From Flavobacterium ammoniigenes (GTDB taxonomy: Bacteria; Bacteroidota; Bacteroidia; Flavobacteriales; Flavobacteriaceae), in contig NZ_AP025184.1 in assembly GCF_020886055.1 (NCBI RefSeq), positions 1,736,001 through 1,800,000 of the forward strand: a stretch of DNA of 64,000 bases. The letters run 5' to 3'. The position numbers were made by a program, and so were the translations under genes. Position 1 is the stretch's first letter. Each line of letters starts with the position of its first letter. A model generated the notes under the pieces. That model was not told where the DNA came from. It searched no databases and saw only the letters and a list, made by a program, of their open reading frames with translations. Of this stretch, positions 1 through 64,000 are shown in pieces.

Positions 1-28
1 GTAACGTCTTTTCGGTAATGGATATCAT
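1..28 (-). CDS. 5' end of a leftward gene, possibly endonuclease MutS2 (partial)
   Basis: An ATG on the minus strand at 26-28 opens a frame reading MISITEKTL before the window edge. It lies just downstream of a TAnnTTTG element at 51-58. From memory this N-terminus resembles Flavobacterium MutS2 (MutS-family ATPase/endonuclease), which would fit a position divergent from ung, but nine residues cannot prove it. The start and orientation are seen in the sequence; the identity is inference. Confidence 0.4.
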
Positions 29-50
29 GTATATTGCTATTGGAAAGAAG

Positions 51-58
51 CAAAGTTA
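51..58 (-). promoter_or_regulatory. -7 promoter element TAACTTTG for the leftward gene at the window edge
   Basis: The minus strand reads TAACTTTG, an exact match to the Bacteroidetes sigma factor -7 consensus TAnnTTTG. It lies 22 nt upstream of the ATG at 26-28. It shows that the left edge holds the start of a gene divergent from ung. Confidence 0.5.
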
Positions 59-133
59 CAAAGTTTAAGAGGAGTTTCTTGAAGAAAAAAGTATAATTTT
101 ACCAACTATTAATTTTAATCTTATTTTAATACG

Positions 134-811
134 ATGCAACTCCAATTGAATTCTGAATGGCAAGCCATCTTGGCTAAAGAAATTCAAAAATCGTATTTTG
201 GAGAATTACTCAATTCAGTTGATTTGGAATACCAAAACCACATCTGTTATCCACCCAAAGAAATGATTTTTGCAGCTTTTGATTATTGTAGTTTTTCAAA
301 CACAAAAGTGGTTGTCATAGGGCAAGACCCATATCATGGGAAAGGTGAGGCTAATGGTTTGTGTTTTTCAGTAAATGATGGTGTAAAAATTCCACCTTCA
401 TTGCGCAATATTCACAGAGAATTAGTAGATGATTTAGATAGTATTTTTATTCCTAATTCTGGCAATTTAACATCTTGGGCTAACCAAGGGGTGTTGCTTT
501 TAAATGCTGGATTAACCGTGAGAGAAGATGTACCTAATAGTCACCAATATTTAAAATGGAATCTCTTTACCGATGCGGTAATTCAAAAGCTATCCGATAA
601 AAAAGAAGGATTGGTTTTTTTGCTATGGGGCAATTTTGCTCAAAAAAAAGGAGTAAAAATTAATCGAGAAAAACATTTGGTTCTGGAATCTGGTCATCCT
701 TCGCCATTAAGTGCAAATCAGGGAAAATGGTTTGGAAATAAACATTTTAGTAAGACGAATGCGTATTTAGAATCGAAGGGAGTTGAACCTATTCAATGGC
801 TAGATTTATAA
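134..811 (+). CDS. ung: Uracil-DNA glycosylase, family 1
   Basis: Removes uracil from DNA at the start of base-excision repair. The 225-residue length is normal for family 1. The water-activating motif GQDPYHG is at residues 63-69 with catalytic Asp65, and the DNA-intercalation loop HPSPLSA is at 188-194 with the conserved His188. A full-length ATG start begins MQLQLNSEW. It is divergent from the gene at the left edge, and its stop codon directly abuts the stop of the next, convergent gene (811/812) with no terminator between them. Identification is firm. Confidence 0.97.
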   Translation: MQLQLNSEWQAILAKEIQKSYFGELLNSVDLEYQNHICYPPKEMIFAAFDYCSFSNTKVVVIGQDPYHGKGEANGLCFSVNDGVKIPPSLRNIHRELVDDLDSIFIPNSGNLTSWANQGVLLLNAGLTVREDVPNSHQYLKWNLFTDAVIQKLSDKKEGLVFLLWGNFAQKKGVKINREKHLVLESGHPSPLSANQGKWFGNKHFSKTNAYLESKGVEPIQWLDL

Positions 812-1186
812 TTATTTCTTAGCGATATCTTCTAGAACCGCTTTGTCTGAATAATTGGTTATTGTCAATGTAATTTCTTGATTTTTAACTGTCTTGCCTT
901 CAATAATATATTTTTTCCCTTTACCAACAGCAATATTGCTTTGATCAAAGTCCACGTCTCCATACTGTAAGCAATTTCGAATATCGGTGGTGTCAATCCA
1001 AGGTTGGGCTAGGATTGCAGTCGCTTTTGGAGAATAGTTGAAAGGTTTGTTTCTCAAATCGTTGAGTACACGAGCATTTGGAAAGTAATTACAACGGGTA
1101 TCTTTTCCACTGAATACCATTGAAACAAAGAAAAGTCCCATAATAAGACCCACAAAATAATACGCAAAACGTTGAAAGAATTTCAT
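812..1186 (-). CDS. Small membrane-anchored protein, DUF4258-like
   Basis: 124 residues. One hydrophobic segment at about residues 8-27 is followed by a soluble domain that contains two Cys (about 32 and 73). The sequence resembles the short DUF4258-type proteins common in Flavobacteria, next to ald and ung; the function is unknown. The N-terminal helix could be an uncleaved anchor with the domain outside the cytoplasm. The ATG is supported by a good promoter just upstream (TACCTTTG at 1202-1209). The family name comes from memory of similar proteins, so treat it as tentative. Confidence 0.75.
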   Translation of the reverse strand: MKFFQRFAYYFVGLIMGLFFVSMVFSGKDTRCNYFPNARVLNDLRNKPFNYSPKATAILAQPWIDTTDIRNCLQYGDVDFDQSNIAVGKGKKYIIEGKTVKNQEITLTITNYSDKAVLEDIAKK

Positions 1187-1201
1187 ACTCTAAATTTTTG
1201 G

Positions 1202-1233
1202 CAAAGGTAAAGGAAACTTAATTTAAAAAACAA
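1202..1233 (-). promoter_or_regulatory. Promoter of the small DUF4258-like gene
   Basis: On the minus strand, TTG at 1231-1233 (-33 element) is separated by 21 nt from TACCTTTG at 1202-1209 (-7 element TAnnTTTG). The ATG follows 15 nt later at 1186. Spacing and both boxes fit the Bacteroidetes consensus. The promoter overlaps the last codons of ald, so this gene can be expressed separately. Confidence 0.55.
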
Positions 1234-2416
1234 TTAAATTGATATCACTATCACTTAAACCAAACCAATCGCCAATCGCTTTGTTGGTAAGGATTCCGTG
1301 GTACATATACACTCCGTTTTTTAATCCTTTGTTACAACGAATCGCACTTTCGATCCCGCCATCTTCTGCAATTTGCATCAAATAAGGGGTAATTATATTA
1401 CTGATGGAAAGAGAGGCGGTTTTAGAATAACGTGACGGAATATTAGGCACACAATAATGTACTACGTTATTTTTGATAAAAGTAGGTTTTTCATGTGTAG
1501 TCACTTCGGAAGTTTCAAAACAACCGCCTGTATCGATACTCACATCCACAATAACAGCACCTTTTTTCATATGTTCCACCATCGTTTCGGTAACAACCAC
1601 TGGGCAACGCTCAATTCCGCGCATGGCGCCAATGGCTACATCGCATCGGCGTAGCGCTTTTAGTAATGATTTGGGTTGAATCGTAGAGGTGAATATTCGT
1701 TGGTTTAAATTGTTTTGTAATCGACGTAATTTGGTAATCGAATTGTCAAAAACTTTAACAGTAGCACCTAAACCAATTGCGGTTTTAGCAGCAAATTCTC
1801 CAACTGTACCTGCACCTAAAATGACAACATCAGTTGGAGGAACTCCGGTAATGTTTCCAAACAATAAGCCTTTTCCAAATTGATTGGTAATCATTAATTC
1901 GGAAGCAATAAGCACAGAGGCTGTACCTGCAATTTCACTCAACGATTTGACAGCAGGGTAGGTGCCATCTTCATCTTTTATGTATTCAAAGGCTAAGGCT
2001 GTAATTTTTTTCTTGGTTAATGCCTCAAAATACTCTTTTTTTCGAGTTTTAATTTGAATAGCCGAAATGATAATCGTATTATGATTAATCATTTCAATCT
2101 CAGCTAAACTCGCTGGTTCCACTTTTAAAATCATTGGACAGCCAAATACTTTTTTTGGATCTTGGGTGATTTCGGCACCAGCATCAGCGTATTCTTTGTC
2201 GGAATAACTAGAACTTTCTCCAGCTCCAGCTTCTACCATGACACGATGGCCATGACTTGTCAAAGAATTAACAGCATCAGGCGTCAAACAAATACGGCGT
2301 TCTTGATGACTGGTTTCCTTGGGGATGCCAATAAACAATTCGCTTTTGTGTTTTGCTATTTCTAATGTTTCCTCTTGAGGTAACAGCTGTTCTTTTGTAA
2401 ATGGTGATAGTGACAT
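1223..2416 (-). CDS. ald: Alanine dehydrogenase
   Basis: NAD-dependent interconversion of L-alanine and pyruvate plus ammonia, in the cytoplasm. The 397 residues contain the N-terminal AlaDh/PNT substrate domain (FIGIPKETSHQERRICLTP, residues 28-46) and a Rossmann NAD-binding motif GAGTVGEFAA near residue 202. It is longer than the roughly 370-residue classical enzymes because of an N-terminal extension of about 25 residues, as is usual for Bacteroidetes members. Transhydrogenase alpha is the main alternative; length and lack of a partner subunit argue for Ald. The next gene upstream, tsaE, is 53 nt away on the same strand. Confidence 0.88.
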   Translation of the reverse strand: MSLSPFTKEQLLPQEETLEIAKHKSELFIGIPKETSHQERRICLTPDAVNSLTSHGHRVMVEAGAGESSSYSDKEYADAGAEITQDPKKVFGCPMILKVEPASLAEIEMINHNTIIISAIQIKTRKKEYFEALTKKKITALAFEYIKDEDGTYPAVKSLSEIAGTASVLIASELMITNQFGKGLLFGNITGVPPTDVVILGAGTVGEFAAKTAIGLGATVKVFDNSITKLRRLQNNLNQRIFTSTIQPKSLLKALRRCDVAIGAMRGIERCPVVVTETMVEHMKKGAVIVDVSIDTGGCFETSEVTTHEKPTFIKNNVVHYCVPNIPSRYSKTASLSISNIITPYLMQIAEDGGIESAIRCNKGLKNGVYMYHGILTNKAIGDWFGLSDSDINLIVF

Positions 2417-2469
2417 GGTCTATTCAAATTAAGAGGTCCAATTTACGGATTTTTATTTACCTTTTTTGA

Positions 2470-2883
2470 TTAGGAATTAGTAAGGGTCAAATGGCGTTTT
2501 TCATTCTCAACTAATTCAATAGTAATTACTGCATGTTCATCCGGAATGAGGCTTGGGATTTTTTCTGCCCATTCAATAAAACACCAGTTGCCTGAATAGA
2601 AATAATCATCGGCTCCCATATCTAAGGCTTCCATTTCATTTTTTAAACGGTAAAAATCAAAATGATAAACAACTTGATTGTCAATTGTTTCGTATTCATT
2701 AACTAAAGAAAAAGTTGGACTACTAGTTGTTGATGTAACTCCTAAAGTTTTACACAACTGTTTGATTAAAGTAGTTTTACCTACACCCATTTCACCGTGA
2801 AACAGAATTACTTTTGGGGTCTTCTGGTCGATTACTTTTTGTGCAACTAATTCTAGTTCGTCTAGTGTAAATACTATTTCCAT
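2470..2883 (-). CDS. tsaE: tRNA threonylcarbamoyladenosine biosynthesis ATPase TsaE
   Basis: ATPase of the TsaBDE complex that makes the t6A37 modification of ANN-decoding tRNAs. It has 137 residues, normal for the family. The Walker A loop GEMGVGKTT is at residues 30-38, followed by the family segment HFDFYRLKNEMEALDMG and the conserved FIEWAEKI. Its start immediately follows the stop of porX (2883/2884), so the two are translated from one transcript, an arrangement I remember from other Flavobacteria. Identification is firm. Confidence 0.94.
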   Translation of the reverse strand: MEIVFTLDELELVAQKVIDQKTPKVILFHGEMGVGKTTLIKQLCKTLGVTSTTSSPTFSLVNEYETIDNQVVYHFDFYRLKNEMEALDMGADDYFYSGNWCFIEWAEKIPSLIPDEHAVITIELVENEKRHLTLTNS

Positions 2884-4440
2884 CTATCGGGGATTAAAAA
2901 CCAAAAAAGGAACAATCATTTCTTCCAAAGAAATGCCGCCATGTTGGTAGGTATTTTTATAATAACTTACATAATGATTGAAATTGTTGACATAAGCCAA
3001 GAACAAATCATTTTTTGCAAAAATATAAGAACTGCTCATATTGATACTAGGTAATCCTATTTTTTTTGGATCTTTAACTGCATACACTTCTTTGTTTTCA
3101 TACGATAGACTCTTACCAGTTTTATAACGGAGGTTTAAACTTGTGTTTTTATCTCCCACTACTTTTGATGGGTTTTTAACATTAATGGTACCATGATCTG
3201 TTGTAATAATCAACTTAAATCCCAGTTTTTGCGCTTGCTGAATGATTCCCAATAAGGGTGAATTTTTAAACCAACTTAAGGTTAAAGAACGGTAGGCCTT
3301 GTCATCAGGGGCTAATTCTTTAATTACTTCCATTTCGGTTTTAGCATGCGACAGCATATCGACAAAATTATATACTACCGTAACTAAATCATTAGTTTTT
3401 AATGTTTTAAAACTATCTACTAATTTTCGACCACTGGCCAAATTCGTGATTTTAAAATAGTCTTGTTTGATATTTAATCCGAGGCGCTGTAATTGTGCAG
3501 TTAAAAATTCTGCCTCATAATTGTTTTTTCCCCCTTCCTCGGTGTCGTTTTTCCAATAATCTGGAAATTGCTTTTCCATTTCTAGAGGCAATAAACCAGA
3601 AAAAATCGCATTTCGAGCATATTGAGTTGCCGTTGGCAAAATGGCGTAATAGGGAACTTCTTTTTCTAATTTATAATAATTACCTATGGTGTTTTGCATT
3701 ACTTCCCATTGATCGTAACGCAAATTATCAATAACTACAAAAAGAACAGGCTTTTCTTTTTTTGTAATTTCAGGAACTACTAATTCTTTTAATAAGGTGT
3801 GAGATAAAACAGGGCGATCTGCTTTGGGTTCAAACCAACTTTCGTAATGGCGTTCTATGAATTTACCAAATTGAGAATTTGCCTCCGTTTTTTGTGATTC
3901 CAAAATAAAACTCATCCCAGAGTCATTAATGTTTTCCAATTGTAATTCCCAGAAAATTAATTTTTTATACAATTCAATCCAATCGTCAAAAGAATTGACA
4001 GAAGCCATTTCTAAAGTGATTTTTCTGAATTCTTTTTGATAATCTAAAGTTGTTTTTTGAGAAATCAAGCGAGAATGGTCTAGATTCTTTTTTAAGCTTA
4101 ATAAAATTTGGTTGGGATTAACGGGTTTAATTAGATAATCAGCGATTTTAGAACCTATGGCTTCTTCCATTATATATTCCTCTTCACTTTTGGTAATCAT
4201 AATCATGGGAACCGATGATTTTTTTTCTTTCATTTCGGAAAGTGTTTCTAAACCACTCATCCCGGGCATATTTTCATCTAGAAAAACGATATCAAAGTTC
4301 TCATTTTCAAAAATATCGATGGCATCTAAACCATTGTTGCAAGTTGTAACAGTGTAATTTTTATTTTCTAAAAATAAAATATGAGGCTTCAAAAGGTCTA
4401 TTTCATCATCTACCCACAGGATTTTTATTGTATCTTCCAT
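2884..4440 (-). CDS. porX: PorX-type response regulator with PglZ (alkaline phosphatase-like) domain
   Basis: 518 residues. An N-terminal receiver domain (1-120) has the acidic pair Asp11/Asp12, phospho-acceptor Asp55, Thr83 and Lys105-Pro106. A helical linker leads to a C-terminal PglZ/alkaline-phosphatase-superfamily domain with metal-site Asp238 and the PTATQYARN segment (Thr270/Thr272), TTDHG and a C-terminal His. Unlike ordinary regulators it has no DNA-binding domain. In Porphyromonas and Flavobacterium PorX works with the kinase PorY and controls the type IX secretion system. It is directly followed by tsaE. No PorY lies in this window. Confidence 0.92.
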   Translation of the reverse strand: MEDTIKILWVDDEIDLLKPHILFLENKNYTVTTCNNGLDAIDIFENENFDIVFLDENMPGMSGLETLSEMKEKKSSVPMIMITKSEEEYIMEEAIGSKIADYLIKPVNPNQILLSLKKNLDHSRLISQKTTLDYQKEFRKITLEMASVNSFDDWIELYKKLIFWELQLENINDSGMSFILESQKTEANSQFGKFIERHYESWFEPKADRPVLSHTLLKELVVPEITKKEKPVLFVVIDNLRYDQWEVMQNTIGNYYKLEKEVPYYAILPTATQYARNAIFSGLLPLEMEKQFPDYWKNDTEEGGKNNYEAEFLTAQLQRLGLNIKQDYFKITNLASGRKLVDSFKTLKTNDLVTVVYNFVDMLSHAKTEMEVIKELAPDDKAYRSLTLSWFKNSPLLGIIQQAQKLGFKLIITTDHGTINVKNPSKVVGDKNTSLNLRYKTGKSLSYENKEVYAVKDPKKIGLPSINMSSSYIFAKNDLFLAYVNNFNHYVSYYKNTYQHGGISLEEMIVPFLVFNPR

Positions 4441-4638
4441 ATTGTATTATTAGTTACCGAAGGGCAATTTACAGTTTTTAAAACGTTGTTTTGCAAAAAA
4501 TATACTTTTAATTAGCATCCTTTTAATTCTAAATTATTGACAAACAGATTTTTCGATTATTCTAAAAATTAAACTCCTTTATCTTGTATGTCAAAACGAA
4601 TTTACTACTTTTATACTTTATCAAATTAACTAAAAACT

Positions 4639-5430
4639 ATGAAAACGAATTCAATTAAAAACGTCTTATTTGTTACTGTATTTTCAGTAACAGCGTCTTT
4701 TGCACAACACGCATTTGTAAATACACCTCCAGAGGTTTCGCCAATGCCAATGAAACCTGAAATGACTGAAATTTGGAATCCTGAGGTCAAAGTGATTACT
4801 CCTGCAAAAAAAATTGGAGATGCGCCATCGGATGCTATTATTTTATTTGACGGTAAAAATTTAAACCAATGGGTCAATAAAAAAGACAACAGTAAACCTG
4901 CTGGATGGAAAATTGTGAATAACGATTATTTTGAAGTGGTTCCAGAATCTGGCGATATTCAAACCGTAATGAAATTTGGAGATTGTCAATTGCATATCGA
5001 ATGGAGTGCTCCAGATGAAGTGTTAGATGGTGGTCAAATGAGAGGAAATAGCGGTGTTTTTTTTCAAAATCGATACGAACTACAAGTATTAGATTCGTAC
5101 AACAATAGAACCTACAACAACGGTCAAGCAGGAAGTATCTACAAAGATCATCCACCATTAGTGAATGCTATGAAAGCACCATTGGAATGGAATGTGTACG
5201 ATGTAATCTATACGGCACCACGTTTTAAAGCCAATGGATTAATTGATGCTCCAGCAAGAATAACGGTTTTCCATAATGGCGTTGTGGTTCAAAATAATGC
5301 TACTATAAATGGTTTAACCTTATACATGGGATTGCACAATTACCCAGAATCTCATGGTGAAGATGTAATTTCACTTCAAGATCACGGTTGTAAAACCCAA
5401 TTTAGAAACATTTGGTTAAGAAGACTTTAA
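4639..5430 (+). CDS. Secreted DUF1080 (3-keto-glycoside hydrolase/lyase-like) protein
   Basis: 263 residues with a Sec signal peptide (about residues 1-22, ...VTASFAQ), a Pro-rich linker (PPEVSPMPMKPEM) and a DUF1080 concanavalin-like beta-sandwich domain from about residue 55 (DAIILFDGKNLNQWV), ending in the typical LQDHG...FRNIWLRRL. DUF1080 proteins act on 3-keto-glycosides as hydrolases, lyases or hydratases. Here it stands alone, unlike the paralogue at 30111-30836 inside the sugar-oxidation cluster. It is followed by a strong hairpin terminator. The substrate is unknown. Confidence 0.85.
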   Translation: MKTNSIKNVLFVTVFSVTASFAQHAFVNTPPEVSPMPMKPEMTEIWNPEVKVITPAKKIGDAPSDAIILFDGKNLNQWVNKKDNSKPAGWKIVNNDYFEVVPESGDIQTVMKFGDCQLHIEWSAPDEVLDGGQMRGNSGVFFQNRYELQVLDSYNNRTYNNGQAGSIYKDHPPLVNAMKAPLEWNVYDVIYTAPRFKANGLIDAPARITVFHNGVVVQNNATINGLTLYMGLHNYPESHGEDVISLQDHGCKTQFRNIWLRRL

Positions 5431-5436
5431 TCAAAC

Positions 5437-5462
5437 AAAAGGAGAGCAATAGCTCTCCTTTT
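5437..5462. terminator. Bidirectional hairpin terminator after the DUF1080 gene
   Basis: An 11-bp perfect stem (AAAAGGAGAGC / GCTCTCCTTTT) with a 4-nt loop, T-rich on the right and A-rich on the left. It sits between the stop at 5430 and the convergent small gene ending at 5475, so it can serve both strands. Confidence 0.85.
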
Positions 5463-5474
5463 TGTTTACAACAC

Positions 5475-5681
5475 TTACAACTCATATTTAATTTTTGAAC
5501 CAATACATTCTTCATCTTTATTCATTAATGTCTCATTTTCCTTAAGTTGTTTAATATAATCTAAGCTTTCATTTGAAGTACACATTAACGATTTGATCTT
5601 TTCAATCAAAATATGGTCTTGAATTTGAGTAATCCATTGAATTAAATGTAGCTTATCATTTTGTAATTTTTGAGTATCCAT
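5475..5681 (-). CDS. Small hypothetical protein, antitoxin-like
   Basis: 68 residues, rich in Lys, Glu, Ile and Leu, predicted helical. The N-terminal pattern (KLHLIQWITQIQDHILIEKIKS) recalls small helical antitoxin or addiction-module proteins common in Bacteroidetes, where 'LIxWIxxIxD' precedes a variable C-terminus. No toxin gene lies beside it: the neighbours are a DUF1080 gene and an HD phosphohydrolase. A candidate promoter (TAAATTTG, 5723-5730) 41 nt upstream supports it as a real gene. The function is not established. Confidence 0.6.
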   Translation of the reverse strand: MDTQKLQNDKLHLIQWITQIQDHILIEKIKSLMCTSNESLDYIKQLKENETLMNKDEECIGSKIKYEL

Positions 5682-5722
5682 TATGTTTCAATTTTAATTC
5701 AAAATTCCCACTCTTAGTCTCA

Positions 5723-5730
5723 CAAATTTA
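5723..5730 (-). promoter_or_regulatory. Candidate -7 element TAAATTTG for the small gene at 5475-5681
   Basis: An exact TAnnTTTG match on the minus strand, 41 nt upstream of the ATG. A TTTTG lies 15 nt further upstream, slightly closer than the usual -33 spacing. Moderate support. Confidence 0.4.
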
Positions 5731-5766
5731 TGAATTAATTGGATACAAAATATAAATCAATTTCCT

Positions 5767-5774
5767 TATATTTG
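5767..5774 (+). promoter_or_regulatory. -7 element TATATTTG for the HD-domain gene and lpx operon
   Basis: An exact TAnnTTTG match, 20 nt upstream of the GTG at 5795. It is probably the main promoter of the HD gene and, by read-through, of lpxD onward (only 39 nt separate the HD stop and the lpxD start). Confidence 0.5.
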
Positions 5775-5794
5775 TTGCCCTAAAGCACTATAAA

Positions 5795-7024
5795 GTGAGT
5801 CAAATCAACAAACTTAAAATATTCAATGATCCAATCTATGGATTCATCACAATTCCCAACGCTTTAATCTACGATTTAATTCAGCATCCTTATTTTCAAC
5901 GTTTGCGACGTATATCTCAAATGGGGTTGTCTTATTTGGTTTATCCCGGTGCCAATCATACCCGTTTTCATCATGCGTTAGGTTGTATGCATTTAATGCA
6001 AAAAGCGGTTGATGTATTACGTTTCAAAGGTATTGCCATTTCAGATGAAGAAGAAAACGCTTTGTATATTGCCATTTTGTTACATGATATCGGTCATGGA
6101 CCATTTTCGCATGCAATGGAAAAAAGTATCGTTGAAGAAGTGCATCACGAAGCCATTTCATTGGTATTTATGAGCCAATTGAACGATGAATTTAAAGGAC
6201 AATTGAGTTTAGCTATTCAAATATTTAAAGGAGAATACCATCGCAAATTCATGTTGCAATTGATTTCAAGTCAATTAGACATGGATCGAATGGATTACTT
6301 AAAACGCGATAGTTTTTATTCAGGTGTAGCAGAAGGGAATGTCAATTCAGAGCGTTTGATCCAAATGATGAATGTAGTGGAGGATGTTTTAGTGATTGAA
6401 GAAAAAGGAATTTATTCAGTTGAGAAATTCTTGATGTCGCGACGTTTGATGTATTGGCAAGCCTACTTGCACAAAACAAGTTTAGTAGCTGAATTAATTT
6501 TGACTAAAGTGCTAAAACGTGCCAAAGAACTAACCCTAAAAGGGATAACATTACCTTGTAGCGAGCCGTTGTTATTTTTTATGCAAAACCGAATTGTTCT
6601 TGACAATTTTAATGCCCAAACACTCGATTTATTTTCGCAACTAGATGATTTTGATATCATTAGTGCTTTAAAATCATGGCAAGGTCAAGATGATTTTATT
6701 TTATCGTCCTTGAGTAAAATGATAATTAATCGAGATTTGCCAAAAATTAAAGTCGTGACAGATAAATTACTTCTTGAGGATATGTTGCCTTTGCAAGAAC
6801 GTTTTGCAGCAGAAAATAATATTTCCATAGCAGATACCAATTACTTTATTTTTAAAGGGAAAATTAAAAACCAAGCCTACAGCAAAGAAGCTGAGCCTAT
6901 TCGTATTCTGAAAAAAGACAGAACGATTGAAGATGTAGTAGAAGCTTCTGATCAATTGAATTTGAAATCTTTATCAAAATCAGTAACTAAATATTACATT
7001 TGTTTTCCAAAACAACTAGTTTAA
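5795..7024 (+). CDS. HD-domain phosphohydrolase (dNTPase/SpoT-like family)
   Basis: 409 residues. A metal-dependent HD hydrolase of the deoxyguanosinetriphosphate triphosphohydrolase-like group: His60 in FHHALGCMHLM, the HD pair at 97-98 in LLHDIGHGPFSH, and a third Asp in DMDRMDYLKRDS. The substrate cannot be read from the sequence; dNTPs or other nucleotides are likely. The start is a GTG; the next in-frame Met (residue 43) would cut the conserved N-terminus FNDPIYGFI. It is the first gene of the run into lpxD, as I remember from other Flavobacteria. Confidence 0.88.
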   Translation: MSQINKLKIFNDPIYGFITIPNALIYDLIQHPYFQRLRRISQMGLSYLVYPGANHTRFHHALGCMHLMQKAVDVLRFKGIAISDEEENALYIAILLHDIGHGPFSHAMEKSIVEEVHHEAISLVFMSQLNDEFKGQLSLAIQIFKGEYHRKFMLQLISSQLDMDRMDYLKRDSFYSGVAEGNVNSERLIQMMNVVEDVLVIEEKGIYSVEKFLMSRRLMYWQAYLHKTSLVAELILTKVLKRAKELTLKGITLPCSEPLLFFMQNRIVLDNFNAQTLDLFSQLDDFDIISALKSWQGQDDFILSSLSKMIINRDLPKIKVVTDKLLLEDMLPLQERFAAENNISIADTNYFIFKGKIKNQAYSKEAEPIRILKKDRTIEDVVEASDQLNLKSLSKSVTKYYICFPKQLV

Positions 7025-7050
7025 AACGCGGTAATACTATCTATTTTTTA

Positions 7051-7058
7051 TATTTTTG
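7051..7058 (+). promoter_or_regulatory. Possible -7 element TATTTTTG directly before lpxD
   Basis: An exact TAnnTTTG match, but only 5 nt separate it from the lpxD ATG at 7064. Transcription from it would give an almost leaderless mRNA, so it may be chance in an AT-rich spacer. Confidence 0.25.
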
Positions 7059-7063
7059 TCGGA

Positions 7064-8107
7064 ATGAAGTTTACAGCACAGCAAATAGCGGAAATCTTAG
7101 AAGGTGAAGTGGTAGGTAATCCCCATATTGAAGTTGCTATGCTTTCCAAAATAGAAGAAGGTCAAAAAGGATCTTTGACTTTTTTATCCAATCCAAAATA
7201 CCAAAATTATATTTATACCACTCAGGCCTCTATTACTATCGTAAATAGAACATTTGTGCCTGAATCAGCTATTGCCACAACCTTAATAAAAGTAGATGAC
7301 GCTTATGGTGCATTTACTAAGTTATTAGAATTTTACAACCAAGTAAAATTGAATAAAACTGGAATAGAATCTCTTTCTTTTATTGACGAGACTGTGCGTT
7401 ATGAAGAAGATTTATACTTAGGGAGTTTCAGTTATATTGGTAAAAATGTTGTGCTTGGAAAAAATGTCAAAATTTATCCTAATTCCTATATTGGCGATAA
7501 TGTTATCATTGGTAACAATGTGACTATTTTTGCTGGTGGAAAAGTGTATTCAGAAACAGTAATTGGTAACAATTGTACAATTCATTCTGGAGCCATAATT
7601 GGTTCCGATGGATTCGGGTTTGCACCCAATTCCGATGGCACCTACACTAAAATACCTCAAATTGGGAATGTAGTAATTGAAGATGATGTTGAAATAGGGG
7701 CATGTACAACTGTTGACAGAGCCACCATGGGATCCACTTTTATTCGCAAAGGAGTAAAATTAGACAACCAAATTCAAGTAGGACACAATGTAGAAATTGG
7801 TGAAAATACTGTAATCGCCGCTCAAACCGGAATTGCGGGATCAACCAAAATTGGGAAAAATGGGATGATTGGAGGAAAAGTAGGTTTTGCAGGTCATATC
7901 ACTGTTGGAAATAATGTTAGGATTAAAGCAAATTCGGGTGTTACTAAGAATGTAAAAGACGGTGAAGTACTGCAAGGTCCTTTGGCTTTTACTGATTCTA
8001 GTTATGCCAAATCATATGTTCATTTCAAGAATTTGCCTAAAATTTTATCAGAAATAGAAGAATTAAAAAAAGAAATACTAAATCTAAAAACGAATACCAA
8101 TGGTTAA
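7064..8107 (+). CDS. lpxD: UDP-3-O-(3-hydroxyacyl)glucosamine N-acyltransferase LpxD
   Basis: Third step of lipid A synthesis: N-acylation of UDP-3-O-acylglucosamine with hydroxyacyl-ACP. 347 residues, normal for LpxD. It has an N-terminal uridine-binding domain (1-100), a left-handed beta-helix of hexapeptide repeats (about 110-310, e.g. IGKNVVLGKNVKI) and a C-terminal helix (KILSEIEELKKEIL). The catalytic His lies in LDNQIQVGHNVEIG. It overlaps lpxC-fabZ by 8 nt, so the two are translationally coupled. A second LpxD-like gene is at 11009. Confidence 0.95.
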   Translation: MKFTAQQIAEILEGEVVGNPHIEVAMLSKIEEGQKGSLTFLSNPKYQNYIYTTQASITIVNRTFVPESAIATTLIKVDDAYGAFTKLLEFYNQVKLNKTGIESLSFIDETVRYEEDLYLGSFSYIGKNVVLGKNVKIYPNSYIGDNVIIGNNVTIFAGGKVYSETVIGNNCTIHSGAIIGSDGFGFAPNSDGTYTKIPQIGNVVIEDDVEIGACTTVDRATMGSTFIRKGVKLDNQIQVGHNVEIGENTVIAAQTGIAGSTKIGKNGMIGGKVGFAGHITVGNNVRIKANSGVTKNVKDGEVLQGPLAFTDSSYAKSYVHFKNLPKILSEIEELKKEILNLKTNTNG

Positions 8108-9485
8108 ACAAAAAACCATCAAATCAGAAATTTCACTTACAGGTGTAGGTTTACACACGGGCAAAGAGGTGAAAATGACTTTCAAACCAGCCCCAGTAAA
8201 TAATGGATTTACATTTGTCCGTGTCGATCTTGAAGGGCAACCCGTGATTGAAGCAGATGCTAATTACGTAGTGAATACCCAACGTGGAACTAATTTGGAA
8301 AAATTAGGTGTTCAAATTCAAACTCCCGAACATGTTTTGGCAGCTTTAACAGGCTGTGATTTAGATAATGTGATTATCGAATTGAACGCATCGGAGTTAC
8401 CAATTATGGACGGTTCGTCAAAATATTTTGTTGAAGCGATAGAAAAAGCAGGAGTGGAAGAGCAAGAAGCTAAACGAAATGTTTATGTGGTAAAAGAAGT
8501 TATTTCATTTACAGACGAATCAACAGGTAGCGAAATTTTAGTGATGCCGAGCGATAGTTATTGTATTACTACAATGGTTGATTTTGGTACTAAAATTTTG
8601 GGTACTCAAAATGCAACAATGAAAAGTCTGTCAGAATTTAAAGATGAATTTTCTGATTCAAGAACCTTTAGTTTTTTACATGAATTAGAAGCCTTGTTAA
8701 ATAATGGATTAATCAAAGGGGGCGATTTAAATAATGCCATTGTATATGTTGATAAAGAAATATCAGCAACTACAATGGATAATTTGAAGAAAGCATTTGG
8801 TAAAGAAAATTTGACTGTAAAACCCAATGGGATTTTGGATAATCTTACGTTGCACTATCCTAACGAAGCTGCCCGTCATAAATTATTAGATGTTGTAGGC
8901 GATTTATCTTTGATTGGAACAAGAATTCAAGGAAAAGTTATTGCGAATAAACCAGGTCATTATGTAAACACTCAGTTTGCTAAAAAGCTTGCTAAGATTA
9001 TTAAAATTGAACAACGTAATTTTGTACCTACTTATGATTTGCATCAAGAACCATTGATGGATATTCATAAAATCATGGAAACATTACCACACCGCCCTCC
9101 ATTTTTATTGATTGACAGAATTATTGAAATGTCAGAAAATCATGTAGTCGGAATGAAAAATGTTACTATGAACGAAGACTTCTTTGTAGGACATTTCCCT
9201 GAAGCACCAGTTATGCCAGGTGTTTTAATTGTTGAAGCCATGGCTCAAACAGGTGGTGTTTTAGTATTAAGCACGGTTCCAGATCCTGAAAATTATTTGA
9301 CTTATTTCATGAAAATGGACAATGTAAAGTTCAAACACAAAGTACTTCCAGGAGATACTTTGATTTTCAAATGTGACTTAATTACTCCAATACGAAGAGG
9401 AATTTGTCATATGCAAGCCAATGCCTATGCCAATGGAAAATTAGTGGCTGAAGCAGAATTAATGGCACAAATTGCTAAAAAATAA
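8100..9485 (+). CDS. lpxC/fabZ: Bifunctional LpxC deacetylase / FabZ-type hydroxyacyl-ACP dehydratase
   Basis: 461 residues formed by two enzymes. Residues 1 to about 305 are LpxC, the zinc deacetylase that commits UDP-acyl-GlcNAc to lipid A (SLTGVGLHTGKEV near the start, zinc ligands in PEHVLAAL and HKLLDVVGDL). Residues about 315-461 are a hotdog-fold FabZ dehydratase with catalytic His in LPHRPPFLLIDRI and Glu in PVMPGVLIVEAMAQ. This fusion is typical of Bacteroidetes and links lipid A and fatty-acid synthesis, which compete for hydroxymyristoyl-ACP. Overlaps lpxD by 8 nt. Confidence 0.96.
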   Translation: MVKQKTIKSEISLTGVGLHTGKEVKMTFKPAPVNNGFTFVRVDLEGQPVIEADANYVVNTQRGTNLEKLGVQIQTPEHVLAALTGCDLDNVIIELNASELPIMDGSSKYFVEAIEKAGVEEQEAKRNVYVVKEVISFTDESTGSEILVMPSDSYCITTMVDFGTKILGTQNATMKSLSEFKDEFSDSRTFSFLHELEALLNNGLIKGGDLNNAIVYVDKEISATTMDNLKKAFGKENLTVKPNGILDNLTLHYPNEAARHKLLDVVGDLSLIGTRIQGKVIANKPGHYVNTQFAKKLAKIIKIEQRNFVPTYDLHQEPLMDIHKIMETLPHRPPFLLIDRIIEMSENHVVGMKNVTMNEDFFVGHFPEAPVMPGVLIVEAMAQTGGVLVLSTVPDPENYLTYFMKMDNVKFKHKVLPGDTLIFKCDLITPIRRGICHMQANAYANGKLVAEAELMAQIAKK

Positions 9486-9493
9486 AAAATATT

Positions 9494-9527
9494 AGAAAAT
9501 TCGCAGTAGTTTTATCGCGAATTTTCT
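9494..9527 (+). terminator. Hairpin in the spacer between lpxC/fabZ and lpxA
   Basis: An 11-bp perfect stem (AGAAAATTCGC / GCGAATTTTCT) with a 12-nt loop, followed by TTT. It lies inside an otherwise continuous lpx run, so it may be a weak internal terminator or an mRNA-processing/stability element rather than an operon end. Confidence 0.5.
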
Positions 9528-9554
9528 TTTGAATAGAAATTAAAAACAATACAG

Positions 9555-10340
9555 ATGAATCAACCGTTAGCATACGTTCATCCCGGCGCAAAGATTGCCA
9601 AAAATGTAGTTATTGAACCTTTTACAACTATCCATAACAATGTAATTATTGGTGATGGAACTTGGATTGGTTCCAATGTAACCATTATGGAAGGTGCCCG
9701 AATTGGAAAAAATTGTAATATTTTCCCTGGAGCAGTAATTTCTGCAGTTCCTCAAGATTTGAAATTTGGAGGAGAAGATTCTTTAGCCATTATAGGGGAC
9801 AATTGTACCATCAGAGAATGTGTTACTATCAATAGAGGTACCGTTGCTTCAGGTCAAACCGTAATTGGAGATAATTGTTTGGTCATGGCATACGCACACA
9901 TTGCACACGATTGTGTAGTGGGAAATAATGCAATTATTGTAAACGGAGTTGCTTTGGCAGGACATGTTATAGTAGGGAACTATGCGGTTATTGGTGGTTT
10001 AGCTGCCGTACACCAATTTATTCATATTGGAGACCACGCGATGATTTCAGGAGGTTCATTGGTTAGAAAAGATGTTCCACCTTTTACTAAAGCAGCAAAA
10101 GAGCCATTGTCTTATGTTGGAATTAATTCCATCGGATTAAGACGAAGAGGTTTTACTACAGAAAAAATTAGAGAGATTCAGGATATATATCGTATTCTAT
10201 ATCAAAAAAATTACAACACCACTCAAGCTATCGGTATTATTGAAGCCGAAATGGAAGCTACACCAGAACGTGATGAAATATTAGATTTTATCCGAAATTC
10301 ATCTCGTGGCGTTATGAAGGGCTACAGTGGCAATTATTAA
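9555..10340 (+). CDS. lpxA: UDP-N-acetylglucosamine O-acyltransferase LpxA
   Basis: First step of lipid A synthesis, 3-O-acylation of UDP-GlcNAc. 261 residues, normal for the family. A left-handed beta-helix of hexapeptide repeats (about 1-190) contains the active-site region MAYAHIAHDCVVG (residues about 113-125) and HQFIHIGDHAMISGG, and is followed by a helical C-terminal domain (RRRGFTTEKIREI...). It sits 69 nt after lpxC/fabZ; a hairpin occupies the spacer. Confidence 0.96.
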   Translation: MNQPLAYVHPGAKIAKNVVIEPFTTIHNNVIIGDGTWIGSNVTIMEGARIGKNCNIFPGAVISAVPQDLKFGGEDSLAIIGDNCTIRECVTINRGTVASGQTVIGDNCLVMAYAHIAHDCVVGNNAIIVNGVALAGHVIVGNYAVIGGLAAVHQFIHIGDHAMISGGSLVRKDVPPFTKAAKEPLSYVGINSIGLRRRGFTTEKIREIQDIYRILYQKNYNTTQAIGIIEAEMEATPERDEILDFIRNSSRGVMKGYSGNY

Positions 10341-10374
10341 TAAGTAAGATAAATAGAAATAAATACAATTTAAA

Positions 10375-10941
10375 ATGGCAAGTACATCAGATATTAGAAA
10401 CGGATTATGTATTAAATACAATAATGATATTTATAAAATCATTGAATTTCTTCACGTTAAACCAGGAAAAGGTCCTGCTTTTGTTAGAACCAAATTGAAA
10501 TCATTAACTAACGGAAAAGTATTGGATAATACCTTTTCTGCTGGACATAAAATTGAAGAAGTTCGTGTTGAAACACATACCTTTCAATACTTATATGCTG
10601 AAGGCGATGATTTTCATTTTATGAATACGGAGTCATTTGAACAAATAACATTAAACAAAAAAGTGTTAGATAACCCAGGACTTTTGAAAGAAGGAACTAA
10701 TGTAATGGTTCAGATCAATTCTGAAACGGATGCTCCTCTTTCTGTAGATATGCCCGCTTCGATTGTTTTAGAAGTTACGTATGCAGAACCTGGTGTTAAA
10801 GGAAATACAGCTACTAATGCTACTAAATCAGCCACAGTTGAAACAGGAGCGACAGTAAACGTTCCTTTGTTTATTAACGAAGGAGATAAGATTAAAATTG
10901 ATACCGCTTCAGGTTCTTACATGGAACGCGTAAAAGAATAA
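10375..10941 (+). CDS. efp: Translation elongation factor P
   Basis: Relieves ribosome stalling at polyproline stretches. 188 residues with the three beta-barrel domains of EF-P: a KOW-like domain (1-65) with the modified-lysine loop PGKGPA (Lys32), the OB domain (66-125) and the C-terminal OB domain ending GDKIKIDTASGSYMERVKE. It lies 34 nt after lpxA, a conserved order as I remember it in Flavobacteria. A long hairpin follows. Confidence 0.97.
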   Translation: MASTSDIRNGLCIKYNNDIYKIIEFLHVKPGKGPAFVRTKLKSLTNGKVLDNTFSAGHKIEEVRVETHTFQYLYAEGDDFHFMNTESFEQITLNKKVLDNPGLLKEGTNVMVQINSETDAPLSVDMPASIVLEVTYAEPGVKGNTATNATKSATVETGATVNVPLFINEGDKIKIDTASGSYMERVKE

Positions 10942-10950
10942 ATGAACTTA

Positions 10951-10992
10951 TAAATAAAGGTTGGAAGTCGCTTGACTCTCAACCTTTATTTA
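10951..10992 (+). terminator. Hairpin terminator after efp
   Basis: A 13-bp perfect outer stem (TAAATAAAGGTTG pairing with CAACCTTTATTTA), capped by an inner 4-bp AGTC/GACT stem, then T-rich sequence. It fills the gap between efp and the second acyltransferase, so the downstream genes may need their own promoter or read-through. Confidence 0.65.
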
Positions 10993-11008
10993 TTTATTAT
11001 ATTGGTGC

Positions 11009-11938
11009 ATGAAATTTTCTCAACCTCAAACCTTAAAAGATATTGCCAACTTAATTCATTGTGATTTTGTTGGAGATGCTCATTTTCCAGTTTTAGGAAT
11101 GAATGAAATTCATGTGGTAGAGCCTGGAGATATTGTGTTTGTGGACCATCCAAAATATTACGATAAGGCATTGGAATCCAAAGCAACCATTATCTTAATT
11201 AATAAAGAAGTGAATTGCCCTGCTGGCAAAGCGTTATTAATATCAAATGATCCGTTTCGAGATTTCAATGTATTGACAAGACATTTTATGCCATTTCAAT
11301 CTTCCAATGTTTCTATTTCGCCTTCGGCAAAAATTGGTCACGGGACGATTATTCAACCTAATACTTTTATTGGAAATAATGTAGTGATTGGAATCAATTG
11401 TTTAATTCATTCCAATGTGGCTATTTATGATCATACTGTTATTGGCAATAATGTAATTATTCATGCGGGAACAGTCATTGGAGGTGATGCTTTTTATTAT
11501 AAAAAACGTCCTGAAGGATTTGATCAATTGCTTTCAGGCGGAAGAGTGGTAATCGAAAACAATGTGGGTATCGGTGCACTTTGTACTATAGATAAAGGAG
11601 TAACAGGCGATACAACCATTGGAGAAGGAACTAAATTAGACAATCAAGTACATGTTGGTCACGATACTGTAATTGGAAAAAAATGTTTGATAGCTTCCCA
11701 AACCGGAATTGCTGGATGTGTAATCATTGAGGATGAAGTAACACTTTGGGGACAAGTAGGAACCACTAGCGGAATTACAATTGGTTCAAAAGCAGTAGTA
11801 ATGGGACAAACTGGTGTGACTAAGTCTATAGAAGGAGGGAAGTCCTATTTTGGTACTCCAGTAGAGGAGTCTAGAGAAAAATTAAAACAATTGGCCAATA
11901 TCAAAAAGATACCTGAATTAATTAACAAATTGAAATAA
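11009..11938 (+). CDS. LpxD-like UDP-glucosamine N-acyltransferase paralogue
   Basis: 309 residues with the LpxD plan: an N-terminal uridine-binding-like domain (1-95) and hexapeptide beta-helix (about 105-290, [15 protein letters not shown]...) with the catalytic-type His in [14 protein letters not shown]. It is about 40 residues shorter than the first LpxD and lacks its long C-terminal helix. It may transfer a different acyl chain or act on another UDP-amino sugar. It overlaps the following NTF2-like gene by 1 nt (TAATG). Confidence 0.85.
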
Positions 11939-12300
11939 TGTCTGCAAAAAAATTAATACAAAATTTTTACAAATCAGATGCGTTAATCGATGCCGAAGTC
12001 ATGAAAGAATTCTTGCATCCTGAAATTATTTTAGATTGGAATAGTAGTAAAGGATTTGTTCAACTGAATTATGATGGTATTCTGGATTTAGCAGGAGAAT
12101 TAAGCAAAGCCTATGTGCGTTCTAAAGTAAGAATAAGTCATATTCTTTCAGAAAATGACTTAGTTTCGGTTCGCTATTCGCATTATGTTAAGACGATTGA
12201 AAATCCTAGAGAAGAGATGTTTTTAGCTAATTTTATTGTGATTTGGCAACTCAAAGACAACCAATTGTTCCGAGGCTATCAAATGAGTCAAATTTCTTAA
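11938..12300 (+). CDS. NTF2/SnoaL-like small protein
   Basis: 120 residues with the NTF2-like cone-fold pattern: helix (AKKLIQNFYKSDALIDAEVMKEFLHPEIILDWNSS), then strands with LVSVRYSHYVKTI and ANFIVIWQLKDNQLFRGYQ. Such domains bind small molecules or act as isomerase-like enzymes; nothing identifies the ligand. It is translationally coupled to the LpxD-like gene (TAATG overlap), which hints at a role with the product of that enzyme, but this is inference. Confidence 0.75.
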   Translation: MSAKKLIQNFYKSDALIDAEVMKEFLHPEIILDWNSSKGFVQLNYDGILDLAGELSKAYVRSKVRISHILSENDLVSVRYSHYVKTIENPREEMFLANFIVIWQLKDNQLFRGYQMSQIS

Positions 12301-12341
12301 TATATTTTCCATTAAAAACTTCGAAAATAATTTCAAAATCG

Positions 12342-12349
12342 TATTTTTG
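12342..12349 (+). promoter_or_regulatory. -7 element TATTTTTG for sucD
   Basis: An exact TAnnTTTG match 35 nt upstream of the sucD ATG, in the 84-nt gap after the NTF2-like gene. It suggests that sucD is transcribed on its own. Confidence 0.55.
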
Positions 12350-12384
12350 CGAAACAATTTTTAAAATTACATAAAAAATAGATC

Positions 12385-13257
12385 ATGAGTGTTTTAGTTA
12401 ATAAAAATTCCAAAATAATTGTTCAAGGTTTTACAGGAAGTGAAGGTACTTTTCACGCTTCTCAAATGATTGAATACGGGACAAATGTTGTAGGTGGTGT
12501 AACTCCAGGAAAAGGAGGTTCAACCCATTTAGATCGTCCTGTTTTTAATACAGTAAAAGATGCTGTAGATCAAGCTGGTGCTGATACTTCAATTATTTTT
12601 GTACCGCCAGCTTTTGCAGCTGATGCAATTATGGAAGCAGCTGATGCTGGAATCAAAGTAATTATTGCTATTACTGAAGGAATTCCAGTTGCAGATATGA
12701 TTAAAGCCAATAGTTACGTTAAAGAAAGAAATGCACGATTAATTGGACCTAACTGTCCAGGTGTTATTACTGCTGACGAAGCTAAAGTGGGAATTATGCC
12801 AGGTTTTGTTTTCAAAAAAGGTACAGTAGGAATTGTTTCTAAATCAGGAACTTTAACTTATGAAGCCGCTGACCAAGTAGCAAAACAAGGTTTAGGTATC
12901 ACTACAGCTATTGGAATTGGTGGAGATCCAATTATTGGAACAACAACAAAAGAAGCAGTAGAATTATTGATGAACGATCCTGAAACGAATTGTATTGTTA
13001 TGATTGGTGAAATTGGAGGTCAATTAGAAGCTGATGCTGCTAAATGGATTAAAGCCGATGGTAACCGTAAACCAGTAGTAGGATTTATTGCAGGTGTTAC
13101 TGCTCCAGCTGGACGTACAATGGGTCATGCAGGTGCAATTGTTGGAGGTTCTGATGATACTGCTGAAGCAAAAAAACAAATTATGAGAGAAAACGGTATT
13201 CACGTAGTAGACTCTCCAGCTGAAATTGGTAAAAAAGTAAAAGAAGTTTTAGGTTAG
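12385..13257 (+). CDS. sucD: Succinyl-CoA synthetase alpha subunit
   Basis: TCA-cycle enzyme forming succinate from succinyl-CoA with substrate-level phosphorylation. 290 residues, normal. An N-terminal CoA-binding Rossmann domain ([15 protein letters not shown], residues 9-23) and a C-terminal ligase domain with the phosphohistidine His248 in TMGHAGAIV. The beta subunit gene sucC is not in this window, as expected where sucC and sucD are unlinked. Own promoter at 12342, terminator at 13279. Confidence 0.97.
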
Positions 13258-13278
13258 TCCTAAATACATATACAATCT

Positions 13279-13308
13279 AAAATACCTCACGGTTTCGTGG
13301 GGTATTTT
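13279..13308 (+). terminator. Terminator after sucD
   Basis: A 12-bp stem (AAAATACCTCAC / GTGGGGTATTTT, one T-G pair) with a 6-nt loop, ending in a T run. 21 nt after the sucD stop. Confidence 0.8.
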
Positions 13309-13332
13309 GTTTCATAAATACAGTAAAGAATA

Positions 13333-13761
13333 ATGTACAAAGAATTAAAAAAGTTTAAAGTAACTAAGAGTTTTACTTTTGGTCAAGAAGATAGTTTAGA
13401 GGAAGTGTGTAATGCTCCAGAGAGTGCCAGTGGTGTTTTTATAGTGTATGCAATTGATGGAGAGGAGAAAGAATTGATTATGGTAGGTTCTACAGGAACA
13501 GTTCAGAATGACGGATCTTTAAAAAGCAAAAATGGTGGGTTGTATGACAAAATTGTGAGCGGTCATCAATTTGCTAAAACCGGTAGAAAATACTCTTGGC
13601 CTGCTCAAATGAAATTAGAAAACATTGATCGCTTAGAAGTTGCTTGGTACGATACTTTTAACGAAAAAGTAAAAGTGATTCCTACTTTTGTAGAAGGTCA
13701 AGTATTACAAAATTTCTTAGATGAAAAAGGAAGTTTGCCAAGATGGAATGTGGCATTTTAA
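13333..13761 (+). CDS. Small protein with GIY-YIG nuclease-like pattern
   Basis: 142 residues, no signal peptide. The order of motifs resembles the GIY-YIG fold: GVFIVY (34-39, in place of GIY), MVGSTG (50-55, in place of YIG), a helix LYDKIVSGHQF where the family has its Arg, and a late Glu121 in FVEGQVLQNFLDEKGSLPRWN, like the metal-binding Glu and terminal Pro-x-x-Asn of small GIY-YIG proteins. Both tyrosines and the Arg are changed, so nuclease activity is doubtful. It is flanked by terminators on both sides, so it is a monocistronic gene. Confidence 0.6.
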   Translation: MYKELKKFKVTKSFTFGQEDSLEEVCNAPESASGVFIVYAIDGEEKELIMVGSTGTVQNDGSLKSKNGGLYDKIVSGHQFAKTGRKYSWPAQMKLENIDRLEVAWYDTFNEKVKVIPTFVEGQVLQNFLDEKGSLPRWNVAF

Positions 13762-13782
13762 TTTCCTGAATTATATTTAAAT

Positions 13783-13807
13783 AAAAAGCGCCTTATGGGC
13801 GCTTTTT
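13783..13807. terminator. Bidirectional terminator
   Basis: A 10-bp stem (AAAAAGCGCC / GGCGCTTTTT) with a 5-nt loop between the convergent genes ending at 13761 and 13808; A- and T-runs on both sides let it work in both directions. Confidence 0.88.
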
Positions 13808-14992
13808 TTATTGCTTAAATGGAGATGCCCATTTAGGATCACTGTAAACATTGGTACCAGTAAGTGTTTTTATAAAGGCAATTAAAGCATTTACTTCTCC
13901 TGGTTGAAAATTCAATTGTTGACCAAAACCATTCGGAGCTAATCTCGGATCTAAATTTGTATTTCTAGCTGCTAGATTAATGGAACCATAATGACCAATT
14001 ACATTTTGTAAAGTTACTAAACCTCCAGTATGCATCATAGGTCCATTAGGGATTCCATTAGCATTTACTAAATCTCGTAGTGAAGGGGCTTTAGTATTGG
14101 TAATGTCTATGCCAGTACCGTTTAATACACCTATTATTCCATTGTTTTTTGTATTTGGATCAATATCGAATTCTGGTGCGGCGTGACAGGCTGCGCAACC
14201 AAAACCTCCTGAAGTTCTAACTCCTAATCCATCAAAAACTGGAGGGGTTAAAAACAAAGTTTTCCCTTGATTTTCTTGGGCTGTAAAATTAGGAAAGGCT
14301 TGATTATCATTCTGAACTGCGCTTCGTCCAGCATCGTATTTAGAGTCAAAAGATTGTATACTTCGAATAAATTGTGCCAAAGCATTTTGTAATTTAGATT
14401 CCGTGATTTCTTCGGAACCATACACATATTTAAATAACTCTTTATAATAACCGATAGCTTGTAATTTTGAAATTAAAGTTGTGATGGACCCATCGCCACT
14501 CGTGCCGCTAAATCCCATTTCTATGTGATTTTTAATTGGTTCAGAGGTCTGTAACTCCAGAGTTGCAGCTCTTTCATCCCAGAAAAATTTTCGTTCATTT
14601 GAAAATCGAGAGTTCACTAAACGCATAGCATGACGTGTTGTTGTACCGTTTACTCCATCACTAGCATCAGTATCATCTCCAAAAGCATTAGCTTGAATAT
14701 GACAAGAGGCACATGAAATTGTATTGTTTGAAGATAAATTTTTGTCATAAAACAAAACCCTCCCTAAAGTAGCGCCTTTATCGGTAATAGGGTTTCCTGC
14801 TGTATTGTCTTTTGTAATGTAGGCCGGTTTAGTTTGATTTGCATAATTGCTCAAACTATTGAGATCAATTTTACCCGTAAACGCTTCAATAACATTCGGA
14901 TAGGATGTTGCTATTTCACTCTCAGTTGAATTACTACAGGAATAAAAAGTAAATAAACTTACTAAGAATAAAAGTGAAGTTGACTGCTTCAT
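13808..14992 (-). CDS. Di-haem cytochrome c peroxidase (MauG/CcpA family) lipoprotein
   Basis: 394 residues. The signal peptide ends in a lipobox at Cys19 (FYSC), so it is a lipoprotein facing the periplasm or outer membrane. Two haem c sites are visible, CASCH (about 93-97) and CAACH (about 270-274), with the MauG/CcpA framework (GRVLFYDKNLS, PSLRDLV, MHTGGLVTL). It would reduce peroxides with electrons from a cytochrome, though some relatives modify proteins instead. No operon partner; the upstream region up to fabG holds the divergent fabG promoter. Confidence 0.88.
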   Translation of the reverse strand: MKQSTSLLFLVSLFTFYSCSNSTESEIATSYPNVIEAFTGKIDLNSLSNYANQTKPAYITKDNTAGNPITDKGATLGRVLFYDKNLSSNNTISCASCHIQANAFGDDTDASDGVNGTTTRHAMRLVNSRFSNERKFFWDERAATLELQTSEPIKNHIEMGFSGTSGDGSITTLISKLQAIGYYKELFKYVYGSEEITESKLQNALAQFIRSIQSFDSKYDAGRSAVQNDNQAFPNFTAQENQGKTLFLTPPVFDGLGVRTSGGFGCAACHAAPEFDIDPNTKNNGIIGVLNGTGIDITNTKAPSLRDLVNANGIPNGPMMHTGGLVTLQNVIGHYGSINLAARNTNLDPRLAPNGFGQQLNFQPGEVNALIAFIKTLTGTNVYSDPKWASPFKQ

Positions 14993-15171
14993 AGATTTGG
15001 ATTTTAAAGATTTGAGATAGAATTACAACGCAAATTAATTGATAAAATTGTAAATAGTTAGCCACTAGTATGAAACTTTAATAAATCATTGTGATTTGAA
15101 CTAATTTCAATTTATCAAATAGTTTAACGTATTAATTCAAATGGCACTTTTTTTCAAACCACAATTATTCT

Positions 15172-15179
15172 TATATTTG
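15172..15179 (+). promoter_or_regulatory. -7 element TATATTTG for fabG
   Basis: An exact TAnnTTTG match 80 nt upstream of the fabG ATG. It would give a leader of about 70-75 nt, long for this genome. No convincing riboswitch or hairpin was seen in the leader, only a 6-codon upstream ORF starting ATGAGG near 15204. Confidence 0.45.
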
Positions 15180-15259
15180 AACTTCGTTAGTTGCCCTCCA
15201 ATACATGAGGATTATCTACAATTAATACAAATTAGAAATAATACAATTTAGTATATACT

Positions 15260-16006
15260 ATGAAATTACTAGAAGGAAAAGTGGCTATCATTACTGGTGC
15301 CAGCCGTGGAATCGGTAAAGGAGTTGCAGAAGTTTTTGCACAACATGGTGCTAATATCGCATTTACTTATAGCTCATCTGTTGAGTCAGCTTTGGCTTTA
15401 GAAAATGAATTGAATGCAATGGGTATCAAAGCCAAAGGATACCAATCGAATGCAGCTGATTTTAACGAGGCACAAACTTTTGTAGATGCGGTGATCGAAG
15501 AATTTGGAACCGTTGACATCTTAATCAATAATGCTGGAATTACTAAAGATAATTTATTAATGCGTATGTCAGAAGCAGATTACGATCAAGTTATTGATGT
15601 GAATTTGAAATCGGTTTTCAATATGACTAAAGCGATTCAAAAAACATTTTTAAAACAACGTTCTGGTTCTATTATCAATATGAGTAGTGTAGTAGGAGTG
15701 AAGGGAAATGCGGGTCAAGCCAATTATGCGGCATCTAAAGCTGGAGTAATTGGATTTACTAAATCAATTGCTTTGGAATTAGGATCAAGAAATATCCGTT
15801 GTAATGCTATTGCACCAGGTTTTATCGAAACTGAAATGACAGCAAAATTAAGCCCAGAAGTAGTTCAAGGTTGGAGAGATGGAATTCCATTAAAACGTGG
15901 CGGAACTACTGATGATGTGGCTAATGCTTGTTTGTTCTTTGCCTCTGATATGAGTGCTTTTGTAACAGGTCAAGTACTTAACGTTTGTGGAGGAATGCTG
16001 ACCTAA
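15260..16006 (+). CDS. fabG: 3-oxoacyl-ACP reductase FabG
   Basis: NADPH-dependent reduction of 3-oxoacyl-ACP in fatty-acid elongation. 248 residues, classical SDR: cofactor loop TGASRGIG (13-20), NNAG (89-92), catalytic Ser in INMSSV and YAASK (Tyr-x-x-x-Lys), and the FabG-like AIAPGFIETEM. It stands alone, away from other fab genes, so another SDR substrate is possible, but the similarity to FabG is strong. Confidence 0.93.
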   Translation: MKLLEGKVAIITGASRGIGKGVAEVFAQHGANIAFTYSSSVESALALENELNAMGIKAKGYQSNAADFNEAQTFVDAVIEEFGTVDILINNAGITKDNLLMRMSEADYDQVIDVNLKSVFNMTKAIQKTFLKQRSGSIINMSSVVGVKGNAGQANYAASKAGVIGFTKSIALELGSRNIRCNAIAPGFIETEMTAKLSPEVVQGWRDGIPLKRGGTTDDVANACLFFASDMSAFVTGQVLNVCGGMLT

Positions 16007-16042
16007 TTGATTGTACTGAGTTAAGCTTTTAAAAATATAGGT

Positions 16043-16089
16043 AAAGCCAAGAACGAAAAACGGATCAGTTATTTGTTTTTGGCTTTTTT
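16043..16089. terminator. Terminator between fabG and the convergent exonuclease-like gene
   Basis: A 12-bp stem (AAAGCCAAGAAC / GTTTTTGGCTTT, one G-T pair) with a 20-nt loop and a T7 run after it on the plus strand. Confidence 0.65.
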
Positions 16090-16127
16090 AATTTTATTAA
16101 TACTATTTTAAAGTAATTTTTAATAAA

Positions 16128-16724
16128 TTATTTCAAACCAAGCTTTGACTTTAATTTTAAAAATAATAGTCCCATTTTATATGCTTCTTCAGAAGCAGAA
16201 TTTCGATCACTTATAGGAACCTTGTATAAAGTGCATAATTCATCTAAAGTGAATTGTTTATCATTAATGTCATGCAGTCTTCTGTGCATGATTTCCAAAT
16301 CAAGAGGTTCATTTTTTAATCGCCCACAATCTAGTTTTTCCAATGCAGTATTGATAATTTCAACATCTGTCTCTATGCGATATCCAACTAAAGTGGCATT
16401 CCCTATATATTTTAAAAAAGATTGAATTGCCTCAGGTTCTCCTAATTTATTGAGTTTACTCTCAACAATAAATTCGTTTGAAAGTCCATTGTCATGAAGA
16501 AATTTATATTGTAAAATAACCACTTCAAAGTTATCCCCAATAAGTAAATTATCATGTACTATACCAAAACAGCCAAAAGACAGAATTACATCTTTAGTTG
16601 GATTTAAACCGGTTTTTTCTGTTGAAAGAATGACATACCTATTGGATTTATTTTCAAATTTAGATAGGTATTCTTTCCAAAATTCCGGATGTTCTTTAGT
16701 GATATTTTTAAGCCAATCTAACAT
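16128..16724 (-). CDS. DnaQ-like 3'-5' exonuclease fold with altered catalytic residues
   Basis: 198 residues. The exonuclease pattern is recognisable, but motifs are changed: ExoI reads LSTEKTGL, so the first Asp is Ser34 while Glu36 remains; ExoII Asp120 is kept in GYRIETDVEIIN; ExoIII reads NSASEEA, so His becomes Asn175 and the last Asp becomes Glu180. Three of five DEDDh positions differ, so it may be inactive or use another chemistry. It lies 2 nt after the DUF294 gene, a pairing I know from many bacteria, and is surely cotranscribed with it. Confidence 0.82.
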   Translation of the reverse strand: MLDWLKNITKEHPEFWKEYLSKFENKSNRYVILSTEKTGLNPTKDVILSFGCFGIVHDNLLIGDNFEVVILQYKFLHDNGLSNEFIVESKLNKLGEPEAIQSFLKYIGNATLVGYRIETDVEIINTALEKLDCGRLKNEPLDLEIMHRRLHDINDKQFTLDELCTLYKVPISDRNSASEEAYKMGLLFLKLKSKLGLK

Positions 16725-16726
16725 AA

Positions 16727-18643
16727 TTATGAAAATTGAGTAAGTTGGAATTTATCTTTAATTAACTCTTCTAATTCTTTCATTGGAGCTAAAGCATTTT
16801 TCAATCGTTCTTTGTCCATTTTATTCAATTCATTCAAATTGATAAACTGCCCAGAATCTTCGTTTTTTAATCCTTCTACAGTTCTGAATTTAGAAAGAGT
16901 TAAAAAGGCTTCCGCACAATTGATGTAAATTTCAGCATTTCGTGGATCGGCTATAGCCAATTGCTTGAAACGAGAATAGGTATTATTAACTCCTTTTATA
17001 CCATAACATAAAGCAAAAAGACGGGCGCTATCAATTAATGGAAGTAAAGCACGTGATTTTATATCAAACTTGTCTTTGTTTATTCCTTCTTCTTCAACAA
17101 TAAATTTCTTAAAGAAACTAAGTGGTGCGTTATTTCGTAAGGCATCGTTTCCTAAAAAATCAAAGAATAATGTATTGCTCTTGGCATTCTTATAAATCAC
17201 ATTTTCTATTGCTTCTTCAATTTTTGCTTCGCCAAAAGCCATTTCGTAATCAAAGAAAATGCTACTTAAATCGTTACTGTTTTTACCTGGAGTATTCATC
17301 CAACTGTTGTATTGATTTGTCCAGTCGCTCAATGACTTACACCAAAGTGTATTACTTGCCATATGGCCATTTGGACATGACGGATATCCGATTTTTTCTA
17401 AATTAGCGGATGCTCTTTTGGCTAATTTTAAGAAATAATCCTTAACCTCTCTGTATTTATCGGGTACAACATCTTCAAAAACCAAAATACTATCTTGATC
17501 CGTAAGTAATAGTTGTTCTTTTCGGCCTTGGCTACCTATACTCAACCAAGCAAAACGGGCAGGAGGGGAGCCTAAGTCTAAAATGGCTAATTCAACGGAA
17601 CGTTTGATTAATGCCAAATTGATTTCGCTTGCTATATTATAAACATGGAAAAGCGGTATGTTTTTGTGAATTGAATTCTGGATAATATCTGTCAATCGAT
17701 CGCGAAGTAACTTCAAATCATCTGCTGATTGAGTTCGCTTGATTTGTTTAATTAAAACGCCAGGATTGTTGGCTTGAGAAACAATTAAATCATGTTCAGA
17801 AATGATTCCTTTTACTTGCGATTGATTGGTACCATCGGTGGTGGCAATTAAATGGGTTACATTATTCTTTAGCATCACTAATTGGGCTTCCGCCAAAGAA
17901 ATATTTTCAACAACTGTAACCACAGGATTCGACATGATTTTATCAATGGTGGCTGTAATAGGGAAACGTCCTGTTGCAATTTTTGAACTCATATCGGTCT
18001 GAGTTACAATTCCAATTGGAATATTATTATTGCAAATAATACTACTGGTAGAAAGATTTTCTGCCATGGTTTTAGCTACATCCATAACAATTGCATCAGG
18101 AGTAGTAGTAAGAGGATTCCGATTGTAATTAAGAGATTGAAAATACTGCATATCAGAGGATTGTTGGTCAGAATAGATCACGTTGTCTGAAAGTAGTTTT
18201 CCTCGAATATTTTTATCGTTTGGGTTATTGGTATTAGTTGCAAAACTTTCCAATAAGAAATCCAAAACATTTGGATTATTAGCTACAAAAGGTCTAAAAG
18301 TGGCAATTGGGATTGCATATACAATACATTCTTGACGCGCCTTGGCTGTCATCTTATAATTATTTTTGGCAAAAAATGGACGCAATCCAAAAATATCACC
18401 TTCGTGACATTTATTTAGCAATGTTTCTTCAGCATCTGCAATCACTGATAAATGAATAACTCCCGAAGCAACTACATAAAAACAATCGTGTAAGGTATCA
18501 TCAATTTGAAATAAAGTCTTGTATTTTTCCAAATTTACTACGCGAATATTCATAGCAATTTCAGATAATTCTTCAAAAGTTAAATTATCGAAAGGTGAAT
18601 ATTTTTTCAAAAAATCTGCAATATGTTCTGCAACAGTATTCAT
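16727..18643 (-). CDS. cNMP-binding / CBS / DUF294 nucleotidyltransferase-like protein
   Basis: 638 residues, cytoplasmic. Domain order: a Crp-type cyclic-nucleotide-binding domain (about 10-130), a CBS pair (about 165-290), a GlnD-like nucleotidyltransferase domain DUF294 (about 310-450; WLSIGSQGRKEQLLLTDQDSILVFE carries the G-S and D-x-D metal motif) and its helical C-terminal domain (about 470-630). The architecture suggests a nucleotide-sensing regulator that nucleotidylylates a partner. In other bacteria it neighbours acetate genes (acs, actP); here acs is about 44 kb away. Forms an operon with the exonuclease-like gene. Confidence 0.88.
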   Translation of the reverse strand: MNTVAEHIADFLKKYSPFDNLTFEELSEIAMNIRVVNLEKYKTLFQIDDTLHDCFYVVASGVIHLSVIADAEETLLNKCHEGDIFGLRPFFAKNNYKMTAKARQECIVYAIPIATFRPFVANNPNVLDFLLESFATNTNNPNDKNIRGKLLSDNVIYSDQQSSDMQYFQSLNYNRNPLTTTPDAIVMDVAKTMAENLSTSSIICNNNIPIGIVTQTDMSSKIATGRFPITATIDKIMSNPVVTVVENISLAEAQLVMLKNNVTHLIATTDGTNQSQVKGIISEHDLIVSQANNPGVLIKQIKRTQSADDLKLLRDRLTDIIQNSIHKNIPLFHVYNIASEINLALIKRSVELAILDLGSPPARFAWLSIGSQGRKEQLLLTDQDSILVFEDVVPDKYREVKDYFLKLAKRASANLEKIGYPSCPNGHMASNTLWCKSLSDWTNQYNSWMNTPGKNSNDLSSIFFDYEMAFGEAKIEEAIENVIYKNAKSNTLFFDFLGNDALRNNAPLSFFKKFIVEEEGINKDKFDIKSRALLPLIDSARLFALCYGIKGVNNTYSRFKQLAIADPRNAEIYINCAEAFLTLSKFRTVEGLKNEDSGQFINLNELNKMDKERLKNALAPMKELEELIKDKFQLTQFS

Positions 18644-18847
18644 GGTTTGTAGGTATAATTTCTCAAATGCTAATTTAAAAAAATATATATAGAGATGAAA
18701 AGGAGTACAAGAATACTATTAACTAAATTGGAGCTATAATTGTTGATATATACTAGGGATTGAAATTAATCTATTTTACATAATATAAATTATAATTCAA
18801 TATAGTGATCTGTTAAATAGAGGTAATCGTACTTATTTAGATTTAAA

Positions 18848-20179
18848 TTACCTTTTTTGTTTCTTAACAGCTTGTTCTACTACTGTATTGATTTGTTGTA
18901 AATGATTGGCCAACAATTTTTCTATCAATTCTTCTTTAGTTAAATGATGAAAAATGGTTTTTACTTTAGTTTTAAGCACAGCATCCAAATCGTGATTTGG
19001 TTTTGTTTTAAAAATCTTTTTAGCCCACAATAAGGTGTTGTTTTCTTCAATACTTGCTTCTGTAGGTTTTTTAAACTCAGAAAATTGAATTCCTAGCTCT
19101 TTTTCAAAATCAGCAATTTCAGCAACTTCTTCGGCTTGTAACACCGTCAATGAAAGTCCTTTTGCCCCAGCTCTTGCAGTTCTACCACTTCGATGGACAT
19201 AAGCTTCATAGACATCTGGTAAATGGTAATTTACAACAAACGATACATCGGCTACATCAATTCCTCTTGCTGCTAAATCTGTAGCGATTAATACATTAAT
19301 ATGTCCTTCACGGAATTGCCCCATAATTCTATCACGAATCCCTTGAGATAAACTCCCGTGAATGGCACCAGACGAAAATTTATTGATTGCTAGATTTTTG
19401 GCAAGCTTATTTACAGCGGCTTTGGTTTTACAAAATATAATTCCACGCTCACCGTCTCTAGAATTTAAAAAATGCATGAGTACATTCAATTTTTCAATTG
19501 GATCAACTACAATATATTGGTGATCAATTCCTTGGTTACCAATAGTTTCCATGTTGGCACTGATTTCAACTACATTTTTGGATAAGTAGTTTTGAATCAA
19601 TTGTTTTATTGTTCCAGGTAAAGTCGCTGAAAACAAAAGTGTTCGATGCTTTTTGGGTAATTCGGCAACAATTTCATCCAAACTTTCCTTCAAGATACTG
19701 ACCATTTCGTCAGCTTCATCTAATACCAAAAATTGAGTTTGTTTTAAATCAATTGCTTTTCGTTGAATCAAATCAATCAATCTTCCAGGTGTCGCTACAA
19801 CAATATGCGTAGGTGTTTTAAGTCTTTCTATTTGTGGTTTAATCGGAATTCCTCCACATGTTGCTGCAATAGATATTCCTTCAATATTCTTTGAAAATTG
19901 CTCTAAATTAGAGTGAATTTGATGCCCTAATTCACGTGTTGGAACTAGTACAACGGCTTGTATTGCTGTCTTTTCAATTTGAATTAACTGTAAAAGTGGT
20001 AACCCAAAAGCAGCAGTTTTTCCTGTACCCGTTTTGGCTAAGCCAACAATATCGGTAGTAGTGTCAAGTAGTTGCGGAATTACTTTTTGCTGAATCTCTG
20101 TAGGTTCAACAATTTTCACTTCGGTTAATGCTTGTACAATTGGATTTGAAAGTCCTAATTCAGAAAATTGTTTTGCCAT
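18848..20179 (-). CDS. DEAD-box RNA helicase
   Basis: 443 residues with the DEAD-box motifs in order: Q motif (FSELGLSNPIVQALTEVKIVEPTEIQ), Walker A AKTGTGKT, PTRELG, TPGR, DEAD, SAT, and the C-terminal HRSGRTARAG. ATP-dependent RNA unwinding for ribosome assembly, decay or cold adaptation. A Lys-rich tail (EQAVKKQKR) could bind RNA. It starts 31 nt after the stop of the neighbouring helicase on the same strand, so the two may be cotranscribed. Confidence 0.93.
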   Translation of the reverse strand: MAKQFSELGLSNPIVQALTEVKIVEPTEIQQKVIPQLLDTTTDIVGLAKTGTGKTAAFGLPLLQLIQIEKTAIQAVVLVPTRELGHQIHSNLEQFSKNIEGISIAATCGGIPIKPQIERLKTPTHIVVATPGRLIDLIQRKAIDLKQTQFLVLDEADEMVSILKESLDEIVAELPKKHRTLLFSATLPGTIKQLIQNYLSKNVVEISANMETIGNQGIDHQYIVVDPIEKLNVLMHFLNSRDGERGIIFCKTKAAVNKLAKNLAINKFSSGAIHGSLSQGIRDRIMGQFREGHINVLIATDLAARGIDVADVSFVVNYHLPDVYEAYVHRSGRTARAGAKGLSLTVLQAEEVAEIADFEKELGIQFSEFKKPTEASIEENNTLLWAKKIFKTKPNHDLDAVLKTKVKTIFHHLTKEELIEKLLANHLQQINTVVEQAVKKQKR

Positions 20180-20210
20180 GCTTTGAGTTTTTGTAACAGA
20201 TTAATACTAA

Positions 20211-21749
20211 TTAATCGGCTTCGTTCATTATTTTTTCTCGGTACTTCTTCCCTATCAATACCGTTAATTTCATTTTGTAATCTTCAACTAACCATTCGCG
20301 GTAATTTTTACTGCATTGGCTTAAACATTTTGAAAAACGCTTTACTCGACATTCAATATCTTCGTCTAATTCTTTGGCTAATCTTTTGGCATCTTGTAAT
20401 TCTTCTGAATTATCAACACACATAGCAGCGTGTTGCTCTAACGATTTTTCTAAAACCACTTTAGAACGTAAGTTTTGACGAATTACCATTTTATGTTCTT
20501 CATCAACATCAAAGGTAACTACCTGAGTTTTGCTGAATTTGGCACGCAATTCAGGAGGCATTTCGTATTTAAAATACAATTCAATTTCGGCATCATCACG
20601 AAGATTTTCTAGATAATACTCCGGTGATTTAAATATATGTTGCCAATTGACAGGGTCGCTCCAAAGTCCAAAACGCGCCGCATTATTTCCTAAATCGATT
20701 ACCGTGAACTCGTCTTTATTTTCTAATTTTCTTGAACCACGGCCTATCATTTGAAAATACAAAGTCAATGATTTAGTCGCTCTGTTCAAAATAATAGTTT
20801 CTACCGTAGGTTCATCGAAACCAGTGGTTAAGATCCCAACAGAAGTTAAAATGGCATTAGGAGTGTGTTTGAACCAATGCAAAATATCTTTACGTTCTTC
20901 TGTACTACTGGTATTATCAAGATGCCTTACATCGTAGCCTGCTTCTCTAAAGGTTTCGTAAACATAAAGTGAAGTGTTGATTCCATTGTTAAAAATCAAG
21001 GTTTTCTTGCCTAGGGATTTCTCAGTATAGGCATGCAACAATTTTTCTTGCATTGCCATATTGGTATACAAATCATCTGATGATTTTACCGTATAATCAC
21101 CATTGATTCCCACTTTTAATGAAGTTAAACCAACGTCGTAACTGTAAGTAATGGCTTTGGCCAAAAAACCTTTGTTAATTAAGGATTGGATTGTATCACC
21201 AACTATCAATTCATCATAGTTTTGATGCATTGGCAATTTGATATTGGAACTTAAAGGAGTAGCTGTAACTCCCAGAATAAAAGCTTTTTTAAATGAACTT
21301 AATAATTTCCTGAACGAATTATAATGCGCCTCATCAATAATAACTAAACCCACATTGTCCAAATGTAACTTTTCGTCGTTAATTCGGTTTTTTAGAGTTT
21401 CCACCATAGCAACAAAACAAGAATAGTCATTTTGATCCGGAAGCTCTTTTACATTACTATTGATGATTTTGTTTTTTACTCCAAACCCTTTTAACATTTT
21501 CGAAGTTTGCTTACACAATTCGATACGATGGGTCAATACCACCACTTTTTTGTCATGCTTTTGGATATACCGACGAACAATTTCAGAAAATATTACAGTT
21601 TTACCACCACCCGTTGGCAATTGATATAATAAGTGATGTTGAGGGGATGCGTTGTCAATGCGTTCAAAAATAGCATCTATGTCACATTTTTGGTAATCAT
21701 AGAGTTCTTTTCGATCTTCAAATTCGGTTTCTACAGTGTTTTGAGGCAT
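20211..21749 (-). CDS. Superfamily II DEAD/DEAH helicase (RecQ/RadD-like)
   Basis: 512 residues from ATG at 21749. Walker A LPTGGGKTVIFSE, Walker B IIDEAHYN, VTATP, and the second RecA domain with TGFDEPTVETIILNRATKSLTLYFQMIGRGSRK. This is the SSL2/RadD-like DNA helicase class. A longer frame to 21779 exists, but a TAnnTTTG element (21769-21776) lies inside it, so the start at 21749 (MPQNTVETEF) is preferred. The C-terminal 130 residues are charged and helical. The substrate is not defined by sequence; a DNA repair role is plausible. Confidence 0.88.
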   Translation of the reverse strand: MPQNTVETEFEDRKELYDYQKCDIDAIFERIDNASPQHHLLYQLPTGGGKTVIFSEIVRRYIQKHDKKVVVLTHRIELCKQTSKMLKGFGVKNKIINSNVKELPDQNDYSCFVAMVETLKNRINDEKLHLDNVGLVIIDEAHYNSFRKLLSSFKKAFILGVTATPLSSNIKLPMHQNYDELIVGDTIQSLINKGFLAKAITYSYDVGLTSLKVGINGDYTVKSSDDLYTNMAMQEKLLHAYTEKSLGKKTLIFNNGINTSLYVYETFREAGYDVRHLDNTSSTEERKDILHWFKHTPNAILTSVGILTTGFDEPTVETIILNRATKSLTLYFQMIGRGSRKLENKDEFTVIDLGNNAARFGLWSDPVNWQHIFKSPEYYLENLRDDAEIELYFKYEMPPELRAKFSKTQVVTFDVDEEHKMVIRQNLRSKVVLEKSLEQHAAMCVDNSEELQDAKRLAKELDEDIECRVKRFSKCLSQCSKNYREWLVEDYKMKLTVLIGKKYREKIMNEAD

Positions 21750-21768
21750 TGGTGATTTTGGATTTTTG

Positions 21769-21776
21769 CAAAAGTA
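21769..21776 (-). promoter_or_regulatory. -7 element TACTTTTG for the helicase pair; fixes the start codon
   Basis: An exact TAnnTTTG match 19 nt upstream of the ATG at 21749. It falls within the extended reading frame, so the upstream Met at 21779 cannot be the normal start. Confidence 0.55.
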
Positions 21777-21854
21777 CACCTAAAAAACAGTTAATTGGCT
21801 ATTTTTATTTTAAAAATATAGCTCGAATTTAAAAATTAAGTTTTGCTAATCCAT

Positions 21855-22382
21855 TTAAAATTCCAAACGCGAAATAATACGTTCGAATTCGTATTGATTG
21901 ATCCACTTTTGATCTACTGTTTCCTGGAAAATGGAACCAATTCTTGTTTTAAAATCGGCATAGATACCATTGGAAATTATAAAATCAACAGCTTGTTCAA
22001 ACGAATTGAACATGCTCTTATAGAATAATTCTTGTTTGATTGCATTTTCGGATGAATAAGTTTGAGCGATTTCAATGTTATAGAGCATCACATCGGTAAT
22101 GATAAATGGATCAACTCCCAAAGTAATGAAATGCTTTATCAATTTTTGAGCAACGGAACGTCGCATTTTTGGTTTACTTCGACGCCCTAATTTTTTGATT
22201 GGAAAATATTCATTGGAAATTCTAAGTTTTGCTTCTTTTAAAATAATTTCTTCCTTAGGATTAAAAACAAAATCATAAAAGGTTTTCACTGGTACAAACT
22301 TCTCATACAATTCTAGAATTTGTTCTTCCAATTGCACTTTATTCAATTCGGCAAGGTATTTTTTTAAATCGCGTTTACTCAT
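21855..22382 (-). CDS. Conserved hypothetical protein, DUF6155-like
   Basis: 175 residues from ATG at 22382 (MSKRDLKKYLAEL). Highly charged and predicted all-helical, with a basic patch LGRRSKPKMRR (about 67-77) that could contact nucleic acid. It resembles Flavobacterium proteins labelled DUF6155 (from memory); no function is known. A TTG start at 22403 would be possible, but it overlaps the -7 element at 22401-22408, so the ATG is chosen. Divergent from the DUF3817 gene. Confidence 0.75.
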   Translation of the reverse strand: MSKRDLKKYLAELNKVQLEEQILELYEKFVPVKTFYDFVFNPKEEIILKEAKLRISNEYFPIKKLGRRSKPKMRRSVAQKLIKHFITLGVDPFIITDVMLYNIEIAQTYSSENAIKQELFYKSMFNSFEQAVDFIISNGIYADFKTRIGSIFQETVDQKWINQYEFERIISRLEF

Positions 22383-22400
22383 ATAAAATTTGATATTTGT

Positions 22401-22408
22401 CAAAGGTA
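22401..22408 (-). promoter_or_regulatory. -7 element TACCTTTG for the DUF6155-like gene
   Basis: An exact TAnnTTTG match on the minus strand, 18 nt upstream of the ATG at 22382; it rules out the upstream TTG start. It forms a divergent promoter pair with the element at 22452-22459. Confidence 0.55.
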
Positions 22409-22451
22409 AATTACTTTAGTCAATCTTACTTCTAAAATCAATGATATTCCT

Positions 22452-22459
22452 TATTTTTG
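22452..22459 (+). promoter_or_regulatory. -7 element TATTTTTG for the DUF3817 gene
   Basis: An exact TAnnTTTG match 24 nt upstream of the ATG at 22484. It overlaps an apparent TTG start at 22457, which is therefore rejected. Confidence 0.55.
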
Positions 22460-22483
22460 ATTTTTAAACAAAAGATCAAAGTC

Positions 22484-22753
22484 ATGTTAAAGTTATTTAA
22501 ATTAATTGCTTTTTTAGAAGGTGTTTCACTCCTACTCCTATTATTTTTTGCTATGCCAATGAAGTATTACTTTCAAGAACCTATTTTTGTAAAAAGTATT
22601 GGAATGGCGCATGGTATTTTATTTATTGGCTATATCATTTTGGCATTAATGTCCAAAATCGAATACGATTGGCCAGCTAAGAAATTTAGTTTGGTTTGTA
22701 TTGCTTCAGTTATTCCTTTTGGTACTTTTTATGTAGAAAAAAAATATTTATAA
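22484..22753 (+). CDS. DUF3817 membrane protein
   Basis: 89 residues from ATG at 22484 (MLKLFKLIAFLEGVSLLLLL). Three hydrophobic segments (about 5-23, 35-55, 65-82) and the conserved LEGVS and H-G in AHGILFIGYI, which mark DUF3817 small integral membrane proteins. Similar domains are found at the end of some transporters. No function is known. It lies 10 nt before the next gene, so the two form an operon. Confidence 0.82.
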   Translation: MLKLFKLIAFLEGVSLLLLLFFAMPMKYYFQEPIFVKSIGMAHGILFIGYIILALMSKIEYDWPAKKFSLVCIASVIPFGTFYVEKKYL

Positions 22754-22763
22754 ATTAATCACT

Positions 22764-23150
22764 ATGAATTCAAGAGACGAATTTTTAAAAAAATTTAGAG
22801 GAGATGCATTAGGTAAAATTGATAGACAATCTTCTTTAGAAGAGTATTTTCAAAATACCACTTTGCGTCCCATTTTAAATCTTCAAAACGATTTAATTCT
22901 CAGTGCTTTCCAAATATATATAGTTCAAAATAAAATTCCTTTTGAAATCTATTCGACTGATAAAAAAAATACAGTCATCGAAAATGCGATTTTAAAAGAC
23001 GTTAAATTTCAAAATTTGCTTAAAGGATTTGCAATTGGATTATTTACTGCGGATGAATTTACTTTATATTCTAGTGCAAGTTCATCTTTAAATAAGAGAA
23101 TTAGATCGATGCTAATTGAGCGATTGCAAAGTCAATTACAATTGATTTAA
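22764..23150 (+). CDS. Conserved hypothetical protein
   Basis: 128 residues, soluble, predicted mostly helical with a central amphipathic region (RPILNLQNDLILSAFQIYIVQNKI). The pattern 'LRPILNLQNDL' seems familiar from other Flavobacteria, but I cannot assign a family or function. A second half with GFAIGLFTADEFTLYSSASSSLNKRIRSML may be a small bundle. Cotranscribed with the DUF3817 gene 10 nt upstream. Confidence 0.7.
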   Translation: MNSRDEFLKKFRGDALGKIDRQSSLEEYFQNTTLRPILNLQNDLILSAFQIYIVQNKIPFEIYSTDKKNTVIENAILKDVKFQNLLKGFAIGLFTADEFTLYSSASSSLNKRIRSMLIERLQSQLQLI

Positions 23151-23689
23151 TTTTTTAATCTACTTTTTATTTCTGTTATATTTAGTTTATACTATTAAAA
23201 ATCAGATATTTAAATATAAAAATAATCTACTTTTTTTATTCTTACTATTTTTTATTACTACAAAGCCTTTACTTTTACATTTCATCTCACGAAATCGTTT
23301 TCTTGTAATATGTTGCTTTTAATTAAAACCAAGCATTTATTTTTTATACTTTTTTGAGATGAATAATGTCATTTTAACACAATGATATTTTGTTATAATT
23401 GAACTGTATTAATTATTGTAAGAAATAAAATACAAATTAATCATAATGATGTCATATATTTAATGAAATAGTAACGGATTATTTTATAGTTTCTAAATTC
23501 TATTTTGAAAAAACATTAAAATCTACGTTATTCAATAAAATTTCATTTAATAATCATAAAAAAATGAAAATAATGGAATTCTAATAATTAATTAACAGTA
23601 AAAAAATTAATCTGTTATTTTATTTCTTATAATTGTAAGTTACTTTTTATTACTATTAACAACCATAAAATATTTAAAAAACAAATCAG
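23151..23689. other. AT-rich intergenic stretch upstream of the sugar-oxidation cluster
   Basis: 539 nt without a credible gene, tRNA or terminator. It is markedly AT-rich with many short A and T tracts. It must hold the promoter of the cluster, but no exact TAnnTTTG element lies within 100 nt of the first ATG; the nearest look-alike is TACTTTTT around 23641. It may be an activator-dependent or long-leader region. Confidence 0.5.
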
Positions 23690-24250
23690 ATGGAAAGAAG
23701 GGAAGCACTTAAAAGAGTTGCCTATTTAATGGGAGGAGCTATTTCAGCGACAACTATGGGCGTTTTATTTGAAAGTTTTACCGTAATAGACAAATCTAAA
23801 ATGGTTAACTTTTCGGTATCCGATGAAGCAATACTTGCTGAGTTTTCAGAAATCATAATCCCAACAACTTCAGCATGCCCAGGAGCAAAAGCTGCTGGTT
23901 TAGGATCATTTATACCAATGATGATTCAAGATTGTTATCCTGCTAACTTACAATCAATTTTTGCTACTGGATTAAAATCTATGGATGATAAATGTTTTGC
24001 AAAATTTGGTAAAAACTTCGCCACTGCTTCAGAACAAGAAAAAACTACTATTGTCAAAGAATTAAGAGACGAAGCAATTGCTAATAAAAGACAACCTTCC
24101 TTTTTTACAATTGCCAGAGATTTAACTATTCTAGGATATTATTCATCGGAAATAGGATCTACTCAAGCTCGTGAATATCTTGCAATTCCTGGAAAATATG
24201 ATGGTAGTGCACCATTGGAACCAGGCCAAAAAGCGTGGGCTACTTCTTAA
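23690..24250 (+). CDS. Small subunit of a GMC dehydrogenase (gluconate 2-dehydrogenase subunit 3 family)
   Basis: 186 residues. A Tat-type N-terminus (MERREALKRVAYLMGG, twin Arg at 3-4, hydrophobic stretch to about 35) is followed by the subunit-3 fold (LAEFSEIIIPTTSACPGAKAAGLG). In glucoside-3, glucose and gluconate dehydrogenases this subunit is needed for folding and Tat export of the FAD subunit, which has no signal of its own. That is the case here: the next gene is the GMC subunit without a signal. First gene of the cluster. Confidence 0.88.
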   Translation: MERREALKRVAYLMGGAISATTMGVLFESFTVIDKSKMVNFSVSDEAILAEFSEIIIPTTSACPGAKAAGLGSFIPMMIQDCYPANLQSIFATGLKSMDDKCFAKFGKNFATASEQEKTTIVKELRDEAIANKRQPSFFTIARDLTILGYYSSEIGSTQAREYLAIPGKYDGSAPLEPGQKAWATS

Positions 24251-24294
24251 GCAATTCATTTATTAAACTAGTTTAAACTTAAAAAATATACATC

Positions 24295-25998
24295 GTGAAT
24301 ATTAATACGAATTTAAAAGAACAAAATACTTATGACGCAATCGTTATAGGTTCAGGTATAAGTGGTGGTTGGGCTGCTAAAGAATTGACCGAAAAAGGAT
24401 TACGAGTTTTGATGCTGGAACGCGGAATGAACATTGAGCATATTACTGATTATGAATCAGCTATGAAAGATCCATGGGAATTCAAGCATGCAGGTAGAAT
24501 GACTCAAGAACAAAAAAGTACACACCCTGTACAAATACGAGATTATCCATATCAAGAAGCCAATGAGAAATGGTGGGTTAATGATTTGGAATGTCCGTAT
24601 ACAGAAGACAAACGATTTGATTGGTACAGAGGATTTCATGTAGGAGGCAAATCATTAATGTGGGGTCGTCAAAGTTACCGTTTTAGTGACATTAACTTTG
24701 AAGACAACAAAAAAGATGGTCATGGAAACGACTGGCCAATTCGTTACAAGGATATTGCTCCATGGTATGACTATGCGGAGAAATTTGCTGGTATTAGTGG
24801 TCAAAACGAAGGTTGGCCTTTATTACCAGATGGACAGTTTCTTCCACCAATGGATTTGAACTGTGTAGAGAAATCTGTTAAAGAACGAATTGAAAAACAT
24901 TACAACAGAGAAAGAATCTTAACTATAGGTCGTACGGCTAATTTAACAGTTCCTCATAATGGACGTGGCAATTGCCAGTACAGAAATTTATGTAGTCGCG
25001 GATGTCCGTTTGGTGCTTATTTTAGTACTCAATCTTCTACCCTACCTGCTGCAATGGCAACTAAGCGTTTAACTGTAAGACCTTATTCTATTGTAAATCA
25101 TATCATCTACGACAAGGATACTAAAAAGGCCAAAGGAGTTATGGTGATTGATGCAGAAACTAATGAAACCATGGAATTTTATGCTAAAATCGTTTTTGTA
25201 AATGGTTCTACACTAGGTTCTACATTTATATTATTGAACTCTACTTCAGAGGCACATCCGAATGGTTTAGGTAATGGTAGCGGGCAATTAGGTCATAACT
25301 TAATGGATCACCATTTCCGTTGTGGAGCTGAAGGAACTGCTGAAGGATTTGAAGATAAATACACTTATGGTCGTAGAGCCAATGGAATCTATGTACCTCG
25401 TTACCAAAATTATGGTAATGATAAACGTGATTACTTAAGAGGTTTTGGTTACCAAGGTGGTGCAAGTCGTGGAAATTGGCAAGCAGATGTGGCTGAATTA
25501 GCATTTGGTGCTGATTTCAAAAATAATATGTCAAAACCAGCAGATCATTGGAAAATGGGATTGGGTGGTTTTGGAGAAATGCTACCTTACTATGAAAATA
25601 AAGTATACATCGATCATTCGAAAAAAGACAAATGGGGTCAACCTGTTATAGCTATTGATTGCGAAACTAAAGATAACGAAGCTAAAATGCGTGAAGATAT
25701 GATGAACGATGCTGCCGAAATGTTAGAAGCAGCTGGAATGAAAAATATCCAAACCTATGATAATGATTACTATCCAGGTATGGCTATTCATGAAATGGGT
25801 ACCGCACGTATGGGTAACGATCCTAAAGATTCTGTATTAAATAAATGGAATCAAATGCATGAAGTAAGTAATGTATTTGTTACTGATGGTTCTTGTATGC
25901 CTTCGATTGCATGTCAAAACCCATCGTTAACGTTCATGGCATTAACTGCTCGCGCTGCTGATTATGCAGTGAAAGAATTAAAGAAAAAAAATATCTAG
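24295..25998 (+). CDS. GMC-family FAD oxidoreductase, probable glucoside 3-dehydrogenase large subunit
   Basis: 567 residues. FAD motif VIGSGISGGWAAKELTEKG (about 17-35) and GMC C-terminal domain with YPGMAIHEMGTARMG and NPSLTFMALTARAADY (catalytic His/Asn region). A Cys cluster C-x5-C-x3-C (GNCQYRNLCSRGC) resembles the site that holds an Fe-S cluster in FAD glucose dehydrogenases. With the small subunit and the cytochrome at 28241 it would oxidise a sugar C-3 hydroxyl in the periplasm and pass electrons to the respiratory chain. It starts at GTG; the next Met would lose the FAD motif. Confidence 0.88.
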   Translation: MNINTNLKEQNTYDAIVIGSGISGGWAAKELTEKGLRVLMLERGMNIEHITDYESAMKDPWEFKHAGRMTQEQKSTHPVQIRDYPYQEANEKWWVNDLECPYTEDKRFDWYRGFHVGGKSLMWGRQSYRFSDINFEDNKKDGHGNDWPIRYKDIAPWYDYAEKFAGISGQNEGWPLLPDGQFLPPMDLNCVEKSVKERIEKHYNRERILTIGRTANLTVPHNGRGNCQYRNLCSRGCPFGAYFSTQSSTLPAAMATKRLTVRPYSIVNHIIYDKDTKKAKGVMVIDAETNETMEFYAKIVFVNGSTLGSTFILLNSTSEAHPNGLGNGSGQLGHNLMDHHFRCGAEGTAEGFEDKYTYGRRANGIYVPRYQNYGNDKRDYLRGFGYQGGASRGNWQADVAELAFGADFKNNMSKPADHWKMGLGGFGEMLPYYENKVYIDHSKKDKWGQPVIAIDCETKDNEAKMREDMMNDAAEMLEAAGMKNIQTYDNDYYPGMAIHEMGTARMGNDPKDSVLNKWNQMHEVSNVFVTDGSCMPSIACQNPSLTFMALTARAADYAVKELKKKNI

Positions 25999-26010
25999 GT
26001 TACTTTTATT

Positions 26011-27174
26011 ATGAAAAGAAAATTAAGAATGGGAATGGTCGGTGGTGGCCAAGATGCTTTCATCGGTGCAATACATCGTTTAGCTGCTAATATGGATGGC
26101 TTAATTGAATTAAGTTGTGGTGCTTTGAGTATCAACCCAGAAATTGCAGTAGCTTCAGGTAAAGCCTTATTTCTTCCAGAATCAAGAACCTATTTGACTT
26201 ATGAAGAAATGATCAAAGCCGAAGCGGCGTTGCCAGCTGAAGAGCGCATTGATTTTGTTACTATTGTAACTCCAAATTTTGCCCACTTTGCCCCTGCCAT
26301 GATGGCTTTAGATCATGGTTTCAATGTAGTTATTGAAAAACCAATTACCTTTTCTTTGGAAGAGGCTAAACAATTGGAACAAAAATTAAAAGAAACCGGG
26401 TTAACACTTTGTTTGACCCACACCTACTCAGGTTACCCAATGGTAAAACAAGCTAAAGCTATGGTTAGAGAAGGTAAACTTGGAAAAATTCGTAAGGTTT
26501 GGGTAGAATATCCACAGGGATGGTTGAGTAAATTGTCTGAAAGAGAAGGAAATGCACAAGCAGCTTGGAGAACAGACCCGAAAAAATCGGGAAAAAGTTC
26601 TGTAATGGGTGATATTGGAACGCATGCAGCACATTTAGCTGAATACATTACGGGTTCAAAAATTACAGACATTTGTGCCGAATTAAACACTTTAGTGGAA
26701 GGACGTGTCATGGATGATGACGGTGCCGTTATGCTAAAATTTGATAATGGTGCCAAAGGAGTCTTGATGGCTTCACAGGTTGCAGCTGGTGAAGAAAATG
26801 CAGTTAAAATTAGAGTATATGGTGAAAAAGGTGGAATCGAATGGTTGCAACACGAACCTAACTCTTTGATCGTAAAATGGTTGGATGAGCCAATGCAAAT
26901 TTTAAGAGCAGGTTCAAATTATGCACATCTATCTTCATTTGCAAGACACAATTGCAGAACTCCAGGCGGACACCCAGAAGGCTATTTAGAAGCCTTTGCT
27001 AATATTTATAGAAACTTTGCTTTAACCTTAGGTTGCAAAATTGATGGTGTTGAACCAACTCCAGAGATGTTAGACTTTCCATCAGTAGAAGATGGATTAA
27101 GAGGAATGGCATTTATTGACAACGTAGTTTTATCAGCACAATCTGATAAAAAATGGACTCCAAACGCAGTATAA
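26011..27174 (+). CDS. Gfo/Idh/MocA oxidoreductase, cytoplasmic
   Basis: 387 residues, no signal peptide. NAD(P)-binding N-terminus (MGMVGGGQDAFIGAIHRLAANM), the family EKP motif (VIEKPITFSLEEA, about 110) and the C-terminal catalytic half with GDIGTHAAHLAEY. Gfo/Idh/MocA enzymes oxidise or reduce sugars or keto sugars at a ring carbon. It starts 12 nt after the GMC gene and its stop is followed 2 nt later by the next start, so it is tightly coupled to the TIM-barrel gene. The lack of signal distinguishes it from the exported paralogue at 28645. Confidence 0.88.
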   Translation: MKRKLRMGMVGGGQDAFIGAIHRLAANMDGLIELSCGALSINPEIAVASGKALFLPESRTYLTYEEMIKAEAALPAEERIDFVTIVTPNFAHFAPAMMALDHGFNVVIEKPITFSLEEAKQLEQKLKETGLTLCLTHTYSGYPMVKQAKAMVREGKLGKIRKVWVEYPQGWLSKLSEREGNAQAAWRTDPKKSGKSSVMGDIGTHAAHLAEYITGSKITDICAELNTLVEGRVMDDDGAVMLKFDNGAKGVLMASQVAAGEENAVKIRVYGEKGGIEWLQHEPNSLIVKWLDEPMQILRAGSNYAHLSSFARHNCRTPGGHPEGYLEAFANIYRNFALTLGCKIDGVEPTPEMLDFPSVEDGLRGMAFIDNVVLSAQSDKKWTPNAV

Positions 27175-27176
27175 CT

Positions 27177-28229
27177 ATGACAACAATTCAAGGGCCAGCG
27201 GTCTTTTTAGCACAATTTATTGGAGATAAAGCACCATTTAATTCGTTAGATGGTATTTGCCAATGGGCAGCTGATTTAGGTTTTAAAGGAATTCAAATGC
27301 CTACTTTAGATGCTCGTTTTATTGATTTACAAAAAGCAGCCGAAAGTAAAACCTATGCTGATGAGTTGTCTGGTAAAGTGGCTTCATACGGCTTACAAAT
27401 TTCCGAATTATCTACTCATTTACAAGGTCAGTTAGTGGCGGTTCATCCGGCCTATGATGATTTTTTTGATGGCTTTGCTCCTGCAGCCTTGCGCGGTAAT
27501 CCGAAAGCCAGACAAGAATGGGCGGTTCAACAAATGAAATATGCAGCTCAAGCTTCTCAAAATTTAGGGCTGAATGCACATGCAACTTTTAGCGGATCGT
27601 TGCTTTGGCAATACTTCCACCCTTGGCCACAAAGACCACCGGGATTAATTGAAGAAGGATTTGCCGAATTAGCGAAACGTTGGTTACCTATTTTGAATGA
27701 ATTTGATAAAAATGGCGTAGATGTTTGTTATGAGATTCACCCTGGAGAGGATTTATTTGACGGAGAAACTTACGAAATGTTTTTAAAAGCCGTTAATAAT
27801 CACTCCAGAGCCTGTTTGTTGTACGATCCCTCCCATTTTGTATTACAACAATTAGATTACATTCAGTATATAGATTTTTATCACGAACGTATTAAAGCCT
27901 TCCATGTTAAAGATGCCGAATTTAATCCAACTGGTAAACAAGGTACTTTTGGAGGATACCAAGGTTGGGCCAACCGTGCAGGACGTTACCGTTCGCCTGG
28001 AGACGGCCAAATTGACTTCAAAACCATTTTTAGTAAACTTGCGCAATATGATTACAAAGGTTGGGCAGTTATGGAATGGGAATGCTGTATTAAAAATCAA
28101 GAAGATGGTGCTCGTGAAGGTGCTGAATTTATCAAAAAACACATTATAAAAGTAACCGACAAAGCTTTTGACGATTTTGCAGCCGTTGAAACTAACACAC
28201 AATTGAACAGAAAAAATTTAGGACTATAA
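27177..28229 (+). CDS. Sugar phosphate isomerase/epimerase (TIM barrel), cytoplasmic
   Basis: 350 residues from ATG at 27177 (MTTIQGPAVFLAQF). AP-endonuclease-2 type TIM barrel with metal-site residues spread through YEIHPGEDL, LLYDPSHFVLQQ, FHVKDAEFNP and VMEWECC. It has no signal peptide, unlike the TIM-barrel genes at 32111 and 33018. A longer frame from 27153 would overlap the preceding stop; the coupled start (TAA ct ATG) is better. In known 3-keto-glycoside pathways such proteins act as lyases or isomerases with a partner Gfo/Idh/MocA enzyme. Confidence 0.87.
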   Translation: MTTIQGPAVFLAQFIGDKAPFNSLDGICQWAADLGFKGIQMPTLDARFIDLQKAAESKTYADELSGKVASYGLQISELSTHLQGQLVAVHPAYDDFFDGFAPAALRGNPKARQEWAVQQMKYAAQASQNLGLNAHATFSGSLLWQYFHPWPQRPPGLIEEGFAELAKRWLPILNEFDKNGVDVCYEIHPGEDLFDGETYEMFLKAVNNHSRACLLYDPSHFVLQQLDYIQYIDFYHERIKAFHVKDAEFNPTGKQGTFGGYQGWANRAGRYRSPGDGQIDFKTIFSKLAQYDYKGWAVMEWECCIKNQEDGAREGAEFIKKHIIKVTDKAFDDFAAVETNTQLNRKNLGL

Positions 28230-28240
28230 TACATACAAAA

Positions 28241-28606
28241 ATGAAACGTAACTTTTTACTTCTAGGCTTAGCCGTATTAACATTAACCTCTTTCTCAAAA
28301 AATGAAGGAGACAAAAAATACATCAAAAAAACTGCGATTGTAGTACAATCAAATGATGGTGAGCGATTAATTGCCAAATCAGATTGTGTTGGATGTCATA
28401 AATTGGACAAAAAATTAATTGGTCCAGCCTACACAGAAATTGCTAAAAAGTATACAAACAATGATAAAAATATCAACTATTTAGCTACTAAAATTATCAA
28501 AGGCGGATCAGGTGTATGGGGCACAATGCCAATGTCAGCACACTCTTCTTTAAAGAAAGAAGATGCCAAATCAATGGCACAATATATTTTAGGTTTGAAA
28601 AAATAA
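28241..28606 (+). CDS. Mono-haem cytochrome c
   Basis: 121 residues with a signal peptide (about 1-20) and one haem c site CVGCH (49-53). The distal Met ligand is in GTMPMSAHSS (Met96 or Met98). A class I cytochrome in the periplasm, probably the electron acceptor for the GMC dehydrogenase, as in characterised glucoside 3-dehydrogenases. It lies 12 nt after the TIM-barrel gene. The electron-transfer partner is inference from position. Confidence 0.88.
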   Translation: MKRNFLLLGLAVLTLTSFSKNEGDKKYIKKTAIVVQSNDGERLIAKSDCVGCHKLDKKLIGPAYTEIAKKYTNNDKNINYLATKIIKGGSGVWGTMPMSAHSSLKKEDAKSMAQYILGLKK

Positions 28607-28644
28607 CATTTAGTTTTAACACTATTGACTAACAATAAATAACC

Positions 28645-30099
28645 ATGAAAAAAGAAGAAGAGAATAAACCAAATAACAATCGCCGTGATTTTATCAAAAC
28701 TGGTGCGATGGCTGCAGCTGCTTTTATGATCGTACCTCGCCATGTATTAGGAAGAGGTTTTGTTGCTCCAAGTGACCGATTGGTTGTTGCGGGTATCGGT
28801 GTTGGTGGAAAAGGCCAATCAGATATTGCGATGTTTCACAAAAGTGGTAAAGCCAATATTGGTTTCTTATGTGATGTAGATACACGAAGAGCTGCTAATA
28901 GTGTAAATGCTTTTCCAAAAGCTAAATTTTACAAAGATTGGCGTGAAATGTTAGACAAAGAACACAAAAATTTTGATGCGGTATCGGTTTCAACTCCTGA
29001 TCATACTCATGCTATTGCGGCTTTAGCGGCTATGCAATTAGGAAAGCATGTGTATGTTCAGAAACCATTAGCGCATGATATTTACGAAGCTAGAATATTA
29101 ACTGAAGCAGCTAAAAAATACAAAGTGGTTACCCAAATGGGAAACCAAGGGGCATCAAATGATGGAACTCGTATTCTTAAAGAATGGCATGAGGCTGATT
29201 TGATTGGAGATGTCCATACCATTTATGCTTGGACAGATCGTCCAGTTTGGCCACAAGGTATTCCTTGGTCAACTGCTAAACCAGAAGTTCCAAAAGAATT
29301 GGATTGGGATTTGTGGTTGGGAACTGCTCCTTATAAAAATTACGTAGACAAATTAGTACCATTCAACTGGAGAGGTTGGTGGGATTATGGTACTGGTGCT
29401 CTAGGAGATATGGGATGTCACTTATTGGAAACTCCTTTCAGTGTTTTGAAATTGAAATACGCTAAAGATGTACAATGTAGTGTTGGTTCTGTATATGTAG
29501 ATGAATTCAAACGCGGGTATTTCCCAGAAAGTTGTCCACCATCAAGTCATGTAACTTTGACTTTTCCTAAAACAGAGAAAACTTTAGGTGATGTTACCGT
29601 ACACTGGATGGACGGTGGTATTCAACCAGAAAGACCTGCTGAATTAGGACCAAACGAAATTTTTGGAGATGGTGGAAATGGAACCCTTTTCATTGGAACT
29701 AAAGGAAAAATGATGTGTGATACTTACGGATTAAATCCAAGGTTATTACCATTAAGCAAAAATGAAAACCTTCAAGTAGCACAAAAGTATGCTCGTGTTG
29801 AAGGAGGAGATGCTGGTCACTATAAACAATGGGTGGAAGCTGCAATTGCTGGTTATGGAAAGAAAGAAGTAAGTTCAGGTTTTGAAATTGCTGGACCTTT
29901 AACCGAAGCTCTATTAATGGCTAACTTAGCAATTAGAGGGTACGATGTAGTTCGTGATGAATTAGGAGAAGATGTGTATCCAGGTCGTTCTGCAAAATTA
30001 TTATGGGATAATGATGCTATGCGAATTACTAATTTTGATGAAGTAAATCAATTCGTAAAACGCGATTACCGCGAAGGATGGAAAAATTTAACATTATAA
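28645..30099 (+). CDS. Exported Gfo/Idh/MocA oxidoreductase
   Basis: 484 residues with a Tat signal (NNRRDFIKTGAMAAAAFMIVP, twin Arg at 13-14). Rossmann domain VVAGIGVGGKGQSD, VQKP motif (VYVQKPLAHDIYEA), and a long C-terminal half (WTDRPVWPQG..., GHYKQWVEAA). A Tat signal implies that it folds with its cofactor before export. Exported members of this family are common in Bacteroidetes and Planctomycetes sugar clusters. It works near the GMC enzyme and the DUF1080 protein; which keto sugar it handles is unknown. Confidence 0.88.
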   Translation: MKKEEENKPNNNRRDFIKTGAMAAAAFMIVPRHVLGRGFVAPSDRLVVAGIGVGGKGQSDIAMFHKSGKANIGFLCDVDTRRAANSVNAFPKAKFYKDWREMLDKEHKNFDAVSVSTPDHTHAIAALAAMQLGKHVYVQKPLAHDIYEARILTEAAKKYKVVTQMGNQGASNDGTRILKEWHEADLIGDVHTIYAWTDRPVWPQGIPWSTAKPEVPKELDWDLWLGTAPYKNYVDKLVPFNWRGWWDYGTGALGDMGCHLLETPFSVLKLKYAKDVQCSVGSVYVDEFKRGYFPESCPPSSHVTLTFPKTEKTLGDVTVHWMDGGIQPERPAELGPNEIFGDGGNGTLFIGTKGKMMCDTYGLNPRLLPLSKNENLQVAQKYARVEGGDAGHYKQWVEAAIAGYGKKEVSSGFEIAGPLTEALLMANLAIRGYDVVRDELGEDVYPGRSAKLLWDNDAMRITNFDEVNQFVKRDYREGWKNLTL

Positions 30100-30110
30100 T
30101 ACAAAAAACA

Positions 30111-30836
30111 ATGATTAAGAATATTTTTAAAATAGCACTAGTAACTATTTTGATGCAAACTACTAACGCTCAAACGGCTGTACCAAAAGGATTTGTTCCA
30201 CTATTTGACGGAACATCTACAACTGGATGGCATGCTTACGGAAAAAAAGCAGCAACTGCTGCTTGGAAAGTTGAAAATGGTGAATTACATTTTGATCCAA
30301 CGGCTGCTAAAAATGGACAAGGTGGCGATTTAGTAACCGATAAAGAATATACTAATTTTCACTTAAAATTAGAATGGAAAGTAGCGGCTAAATCCAACAG
30401 TGGTATCATCTTTTTTGTGAACGAAGACTTAGCAAAATTTAAGAATACCTACGAAACCGGTTTAGAAATGCAAGTTTTAGATAACGACGGTCATCCTGAT
30501 GGAAAAATAGAAAAACACAGAGCTGGAGATTTATACGATTTGATAAAAAGTACAACAGAACCAGTTAAACCAGTAGGTGAATGGAACTCAGTTGATATTG
30601 TTTGTAAATTCGGAAAATTACAAATGTTATTGAACGGCGTAAAAGTAGTAGAAACTATGCTTTGGGATGATAAATTTAAAGCTTTAGTAGCTGGAAGTAA
30701 ATTTGCTACATGGCCTGGATTTGCTGCATTTCAATCGGGTAAAATTGCCTTACAAGACCATGGAGATAATGTTTGGTATCGTAACATCATGATTAAAGAA
30801 TGGAATACGATGACCACTACTACGGGTTGTAAATAA
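30111..30836 (+). CDS. Secreted DUF1080 (3-keto-glycoside hydrolase/lyase-like) protein
   Basis: 241 residues from ATG at 30111 (MIKNIFKIALVTILMQTTNA), with a Sec signal of about 20 residues. One DUF1080 domain: GFVPLFDGTSTTGWHAYG, an internal region with SNSGIIFFV, ending LQDHGDNVWYRNIMIKEW. It would cleave or hydrate 3-keto-glycosides after oxidation by the neighbouring dehydrogenases. An upstream start at 30078 overlaps the preceding gene and lacks a signal peptide at its end, so it is rejected. Paralogue of the gene at 4639. Confidence 0.87.
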   Translation: MIKNIFKIALVTILMQTTNAQTAVPKGFVPLFDGTSTTGWHAYGKKAATAAWKVENGELHFDPTAAKNGQGGDLVTDKEYTNFHLKLEWKVAAKSNSGIIFFVNEDLAKFKNTYETGLEMQVLDNDGHPDGKIEKHRAGDLYDLIKSTTEPVKPVGEWNSVDIVCKFGKLQMLLNGVKVVETMLWDDKFKALVAGSKFATWPGFAAFQSGKIALQDHGDNVWYRNIMIKEWNTMTTTTGCK

Positions 30837-30874
30837 TAATCTACCAACTAACCAAACCAAACTATATTATACTT

Positions 30875-32104
30875 ATGAATACAACAAATAAAATAAAACT
30901 ATCCAGCATGATGTTCCTAGAATTTTTTATCTGGGGCGCATGGTTTGTGACTTTAGGAACTTTTTTAGGAACTAATTTAAAAGCGTCAGGAGCTGAAACA
31001 GCAGCTGTCTTTTCAACTCAATCTTGGGGGGCTATCATTGCACCATTTATTATTGGATTAATTGCTGACCGCTATTTTAATGCGGAAAGAATTTTAGGAG
31101 TATTACATTTAGTAGGTGCATTTTTAATGTACCAAATGTACCAATCTAGTGATTTAAGTTCTTTCTATATCTATGTTTTTAGTTATATGGTATTGTATAT
31201 GCCAACATTAGCTTTAGTGAATTCAGTTGCTTTTAACCAAATGAAAGATCCTGAAAAAGAATTTTCTTCTATTCGTGTATGGGGAACCATTGGCTGGATT
31301 GTAGCAGGACTTTCAATTAGTTATGTATTTCATTGGGATTCTGTAGAAAGTTTAGCAAACGGTATGTTGAAAAACACCTTTTTATTAGCTGGAATTGCAG
31401 CTTTAGTATTAGGTTTATTAAGTTTTACCTTACCTGCCACTCCACCTAAAGTTTCTGATGAAAAAATCAAAATTGGAGATATCATCGGTTTAGACGCATT
31501 GAAATTATTGAAAGATAAAAACTTTGCTGTTTTCTTTATTTCTTCAATCCTAATTTGTATTCCATTAGCTTTTTATTACCAAAATGCCAATCCATTTTTG
31601 ACAGAGTCAGGATTGGAAAATCCAACTGGGAAAATGGCCATTGGCCAAATTTCTGAAGCCTTGTTTTTATTGTTGATTCCTGTATTCTTTACCAAATACG
31701 GATTTAAGAAGACTATTTTAGTAGGCATGTTAGCTTGGGCAATTCGTTATGCTTTATTTGCCTATGGAAATGGTGGTGAACTTAGTTTTATGTTAATCGT
31801 TGGAATTGCTTTACACGGAATTTGTTATGATTTCTTCTTTGTTTCTGGTCAAATTTATACCAACTCAAAAGCAGGAGATAAATACAAAAGTGCGGCACAA
31901 GGTTTAATTACCTTGGCTACTTATGGTGTGGGTATGTTAATTGGTTTTGCCGTTGCTGGATGGATTACAGATAATTACAAAACAGCAACTGGAACTATCA
32001 ACTGGGAAATGGTATGGATCATTCCGGCTGGAATTGCCTTGGCAGTTTTTGTTTTATTCGCATTGACTTTCAATGATAAAAATAAAACGGAAGTTTCACA
32101 CTAA
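30875..32104 (+). CDS. MFS permease, nucleoside:H+ symporter-like
   Basis: 409 residues with about 12 hydrophobic segments, MFS fold of the NupG/XapB-like (Nuc_H_symport) group: N-terminus SSMMFLEFFIWGAWFVTLGTFL, loop IGLIADRYFNAERILG (MFS signature), and FFVSGQIYTNSKAGDKYKSAAQG. Although named for nucleosides, members in Bacteroidetes sugar clusters probably carry sugars or keto sugars. Here it would bring the oxidised product into the cytoplasm, where the signal-less Gfo/Idh and TIM-barrel enzymes act. This substrate is inferred from context. Confidence 0.85.
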   Translation: MNTTNKIKLSSMMFLEFFIWGAWFVTLGTFLGTNLKASGAETAAVFSTQSWGAIIAPFIIGLIADRYFNAERILGVLHLVGAFLMYQMYQSSDLSSFYIYVFSYMVLYMPTLALVNSVAFNQMKDPEKEFSSIRVWGTIGWIVAGLSISYVFHWDSVESLANGMLKNTFLLAGIAALVLGLLSFTLPATPPKVSDEKIKIGDIIGLDALKLLKDKNFAVFFISSILICIPLAFYYQNANPFLTESGLENPTGKMAIGQISEALFLLLIPVFFTKYGFKKTILVGMLAWAIRYALFAYGNGGELSFMLIVGIALHGICYDFFFVSGQIYTNSKAGDKYKSAAQGLITLATYGVGMLIGFAVAGWITDNYKTATGTINWEMVWIIPAGIALAVFVLFALTFNDKNKTEVSH

Positions 32105-32110
32105 TTTTAG

Positions 32111-33001
32111 ATGAAAGCAAATATCAACAGACGATCTGCTATCAAAGGAATACTTGCCAGTACTGCTGCGTTAAGTATTCCTTTAGAATTGTCTGCTTTT
32201 AATTTGCCAAAAGATAAATTAAATTCTTTACCACAATTAAAAGGTAATATCAATCATTCTGTTTCTCGCTGGTGCTTTGACAAAATCGATTTAGAAACTT
32301 TGTGCGTTGAAGCCAAAAAAATGGGAATTACTGGAATTGATTTAGTAGGTCCCGAGGCTTGGCCAACCCTAAAAAAATACAACTTAGTATCGACTATGTG
32401 TAATGGTGCCGAGTTGAATTTAGTCGATGGTTTCAATGATATCCAATTTCATGACAAACTGATTCAACGTTATACCGATATGATTCCACGTGTAGCTGAA
32501 GCAGGTTATAAAAACTTAATTTGTTTTAGTGGAAGCCGAAGAGGTAAAACAGACGAAGAAGGTTGGAACAATTGTGTTATTGGTTTACAAAAACTAATTC
32601 CGCTAGCTGAAAAACATAATATTACATTAGTAATGGAATTATTAAACAGCAAGGTCGATCATAAAGATTATCAATGTGATCGAACTTCTTGGGGAGTCGA
32701 ATTAGTCAAACGTATCAACTCAAATAATTTCAAATTGCTTTATGATATCTATCACATGCAAATTGATGAAGGCGATGTGATTCGTACTATCAAAAATAAC
32801 ATTCAATACATTGCTCATTTTCATACAGCTGGAGTTCCTGGTCGAAATGAAATTGACGGCACTCAAGAATTAAATTATCCAGCCATTATGAGAGCAATTG
32901 CTGGAACAGGTTTTAAAGGTTTTGTGGGACAAGAATTTATCCCAAAAAATCAAGATAAATTAGCTTCATTACTACAAGCCATAACTATTTGCGACATTTA
33001 A
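32111..33001 (+). CDS. Hydroxypyruvate isomerase-like TIM-barrel protein, exported
   Basis: 296 residues with a Tat-like N-terminus (INRRSAIKGILASTAALSIPLELSAF). TIM barrel of the AP-endonuclease-2/hydroxypyruvate-isomerase group with metal ligands in VMELLNSKVDH, LLYDIYHMQIDEGD, AHFHTAGVPGRNEIDG and VGQEFIP. It may be a periplasmic isomerase or lyase on 3-keto sugars. It starts 6 nt after the permease gene and lies 16 nt before the next paralogue. Confidence 0.85.
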   Translation: MKANINRRSAIKGILASTAALSIPLELSAFNLPKDKLNSLPQLKGNINHSVSRWCFDKIDLETLCVEAKKMGITGIDLVGPEAWPTLKKYNLVSTMCNGAELNLVDGFNDIQFHDKLIQRYTDMIPRVAEAGYKNLICFSGSRRGKTDEEGWNNCVIGLQKLIPLAEKHNITLVMELLNSKVDHKDYQCDRTSWGVELVKRINSNNFKLLYDIYHMQIDEGDVIRTIKNNIQYIAHFHTAGVPGRNEIDGTQELNYPAIMRAIAGTGFKGFVGQEFIPKNQDKLASLLQAITICDI

Positions 33002-33017
33002 CTAACAAAATATAACC

Positions 33018-33896
33018 ATGAATAGAAGAAGAGAATTTTTAATCAATAGCAGTTTAGTATTAGGTACTTTGGCTATTACTCCTTCCCTAGCCTTTACAAC
33101 CAAAAAAAGAGCTATTGGAATCCAATTATGGACGATGCGTGAGACTTTACCCAAAGATGTCAAAGGCGTATTGGCTCAAATTGCAAAAGCAGGATTTACA
33201 GAAGTAGAAACGTTTGGCTTTTCGCCAAAAGATAATTCTTTCTTTGGAACTTCAGTACAAGACTTTAAAGCTATTTTGGATGCCAATGGTTTGAAAGCAA
33301 CCAGTAACCATTTTGATTTCAATAATTTTATCAAAACTGGTGATCTTGGTGATTTGAATGCGTACATCAATGCGGCCAAAGTTTTAGGAAGTGAGTATGT
33401 TACAATTCCATGGATTTTACCTGAATTGAGAGGCACCTCTGCTGAAGATTATAAAAAATTAGCAAAAGGAGTCAATCAAGTTGCGCAACAATGTCATGCT
33501 GCTGGATTGAAACTAGCTTATCACAATCATGATTTTGAATTTGAACAATTTGGAAATACAAACGGATACGAAATTTTATTGAACGAAACTGATCCTAATC
33601 TAGTTGATTTCGAATTGGATTTGTATTGGGCAGTTCGTGCAGGTCACAATCCTTTGGATTTATTCAAGCAGCATCCAGGACGTTTTACTATGTGGCACGT
33701 AAAAGATATGGACAAAGCCAACAAAGAATTAAATGCTGAAATTGGAAAAGGGGCAATAGACTTTAAAGCCATTTTTGCACAAGCCAAACAATCAGGAATG
33801 AAACGTTTCTTTTTAGAACATGAAACCAATTATAGTCCAAATCCAGGTGAATCCATAAAAACAAGTTTTGATTATATTTCTAAAAATTTAATCTAG
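33018..33896 (+). CDS. Sugar phosphate isomerase/epimerase-like TIM barrel, exported
   Basis: 292 residues. Tat-type signal (MNRRREFLINSSLVLGTLA, three Arg at 3-5). TIM barrel of the same superfamily, with LAYHNHDFEF, DFELDLYWAVRAG, MWHVKDMDK and FLEHETN as the likely metal-binding strands. The third barrel of the cluster; the two exported copies differ in the loops, so they may act on different anomers or linkages. Last gene of the cluster; a perfect 19-bp terminator hairpin follows. Confidence 0.86.
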   Translation: MNRRREFLINSSLVLGTLAITPSLAFTTKKRAIGIQLWTMRETLPKDVKGVLAQIAKAGFTEVETFGFSPKDNSFFGTSVQDFKAILDANGLKATSNHFDFNNFIKTGDLGDLNAYINAAKVLGSEYVTIPWILPELRGTSAEDYKKLAKGVNQVAQQCHAAGLKLAYHNHDFEFEQFGNTNGYEILLNETDPNLVDFELDLYWAVRAGHNPLDLFKQHPGRFTMWHVKDMDKANKELNAEIGKGAIDFKAIFAQAKQSGMKRFFLEHETNYSPNPGESIKTSFDYISKNLI

Positions 33897-33910
33897 TTTT
33901 TATAATAATA

Positions 33911-33953
33911 AAAAAAGGGTATTTAATTGTTTTGCAATTAAATACCCTTTTTT
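33911..33953. terminator. Strong bidirectional terminator closing the sugar cluster
   Basis: A perfect 19-bp stem with a 5-nt loop, A6 on one side and T6 on the other. It separates the plus-strand cluster from the convergent dioxygenase gene. Confidence 0.95.
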
Positions 33954-33966
33954 ATTTAAAGTAAAT

Positions 33967-34959
33967 TTACCATTTCTCTAAACCTAAAAGTCGTTTACCC
34001 AAATCACTTAATTCAGCTGTTTTATGTTTGGTAATTTCCCATTTTCTTGGATCTCCAGGAAAAGCAAATCCTTCAGGTGCAATACGGTTTTTCCACGAAT
34101 TAATACGCCATGCTTTTAGTTCTTCATTATCTTCTTCCGCAGGCATCATCGAAATGTATTGAGCTACACGCACTTTGTCTTTGGTCAAATTAGGACGAAT
34201 TCCATGTGGTAGTAAACTATTAAAGATTAGTAAATCACCAGCCTCCATTTTAACTTTAACAAATTGATCTTTAAATACTGTCGTATCGGGTTGGAATCGG
34301 TGTCTATCTTCTGGTTGGGTTAATTTCCATGTATCATAAGTGCGAAATAATTCTGGTATACATTGAAAACCTCCCATGTTTTCATCGGTAGTATCGACTA
34401 AAGCCAAAACTCCTTGTACGTTTTGCGGTTTGGTTTCAGGGTCGTAATCCCAATGGATGAATCCTTTAAACTCATGATCGGGACGCACAGGAAAATTTAA
34501 ATTGGCTCTATCAATAGTAACCCATAGCTTTTCTGTCCCCCAAACATCTGCAAAGGCATCATATACTTTTTGCATTTGACGGTTGTCCCATTGGTATTGG
34601 TGATTGTACAATTCTACCATTCCACTATTAGTTAGCTCTTTCATTTGCATTTCTGCTCTTGGTGGTACATACCAAGTGGATGAATCGTTTGGATCTTTTT
34701 CTTCAAATTCCCAAATGAAATTAGCCAATCGTTCAGCATTTTCTTTGGGTACAGCATTTTTGATAACAATATAACCATTGGTAATCCAGAAATTCCATTG
34801 CTCTTCGGTTAATAAACGAAGTGGTTTTCCGTTAGAACGGTCATTTAATTTGTGTACACTAGATTTTGCCACTGATGGATTTCCAGGGATATCTGCGTGT
34901 GCGTTAGTCGCCATTGTTGGCGTCATTGTCGGAGTCATAGTTTTATTTTTAGTATCCAT
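33967..34959 (-). CDS. Phytanoyl-CoA dioxygenase-family protein (Fe(II)/2-oxoglutarate)
   Basis: 330 residues, cytoplasmic. PhyH-type double-stranded beta-helix with the iron triad His169-x-Asp171 (FIHWDYD) and His252 (LPHGIRPN), with Arg255 for 2-oxoglutarate. N-terminal residues 1-40 are low-complexity (TMTPTMTPTM) and outside the domain. The substrate is unknown; the divergent AraC gene and the sugar cluster next door suggest a sugar-like or small hydroxylated compound. The start is supported by TAATTTTG at 34988. Confidence 0.85.
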   Translation of the reverse strand: MDTKNKTMTPTMTPTMATNAHADIPGNPSVAKSSVHKLNDRSNGKPLRLLTEEQWNFWITNGYIVIKNAVPKENAERLANFIWEFEEKDPNDSSTWYVPPRAEMQMKELTNSGMVELYNHQYQWDNRQMQKVYDAFADVWGTEKLWVTIDRANLNFPVRPDHEFKGFIHWDYDPETKPQNVQGVLALVDTTDENMGGFQCIPELFRTYDTWKLTQPEDRHRFQPDTTVFKDQFVKVKMEAGDLLIFNSLLPHGIRPNLTKDKVRVAQYISMMPAEEDNEELKAWRINSWKNRIAPEGFAFPGDPRKWEITKHKTAELSDLGKRLLGLEKW

Positions 34960-34987
34960 AATGTAATAGTTGGTTAATTTGATAATC

Positions 34988-34995
34988 CAAAATTA
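34988..34995 (-). promoter_or_regulatory. -7 element TAATTTTG for the dioxygenase gene
   Basis: An exact TAnnTTTG match on the minus strand, 28 nt upstream of the ATG at 34959, in the 150-nt region divergent from the AraC gene. Confidence 0.5.
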
Positions 34996-35039
34996 GTTGG
35001 AATCTAGCAGTTGAATTATCACAAAATTTACCATAATTT

Positions 35040-35096
35040 GTACTATATTGACATTTTATTGGAGATTAAACTATTCAATAGTACATTTATACTATA
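35040..35096. promoter_or_regulatory. Possible operator repeats between dioxygenase and AraC genes
   Basis: The 150-nt divergent region holds the 13-bp inverted repeat ACTATT-C-AATAGT (35070-35082), flanked by two TACTATA direct repeats (35041-35047 and 35090-35096). These could be sites for the AraC-family protein encoded next door. AT-rich sequence makes chance repeats common, so this is only a candidate. Confidence 0.3.
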
Positions 35097-35109
35097 AAGC
35101 ACTAATTAT

Positions 35110-35946
35110 ATGAAAATTGTTTTTGAAGATATCAAACGTTTAGCAGGAAGTTCCTTCCGAATTTTAGTCAATCCAAAATTGAATGATTTTTATTATTGGC
35201 ATTTTCATCCTGAATTCGAACTGACTTTTATTGAAGCCTCTCAAGGAAGTAGACGTGTTGGGAATCATGTGGGACAATTTGAAGGAAGTGATTTGGTTTT
35301 TATAGGTTCTAATATCCCCCATTTGAATTTTGATTATGGGATTAGAACCGAATATGAAAAAGTAGTATTACAAATCAACGCTGACTTTTTTAAAAATGAT
35401 TTTGCTTCCACCCCAGAATTGAAAGCGATTCACCAATTATTTGAAAATTCAAAAAAAGTAATTTGTTTTCACGGAAACACGAAATCGACTATTGGGAAAC
35501 AACTTAAAGCAATTCATCTATTACCACATTTTGAACAATTTATTGCTGTTTTGTCTTTGTTTCAATCTTTGGCTACATCCCAAGAAATGACGTTTTTACA
35601 CGAAAAGCCTTTTGAAAACTTTTATAATAACAAGGAACAGTCCCGTCTCAAAATAGTCTATAAATTCATTGAAAGTAATTACCAACGAACCATTAGTATT
35701 GATGAAATGGCTCAACTAACCCACCTATCCAAAGCCGCTTTTTGTAGGTATTTCAAAAAAATGACTCGATTGACTTTTATTGAATTCTTAAATCAATATC
35801 GTATTGAACAAGCTAAACTACTTTTAAAAGAAGATAAGAACGTAACTGAAACCTGCTATGAATGTGGTTTTGAAAGTCTGTCCTATTTCAATCGTATTTT
35901 CAAAAAAGTAGTAGGTGAAAATCCGTTAGAATTTAAGAAAAAATAA
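35110..35946 (+). CDS. AraC-family transcription regulator
   Basis: 278 residues. An N-terminal cupin ligand domain (YYWHFHPEFELTFIEASQG; about 25-110) and two C-terminal helix-turn-helix units (about 175-275: ISIDEMAQLTHLSKAAFCRYFKKMTRLTFIEFLNQYRIEQAKLLL and CYECGFESLSYFNRIFKKVVGENPLEFKK). It is divergent from the dioxygenase gene, so it probably controls it and possibly the sugar cluster. The stop is 2 nt from the stop of the convergent M1 peptidase. Confidence 0.9.
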   Translation: MKIVFEDIKRLAGSSFRILVNPKLNDFYYWHFHPEFELTFIEASQGSRRVGNHVGQFEGSDLVFIGSNIPHLNFDYGIRTEYEKVVLQINADFFKNDFASTPELKAIHQLFENSKKVICFHGNTKSTIGKQLKAIHLLPHFEQFIAVLSLFQSLATSQEMTFLHEKPFENFYNNKEQSRLKIVYKFIESNYQRTISIDEMAQLTHLSKAAFCRYFKKMTRLTFIEFLNQYRIEQAKLLLKEDKNVTETCYECGFESLSYFNRIFKKVVGENPLEFKKK

Positions 35947-35948
35947 AT

Positions 35949-37580
35949 TTACTCTGTACTATTCAAACCTGCAACATAATAATTCATATCAATCGTTAGC
36001 TTTGGATTAGTAGTATCTATCATGATTGATTTCCATTCGTTTGACGGCTGAATGATTTTATTTTTACCATTCAATGCAATTTGAACTGGCATAGTAAATC
36101 CTTCTAGACAATTGATCCAACGATAGACTAATTGTTTTTCTTTGAAATAATATTCTAAAGTAGGTATGCGAGTATCTCTTAAATATTGGTTGAAAACCGG
36201 AGAAAAATCAACACCAGCCTGTTTGCTAATGTAGTTTTCAATTTGATTTGTAGTCACCGTTTGATGGTAAAAAGTACTGTTCAAACCTCTTAAAATTTGT
36301 CTCCATTTTTCGTCATTATTTATAATTTGTCGAATGGTATGCAACATATTTCCCCCTTTGTAATACATATCGCCCGAACCTTCATTATTCACATTATATT
36401 GGCCTATAATAGGAATATCATTCTGAATATTTTTACGAGTGCCTCTAACATAAGCTGCTCCAGCATCTTTACCATAATAATACTCTACAAATAAACTTTC
36501 CGAATAATTAGTAAAACTTTCATGAATCCACATGTCGGCAATATCTTTATAAGTGATATTATTGGCAAACCACTCATGACCAGACTCATGAATAATGATA
36601 AAATCAAATTTTAGCCCCCAACCGGTTCCGCTTAAATCACGTCCGCGATAGCCATTTGCAAAACCATTTCCATAGGTTACGCTACTTTGATGCTCCATCC
36701 CTAAATAAGGCACTTCAACTAATTTATAACTGTCTTCATAAAAGGGATATGGACCAAACCAATGCTCAAATGCTTTTAGCATTTTTGGTACGTCTTGAAA
36801 TTGTTTTTTGGCTTTCGCCAAATTATTGCGCAACACATAATACTGACAATCCAATTCGCCTTTTTCACCTTTGAACTTTTCTGAAAAAGCTGCATAATCA
36901 CCTATATTAATGTTAACTCCATAATTATTGATCGGATTGGTGACTTGCCAAGTATAGGTTGTTGTATTGTCTTTTAATGGTTTAGTACTTATCAAACGAC
37001 CATTGGAAATATCCATTAGTCCTTTGGGAACATTGACACTGATTAGCATGGATTCGGCTTCGTCATACATATGATCTTTGTTGGGCCACCAAACACTAGC
37101 ACCTAAACCCTGACACGAAGAAGCTATAAAAGGTTTTCCGTTTTCATCTTTTTTCCAAGTGATACCTCCATCCCAAGGTGGATTGACCGCTATTTTGGGT
37201 TTTCCGCTATAAAATACAACTAGCTTTTTATTGTCTCCTTTGATTTGATTGGCTGCCAAAAACACATGAAATACATTCCCATCTCTTTGAAATTTTAGAT
37301 TAATCCCATCCTGTAGAATTTTGGTAATTTGCATCGGTTCTTGCAAATCAATTTGCATCACATTGTATTGATCTAAAACTTGATAATCAATGGTATTTGA
37401 ACCTGTAATGGTGCTGTCAGCTGGATTGACTTTGATATCCAAATGGTATTTTTTCAAATCCCACCAACTTCTTTCTTTAGTAATACTTCCGCGTAAACTG
37501 TCTTGTCTGGTAAAATTTTGTGCCAATACGATATTGGAAATTAATACAATCAGAAAGAGGTAAATTGTTTTTATGTTCAT
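35949..37580 (-). CDS. Secreted M1-family aminopeptidase
   Basis: 543 residues with a signal peptide (about 1-20). M1 signatures: GMEHQS (295-300, in place of GAMEN), zinc site HESGH (331-335) and Glu354 (WIHESFTNY). Shorter than complete M1 enzymes, it lacks the helical C-terminal domain, as in other Bacteroidetes periplasmic forms. It releases N-terminal amino acids from peptides. It starts 10 nt after the PhoD-like gene, so the two form an operon. Confidence 0.92.
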   Translation of the reverse strand: MNIKTIYLFLIVLISNIVLAQNFTRQDSLRGSITKERSWWDLKKYHLDIKVNPADSTITGSNTIDYQVLDQYNVMQIDLQEPMQITKILQDGINLKFQRDGNVFHVFLAANQIKGDNKKLVVFYSGKPKIAVNPPWDGGITWKKDENGKPFIASSCQGLGASVWWPNKDHMYDEAESMLISVNVPKGLMDISNGRLISTKPLKDNTTTYTWQVTNPINNYGVNINIGDYAAFSEKFKGEKGELDCQYYVLRNNLAKAKKQFQDVPKMLKAFEHWFGPYPFYEDSYKLVEVPYLGMEHQSSVTYGNGFANGYRGRDLSGTGWGLKFDFIIIHESGHEWFANNITYKDIADMWIHESFTNYSESLFVEYYYGKDAGAAYVRGTRKNIQNDIPIIGQYNVNNEGSGDMYYKGGNMLHTIRQIINNDEKWRQILRGLNSTFYHQTVTTNQIENYISKQAGVDFSPVFNQYLRDTRIPTLEYYFKEKQLVYRWINCLEGFTMPVQIALNGKNKIIQPSNEWKSIMIDTTNPKLTIDMNYYVAGLNSTE

Positions 37581-37590
37581 AATTCAAGAT

Positions 37591-38610
37591 TTAATATTGC
37601 TGAATATGTTCGCCTAATAGTTTGTTTTCTAGTCCGCGAATTTGCATAATGACACGATTATTAGTAAAATCGAATTGCAATAAGCCAAAGTTTTTCTCAG
37701 CTACTACTTTCCCGATTTGATACGGATTTTCCTCACCCGAGAAACTAGAATAGACATGAGTCAATCCACTTGAAGTAAAATCAATTAATGGATAGTTTAA
37801 GTTTGTGACCTTCTTAGATGAAAAAGTTGCAATATGTCGGTCACCCGAAATAACGAAAGTGCCTTTGGCTTTTGAAGTTGCAACAAGCTTTTCTAGTTTG
37901 TCAATCTCATGCGGAAAATTACCCCAACATTCGAAGCCATGTTTGTCAGACAACAATTGAATACTACTCACAATTACATTGAATTGTGCATCTGAAGAAG
38001 TTAATTCTTCTTCCAACCATTTCCATTGGGCTTCACCTAAAATGGTACCTTGACCATACGGATTGGGCTGTAAACGTTTTTTGGAATTGACTGATTTGGT
38101 AACAGCTGTTCTAAAAAAGCGAGTGTCTAAAATGATAATTTTTACTTTATTCCCTACGATATCAATTACTTTTGAATTATAAACTCCGTCTCTAAAACGC
38201 TCCGGAGCATCATTAGGAGTTCCTAAAAAATCGAATAATAATTGTTGGCTCTCTCTTTTAAATGGGTATTCTTCTCCCCCATCATTCAATCCGTAATCAT
38301 GATCGTCCCAGGTTCCTAGAATTTGTTTGTTGGAAATGAATTGTAAATAATCGCTATCTTTTTTTTGAATCGCATAGTTATCTTTAAGCTCCTTCATATC
38401 TTCGGTATCGGAATAGACATCATCGCCACCCCAAATCCAAGCCACTGGATGATTGTCATCGATCGATTTCCATAATTCGTTTTTGAGTCGTTGATTGTCA
38501 CACGAGCCAAAAGCTATAGAATAGGTTTTGTTTTGAGAATAAGAGGCAATCGCAATTAAGGAGAAAACTATACCTAATGGTTTCGAGAATTTAGGAAGTA
38601 TCGACATCAT
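37591..38610 (-). CDS. PhoD-like metallophosphatase
   Basis: 339 residues with a signal peptide (about 1-25). Alkaline phosphatase D/PhoD-like calcineurin-fold motifs: FGSCDNQ, WGGDDVYSD, GTWDDHDYG and SGDRHIATF. It lacks the N-terminal Ig-like domain of classical PhoD. It is a secreted phosphodiesterase or phosphatase, perhaps used to recover phosphate. First gene of an operon with the M1 peptidase; the start could be either of the two first Met codons. Confidence 0.88.
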   Translation of the reverse strand: MMSILPKFSKPLGIVFSLIAIASYSQNKTYSIAFGSCDNQRLKNELWKSIDDNHPVAWIWGGDDVYSDTEDMKELKDNYAIQKKDSDYLQFISNKQILGTWDDHDYGLNDGGEEYPFKRESQQLLFDFLGTPNDAPERFRDGVYNSKVIDIVGNKVKIIILDTRFFRTAVTKSVNSKKRLQPNPYGQGTILGEAQWKWLEEELTSSDAQFNVIVSSIQLLSDKHGFECWGNFPHEIDKLEKLVATSKAKGTFVISGDRHIATFSSKKVTNLNYPLIDFTSSGLTHVYSSFSGEENPYQIGKVVAEKNFGLLQFDFTNNRVIMQIRGLENKLLGEHIQQY

Positions 38611-38666
38611 TTATTTCAATTAAATAGAAAAGTAAATGTAACGGATTTAATTTATATTAAAAACAA

Positions 38667-38694
38667 AACCCAATAGATTTGAATCTATTGGGTT
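38667..38694 (-). terminator. Terminator of the histidine operon
   Basis: A 13-bp perfect stem (AACCCAATAGATT / AATCTATTGGGTT) with a 2-nt loop, followed on the minus strand by TTTTGTTTT. It lies 23 nt after the hisIE stop and upstream of the PhoD-like gene, so it separates the two units. Confidence 0.85.
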
Positions 38695-38717
38695 GTATAA
38701 ACTGTAATTGTAATGGA

Positions 38718-39317
38718 CTATTTCTGTCTCGTCTTTAATACTTCAATCACATCATTCATTTGAAAACCTTTGGCTTGCAATAAGATCAAGTAGTGAAAAA
38801 GTAAATCGGCGCTTTCGCTTAAAAACAAATCATCGTTATCGTCTTTGGCTTCTATAACTACTTCAACCGCTTCCTCTCCAACCTTTTGAGCAATTTTATT
38901 AATTCCTTTTTCAAATAAGGAGGCTACATAACTTTTTTCAGCATCCGCATTGTCACGACGGGTTTTAATCGTTTGTTCCAAAGTCGAAATAAAACCATAA
39001 TTCGGCTGATTCTCTTCGGCCCAACAGGTATCGGTTCCATTATGACAAGTTGGACCTACAGGTCGTACTTGAATTAATAAGCTATCGTTATCACAATCGT
39101 TCTTAATACTTACCAAATTCAAAAAATTACCACTCTCTTCTCCTTTAGTCCAAAGGCGTTGCTTGGAGCGACTATAAAAAGTTACTTTTTGAGTTGCTTG
39201 TGTTTTGGCAAATGCCTCTTCGTTCATATAGCCTAGCATTAAAACAGCTTTGGTTTCGCTATCTTGAATAATGGCCGGAATTAATCCGTGGGCACTTTTT
39301 GAAAAATCGATGTTCAT
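38718..39317 (-). CDS. hisIE: Bifunctional phosphoribosyl-AMP cyclohydrolase / phosphoribosyl-ATP pyrophosphatase
   Basis: 199 residues. Steps 2 and 3 of histidine synthesis in one chain: HisI part (1 to about 110; MLGYMNEEA, SRSKQRLWTKGEESGN, CDNDSLLIQVRPVGPTCHNG with zinc Cys/His) and HisE part (about 115-199; LYxYLxxL-like helical all-alpha pyrophosphatase, EEAVEVVIEAKDDN). Last gene of the operon, 36 nt after hisF. Confidence 0.95.
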   Translation of the reverse strand: MNIDFSKSAHGLIPAIIQDSETKAVLMLGYMNEEAFAKTQATQKVTFYSRSKQRLWTKGEESGNFLNLVSIKNDCDNDSLLIQVRPVGPTCHNGTDTCWAEENQPNYGFISTLEQTIKTRRDNADAEKSYVASLFEKGINKIAQKVGEEAVEVVIEAKDDNDDLFLSESADLLFHYLILLQAKGFQMNDVIEVLKTRQK

Positions 39318-39353
39318 TTTAGTAAGATGAATTAGGAGTTGAATTTGAATTAT

Positions 39354-40109
39354 TTAAATTCTAACTTCAATATGATTATTTTGTAATTCTTTTTTTAAGA
39401 TCTTAATTTCAATTTCTTTGAAATGAAAAACGCTAGCTGCTAAAGCGGCATCAGCTTTTCCGTCGACAAAGGTATCAATAAAATGTTGCATATTCCCAGC
39501 TCCTCCCGAAGCGATAATGGGAATATTTACTAATTGGGATAATGTAGCCAAAGCTTCGTTGGCAAAGCCATTTTTAGTACCATCATGATCCATGGAAGTA
39601 AACAAAATTTCTCCTGCACCACGAGTGGCAACTTCCTTTGCCCAATCAAAAAGTTGGATCTCTGTGGGAACTTTTCCTCCTACTAAATGTACTATCCATT
39701 CCCCATCAATTTGCTTCGCATCAATCGCTACTACAACACATTGGCTACCAAATTTCTGAGCCAAATCTGTAATTAATTGAGGATTTTTAACTGCCGAAGA
39801 ATTGATAGATACTTTATCAGCGCCATTTTGCAATAAAATTTCAACATCTTCAACCGAGGCAATTCCACCACCAACCGTAAACGGAATGTTAATGGTTGCT
39901 GCTACTTTGCGAACCAAATCAACAAGGGTTTTTCTACGCTCTTCAGTGGCTGAAATATCCAAGAACACCAATTCATCTGCTCCTTCATCCGAATAGATTT
40001 TGGCTAATTCCACAGGATCTCCCGCATCGCGCAAGTCCACAAAATTGACTCCTTTGACCGTTCTTCCGTTTTTGATATCCAAACAAGGAATGATTCTTTT
40101 TGTAAGCAT
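39354..40109 (-). CDS. hisF: Imidazole glycerol phosphate synthase cyclase subunit
   Basis: 251 residues, TIM barrel. With HisH it converts PRFAR and glutamine-derived ammonia into imidazole glycerol phosphate and AICAR. Catalytic residues: Asp11 in [13 protein letters not shown] and Asp in [13 protein letters not shown]. The start overlaps the hisA stop by 1 nt (TAATG), so translation is coupled. Confidence 0.97.
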
Positions 40110-40834
40110 TATTGATTTAAAATATAGTTTTCCAATTGTTTCAACGAAATTCTTCCTTCGTAAATCGCTTTGCCAATAATGGTTCCTTCACAACCCAATT
40201 CGGCTAATTGTGGTAATTCATCAAAAGTGGAAATACCTCCAGAAGCAATTAATTGTATCCCTTTGGCTGATGCCAAAATTTTAGCATACAAATCAAAACT
40301 CGGCCCAGCCAACATACCGTCTTTGGCAATATCCGTACAAATAACGTATTGAATTCCTTTGGTTTGATAGTCTTGAATAAAGGGTATTAAATCTTCATTT
40401 GAGTCTTCTAACCAACCGGAAACAGCTACTTTTTCATTGGTAGCATCGGCGCCTAAAATAATTTTATCAGAACCATATTCAGCAATCCATTGTTCGAAAA
40501 TCGCTCTATTTTTTACAGCTATACTTCCCCCTGTGATTTGTTTTGCACCCGATTCAAAAGCTATCTTCAAATCAGCATCCGATTTTAATCCCCCACCAAA
40601 ATCAATTTTTAATCGGGTTTGAGTCGCAATTTGTTCCAGTATTTTATAATTCACAATTTTGCTCGATTTGGCACCATCTAAATCGACTAGGTGCAAATAC
40701 TCGATTCCGTGTGCTTCAAACGATTTGGCCACTTCCAGTGGATTTTCATTGTATATGATTTTAGTATTGTAATCCCCTTTGGATAAGCGAACACATTTAC
40801 CGTCGATGATATCTATAGCAGGTATAATTCTCAT
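40109..40834 (-). CDS. hisA: ProFAR isomerase
   Basis: 241 residues from ATG at 40834 ([17 protein letters not shown]). TIM barrel homologous to HisF, Asp8 in PAIDIIDG, and the second-half [15 protein letters not shown]. The possible TTG at 40846 is rejected because the ATG fits the family start. It overlaps hisF by 1 nt; 14 nt after hisH. Confidence 0.96.
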
Positions 40835-40848
40835 AATTGATTTCAAGT

Positions 40849-41430
40849 TTATAATTTCAAGAAATTAGCTAAAATTTGTTCTCCCACATCACCACTTTTT
40901 TCTGGGTGAAATTGGGTTCCGTAAAAATTATTTTTTTGTAAAGCCGAAGCGTATTCAACATCGTAATTGGTAGTTGCAATGGCTTCTTTGCAATTTGGAA
41001 CATAATAACTATGCACCAAATACATGTATTCGTTTTCTTTAATTTCTTTAAATAAATCCGACTTCAAATTATAAATTTGGTTCCATCCCATTTGAGGAAC
41101 TTTCACATTATTGGAAAACCGAATCACATTCGCATCAAAAATTCCCAAACCGACTGTATTTCCTTCTTCGGAATGGTGGCACATCAACTGCATGCCTAAG
41201 CAAATACCCAATACAGGTTGTTTCAAATTAGGAATTAAACTATCTAATCCGCTTTCAATCAGTTTTTGCATCGCATAACTCGCTTCACCTACACCTGGAA
41301 AAATTACTTTATCCGCTTGTTGTATTTCGTCTGGATTATTAGTTAATACAGCTGTATATCCTAAACGTTCTATAGCAAATAGAATGCTTTGAATATTTCC
41401 TGCTCCGTAATTGATAATGGCAATTTTCAT
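40849..41430 (-). CDS. hisH: Imidazole glycerol phosphate synthase glutaminase subunit
   Basis: 193 residues, class I glutamine amidotransferase supplying ammonia to HisF. Nucleophile Cys in GICLGMQLM (about 77), His/Glu pair in FHPEKSGD (about 176-180). Normal length. It starts 9 nt after hisB. Confidence 0.96.
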
Positions 41431-41439
41431 TCGTTTGTT

Positions 41440-42573
41440 TTATAACATTCCTTTAGTTGAAGGCAAAATCATTTTCTCAGTATCTCTTTTCACGGCTACT
41501 TTAATCGCTTTGGCGAATGCCTTAAAAATAGCTTCAATCTTATGGTGTTCGTTAGTTCCCTCGGCTTTGATGTTGATATTGGCTTTGGCACCATCTGAGA
41601 ACGATTTGAAAAAGTGGTAAAACATCTCCGTTGGCATTTTACCTACCATTTCGCGTTTGAATTCGGTTTCCCAAACCAACCAATTCCTTCCACCAAAATC
41701 AATCGCAACTTGCGATAAGCAATCGTCCATTGGCAAACAGAAACCATAACGTTCTATGCCTAATTTATTTCCCAAGGCTTTGGCAAAAACTTCACCTAAG
41801 GCAATGGCAGTATCTTCAATCGTATGGTGTTCATCTACTTCTAAATCGCCTTTTACGCTAATTTCCAAGTCCATTTGTCCGTGACGTGCAATTTGATCTA
41901 ACATATGATCGAAAAAAGCAATACCAGTGTCAATTTTACTTTGACCAGTACCGTCTAAATTTAGATTGATATAAATATCCGTTTCGTGTGTTTTTCTTGT
42001 AATAGATGCCGAACGCACCTCTAATTTTAAAAACTCATAAATGGTTTTCCAATCGGTGGTTTGTAATGAAATAACCTCGCTAAAATCATCATTTTCTTTG
42101 ATTTCGTCACTTCCTAAACCTTCTTGTTGTTTTAAGAAAATTGCTTTTGCTCCTAGATTTTTTGCTAAGGCAACATCGGTAATTCGATCGCCTAAAACAA
42201 ATGAATTAGCCAAATCATAGTTAGGATTATCAATGTATTTAGTTAGCATTCCGGTACGTGGTTTGCGTGTTGGCGCATTATCTTCTGGAAACGAACGGTC
42301 AATAAAAATGTCATCAAACAGAATACCTTCATTTTCAAAAGCGCGTAGAATGAAATTTTGTGTTGGCCAAAAAGTATCTTCTGGAAAACTTGCGGTTCCC
42401 AATCCGTCTTGATTGGTTACCATAACCAATTCATAGTCCAATTCATTGGCAATTTTAGCTAAATACTGAAAGGCTTTGGGGTAAAATTCTAACTTATCTA
42501 AACTGTCTAATTGAAAATCGGCAGGTTCGATAACGATGGTTCCATCACGATCTATAAATAATACTTTTTTCAT
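41440..42573 (-). CDS. hisB: Bifunctional histidinol phosphatase / imidazoleglycerol-phosphate dehydratase
   Basis: 377 residues. An N-terminal HAD phosphatase (1 to about 165; DRDGT with Asp7 and Asp9) and a C-terminal IGP dehydratase (about 185-377; manganese His motifs [22 protein letters not shown] and [11 protein letters not shown]). This two-enzyme form is typical of Enterobacteria and Bacteroidetes. 4 nt after hisC. Confidence 0.96.
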
Positions 42574-42577
42574 ATTC

Positions 42578-43630
42578 TTAATTCAAGCTTTTTAAAGCGG
42601 CTATTAATTTTTGATTTTCTTCAGCAGTTCCAATGGTCAAACGCAAGGTGTTTTCACATAATGGTTGTGTCGTTCTATTGCGAATTACAATTCCTTTGGC
42701 AATTAATTCGTCATAACGTTGATTCGCATTATCCACTTTGATTAAAATAAAATTAGCCTCCGTTGTATAAATTGTTGATACAAAATTTACTTCATTTAAT
42801 ACTTTAAGTAATTCTTCTCTTTGTGCTATAATTAAAGAAATTTCTTCTTTTATTTTTTTTGTATTTTCCAAACGATCTAACGCTCTTTGTTGTGTCAATT
42901 CGTTGACGTTATAAGGCGGTTTAATCTTGTTTAAAACTGCAATAATTGCAGCCGAAGCATAACAAATACCTAAACGAATTCCTGCCAAACCATACGCTTT
43001 AGATAAGGTTTGCGTTATGATTAAATTAGGTGCTGTATTGATTTTTTGAATCCAAGACACTTTGTCTGAAAAGTCAATATACGCTTCATCAATTACTACT
43101 AATCCGTTGAAATTGTCTAATAAATACTGTACGCTTTCTTCCGAAAAAGTGTTGCCGGTTGGATTATTTGGCGAACAAAGAAAAATCATTTTAGTGTTTT
43201 TATTTACTGCTTTCATGATTTCCTCTAATTGGGGTTGAAAATCATTCGAAAGTAAAACCTCTCTGTTTTCGACTGCGTTTAAATTGGCTAAAACACCATA
43301 CATTCCATACGTTGGTGGTAACGTAATTACATTGTCGATTTTAGGTTCGCAAAAGGCACGAAACAACAAATCCAACACTTCATCACTTCCATTTCCTAAC
43401 AAAATTTGATTTTTAGCTACTCTATTTTGATTCGCTAAAACCGATTTAACCGAAGCTTGTTGCGGATCAGGATAACGATTCACTCCGTTTTCAAAAGGAT
43501 TTTCATTGGCATCCAAAAAAATCATATCGGCCGTATCAAAGTCTTCAAATTCATCACGAGCCGAAGAATACGGTTTCATAGCCTTAACGTTTTCACGAAC
43601 TAAGGAATTGATGTCGAATTTATTTTCCAT
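42578..43630 (-). CDS. hisC: Histidinol-phosphate aminotransferase
   Basis: 350 residues from ATG at 43630 ([15 protein letters not shown]), which matches the usual N-terminus. PLP-dependent fold type [18 protein letters not shown], Lys in [15 protein letters not shown]. An alternative ATG at 43642 adds four residues (MQLK) and is possible. Either start overlaps the hisD 3' end, so translation is coupled. Confidence 0.95.
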
Positions 43631-44912
43631 TTTCAATTGCATTTAAACGTAATGTAACTGCATTTTTGTGGGCTTGTAACCCTTCTTTTTCTGCCATGAT
43701 TTCGATAGCTTTCCCAATGTTTTGAATTCCAGCTTCCGAAATTTTTTGAAATGTCATTGATTTCATAAAGCTATCCAAATTGACTCCACTATAATTTTTT
43801 GCGTAGCCATTCGTTGGTAAGGTATGATTCGTACCTGAAGCATAATCACCCGCACTTTCTGGTGTATAATTTCCTATAAACACCGAACCAGCATTGGCAA
43901 TATTATCGACATAATAATCGTTATTTTCTGTGCAAACAATAAAGTGTTCTGGTCCGTATTCGTTGATTAAATCCAAGGCAATTGCTGCGTTTTCGACAAA
44001 AATCAATTTCGAATTAGCGATCGCTTTTTCGGCAATTGCCTTTCTAGGTAAAATAGCCAATTGTGATTGCACTTCTTCTTCCACAGCATCAATCATTTGT
44101 TTTGAAGTTGAAACCAAGATCACTTGGCTATCGGTTCCATGCTCGGCTTGACTTAACAAATCAGAAGCTACAAAAGCTGGAACTGCACTATCGTCGGCAA
44201 CTACTAACAACTCTGAAGGACCCGCCGGCATATCGATAGCTACACCAAATTGAGTTGCTAATTGTTTGGCTACAGTTACGTATTGATTTCCAGGACCAAA
44301 TATTTTATAGACTTTAGGAATGGTTGCTGTACCAAAAGTCATTCCCGCTATCGCTTGAATTCCGCCTACTTTAAGAATCTTGGTAACACCACAAAGTTGT
44401 GCTGCATATAAAATGGCTGGATTTAAATTTCCAGTGGCGTCCGGTGGCGAACATAAAACTACTTCTTTGCAACCCGCAATTTTAGCTGGTACTGCCAACA
44501 TTAATACGGTTGAAAACAAAGGAGCCGTTCCGCCAGGAATGTACAAACCTATTTTTTGAATTGGTCGTTTTTCTTGCCAACATTCCACACCAGGAGCAGT
44601 TTCAACGCTTACACGACTTGTTTTTTGTGCTGAGTGAAATTTCTCAATATTTGATTTGGCTAATTGAATTGCCGCTTTTAATTCGTCAGAAACTGTAGCA
44701 ATAGCGTTTTGAATTTCTTCATCAGTAACCAAAATAGTATCTAAAGCGATTCCGTCAAACTGAGTGGTATATTGTTGTACTGCTTTATCTCCGTTGTTTT
44801 GTACTGCTGCGAAAATTTCTTTAACAGTAGCTTCAATATCGTCCACAGTTTTAGTAGGTCTTTCTAATAAGGAAGCCCAGTTTTCCTGTTTTGGATTGTA
44901 TATTTTATTCAT
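43620..44912 (-). CDS. hisD: Histidinol dehydrogenase
   Basis: 430 residues, catalysing the last two steps with NAD. Contains GPGNQYV, DMPAGPSELLVVAD and the catalytic Glu/His in NEYGPEHFIV, plus zinc-site His in SGTNHTLPTNG. Full length. It follows hisG by 21 nt and overlaps hisC. Confidence 0.97.
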   Translation of the reverse strand: MNKIYNPKQENWASLLERPTKTVDDIEATVKEIFAAVQNNGDKAVQQYTTQFDGIALDTILVTDEEIQNAIATVSDELKAAIQLAKSNIEKFHSAQKTSRVSVETAPGVECWQEKRPIQKIGLYIPGGTAPLFSTVLMLAVPAKIAGCKEVVLCSPPDATGNLNPAILYAAQLCGVTKILKVGGIQAIAGMTFGTATIPKVYKIFGPGNQYVTVAKQLATQFGVAIDMPAGPSELLVVADDSAVPAFVASDLLSQAEHGTDSQVILVSTSKQMIDAVEEEVQSQLAILPRKAIAEKAIANSKLIFVENAAIALDLINEYGPEHFIVCTENNDYYVDNIANAGSVFIGNYTPESAGDYASGTNHTLPTNGYAKNYSGVNLDSFMKSMTFQKISEAGIQNIGKAIEIMAEKEGLQAHKNAVTLRLNAIENGK

Positions 44913-44933
44913 TGTTGTAGTACGCTTAAGAAA

Positions 44934-45791
44934 TTACAATACCATTTTTTCAATTGGGCAAACCAATATCCCTTCAGCCCCAGCTGCTTTTAACTCGTCA
45001 ATTACTTCCCAAAAACGATCTTCTTCAATTACCGTGTGAACACTAGACCAACCTGCTTGTGCCAAAGGCATTACAGTTGGGCTTTTTAAAACTGGTAAAA
45101 TAGAGCTAATCAATTCAATGTTGTCATTAGGAACATTCATCAAAATGTATTTTGATTTGCGTGCTCTTAAAACAGATTGGATTCGGAATTGTAATTTATC
45201 TAAAATTACTTTGTTCTCAGAAGAAATTTTAGGAGAAACCGCTAAAACTGCCTCGCTCTTAAAAATCACTTCCACTTCTTTCAAATTGTTTTTAAACAAA
45301 GTGCTACCGCTTGAAACAATATCCACAATTGCATCGGCTAAACCAATATTGGGTGCAATTTCAACGGAACCAGAAATTTGGTGTAAATCAACCGAAACAT
45401 TTTTTGAATTAAAGAAATCTAAAACGGTATTTGGATACGAAGTCGCAATTCGCAAACCATCTAAATCTTTAACCGAATTATAGTTGAAACTTTTTGGTAC
45501 CGCCACTGAAACTTTGCATTTTGAAAATCCTAGTTTCTCTGCCACTTGAATGTTTTTACCTTTTTCAACTAAAAGATTATCGCCTACAATAGCGGCGTCT
45601 ACTACTCCATCAATCAAATATTGAGGAATGTCTGAATTTCTAAGATACAATACTTCTAAAGGAAAATTAGAAGCAGTTGCTTTTAATTGATCATTTCCAT
45701 TATTAATAGAAATTCCACAATCTTTAAGAATTTGGATACTGTCTTCGTTTAAACGTCCTGATTTTTGAATGGCAATTTTTAAAGTACTCAT
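44934..45791 (-). CDS. hisG: ATP phosphoribosyltransferase, long form
   Basis: 285 residues from ATG at 45791 (MSTLKIAIQKSGRL). First committed step: ATP plus PRPP. Long-form HisG: two periplasmic-binding-protein-like domains with GVVDAAIVGDNLL and DIVSSGSTLFKNNL, plus a C-terminal regulatory ACT-like domain (about 212-285) for histidine feedback. A start further upstream at 45866 would run through the attenuator hairpin and is rejected. First structural gene of the operon. Confidence 0.95.
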   Translation of the reverse strand: MSTLKIAIQKSGRLNEDSIQILKDCGISINNGNDQLKATASNFPLEVLYLRNSDIPQYLIDGVVDAAIVGDNLLVEKGKNIQVAEKLGFSKCKVSVAVPKSFNYNSVKDLDGLRIATSYPNTVLDFFNSKNVSVDLHQISGSVEIAPNIGLADAIVDIVSSGSTLFKNNLKEVEVIFKSEAVLAVSPKISSENKVILDKLQFRIQSVLRARKSKYILMNVPNDNIELISSILPVLKSPTVMPLAQAGWSSVHTVIEEDRFWEVIDELKAAGAEGILVCPIEKMVL

Positions 45792-45843
45792 TGTTATGTT
45801 GTTTTGTTGTTTGTTGTGATTTGAGTACAACAGATTTTTAATA

Positions 45844-45876
45844 AAAAACCCGCTTGATGTACTCAAACGGGTTTTT
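45844..45876 (-). terminator. his attenuator (terminator hairpin) with competing antiterminator
   Basis: On the minus strand a stem pairs 45863-45873 with 45847-45857 (11 bp, one G-U, extendable by A-U pairs) around a 5-nt loop and ends in U6. The 5' arm (CGTTTGAG, 45862-45869) can instead pair over 8 bp (one G-U) with CTCAAGCG at 45911-45918, at the end of the leader ORF. The two pairings exclude each other, as in classical attenuators. It lies between leader peptide and hisG. Confidence 0.88.
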
Positions 45877-45901
45877 AAATATGTGACTTACACGCATACC
45901 A

Positions 45902-45961
45902 TTAACACATCGCTTGAGAGCAATTTAGTAAATGATGATGATGTAATAGATTTGATATCAT
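45902..45961 (-). CDS. his operon leader peptide (four consecutive His)
   Basis: A 19-codon ORF, MISNLLHHHHLLNCSQAMC, with four CAT codons in a row (45932-45943). Stalling of the ribosome at these codons when charged tRNA-His is scarce leaves 45911-45918 free to form the antiterminator; translation to the stop covers it, so the terminator forms. It is followed by the attenuator and then hisG. No other gene explains the His run. Confidence 0.92.
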   Translation of the reverse strand: MISNLLHHHHLLNCSQAMC

Positions 45962-45996
45962 AGTTATTAATTAGAAATAATCTTTTATTTCGAGTG

Positions 45997-46004
45997 CAAA
46001 TATA
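45997..46004 (-). promoter_or_regulatory. -7 element TATATTTG of the his operon
   Basis: An exact TAnnTTTG match on the minus strand, 35 nt upstream of the leader peptide ATG. A TTG lies 21 nt further upstream, which fits the -33 spacing. It overlaps the space just downstream of pckA, so both genes read leftward. Confidence 0.6.
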
Positions 46005-46074
46005 AAGCAAAATATGGTTACCACCCAATTTTTATTTTAACTTAAAGCACTATTATTGTTAAATACAAATTGAA

Positions 46075-47682
46075 TTAATTCAATTTAGGCCCGGCATGTA
46101 CCAATCGTTTTCCTTCTTCAGTATCGGTATATTGTTCAAAATTTTTAATATAACGAGCTGCTAAATCCTTGGCCCTACGTTCCCATTCACTTGTATCTTC
46201 ATAAGTATCTCTCGGATCTAAAATATTAGTATTTACGTTTGGTAACTCAGTTGGTATTGTTACATTCAAATAGGGAATTGCTTTGGTTTCTGCAGCTTCT
46301 ATTTCACCACTAATAATTGCATCAATAATAGCTCTGGTATTTTTTAATGAAATTCGTTTACCGGTACCGTTCCAACCTGTATTTACTAAATACGCTTTAG
46401 CTCCATGTTCTTTCATTTTACCAATTAATGTTTTGGAATACATTGTTGGATGCAAGGTTAAAAAGGCTTCACCAAAAGCGGGTGAAAATGAAGGAACCGG
46501 CTCGGTAATGCCTCTTTCGGTTCCAGCAAGTTTAGAGGTATAGCCACACAAAAAGTGGTATTGTGCCTGATCTTCATCTAAAATAGAAACTGGAGGTAAA
46601 ACGCCAAATGCATCAGCAGATAAATAAATGATCTTTTTAGCATGTCCTGCTTTTGAAGGCAAAACGATTTTGTTTATATGATAGATGGGATAGGACACTC
46701 TAGAATTTTCTGTAATAGAATGATCGTGGTAATTAATTTCACCGTATTCGTCTACCATTACATTTTCTAATAAGGCGTCGCGTTTAATTGCTCTCCATAT
46801 ATCCGGTTCATTAGTTTCAGACAAGTCAATTACTTTGGCGTAACAGCCACCTTCATAATTAAATACTCCATTGTTATCCCAACCGTGTTCGTCGTCTCCA
46901 ATTAAATACCGTTTTGGATCGGCTGAAAGCGTCGTTTTTCCGGTACCAGAAAGACCAAAAAACACAGCAACATCTCCCTCTTCTCCAACATTAGCCGAAC
47001 AGTGCATGGATGCCATTCCTTTTAATGGAAGATAATAGTTCATCATGGAAAACATTCCTTTTTTCATTTCCCCTCCATACCAAGTTCCTCCAATAATTTG
47101 AATTTTTTCGGTGAGATTGAAAACGACAAAGTTCTCGGAATTCAATCCTTGTTTTTCCCAATTTGGATTCGTGGTTTTGGAACCATTCATCACTACAAAA
47201 TCGGGTTCTCCGAAATTTTCCAATTCGTAAACTGAAGGCCGAATAAACATATTGGTTACAAAATGCGCTTGCCAGGCAACTTCCATCACAAAACGAACTT
47301 TTAAACGAGTATCCGGATTGGTTCCGCAAAAGGCATCTACCACATAGAGTTTTGGTGAAGTTGATAATTGTTTTAAAACCAATTTTTTCAAATCATGCCA
47401 AATCATCTGGGTAGTTGGAAAATTTACTTTATCATCCCAATAAATGGTATCCTTGGTAAGCTCGTCTTGTACAATGTAGCGATCTTTTGGGGAACGCCCT
47501 GTAAATATTCCTGTCTTTACCGCAACTGCTCCAGATTCAGTTACGGCACCTTTTTCATATCCTTTTCTTCGATTGGACATTTCTGCTTGGTATAATTCTT
47601 CGTAAGAAGGATTATAGGAAACTTCATGATATCCGGTAATTCCTAAACCGTGTAATTCCTGTATAATTTTGATGTTTTTCAT
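46075..47682 (-). CDS. pckA: Phosphoenolpyruvate carboxykinase (ATP)
   Basis: 535 residues. Converts oxaloacetate and ATP to PEP, CO2 and ADP, the gluconeogenic entry step. Kinase-1a loop GLSGTGKT (243-250), metal-site DDEHGW (264-269) and substrate-binding [10 protein letters not shown]. Full length. Monocistronic, with its own promoter at 47721. Confidence 0.97.
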
Positions 47683-47720
47683 CTTTTATTGTATTTTAAA
47701 AATAGTCAACCTATGAAATT

Positions 47721-47728
47721 CAAAATTA
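47721..47728 (-). promoter_or_regulatory. -7 element TAATTTTG for pckA
   Basis: An exact TAnnTTTG match on the minus strand, 38 nt upstream of the pckA ATG. No clear -33 box. The rest of the 213-nt gap contains a TA repeat (about 47824-47833) but no visible terminator. Confidence 0.45.
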
Positions 47729-47895
47729 ATAAAATTAAATTACGAAATCGATATAGTAAATAATAAATTAAAATAATTATTGCTTTATTGCGAATACTCC
47801 ATAATTACATCTAATAAATAACATATATATATAATAAACGCAATATTTATTTTTGTTCTATTAATAAAAATAAAGAATCATTGCTATACTAGAAA

Positions 47896-48387
47896 TCACT
47901 TTTCTTCGTGATCGCTAGTTTCTTTTTCGATGGTTGTATTACTGAAATCTTTTCTAATTTCAGTATGGCGAATTTCCCCTCCTGAAGTACCTACTTTTTG
48001 AATAACAAAAAGACTTGCAATTCCAATTAGTAAAATTATATAAGATACTAACTTCTCTTTAGCATTTTTCTTGTATTGAAGATAAAAACCTACCAGTGAT
48101 AAAACACCAAGAATATCTAATAACAATGCCATTTTTTCAGCCAATTCTTCATGTTCATGAATTATTTTCCAACCAATTCCTGGCATGTCTTCTACCAATT
48201 CCTCGGCTCCTTCTCCGGTATTCATACTTAAAATTCCAAAAATAGCTCCAATCACAAACAAAACATAGGAAGTGTTAATGATGGATCTGTTTTTACTTAA
48301 TAATCCAGCAATTAAAATCCCGATTGCTAAAATGGTTCCAATAATTGGAAAGTGGTTGACCACCATGTGTAAATGTGCTTCGTTCAT
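47896..48387 (-). CDS. Small membrane protein, DUF2231-like
   Basis: 163 residues with four hydrophobic segments (about 12-30, 36-55, 85-103, 112-130). The N-terminus has MNEAHLHMVVNHFPIIG, a His-rich pattern similar to DUF2231 membrane proteins. The C-terminal tail is charged and His/Glu-rich (HTEIRKDF, DHEEK). Last gene of the efflux operon, 23 nt after the ferritin-VIT1 gene. A metal or haem role is suggested by context only. Confidence 0.75.
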   Translation of the reverse strand: MNEAHLHMVVNHFPIIGTILAIGILIAGLLSKNRSIINTSYVLFVIGAIFGILSMNTGEGAEELVEDMPGIGWKIIHEHEELAEKMALLLDILGVLSLVGFYLQYKKNAKEKLVSYIILLIGIASLFVIQKVGTSGGEIRHTEIRKDFSNTTIEKETSDHEEK

Positions 48388-48410
48388 AATATAAAATTTA
48401 GTTTAGTTAA

Positions 48411-49529
48411 TTATCCTGCTAATGAAACTCCAATCAATGAGCCTATTCCATACGTTACTGCCGCGGCTGCTAGACCAAAAGCGACTTGTCTAAAACCAGA
48501 AAATAAAACACTTTTGCCTGTCAATAAAGTAATTGCAGCTCCAATTCCAAAAAGGCCAATTACACTACTTCCAATACTTAATAAAATGGCATTGTTTCCA
48601 TCTAGAAAGATAAAAGGATATAATGGAATGATTGCCCCAATAGAAAATAAAATAAATGAAGCGATTGCTGCTTCCCATGCCGAACCACCTAATTCTTCTT
48701 TATCGATTCCTAATTCTTCTGTTATAATTGCATCAATTGCAGTTTCTGGACTTTCAAAAGCTTTGTCTGCTAATTTTTGTGCATCCGCAGCACTCATTCC
48801 TTTGGCTTGGTACAATAAAACCAATTCTTTTTTCTCTTCCTCAGGTGAGGCCTCTAATTCTTCGGTTTCTAATTCAATTTGGCGTTGGTTCAATTCTCTC
48901 GAACTTTGTACCGAAAGCCATTCGCCCAGCGCCATCGAAATGGCACCCGCTAATAATCCTGCAGTACCAGTCAATAAAATGGTATCGTTGGAAACTGCTG
49001 CTCCAGCCACACCCATCACCAAACTCATGTTGGATACCAAACCATCATTGGAACCCAATACAGCAGCACGCAAAGCATTTCCACCTACAGATTTATGTCG
49101 GCTTTCAAATTTGGACAATAATCCCCCAGAAACATTTAAGGCTTCATTATTATTAACGGCTTCAATAATATTCAAATGATTGTGCTCAAAACCTGTTAAC
49201 TTTTCGCCCAACTCAATTTTATTCTTAATAGTGTTGACTGCAAATTGTTTTTCTATACTTGCCAAACTACTTATAATAGCACTATACCCAAACAATTTTC
49301 CTACTTTCAATTGGAATTTGGCTTTGGAAGAAGCTACTGGCATTTGATAATTAGACTCCAAAGTCATTACTTTTTCTAGCATATGCTTAGCGTGACCTTT
49401 TTCAATATCCGCTAAACTTTGCAAAACACGTTTCAAACTATCATCAGTTTGAATTGAAGCAATACTCTCATATAAAAATGCAGTATCTACTTCAACTTGT
49501 AATTGTTTTTTTAATTTATTGAGATCCAT
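48411..49529 (-). CDS. Ferritin-like domain fused to VIT1/CCC1 iron/manganese transporter
   Basis: 372 residues. An N-terminal ferritin/rubrerythrin-like helical domain (1-150; Glu21, Glu43 and His46 of E-x-x-H as likely metal ligands) is joined to a VIT1/CCC1 membrane domain (about 160-372; VLGSNDGLVSNMSLVMGVAGAA, GEWLSVQSSRELNQRQIELETEELEASPEEEKKEL). This plan matches the MbfA-type iron exporters. It lies in the RND efflux operon, so the operon may handle iron or manganese as well as other metals. 6 nt after the adaptor gene. Confidence 0.9.
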   Translation of the reverse strand: MDLNKLKKQLQVEVDTAFLYESIASIQTDDSLKRVLQSLADIEKGHAKHMLEKVMTLESNYQMPVASSKAKFQLKVGKLFGYSAIISSLASIEKQFAVNTIKNKIELGEKLTGFEHNHLNIIEAVNNNEALNVSGGLLSKFESRHKSVGGNALRAAVLGSNDGLVSNMSLVMGVAGAAVSNDTILLTGTAGLLAGAISMALGEWLSVQSSRELNQRQIELETEELEASPEEEKKELVLLYQAKGMSAADAQKLADKAFESPETAIDAIITEELGIDKEELGGSAWEAAIASFILFSIGAIIPLYPFIFLDGNNAILLSIGSSVIGLFGIGAAITLLTGKSVLFSGFRQVAFGLAAAAVTYGIGSLIGVSLAG

Positions 49530-49535
49530 ATTTTT

Positions 49536-50654
49536 CTAATTTGCAATGTCAAATGCGCCTTTCACCAAGATTTTAGAAGAAGCATTAATTGTATTATTTG
49601 AAAGTAATGCTACAAACGAACTATTTCTATCTCCGATGGAAACGGCTACTTTTTTAAAACTGTACTGATTCTTTTTATTACTTACTTCTAAAAGTACATA
49701 ATTTTTATTGTTTTCACTAATTAAAGCGTAAACTGGAACTGCTAATGCGTTTTTTGAACCCGTTACAATACTAGCTTCTACAAACATTCCTGTCAGTAAT
49801 TTTTGCTTAATAGTCTCCTCTAAATGTCCGTGAACATTAATTGTTCTATCATTTCCCTCAATAGATTTTCCAACCAAATGTACTTCCGCTGGAAAAACAG
49901 TCTTTGAAGCTTCCGGAACTGTGAAATGTATTTTTTGTCCTATTTGTACGTTCAAAATATCTTTTTCAAAAACTGCCAATTCCAAATGTAAATGTTGTGT
50001 ATCTACAATTTCTAAAATCACATCTGAAGGCGCAATATACATTCCAACATTCGCATTCATAATAACAATATCACCAGAAATTGGTGATGAAATAGTAACT
50101 GTAGAAGTCAATTTACCTTTCTCAACATTAGCGGGATTAATTTTTAATAGCAACAGTTTTTCTCTCAAACTTTGATACATTCCTTTGGTTTTACGGTACT
50201 CACTTTCAGCCTTTAAGTAGTTTTTTTGCGAACTTATTTTTTCGTCAAATAAAGTTTTTTGGCGTTCGTATTCTGATTTCAAATATTGAATTTGTTCAGC
50301 CACTTCTAAATATTCCTTTTGGATATCTAAATACTCTGCACTTTCCAATGTCACTAGAGCCTGACCTTTACGAACCTTATCACCCACTAATAGTTGGGTT
50401 GACTTAACATAACCCCCAATAAAAGTAGTTACTTGTGCTCGGTTTTGTGGCGGTACATCAATTTTACCCGATGCTTTGACATTGACTTCAAACTCTTGAT
50501 TTGTTGGATTTTCTACTAGCATTCCGCTTGATTTAAATTGAGCTTCGGTCACATGAATTAATCCGTCTTCTTGAACTTGTGATTCTTCAATTTTAGTTTC
50601 TTTACAACCAATCAAAACAGTTGATAATACAAGGGTGTATAGTATTTTTTTCAT
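49536..50654 (-). CDS. RND efflux periplasmic adaptor (CusB/CzcB type) lipoprotein
   Basis: 372 residues. Lipoprotein signal with lipobox Cys17 (LIGC). Adaptor plan: beta-barrel and lipoyl halves (AQVTTFIGGYVKSTQLLVGDKVRKGQALVTLES) flanking a coiled-coil hairpin (about 105-160), then the membrane-proximal part. It bridges the inner-membrane pump and the outer-membrane channel; here the TolC part is fused to the pump. 10 nt after the pump gene. Substrate metal not fixed. Confidence 0.92.
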   Translation of the reverse strand: MKKILYTLVLSTVLIGCKETKIEESQVQEDGLIHVTEAQFKSSGMLVENPTNQEFEVNVKASGKIDVPPQNRAQVTTFIGGYVKSTQLLVGDKVRKGQALVTLESAEYLDIQKEYLEVAEQIQYLKSEYERQKTLFDEKISSQKNYLKAESEYRKTKGMYQSLREKLLLLKINPANVEKGKLTSTVTISSPISGDIVIMNANVGMYIAPSDVILEIVDTQHLHLELAVFEKDILNVQIGQKIHFTVPEASKTVFPAEVHLVGKSIEGNDRTINVHGHLEETIKQKLLTGMFVEASIVTGSKNALAVPVYALISENNKNYVLLEVSNKKNQYSFKKVAVSIGDRNSSFVALLSNNTINASSKILVKGAFDIAN

Positions 50655-50664
50655 TATAAACAGA

Positions 50665-53600
50665 TTAATAGTTAGGGTAATTTAATTCCAATTGAATGGT
50701 GTTGAATTGTAACAAAGTGTCTAAATGATCCACTTGAATTGTGGTAGCATTTTCTAAACTTTGAATGTATTGAAAGAAATCAATCTCTCCATTTTTATAA
50801 CTCAAATTAGCAACTTTGATAATTTCATCAGACAATTTCTTTCCAAATTGATTGTAATAGTTAATTGCCTCTTGGTATTTGGCTAACTCACTTTGCTTTT
50901 GATTCAAGTATTGCAACAACTTTTGTTCTTCGTTTTGTTTTTGTTGTTCCCAACTTTTTAGTTCAATTTGGGCTGCTTTAATCTTAGTTGTTGTTCCAGA
51001 GAATAAAAGTGGAACAGCGATGCCAACTTGAAAACCATACAAAGATTGAGATAAACCATTGTTTCTGCCATTAAAATAGTCTAGATTGATATCCGGTAAC
51101 CAATGTTGTTTTTGTAGTTCTAATTGTTTTTTATAAGTTTCTGTAACTTTCTCTAAATAAAAGGAATGAATATCTTTTCCTAAACTATCGAATGAAATAG
51201 TTATAGGACTTAATTGAGTAGTTGTTATTATAATTTCATCCTCTGATTGTACAAGAGAATTCAATACTTCGTATTGCGCTTGTTTATCTTTTTCGATCTG
51301 AAATTTCTTAGTTTGAATTTGACCTGATTTGGCTTGAGCCGTAATTTTTTCTAAATAATTTGTTTCTCCTAATTCAAAACGTCTATTGCTTGCTTTAGAA
51401 AAATTCTGATACAAACTATCCAAATACGTATATTGTTTTGCTTGATTTTGCAAATAAACTATGTGCTCATACACCTTAGAAACCATCAAAGTGAGCTTAC
51501 GCTTTTTTATTTCCAAACCTACTCTTTCTTTTTCATTCTCTGAAACAAGCACGCTTTTCTTAGCACCATAAACTGTAGGGAATTCCAATTTTTGTTGGAT
51601 TCCAAATACACGTAAAGGCTCGTTATTTAAAGCTAAATTATTTTGATCATAACTATAATACAAATTGGTTTTGTCAAAAGAATAAGCCGATTGAATGGCT
51701 GCATTCGATTTATCTAATTGCAATTGTGCTGCTTTAATTTCTTTATTATTTTGTAGGGCTAAATAGATTATTCGTTCTCTTTCAGATTTATCATTTTGAG
51801 CACTAAGTGCTGAACAACTCAACAAAAAGAAAAGCAGGTAAATCGATTTATTATGCATTTTAAAATGGGGTTTTTTTAATTCCTTTTTATCCAAAACTTT
51901 GAATAAAATTGGTAATACTATCATGGTTAGCACGGTCGCTGTAAACAACCCCCCAATAACTACCGTGGCTAAAGGACGTTGTACTTCGGCTCCAGCAGAA
52001 GAAGAAATAGCCATGGGTAAAAATCCTAGAGCTGCAGCGGCAGCAGTTAATAAAACCGGTCGCAAACGATCCGTGGTACCTTTTAGAATTAATTCATCGA
52101 TGCTTTTTATGCCACTATGTTTGAGTTCTTTAAAATGTTCAATTAATACAATGCCGTTTAAAACAGCAATGCCAAAAAGTGCAATAAACCCAACTCCTGC
52201 CGAAATACTAAATGGCAATCCTCGCATCCATAAAAATAAGATTCCTCCAACTGCTGAAAGAGGTATCGCTGAATACACCATCAAAGCCTCTTTAACTGAT
52301 CCGAAAGCAAAATACAATAAAATAAAGATTAAAAATAAGGCAATTGGTACTGCAATTAACAATCGGGCTTTGGCTGATTGTAAGTTTTCAAACTGACCTC
52401 CATATTTCACATAATAACCTGCTGGCAATTTAATTTTAGTAGCGACTATCTTCTGAATATCAGTTACAACACTTTGTAAATCTCGATTTCTTACATTTAT
52501 ACCAACAACAATTCTTCGATTCGTATTGTCTCTTGAAATTTTTGCAGGCCCTTGGGTGTAATCGATCGATGCTAATTCACTTAATGGGATTTGTTGCCCA
52601 TTAGGTGTTGAAACGTACAGATTTTTCAGGTCATCAATATCTTTACGATTCATTTTATCCAAACGCACTACCATATCAAAACGTTTCTCACCTTCAAATA
52701 CATTTCCTACCGTTTTACCGGCAAAACTCAAGGCAATCATATCGTTTAAGTCGGCAATATTTAATCCGTAGCGAGCAATTTTGGAACGATCATATTGTAC
52801 AAACATCTGAGGCAAACCCTCGGTTTTTTCAATAATTATATCCGATGCACCAGCTACATTTTTAATTGCATTTTCAATTTCGTGAGCTTTTTGTGCCAAA
52901 ATATTTAAGTCTTCACCAAATAACTTAATTGCCACATCCGAACGTGTTCCTGAAATTAATTCATTAAAACGCATTTCGATAGGTTGTGTAAATTCAATTT
53001 CCATATTAGGAATTTGCATTTCTATGGCTGATTTAATTTTATCGGCTAATTCATCTTTAGATTCGGCTGAAACCCAATCTGACTTTGGTTTGAGTTTAAC
53101 AATAATATCGCTTTCCTCCATAGACATAGGATCGGTTGGTACCTCTGCGGCACCTATCCTACTCACTACTTGTGTAACTTCCGGAAAATTCTTCAAGATT
53201 ATTTTTTCAATCTTGGTGGTGGTGGTAATTGTTTTTGTTAATGATGTTCCCGTTTTAAGTACAGGTTGAATTACAAAATCACCTTCATCTAAAGTAGGAA
53301 TAAACTCGCCACCCATAGTAGTAAACAATACGATGGCAAAAACCAAAAGTCCAAAAGCACCATAAAATACTTTTTTGGTGTTAGCTAAAGACCAAGTAAT
53401 TATAGGCAAATAAACCGAATTTAATTTTTGAATTAGTTTATGCGAAAAAGAATCCGAATTGTCTGCAGTGGGTTTTAAAAATAATGAAGACACCACGGGC
53501 ACATAAGTAAAACAAAATAACATCGCGCCAAGCAAAGCAAAGCTAAAAGTCATTGCCATGGGTTTGAACATTTTTCCTTCTATGCCAGATAAAGACAATA

Positions 53601-54999
53601 TTGGGATAAAAACGATCAATATAATCAATTGGCCAAAAACAGCCGAATTCATCATTTTAGAAGCACTTTTAAAAGTGATTTGGTCAATTTCTAGTTGTTG
53701 GTCCTCTTTGGGAAGTAAAGCTAAATGTGCCGATTTATGCGCAATTTGAAAGGCAATAAACTCAACTATAATTACGGCTCCGTCAATAATAATCCCAAAA
53801 TCAATTGCACCTAAACTCATTAAATTGGCATCGATTCCAAAAATATTCATAAATGAAATCGCAAATAACAAACAAAGTGGGATAACTGAGGCTACTACTA
53901 GACCTGAACGCCAATTTCCTAATAATAATACCACTACAAAAATTACAATTAAACAACCAAGAATTAAGTTCTCTGCTACTGTAAATGTGGTTTTACCCAC
54001 TAATTCACTTCGTTCTAGAAATCCATTAATATAGACTCCTTCAGGTAAGGTTTTTTGAATTTCGGCTACACGGTTTTTAACATCTGTAATCACTTGTTTT
54101 GAATTCCCTCCTTTAAGCATCATGACTTGTCCCAACACTTTCTCGCCTTCACCATTTCCTGTGATTGCTCCAAAACGGTTCGCATGTCCGAAACTAACTT
54201 GAGCAATATTTTTAATGTAAACGGGCATACCGTTGGTATTCTTTACAACAATATTTTCAATGTCTTCCAAGGACTTCACTTTTCCTTCGCCACGAATAAA
54301 ATAACTTTGATTTACTTTTTCAATATAAGCGCCTCCAGCAATACTATTGTTTTTTTCTAAAGCCGTAAAAACATCCGTCATGCTGATATTAATCGCTTTT
54401 AAACTTGCTGGACTTATTGCAATTTCATATTGCTTCAAAAAGCCTCCCCAAGTATTGATTTCAACAACACCTTTGATTCCTGACAATTGACGTTTTACAA
54501 CCCAATCTTGAATCGTTCGTAAATCGGTAACAGAATAATTGTTTTTGAATTCGGGTTGTACCTCTAAAGTATATTGATAAATTTCGCCTAAACCTGTAGT
54601 TATTGGTCCCATTTCTGGAGTGCCAAAACCTGCAGGAATTTTTTCAGAAGCTGATTTAATTTTTTCGGCTATTAATTGTCTTGGCAAATAGGTTCCTAAA
54701 TCATCTTCAAATACAATAGTAACTACAGATAATCCAAATTTAGAAATCGAACGAATCTCTTTTACACTTGGCAAATTGGCCATTTCAATTTCTACAGGAT
54801 AGGTAATAAATTGTTCAATATCCTGAGTAGAAAGATTTCGCGAGGTAGTAATGACTTGGACTTGATTGTTGGTAACATCAGGAACTGCTCCAATTGAAAT
54901 TTGAAAAAGGGAATAGATGCCAAAACTAAATATACCTAGTGTTAACAGTATAATAATTAGTTTATTTTTTAAACTAAAAGCTATAATTTTTTCAAGCAT
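50665..54999 (-). CDS. CusA/CzcA-type heavy-metal RND pump fused to a TolC-like outer-membrane factor
   Basis: 1444 residues. Residues 1 to about 1040 are a complete HME-RND pump with 12 membrane segments and the intramembrane Asp motif LGAIDFGIIIDGAVIIVE. From about 1048 a second unit begins, MHNKSIYLLFFLLSCSALSAQND, which looks like a signal peptide, followed by TolC-type helices to the end (397 residues). So the inner-membrane pump and outer-membrane factor lie in one chain, or are cleaved at the internal signal. Cation (Cu, Zn, Co or Cd) export is likely; the ion cannot be read. Its promoter and operator are at 55023-55090. Confidence 0.92.
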   Translation of the reverse strand: MLEKIIAFSLKNKLIIILLTLGIFSFGIYSLFQISIGAVPDVTNNQVQVITTSRNLSTQDIEQFITYPVEIEMANLPSVKEIRSISKFGLSVVTIVFEDDLGTYLPRQLIAEKIKSASEKIPAGFGTPEMGPITTGLGEIYQYTLEVQPEFKNNYSVTDLRTIQDWVVKRQLSGIKGVVEINTWGGFLKQYEIAISPASLKAINISMTDVFTALEKNNSIAGGAYIEKVNQSYFIRGEGKVKSLEDIENIVVKNTNGMPVYIKNIAQVSFGHANRFGAITGNGEGEKVLGQVMMLKGGNSKQVITDVKNRVAEIQKTLPEGVYINGFLERSELVGKTTFTVAENLILGCLIVIFVVVLLLGNWRSGLVVASVIPLCLLFAISFMNIFGIDANLMSLGAIDFGIIIDGAVIIVEFIAFQIAHKSAHLALLPKEDQQLEIDQITFKSASKMMNSAVFGQLIILIVFIPILSLSGIEGKMFKPMAMTFSFALLGAMLFCFTYVPVVSSLFLKPTADNSDSFSHKLIQKLNSVYLPIITWSLANTKKVFYGAFGLLVFAIVLFTTMGGEFIPTLDEGDFVIQPVLKTGTSLTKTITTTTKIEKIILKNFPEVTQVVSRIGAAEVPTDPMSMEESDIIVKLKPKSDWVSAESKDELADKIKSAIEMQIPNMEIEFTQPIEMRFNELISGTRSDVAIKLFGEDLNILAQKAHEIENAIKNVAGASDIIIEKTEGLPQMFVQYDRSKIARYGLNIADLNDMIALSFAGKTVGNVFEGEKRFDMVVRLDKMNRKDIDDLKNLYVSTPNGQQIPLSELASIDYTQGPAKISRDNTNRRIVVGINVRNRDLQSVVTDIQKIVATKIKLPAGYYVKYGGQFENLQSAKARLLIAVPIALFLIFILLYFAFGSVKEALMVYSAIPLSAVGGILFLWMRGLPFSISAGVGFIALFGIAVLNGIVLIEHFKELKHSGIKSIDELILKGTTDRLRPVLLTAAAAALGFLPMAISSSAGAEVQRPLATVVIGGLFTATVLTMIVLPILFKVLDKKELKKPHFKMHNKSIYLLFFLLSCSALSAQNDKSERERIIYLALQNNKEIKAAQLQLDKSNAAIQSAYSFDKTNLYYSYDQNNLALNNEPLRVFGIQQKLEFPTVYGAKKSVLVSENEKERVGLEIKKRKLTLMVSKVYEHIVYLQNQAKQYTYLDSLYQNFSKASNRRFELGETNYLEKITAQAKSGQIQTKKFQIEKDKQAQYEVLNSLVQSEDEIIITTTQLSPITISFDSLGKDIHSFYLEKVTETYKKQLELQKQHWLPDINLDYFNGRNNGLSQSLYGFQVGIAVPLLFSGTTTKIKAAQIELKSWEQQKQNEEQKLLQYLNQKQSELAKYQEAINYYNQFGKKLSDEIIKVANLSYKNGEIDFFQYIQSLENATTIQVDHLDTLLQFNTIQLELNYPNY

Positions 55000-55022
55000 A
55001 ATCGACTTATATTGATAGAATT

Positions 55023-55050
55023 CAAAAGTAAGTTATAAATATAAGTCAAA
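55023..55050 (-). promoter_or_regulatory. Promoter of the efflux operon (-7 TACTTTTG, -33 TTTG)
   Basis: On the minus strand, TTTG at 55047-55050 is separated by 16 nt from TACTTTTG at 55023-55030; the ATG follows 23 nt later. It gives the efflux operon a start separate from the histidine kinase gene just upstream. Confidence 0.6.
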
Positions 55051-55051
55051 T

Positions 55052-55090
55052 CTTAAGAATTACTTAAGGCTTTATTAAGTATTACTTAGG
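55052..55090. promoter_or_regulatory. Four tandem CTTAAG-like hexamers, 11-bp spacing (candidate response-regulator operator)
   Basis: Hexamers CTTAAG (55052-55057), CTTAAG (55063-55068), ATTAAG (55074-55079) and CTTAGG (55085-55090), each separated by exactly 5 nt. The 11-bp period places all on one face of the helix, just upstream of the -33 box. OmpR-family regulators such as PmrA bind tandem TTAA-core hexamers with N5 spacing. The last copies extend into the end of the histidine kinase gene. Likely bound by the regulator at 56474. Confidence 0.75.
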
Positions 55091-56470
55091 TGACTGGGGG
55101 AAAAATAATTCAACTTTGGTACCTAATTGCTCAGAACTAGAGATATTGATACCAATATTCAGCAGTAAACAAAGACGTTGAACAATGGACAAGCCAACAC
55201 CTATTCCTTTAATATCAGGGTGATTTAAAGCTTTAGAACGAAAAAAGGGTTGGAACACTTTTTCTAAATCTACTTTAGAAATACCAATTCCATTATCAAC
55301 AATGGAACATATGATTTGTTGTTCTTTACTATACAAATGAACATTTATGGTACCGTTTGAATTAGAATACTTTAACGCATTTGAAATTAAATTGGTGAGA
55401 ATTATTGACACAAAATGATGATCTGAAATACAATAAAATTCATCTTCAAATTCAGTCGAAATTATAATACCATTGGCTTCTATAAAAGTGGATTGTCTAG
55501 CTAAAGTGTCGAGAATTAGACCATTTAAGAAAACGGATTCTTTTTTTATAGTTTGCTTCTCATTCTCATATCTTGCCAATAATAATAATTGATCCACTAA
55601 ATGATTCAACCGATCGACTTCTGACACACAAAAATTGATTTTATCTTCATATTCTTGGGTTCCCCTTGGTTTTCTAATTAATACTTCTAAAGTGCCTTTA
55701 ATTACTGTTAGTGGAGTACGTAGTTCATGAGAAGCATCCGAAGTAAATTGTTTTTCGCGCTCAATAGCAGTCTCTAATCGATCTAATAAATTATTAATAG
55801 TTTTGGACAAAACATACAATTCATCTTTCGTTTTAGGTAACGGAATTCGGGACTTCAAATTGTCTTTAGTGATTATATTTGAAGTAGTAATTATCTCACT
55901 GATAGGTTGAATGCTACGACCGGTAATGAGTCGTGCGATCCCAAACAAAATAAGCAAAATTGTAGGATAAGCAATTAATAAAACCTCTAATAAGTCATTC
56001 AAAACCATAAAAGAATTTTCTAATGACATCGCAACCATAAGGTAACCAACAATTGTTTTATCTTGATATATTGGCAGCTGAATTTGACGCAAAGATTTTC
56101 CTTCTAATTGGTAATCAAACAAATGGCCGGAAGGAATTTTGGATTGAAATTGCAGATTCATTTTAAGATTAGGTGATTTTTCAACAACTCGTTTATTTTC
56201 GTCAACAAACTGAACAAAAACTGGATTTACATCAACCGTATTATGTTCTCTTTCCATCCATTCTTCTGCGTGAATAAGACGAAAATTATAATTACTTATA
56301 GAAATTTCAGTTAAGTGCTTCTGAGATTCTGATATAATATCATCATTAATATGGCTGTAAACATTATAACTTACACTGAAATAGATAACACAAAATACCA
56401 CTGAAATTAATAAAGCAGTGGTAAATATGTACAATGAAGCTATTCTATTTTTAAATGAAAGTTGTTGCAT
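55082..56470 (-). CDS. Sensor histidine kinase of the metal-type two-component system
   Basis: 462 residues. Two membrane helices (about 12-33 and 158-180) enclose a periplasmic sensor domain of about 125 residues; HAMP-like linker about 182-235; HisKA with phospho-acceptor His248 (DASHELRTPLT); HATPase with NLISNALKY, DNGIGIS and GIGVGLSIV. The architecture matches CusS/CzcS-type kinases. The sensor has several His (about 67, 76, 116) that could bind a metal. 3 nt after the response regulator gene. Confidence 0.92.
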   Translation of the reverse strand: MQQLSFKNRIASLYIFTTALLISVVFCVIYFSVSYNVYSHINDDIISESQKHLTEISISNYNFRLIHAEEWMEREHNTVDVNPVFVQFVDENKRVVEKSPNLKMNLQFQSKIPSGHLFDYQLEGKSLRQIQLPIYQDKTIVGYLMVAMSLENSFMVLNDLLEVLLIAYPTILLILFGIARLITGRSIQPISEIITTSNIITKDNLKSRIPLPKTKDELYVLSKTINNLLDRLETAIEREKQFTSDASHELRTPLTVIKGTLEVLIRKPRGTQEYEDKINFCVSEVDRLNHLVDQLLLLARYENEKQTIKKESVFLNGLILDTLARQSTFIEANGIIISTEFEDEFYCISDHHFVSIILTNLISNALKYSNSNGTINVHLYSKEQQIICSIVDNGIGISKVDLEKVFQPFFRSKALNHPDIKGIGVGLSIVQRLCLLLNIGINISSSEQLGTKVELFFPQSPK

Positions 56471-56473
56471 ACA

Positions 56474-57136
56474 TTAATCATTTGCGATATAGCCCACACC
56501 TCGAATTGTTTTAATGTAGTCTTCTTCTTTTTTAAAATTTAATTTTTTTCGAATAGCATTCATAAATACATCAATAACTCCAGTATCATAATCAAAATGA
56601 ATATCCCATACCTCTTCAATGATTTGTGATCGTGTACACACTTTGCCTTTATTTTTTATCAAATAGCGCAACAACTCAAATTCGCGATGCGTTAAAGTAA
56701 CTGCCTCATGATTAATAGTAACTTGATGTTTAGATACATCCATTACTATTGGTCCTAAAGTTAACAGCTGTGCTTCTTGACTATTTCGAAAATGTATTTT
56801 GATGCGTTCTAATAATTCATCAAAGCTAAATGGTTTTTTGATATAATCATTTGCGCCTGCTCTCAATCCTTCAATAGTCTCAGTAACGGTATCTTTGGCA
56901 GTTAAAAAGAGTATTGGACAAGTTGTATTGTATAATCGGAAGGATTTACAAACTTCTAAACCAGTCAGTTTAGGTAACATCCAATCAAGCAAAATTAAGT
57001 CGAAACTTTCTTTTGAAAGTAATTGAATTGCTTGTTCGCCATCTGTTGCTGTTAGGATATCATATCCTTCTTCTTCTAATCCTTGTTGTAAGAATTGAAG
57101 TATCCCAGCTTCGTCTTCTACTATTAATATGCGCAT
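56474..57136 (-). CDS. OmpR-family response regulator
   Basis: 220 residues. Receiver domain (1-118) with Glu7/Asp8 acidic residues, phospho-acceptor Asp51 (LILLDWMLP), Thr and Lys in FLTAKD and YIKKPF. Winged-helix output domain (about 125-220) with LTHREFELLRYLIKNKGKVCTRSQIIEEVWDIHFDYDTGVIDVFMNAIRKKL. It resembles CusR/CzcR-type regulators. Probable targets are the hexamer arrays at 55052-55090 and 60358-60374, i.e. the efflux operon and its own operon. Confidence 0.93.
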   Translation of the reverse strand: MRILIVEDEAGILQFLQQGLEEEGYDILTATDGEQAIQLLSKESFDLILLDWMLPKLTGLEVCKSFRLYNTTCPILFLTAKDTVTETIEGLRAGANDYIKKPFSFDELLERIKIHFRNSQEAQLLTLGPIVMDVSKHQVTINHEAVTLTHREFELLRYLIKNKGKVCTRSQIIEEVWDIHFDYDTGVIDVFMNAIRKKLNFKKEEDYIKTIRGVGYIAND

Positions 57137-57156
57137 TGATTCAATTCTAATTTTAT

Positions 57157-58632
57157 TTATTGCATGATAAATTTGAAGGCTACTGTGGCAATACTGGCTT
57201 TAAGTCGGTCAGTACGATCGTATTGATGGAATCTAAAATCAATGTTTTTTAGCCCAAATTGCCATATTTTGGCTGATGCAAAAATATCAGTGTAATTGAC
57301 TCCAAAACCTATTTGTTTGGTTTCAAAGGTAGCTAAATCTGGATCAGAAGTATAAAATTGTTCCGTTGAAAGATGCTTTTCGTAAGGAGCGTAATATTGA
57401 GACGCATTTTGGGTATAATACCTAAAGCTTGGGAATACTGTAAATTTATCTGAAAGCTTTACTGGTAATTCTATACTTGCAGTTTGTGCTCGAATATTCC
57501 AATCATCTGAATAATACCTGTAATACGTTCGTAAAACAAATCGTTCGTTGATATAATAATTCAATCGAACCCCAATTGGCAATTTAAATCGAGTATCAGG
57601 CAAACGCTCTATATCATCGGCTAATTTAAAAACACCGGTATTAGTGCTACTTTCATAATTGGCAATATATTGAGATTGGCCAATAAAAAAATTGGTTTTA
57701 TCGGCAAAATAAATTCGGTGATAGGGTGTTGATAATAAACCTTGTTGTTGTAATACATCAAAGAAAACTGAAAGTTGAAGTCGTTGGGATAGAATTTGTG
57801 AAAACCCAAAAGAAGCCGAATACGAATTTCTGTTGGTCAAGCTTAAATCTGTGAATTTAGTTGGTAAATACTTTTCAGTTGCCATAATCCCATTTTCATT
57901 ATAAACCGTAACTCCACTAAAATAACCTTGATTTAATAAATTAGTACCATATTTGGAATATTCATGGAGTTCCGTTGGATAAATCGGGCGCCATTGGTCT
58001 AAGTAGACATTAGCTTTTAGGTTGATTTCGGTATTTTTTTCATTGAATAAAGCAGCAATTCCTCCTCCAAAACCAAAAGAGGTATAATCGTACTCGTTTG
58101 AAAAAGAGACATCGGAATTCCATATAAAATTTCTAGAATCACTACTGTGACTATAATTAGCCATAACCGAAACCAATTGATCACTTTTAGAAGCGCCTGA
58201 TGAAGCTTGCCATGGCGAACCGTAAGGTCCTGTTCCTGTTGATGATGAAGCTGCTTTTGTATTTACTCTTTTGTCATCATCTCCTCCTGAGGCACCAGAA
58301 TAATTTGTGGTTCCTGAAGCACCAGACGAATTAAAAGGGTTTATATTACTAGAAGATGCTGATGAATAGGCTGATATACCAATATCTACGGTTAAAACAT
58401 CGTCATCGTTCAACGGCATAGCTACAGTTATATTCGAAGCGGCGTCTACGAGTTTTTCAGATCCAATTCCACCAGAAACAGATGATTTTGAACCGTCTTG
58501 AACATAATAACTAGCTAAAAAATCTACTTCAGCACTCTCTAATACCCTCTTTTTGAAGGTAGGTTGTTTTGTACCTTGTGAATAAACACAAGATAAAAGA
58601 AACAAAAATAGAATGGTATTGTATTTTTTCAT
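57157..58632 (-). CDS. DUF3570 outer-membrane beta-barrel protein with SGAS repeats
   Basis: 491 residues from ATG at 58632 (MKKYNTILFLFLLSC). Signal peptide (about 1-18), then an even pattern of amphipathic strands ending in aromatic residues, ending TVAFKFIMQ, typical of an outer-membrane barrel. A Ser/Gly-rich loop (about 90-150) carries SGAS three times, at 103-106, 112-115 and 145-148. SGA(S/T) is the core of the site that ApbE flavinylates, and apbE is two genes upstream. The family's function is not known. The frame can be extended to 58656, but that overlaps DUF4266. Confidence 0.88.
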   Translation of the reverse strand: MKKYNTILFLFLLSCVYSQGTKQPTFKKRVLESAEVDFLASYYVQDGSKSSVSGGIGSEKLVDAASNITVAMPLNDDDVLTVDIGISAYSSASSSNINPFNSSGASGTTNYSGASGGDDDKRVNTKAASSSTGTGPYGSPWQASSGASKSDQLVSVMANYSHSSDSRNFIWNSDVSFSNEYDYTSFGFGGGIAALFNEKNTEINLKANVYLDQWRPIYPTELHEYSKYGTNLLNQGYFSGVTVYNENGIMATEKYLPTKFTDLSLTNRNSYSASFGFSQILSQRLQLSVFFDVLQQQGLLSTPYHRIYFADKTNFFIGQSQYIANYESSTNTGVFKLADDIERLPDTRFKLPIGVRLNYYINERFVLRTYYRYYSDDWNIRAQTASIELPVKLSDKFTVFPSFRYYTQNASQYYAPYEKHLSTEQFYTSDPDLATFETKQIGFGVNYTDIFASAKIWQFGLKNIDFRFHQYDRTDRLKASIATVAFKFIMQ

Positions 58633-58646
58633 TGATAAAGTAATCA

Positions 58647-58859
58647 TTAATTGCATCCACAGCCTCCACCCGACTTTCCTCCATTGGCACCAGCCGCGGC
58701 TTCTCTATACACTTGAAAAGTTGTTTCATATTTTTCAGCCGTTCGGGCAGCCAATTTCATATCAATATCATTGATTTTTTCTTTTTCATACTCTTTAACA
58801 ACCGTACATGATTGAAATACAAACAAAATAAACAGAGACAAACAAGATTTCTTAATCAT
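58647..58859 (-). CDS. DUF4266 small lipoprotein with C-terminal Cys-x-Cys
   Basis: 70 residues. Lipobox Cys18 (VFQSC), a charged helical middle part and a Gly-rich tail ending GGGCGCN. The tail's C-x-C could bind a metal or form a disulfide with the thioredoxin-like protein of the operon. DUF4266 genes tend to sit beside DUF3570 genes (family knowledge), so the two may form one outer-membrane complex. 5 nt after apbE, 14 nt before the DUF3570 start. Confidence 0.85.
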   Translation of the reverse strand: MIKKSCLSLFILFVFQSCTVVKEYEKEKINDIDMKLAARTAEKYETTFQVYREAAAGANGGKSGGGCGCN

Positions 58860-58864
58860 AATTT

Positions 58865-59848
58865 TTAGTTGTATTTTTTAACATCTATTCCTTTTGAAGA
58901 ATGAATTTTTCCTTTATCATCAACAATGATACATTCAATTCCTTTTAATTGGTTTACTAAATCCAATCCTACTTCGACACCTAAAACAAAAATTCCAGTA
59001 GCCAAAGCATCCGCAATTTCAGTTTGCTTAGCAAATACCGAAACACTAACGACTCCTTGAGCTGGATAACCCGTTCTTGGATCAATAATATGTGAATACC
59101 GGATACCATTAAAGATAACGTATTTTTCGTAGCTACCTGAAGTTTCTACTGAACTATTTTCTAATGGAAACGTTGCAAATACTTTGTTTTTATTCATTGG
59201 ATTTACAATACCAACCGTCCATGGTTTTTGATTGTTTTGTTTACCCCAAGCATTAATATCTCCAGATACATTTACAATTCCGGATACACAACCATTAGCA
59301 ACTAATTTGTCTTTTACTTTGTCAGCAATATAGCCTTGTCCAATACCGCCAAGACCTAATTTCATTCCTTCTAGTTTTAAAAAAATAGATTGGTCTTTGG
59401 GGTTTAAAATGATATTTTTATACCCAATTTTAGCTACCGATTTTTTGATCGCTTCTTCGGTTGGCATCGTTTTCATACTCCCATCAAATTTCCAAATCTT
59501 ATCCATAGAGGCATATGAAATATCAAAAGCACCTTCCGTAATTTCTGAAATCTTAATTGCTCGCGCTACCAATTCATATACTTCTGAATCTACTTTTACA
59601 GCTTGTATTCCGGCATTTTTATTTACCATTGAAATTGGGGTGGTTGGAATCCAATCCGAAATTTGATTTTCAATACGTTTGACTTCTGCTATTGCTAAAT
59701 CAATAAAGAAATTGCCTTGGATAGAATCCTTAGCAACAACCGTAATTTCAAATGGACTGCCCAATAGGGAAACTTTCTTCTTGTATTCTGCTTGTGCGAA
59801 AGAAGAAAAGCTAACTACAATAAATATAAAGGATAGAAAATTTTTCAT
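58865..59848 (-). CDS. apbE: FAD:protein FMN transferase
   Basis: 327 residues with a signal peptide (about 1-20). ApbE transfers FMN from FAD to Ser/Thr of periplasmic proteins. Motifs: GLGGIGQGYIADKV, SGDINAWGKQ, ETSGSYEKYV, and SHIIDPRTGYPAQGV with the Mg-binding region, and a final metal Asp in IADALATGIFVLG. In this operon the DUF3570 protein, with SGAS motifs, is the obvious substrate. The start overlaps the thioredoxin-like gene stop by 1 nt (TAATG). Confidence 0.95.
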   Translation of the reverse strand: MKNFLSFIFIVVSFSSFAQAEYKKKVSLLGSPFEITVVAKDSIQGNFFIDLAIAEVKRIENQISDWIPTTPISMVNKNAGIQAVKVDSEVYELVARAIKISEITEGAFDISYASMDKIWKFDGSMKTMPTEEAIKKSVAKIGYKNIILNPKDQSIFLKLEGMKLGLGGIGQGYIADKVKDKLVANGCVSGIVNVSGDINAWGKQNNQKPWTVGIVNPMNKNKVFATFPLENSSVETSGSYEKYVIFNGIRYSHIIDPRTGYPAQGVVSVSVFAKQTEIADALATGIFVLGVEVGLDLVNQLKGIECIIVDDKGKIHSSKGIDVKKYN

Positions 59849-60282
59849 TATTTTTCGAATGAATGTATCAATTGAATGTATGCTGCTGCTGAAATATTTT
59901 TATAACCATCAACACCTAAAACAGTTCCTGTTTTATCTAATAAAAGCACTAATGGAAAATAACCTTCAGCATTGTATTGCGCCGCTAATTTTTTATTACT
60001 TTCAGTCAGAGCTGAATCCAATTGATTGACTTTCTTCTTTGGAAAGTCGGCTCTATAAATGACCCATTTGCTTTCAGATTCTTTTTTGAACTCTTCAGAT
60101 TGCCAAACAGTTTTATCTAGTTTTATACAAGGTGCACACCAATCTGATCCTGAAAAAACCAATAGTATATTTTTATTTTCATTCATTGCTTGTGTTTTAG
60201 CTTCTTCAAAATTAGTTTTCCAATTTTGAGAATAACCCAAAAAGCTTGTAAATACCATTAAAAATGCTACTATATTTTTCAT
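59848..60282 (-). CDS. Secreted thioredoxin-like protein
   Basis: 144 residues from ATG at 60282 (MKNIVAFLMVFTSFLGYSQ). Signal peptide, then a thioredoxin fold with FSGSDWCAPCIKLD (active-site CAPC, about 44-47) and the cis-Pro in FPLVLLLD. A frame to 60315 lacks the promoter distance and has a poorer signal, so the 60282 start is preferred. First gene of the operon; it may keep periplasmic Cys (such as the CGC tail of DUF4266) reduced. Overlaps apbE by 1 nt. Confidence 0.9.
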   Translation of the reverse strand: MKNIVAFLMVFTSFLGYSQNWKTNFEEAKTQAMNENKNILLVFSGSDWCAPCIKLDKTVWQSEEFKKESESKWVIYRADFPKKKVNQLDSALTESNKKLAAQYNAEGYFPLVLLLDKTGTVLGVDGYKNISAAAYIQLIHSFEK

Positions 60283-60312
60283 ATTGAATGAGTTTCTATG
60301 TTTAAACTTATA

Positions 60313-60346
60313 CAAAAATAACTGAAAATCAATCGTTTTATTTCAA
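60313..60346 (-). promoter_or_regulatory. Promoter of the thioredoxin-apbE-DUF3570-two-component operon
   Basis: On the minus strand TTG at 60344-60346 is separated by 23 nt from TATTTTTG at 60313-60320; the ATG at 60282 follows 30 nt later. It fits the Bacteroidetes consensus. Confidence 0.55.
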
Positions 60347-60357
60347 TTGAAATTGAT

Positions 60358-60374
60358 TTTAAGGGAACCTTAAG
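60358..60374. promoter_or_regulatory. Pair of CTTAAG-like hexamers, 11-bp spacing, upstream of the thioredoxin operon
   Basis: TTTAAG (60358-60363), 5 nt, CTTAAG (60369-60374): the same hexamer and N5 spacing as the array at 55052-55090. It begins 11 nt upstream of the -33 box of the operon that encodes the response regulator itself. Suggests autoregulation. Confidence 0.65.
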
Positions 60375-60453
60375 ATTAAATTTATTAAATATCATTTTTG
60401 AATATAGAATGTGTGATAGTTTTTATAGCAGTTCGTATTACTTTCAAATTGTT

Positions 60454-60461
60454 TATTTTTG
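60454..60461 (+). promoter_or_regulatory. -7 element TATTTTTG for the LTA-synthase-like gene
   Basis: An exact TAnnTTTG match 17 nt upstream of the ATG at 60479. It fixes the start, because the alternative start at 60398 would include the promoter in the coding region. Confidence 0.55.
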
Positions 60462-60478
60462 CAAAAAATAAATTCAAA

Positions 60479-62575
60479 ATGTCTTTACTAAAAAAACTAT
60501 CTCCTTTCTATACACTTACTTTATTTTATTTAATTGTAAGCTTTTTTTTAAGAACCATATTATTATTTCATCCCATTACACAAGCGAGTTTTTCAGGGCT
60601 TGATCTATTCAAAATAGTTGTTTTTGGAGTCGTATCTGATAGTTTGGTATTTATCGTATTGAGTAGTTTTTTGTGGTTGTACTTAGTATTTATTTCCAAT
60701 TCAAAATACCTACAACCAACGGGATATTTACTGTTTGGAACATTGGTAAGTTTGTTTTTGTATGTGGCATTTGGGAATACAATTTTAAATGAATATGGAG
60801 GCGCTTTACCTGAAATAGGAATGGCATTCATTGGATTAAAAACACTACTATTTGGTTTATTATTATTTCTTCCAAAATACCGTCAAACTATTCGTTTTTG
60901 GTTATTTTCATTTGTGATTTTTCTATACGTAACTTTAATACTTCAAAATGCAATTAGTGAATTTTTCTTTTGGAATGAATTTGGTGTAAAATACAATTTT
61001 ATCGCTGTGAACTATTTGGTGTATACCAATGAAGTAATTGGTAATATAATGCAGTCCTATCCTGTAATACCCATTTTCACTGCCCTTTTTATTTTATCAG
61101 GCACTATTACCTATTTCATTGTAAAACACTCTAAAAATTACTTAGAATCGATCCCAACTTTTGTAGAAAAAATTAAAATTTCAGGATTGTATTTAGTTCT
61201 TTTAGGCTTTTCATTAGTGACCGTTCCATTTTTAGCTGCCAAAGAAAATTCTCAAAACATCTTTACTAATGAATTGCAATCCAATGGAATTTATAAATTC
61301 TATTTGGCTTTCATACATAGTGAATTGGATTACTTTAAATTTTACAAAACGATTCCAAGTAATGAAGCCTATGCTATTTTGAAAGAGCAAATACCAGGTA
61401 TATCAAGTGAATCAACTTCGCGATTTATTAATGGAAAAGGACAAGAAACTCATAAAAATGTTGTACTGATTACAATTGAAAGCTACAGCGCTGATTTTAT
61501 GAAAGCCTATGGTAACGAAAACAATATTACCCCGTTTTTGGATGAATTGGCCACCCAAAGTTTACAATTCACCAATTTGTACGCCGTGGGCAATCGAACC
61601 GTTCGTGGTCTCGAAGCTGTAACGCTTTGCTTTCCTCCAACAGCCGGAGAAAGTGTCGTAAAACGAAAAGACAATAAAAACAAATTTTCTACTGGAAATG
61701 TTTTCAAACAAAAAGGATATAATGTAAACTACTTGTATGGTGGTGATGCCTTTTTTGATAATATGGAAGATTTTTTCTCTGGAAATGGTTATGGTATAAT
61801 TGATAAGAAATCATTGAATCCGAGTGAAATTACTTTTTCCAATGTTTGGGGGGTATGTGATGAAGATATGGCAAATAAAGCAATCCAAGTTATGAATGCC
61901 GAAGCAAAAACAGGAAAGCCATTCTTTAATCATTGGATGACTGTAAGTAACCATCGACCATTTACGTATCCGAACAATAAAATTGACATTCCGGGTGATG
62001 CGAAATCAAGAGATGGCGGAGTAAAATATACCGACTATGCATTGAAGCAATTCTTTGATATGGCAAAAAAACAAGCTTGGTTCAACAACACTGTTTTTGT
62101 GATTATTGCGGATCATTGTGCTTCTAGTGCAGGTAAAACAGAATTACCTTTGGACAAATATAGAATTCCGGCTATGGTATATAGTCCAGGATTTATTGCA
62201 CCTCAAAAGTACAACCAATTAATGTCCCAAATTGATGTAATGCCCACACTAATGGGCTTATTGAATTTTAGCTATGAAAGTAAGTTTTACGGACAAGATG
62301 TATTGGAATCTGATTACAAGCCAAGAGCATTGATTGCTACCTATCAGGATTTAGGTTTGATAAAAGACAATGTTTTGACGATTATATCGCCAAAACAACA
62401 GGTCAAACAATTCCAATTGAGCTTGAAACCAAACCAAAAAATGGCTCCTGAATTTCAACTTTATTATGACCAGGTATTATTGAAAAAAGAAAGAACCGAC
62501 TTAGTCAATGAAACAGTTTCGTATTATCAAACGGCCTCCGACTTATTGAAGAAAAAGAAGTACCAAAACAAATAA
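60479..62575 (+). CDS. LTA synthase-family membrane sulfatase-fold protein
   Basis: 698 residues from ATG at 60479 (MSLLKKLSPFY). About five membrane helices (to about residue 240) are followed by an alkaline-phosphatase/sulfatase-superfamily periplasmic domain (about 300-640): VVLITIESYSADFM for the first metal, VGNRTVRGLEA with the probable catalytic Thr, FVIIADHCASS for the second metal. In Gram-negatives such proteins act as phosphoglycerol or phosphoethanolamine transferases on membrane glycans or lipids. Monocistronic, terminator at 62577. Confidence 0.9.
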   Translation: MSLLKKLSPFYTLTLFYLIVSFFLRTILLFHPITQASFSGLDLFKIVVFGVVSDSLVFIVLSSFLWLYLVFISNSKYLQPTGYLLFGTLVSLFLYVAFGNTILNEYGGALPEIGMAFIGLKTLLFGLLLFLPKYRQTIRFWLFSFVIFLYVTLILQNAISEFFFWNEFGVKYNFIAVNYLVYTNEVIGNIMQSYPVIPIFTALFILSGTITYFIVKHSKNYLESIPTFVEKIKISGLYLVLLGFSLVTVPFLAAKENSQNIFTNELQSNGIYKFYLAFIHSELDYFKFYKTIPSNEAYAILKEQIPGISSESTSRFINGKGQETHKNVVLITIESYSADFMKAYGNENNITPFLDELATQSLQFTNLYAVGNRTVRGLEAVTLCFPPTAGESVVKRKDNKNKFSTGNVFKQKGYNVNYLYGGDAFFDNMEDFFSGNGYGIIDKKSLNPSEITFSNVWGVCDEDMANKAIQVMNAEAKTGKPFFNHWMTVSNHRPFTYPNNKIDIPGDAKSRDGGVKYTDYALKQFFDMAKKQAWFNNTVFVIIADHCASSAGKTELPLDKYRIPAMVYSPGFIAPQKYNQLMSQIDVMPTLMGLLNFSYESKFYGQDVLESDYKPRALIATYQDLGLIKDNVLTIISPKQQVKQFQLSLKPNQKMAPEFQLYYDQVLLKKERTDLVNETVSYYQTASDLLKKKKYQNK

Positions 62576-62576
62576 A

Positions 62577-62601
62577 AAAAGGAGCCATAATGGCTCCTTT
62601 T
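62577..62601. terminator. Bidirectional terminator
   Basis: An 11-bp perfect stem (AAAAGGAGCCA / TGGCTCCTTTT) with a 3-nt loop between the convergent ends of the LTA-synthase-like gene and acs. Confidence 0.9.
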
Positions 62602-62622
62602 ATATTGTAAGTTGATTTGAAA

Positions 62623-64000
62623 TTATAGCTTACCAACTTTAATTTCTTCAATAACTTCAGGATTTAATAAAGTAGTTGTATCTCCAAAATTAGAGAAGTC
62701 GCCTTCTGCAATTTTACGCAAGATTCTACGCATGATTTTTCCGGAACGAGTTTTAGGTAAACCGGATACGAATTGAATTTTATCTAATTTCGCGATAGGC
62801 CCAATATGGTCTGAAATATGTTGGTTGATTTCTTTGCTCAAATTATCTCTATCTCGGTACTCCCCTGTTTCTTTTAAAATTACATAACCGTACAATGCAT
62901 TCCCTTTGATATCATGAGGAAAACCAACAATCGCCGATTCAGCTACGGCTGGATGCTCGTTGATGGCGTCTTCAATTGGCGCAGTTCCTAAATTATGTCC
63001 AGATACAATAACCACATCATCAACACGACCCGTAATTCTATAATAACCTACTTCGTCACGTAAAGCTCCATCACCGGTAAAATATTTACCTGGGAAAGCA
63101 CTAAAATAAGTGTCTTTATAACGTTGGTGGTCTCCCCAAATAGTTCTGGCTATTCCAGGCCAAGGAAATTTGATACACAAACTACCTACCACTTGATTAC
63201 CTTCAATTTCGTTGCGTTTATCATCCATTAGTACGGGTTGTATTCCCGGTAATGGTAGCGTAGCATAAGTCGGTTTAGTTGGGGTTACAAAAGCAATTGG
63301 AGAAATTAAAATACCTCCTGTTTCGGTTTGCCACCAAGTATCAACGACGGGACATTTTTTGCCACCTACGTGGTCATTGTACCAATGCCATGCTTCTTCA
63401 TTAATAGGTTCTCCTACAGATCCAATTACTTTTAACGATTTGAATGGGAATTTTTGTACATAGTCTAAACTCTCTTTAGCCAATGCACGAATGGCTGTTG
63501 GCGCAGTATAAAATTGTGTGACTTTGTGTTTTTCGATCACTTCCCAAAAACGACTGAAGTCGGGATAAGAAGGAATTCCTTCAAAAATAACTGTTGTGGC
63601 TCCGTTTAATAAAGGTCCGTACAGAATATAAGAATGACCCGTAATCCAACCTATATCAGCAGTACACCAAAAAATATCATTCTCTTCGTAGTTAAAAACA
63701 TTTTTAAAAGTATAGGCGGTATATACCATATAACCTGCTGTAGTGTGCACCATTCCTTTTGGTTTTCCTGTAGAACCTGAAGTATACAAAATAAACAAAG
63801 GATCTTCTGCATCCATTATTTCAGCAACATTATTGGTCAACGCTGCATCCAAAAGAGGTTGCAACCATTGGTCGCGTCCTTCTTTCATATTGATAGTAGT
63901 ATTTGTTCTTTTGGCCACTAATACTGAGTTAACAGTAGGACAATTGACCAATGCATCGTCAATAATACCTTTTAAATCAATGGTTTTATTGCCACGGAAT
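62623..64000 (-). CDS. acs: Acetyl-CoA synthetase, C-terminal part (5' end outside the window)
   Basis: 459 codons of the C-terminal part; the frame is open to the right edge (upstream residues read FRGNKTIDLKG), so the gene continues outside the window. Adenylate-forming motifs: LYTSGSTGKPKGMVHT, VDTWWQTETGG, YFTGDGALRDEVGYYRITGRVDDVV, and the C-terminal KTRSGKIMRRILRKIA with the lysine subject to acetylation control. It activates acetate to acetyl-CoA. The full enzyme is about 630-650 residues, so roughly 170-190 residues are missing. Confidence 0.96.
   Translation of the reverse strand, partial: FRGNKTIDLKGIIDDALVNCPTVNSVLVAKRTNTTINMKEGRDQWLQPLLDAALTNNVAEIMDAEDPLFILYTSGSTGKPKGMVHTTAGYMVYTAYTFKNVFNYEENDIFWCTADIGWITGHSYILYGPLLNGATTVIFEGIPSYPDFSRFWEVIEKHKVTQFYTAPTAIRALAKESLDYVQKFPFKSLKVIGSVGEPINEEAWHWYNDHVGGKKCPVVDTWWQTETGGILISPIAFVTPTKPTYATLPLPGIQPVLMDDKRNEIEGNQVVGSLCIKFPWPGIARTIWGDHQRYKDTYFSAFPGKYFTGDGALRDEVGYYRITGRVDDVVIVSGHNLGTAPIEDAINEHPAVAESAIVGFPHDIKGNALYGYVILKETGEYRDRDNLSKEINQHISDHIGPIAKLDKIQFVSGLPKTRSGKIMRRILRKIAEGDFSNFGDTTTLLNPEVIEEIKVGKL

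Follow-up and report, generated by a model that had tools for sequence, protein, structure and literature searches.

A Phased TTAAG Direct-Repeat Array Ahead of a Heavy-Metal RND Pump Gene in Flavobacterium ammoniigenes: a Candidate BqsR-Like Operator

In the window, that is, the whole 64,000-nt stretch of the Flavobacterium ammoniigenes genome analysed here, four phased direct repeats stand between the gene of a sensor kinase and that of a heavy-metal RND pump. Judged by its sequence, this array is a tandem operator of the OmpR/PhoB type, and it very probably belongs to the response regulator whose gene lies at 56474–57136, as a BqsR-like site through which the phosphorylated regulator, bound as one dimer or two, would activate the pump under metal stress. 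The array is conserved ahead of the pump genes of related bacteria, keeps a constant phase to the -7 box of the promoter, is confined in its strict form to this one locus and occurs together with the kinase–regulator pair.

The Four-Unit Array

The hexamers CTTAAG, CTTAAG, ATTAAG and CTTAGG start at positions 55052, 55063, 55074 and 55085 and are separated by spacers of 5 nt; the starts, the spacers and the 11-bp period noticed in the initial annotation all hold. Read on the minus strand towards the pump, the array is CCTAAG-TAATA-CTTAAT-AAAGC-CTTAAG-TAATT-CTTAAG, with one unit per helical turn, and it is followed by 21 bp, the -7 box TACTTTTG, a further 23 bp and the start codon of the pump gene. 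Direct repeats 10–11 bp (about one helical turn) apart, as found here, are the mark of operators of the OmpR/PhoB family. When four phased YTTAAK units were scored on both strands, the array reached 23 out of 24, the maximum of the window; this score was unmatched in 300 dinucleotide-preserving shuffles of the window, three of which reached 22. The exact pair CTTAAG-N5-CTTAAG occurs a single time in the window and a single time in the 2.26-Mb genome; allowing ATTAAG in the pair as well brings one exact match in the rest of the genome, at 54109.

Genes of the Locus

On the minus strand the genes are arranged in the order thioredoxin-like, ApbE, DUF4266, DUF3570, regulator and kinase, then the array, and behind it RND pump, adaptor, VIT1-family and DUF2231. 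The response regulator (56474–57136, minus strand), the presumed binder of this array and of a second one described below, consists of a receiver domain (Response_reg) and a Trans_reg_C domain and belongs to the OmpR/PhoB family, so that a regulator of the appropriate kind is linked to the operator. The sensor histidine kinase (55082–56470, minus strand) carries the periplasmic motif EWxExEH, whose fixed residues are conserved in 87–92% of 79 aligned kinases; each glutamate of its E70-x-x-E73 is kept in 87% of them, and the periplasmic ExxE known from BqsS is thus present.

The first gene behind the array (50665–54999, minus strand) encodes a CusA/CzcA-family heavy-metal RND pump, which scores 1176 bits against TIGR00914, the model of these pumps, well above its cut-off of 701.45. 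Its residues Q, E and E are aligned with positions 573, 623 and 672 of E. coli CusA, which we take to be methionines, and the closest solved pump is ZneA; on both grounds a copper/silver pump is unlikely. The pump is a single protein of 1444 aa with an outer-membrane-factor (OEP) domain fused at the C-terminus. Next come the genes of a CusB-like RND periplasmic adaptor (49536–50654), a VIT1-family transporter (48411–49529) and a DUF2231 membrane protein (47896–48387), all on the minus strand; the extra N-terminal part of the VIT1-family protein comprises about 150 residues that match encapsulated-ferritin profiles weakly.

Ahead of the regulator gene, and likewise on the minus strand, lie the genes of a DUF3570 protein (57157–58656), a small DUF4266 protein with a C-terminal CGCN (58647–58859), an ApbE flavin transferase (58865–59848) and a thioredoxin-like protein (59848–60315). 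Three SGAS motifs are found in the DUF3570 protein; [S/T]GA[S/T] is described as a flavinylation motif (PMC8238504), and by this token the protein is a probable flavinylation substrate. The listed start of the thioredoxin-like gene, a TTG, falls inside a -7 box, and the true start is therefore probably the ATG near 60282. In the opposite direction, on the plus strand, runs a gene (60398–62575) for a membrane protein of the sulfatase superfamily resembling LTA synthase and phosphoglycerol transferases.

The Pump Promoter

The -7 box of the pump promoter, TACTTTTG (55023–55030, minus strand), is located 21 bp from the array and matches the Flavobacterium consensus TAHHTTTG, which spans -12 to -5 (PMC6847099); transcription of the pump gene is predicted to start near 55018. 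Since the box spans these positions and is 21 bp away, the last array unit ends at about -34, and the proximal pair, numbered by the same scheme (PMC6847099), is predicted to occupy about -50 to -34. A proximal unit at the -35/-33 region, here 21 bp before TAnnTTTG, is also a trait of BqsR operators.

In 34 of 40 pump promoters an exact TAnnTTTG was found no farther than 75 nt from the best pair, six being without it, and in all 34 the distance from pair to box was 21, 22, 32, 33 or 43 bp. In an alignment of 28 non-identical orthologous promoters, which was selected for -7 boxes at distance 21, so that the preceding figures are the unselected ones, the promoter-proximal pair CTTAAG-TAATT-CTTAAG (55052–55068, minus strand) and the -7 box are near-invariant, while the promoter-distal pair CCTAAG-TAATA-CTTAAT (55074–55090, minus strand) keeps its phase with a less conserved sequence. 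The four copies are in phase, as had been proposed, but they are unequal, and the notion of four equal units was rejected because the distal pair is weaker.

The array had also been described as lying immediately upstream of a -33 box. This is true of the window, where a TTTG (55047–55050, minus strand) is found 1 nt past the last array unit and 16 nt ahead of TACTTTTG, but relatives do not keep the element there: TTG at the -33 place of the window is absent from the other 27 of the 28 aligned promoters. A TTTG closer to the -7 box than that of the window is present in L109 and L120, and a closer TTG in L111. With no conserved -33 box, the pump promoter seems to depend on an activator. Alternatively, the regulator could bind here as a repressor: with the last unit adjoining the -33 region, it could, for instance, keep RNA polymerase out at -34. 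Such a role is very unlikely, for a promoter without a conserved -33 box (27 of 28) would gain little from a repressor, and BqsR, dissected with its last pentamer on the -35, is an activator (PMC4682146). Activation by the regulator at 56474–57136, already suggested in the initial annotation, is supported by these features and is the most likely reading of the sequence.

Conservation among Relatives

All conservation counts run over related genomes. Kinase matches were obtained in 10 of 149 genomes of a family sample; contigs of named genomes gave 213 relatives of the kinase, from which 80 loci were kept and L017–L034 analysed, L035–L096, with an identity of 34% or less, being left out; and in the genus sample, where the kinase is present in 197 of 299 genomes, loci were taken for the best 30. 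With the window included, the set comprises 57 loci.

A TTAAG-N6-TTAAG pair with at most one mismatch precedes the pump gene in 40 of the 44 regions examined (shuffled-region mean 2.07), and an exact pair does so in 35 of them (shuffled-region mean 0.02). In the four remaining loci the pair stands directly behind the kinase gene, before another open frame, so that the array does accompany the orthologous pumps, a point on which the initial annotation had let its reading depend. The pumps of two of these four loci, L102 and L107, are 50–52% identical to that of the window, and their genes may be paralogues. Exact TTAAG pairs are spaced by 11 bp in 35 of the 44 pump regions, by 22 bp in 24 and by 33 bp in 22; spacings of 10 and 12 bp are missing from the list for these regions.

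Beyond the genus, the kinase was found at E 1e-70 or better in 88 of 296 genomes of a phylum sample. Of 25 further loci, 21 contain the exact pair, including 11 of the 13 that come from other genera, and each of 41 aligned relatives has the recognition-helix core [TS][GS]VIDV. In three far genomes (L254–L256) the gene order is DUF2231-like, regulator, kinase, array and rubrerythrin-like, with an additional array ahead of DUF2231 in two of them; in L256 Pfam confirmed both rubrerythrin and DUF2231, and in L254 rubrerythrin, the other assignments being made by likeness. Four-unit arrays whose first unit is CCTAAG, as in the window, precede the pump in L259 and L260.

Two further observations concern the neighbourhood of the pair. 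In the far genomes L257 and L258 an exact pair is located before the gene of a small membrane protein, identified by Pfam as DUF4405 in L257, which in turn precedes regulator and kinase. In eight loci (L022, L023, L024, L025, L027, L028, L032 and L033) a short open frame, MISIQLHHHHFHYCSQAMC, is found just behind the kinase gene; it resembles a histidine-operon leader peptide.

Overlap with the Kinase Gene

Part of the array had been placed within the end of the kinase gene, and in the window this is the case: 55090–55085 are the final two kinase codons (CCT AAG), and the TAA stop comes next, after the first array unit. Most close loci have the kinase stop 3 to 32 bp ahead of the pair end, at offsets of 3, 10, 14, 19, 21, 25, 28, 31 and 32 bp, taken from the best-scoring pair, which in L010–L013, L017, L018 and L122 is not the promoter-nearest one. 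The stop is farther off in L009, L015, L016 and L031, and in L020, L097, L112 and L114 its TAA coincides with the core of the last TTAAG unit. Relative to the -7 box the stop is found in all three frames; the phase of the array to the box is constant. On this comparison of loci the overlap is a lineage detail, and elsewhere the array lies beyond the gene altogether or contributes the stop codon through its last unit.

These data also bear on the possibility that the repeats are a by-product of an A+T-rich gene end, with no regulatory role, for which it speaks that the array is partly coding in this genome. A coding artefact was rejected on the drift of the stop in position and frame while the array and its spacing to the -7 box persist; moreover, relatives carry arrays in non-coding sequence, arrays are also found in loci of 42–45% G+C and in rearranged gene order (L031, L213 and L214 are the loci cited for them), and they vanish on shuffling. 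By these results the by-product reading is effectively refuted.

The Second Array and Other Promoters of the System

A second array, TTTAAG-GGAAC-CTTAAG in plus-strand letters (60358–60374), is found in the intergenic region shared by the thioredoxin-like gene and the divergent LTA-synthase-like gene; it may have a third, weak unit on either side. The -7 box of the thioredoxin-like operon, TATTTTTG (60313–60320, minus strand), is 37 bp away from it. All eight regions ahead of a thioredoxin-like gene contain a pair with at most one mismatch. Such a pair also precedes the regulator gene in 26 of the 30 loci that show no recognised operon mate ahead of it (at 12 of these 30 no known gene is seen upstream), and in none of 25 loci where it is operon-internal, with a DUF3570, ApbE or thioredoxin-like gene ahead. 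The four operon-first loci without a pair within 300 nt are L104, L114, L120 and L125, L114 having an exact pair at 317 nt.

Among 23 divergent intergenic regions, 19 have a TAnnTTTG 10–60 bp beyond the pair towards the LTA-synthase-like gene, in 16 of them at 21+11n bp within 1 bp, nine of the 16 coming from one close group; the window has no TAnnTTTG at 10–60 bp from the pair on this side. Towards the thioredoxin-like gene or the regulator, the distance is 37 or 38 bp in 10 regions and 55–57 bp in nine, which form the same close group, and there is no box in four. The pair is forward in 10, reverse in one and symmetric in five cases on the LTA-synthase-like side, and reverse in eight, forward in one and symmetric in five on the other, the offsets for this count having been chosen after the distances were known. 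This suggests, as a lead and not as proof, that a single divergent array serves two promoters in two geometries, and the LTA-synthase-like gene is a possible member of the regulon in relatives.

Restriction to the Locus and a Look-Alike Site

The strict pattern CTTAAG-N5-CTTAAG-N20-22-TAnnTTTG, which demands both hexamers exact and so misses many sites of the looser pair, was found 52 times in 50 of the 299 genus genomes, the reversed-pattern control giving one site. All 52 sites belong to the locus of the kinase–regulator system. Locus comparison placed 30 of them: 26 between kinase and pump (five with the array about 0.5 kb from the pump), one between kinase and VIT1, and three upstream of the LTA-synthase-like gene. 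Five were placed from separately fetched loci and 17 by the coordinates of the kinase match, 16 of these beside the kinase gene and one, in G320, 1.6 kb upstream of it. Forty-nine of the 50 genomes are in the list of kinase-positive ones (197 of 299), and the fiftieth (L194) has a kinase fragment beside the site. In the own genome of the array a loose pattern (TTAA-N7-TTAA plus a -7 box) gave 27 sites against 26 in the control and is therefore without power; a general regulon there was rejected, the loose pattern being no commoner than the control.

One hit of the loose pattern, far from the pump locus, is a TTAAG-N6-TTAAG pair located 21 bp before TAGATTTG, upstream of a DUF1573-like gene adjoining a mutS-like gene (G000:C1:231746-231790, L173; DUF1573 is a name given from sequence alone). 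This pair, with at most one mismatch, the same spacing and a -7 box 21 or 32 bp away, recurs in 21 of 30 genus loci, including three of six genomes listed as kinase-negative. Probably it is read by another OmpR-family regulator, and because it occurs in kinase-negative genomes too, the operator code is probably not private to the neighbouring regulator. It could be argued from this site, and from the two further full-length OmpR-family regulators encoded in the own genome, that the main reader of the pump array itself is another regulator of the family, for example an RprY- or PhoB-like one. This is unlikely, as the strict form is confined to the present locus in 299 genomes, the pair tracks the regulator's own promoter (26 of 30 versus 0 of 25) and the recognition helices of the two further regulators differ.

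Proposed Mode of Action and Significance

With the neighbouring regulator as the preferred reader, an extracytoplasmic metal signal would cause the kinase (55082–56470) to phosphorylate the regulator (56474–57136), a dimer of which would dock on CTTAAG-N5-CTTAAG at about -50 to -34 and recruit RNA polymerase to a pump promoter that offers a good TAnnTTTG -7 box and no conserved -33 box; the weaker upstream pair could take a second dimer and give extra output. Through the second array (60358–60374) the operon of thioredoxin, ApbE, DUF4266, DUF3570, regulator and kinase would come under the same control, which would amount to autoregulation, and in relatives this array probably controls the divergent LTA-synthase-like gene as well. 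Iron or another divalent metal is our best guess at the signal, the likeliest one by analogy because VIT1, rubrerythrin and a CusA/CzcA-type pump are the neighbours.

A wider reading, which is put forward tentatively and which we are inclined to doubt, would make the BqsR-type code the constant hallmark of a metal-sensing two-component system found throughout the phylum Bacteroidota, with one regulon, a dual-geometry array and an operator-shaped C-terminus of the kinase. If true, the regulon would comprise the RND pump, the VIT1/rubrerythrin iron proteins, the flavinylated DUF3570/thioredoxin set and the LTA-synthase-like enzyme; its array would act at 21+11n bp forward, on the LTA-synthase-like side, and at 37 bp backward, on the thioredoxin/regulator side; and its operator would have moulded the C-terminus of its own sensor kinase. 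To our knowledge, few response regulators of Bacteroidota have a defined DNA target. The array provides a candidate operator, a target list and a guess at the signal for a system whose kinase is present in 197 of 299 sampled genomes of the genus, and it would connect the ApbE/DUF3570/thioredoxin sets, of uncertain function according to PMC8238504, to metal stress.

Comparison with Known Systems

Among known operators the array most resembles, in sequence, the BqsR box TTAAG-N6-TTAAG, and the window contains an exact pair of this form. The likeness is one of operators, the kinship of the regulators being a separate matter: the DNA-binding domain of the regulator gives a weak match (E 5e-10) to the solved CarR chain 9yfa, which presumably is P. 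aeruginosa BqsR. The BqsR cluster of P. aeruginosa is described as a set of four TTAAG pentamers separated by 6 bp, in which the two proximal pentamers are critical, the two distal ones act additively and the last overlaps the -35; spacer length is essential, C is favoured at spacer position 11, and BqsR acts as an activator, with hundreds of potential sites counted in the genome (PMC4682146). The half-site, the 6-bp pentamer spacer (5 bp between hexamers), the C favoured before the second TTAAG, the phased clusters of four and the last unit at the -35/-33 region are common to BqsR (CarR) and the present array. For BqsR the key role of the proximal two units and activation come from dissection, whereas here the proximal pair is near-invariant and activation is what we infer. 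BqsS binds Fe(II) and has a periplasmic ExxE of which only the second Glu was found to be essential for binding (PMC12666569), and ColS, an ExxE kinase too, is able to sense zinc and ferric iron (PMC4074579); the kinase of the window has the same periplasmic ExxE and may by analogy bind a metal. The systems differ in that Pseudomonas belongs to another phylum with another sigma factor, the promoter here being of the TAnnTTTG kind, in their target genes, and in that the strict site is found at a single locus in Flavobacterium as opposed to the hundreds of potential sites reported for P. aeruginosa.

The arrangement had first been likened to PmrA (BasR) boxes. These have CTTAAG/XTTAAT or CTTAAT/CCTAAG half-sites with 5 bp between them, in head-to-tail direct repeat, and are served by an iron-sensing ExxE kinase family (PMC3973317, PMC4660055); the YTTAA-type half-sites and N5 spacer of the array fit the definition of PMC3973317. 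The likeness ends there, a PmrA box having two units against four here, and the regulator itself is not PmrA: it shares 25% identity with E. coli BasR in the DNA-binding domain, the base-contact residues N188, N196 and R210 of PmrA (PMC4660055) correspond to G, A and R, and it scores 149.7 bits against the NCBIfam PmrA model, whose cut-off is 330. With two of three contacts different and a score below the cut-off, membership was rejected, and the BqsR box is the closer parallel.

The arrangement of regulator, kinase and CusA/CzcA pump is that of CusR/CzcR systems, and CusR is the closest of four E. coli regulators compared (38% identity overall, 35% in the DNA-binding domain). The best NCBIfam models for regulator and kinase are heavy-metal subfamilies, both scoring below cut-off: 206.2 bits against 279.2 for the regulator (TIGR01387, CusR/CzcR heavy-metal regulator) and 181.3 against 292.55 for the kinase. 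The CusR box is palindromic, in contrast to the direct-repeat operator described here. In the literature, a search judged partly by title found no Flavobacterium operator of the TTAAG-pair kind, and one for PmrA-box TTAA direct repeats found no paper.

Finally, the ApbE, DUF3570, thioredoxin-like and DUF4266 families, which here stand ahead of the regulator gene, are those of the flavinylation clusters of PMC8238504, where 25 such clusters with a VIT1 gene are reported. The passages of PMC8238504 on these clusters give neither a regulator nor an operator for them; unlike the clusters described there, the present set is linked with the genes of an RND pump and of a two-component system.
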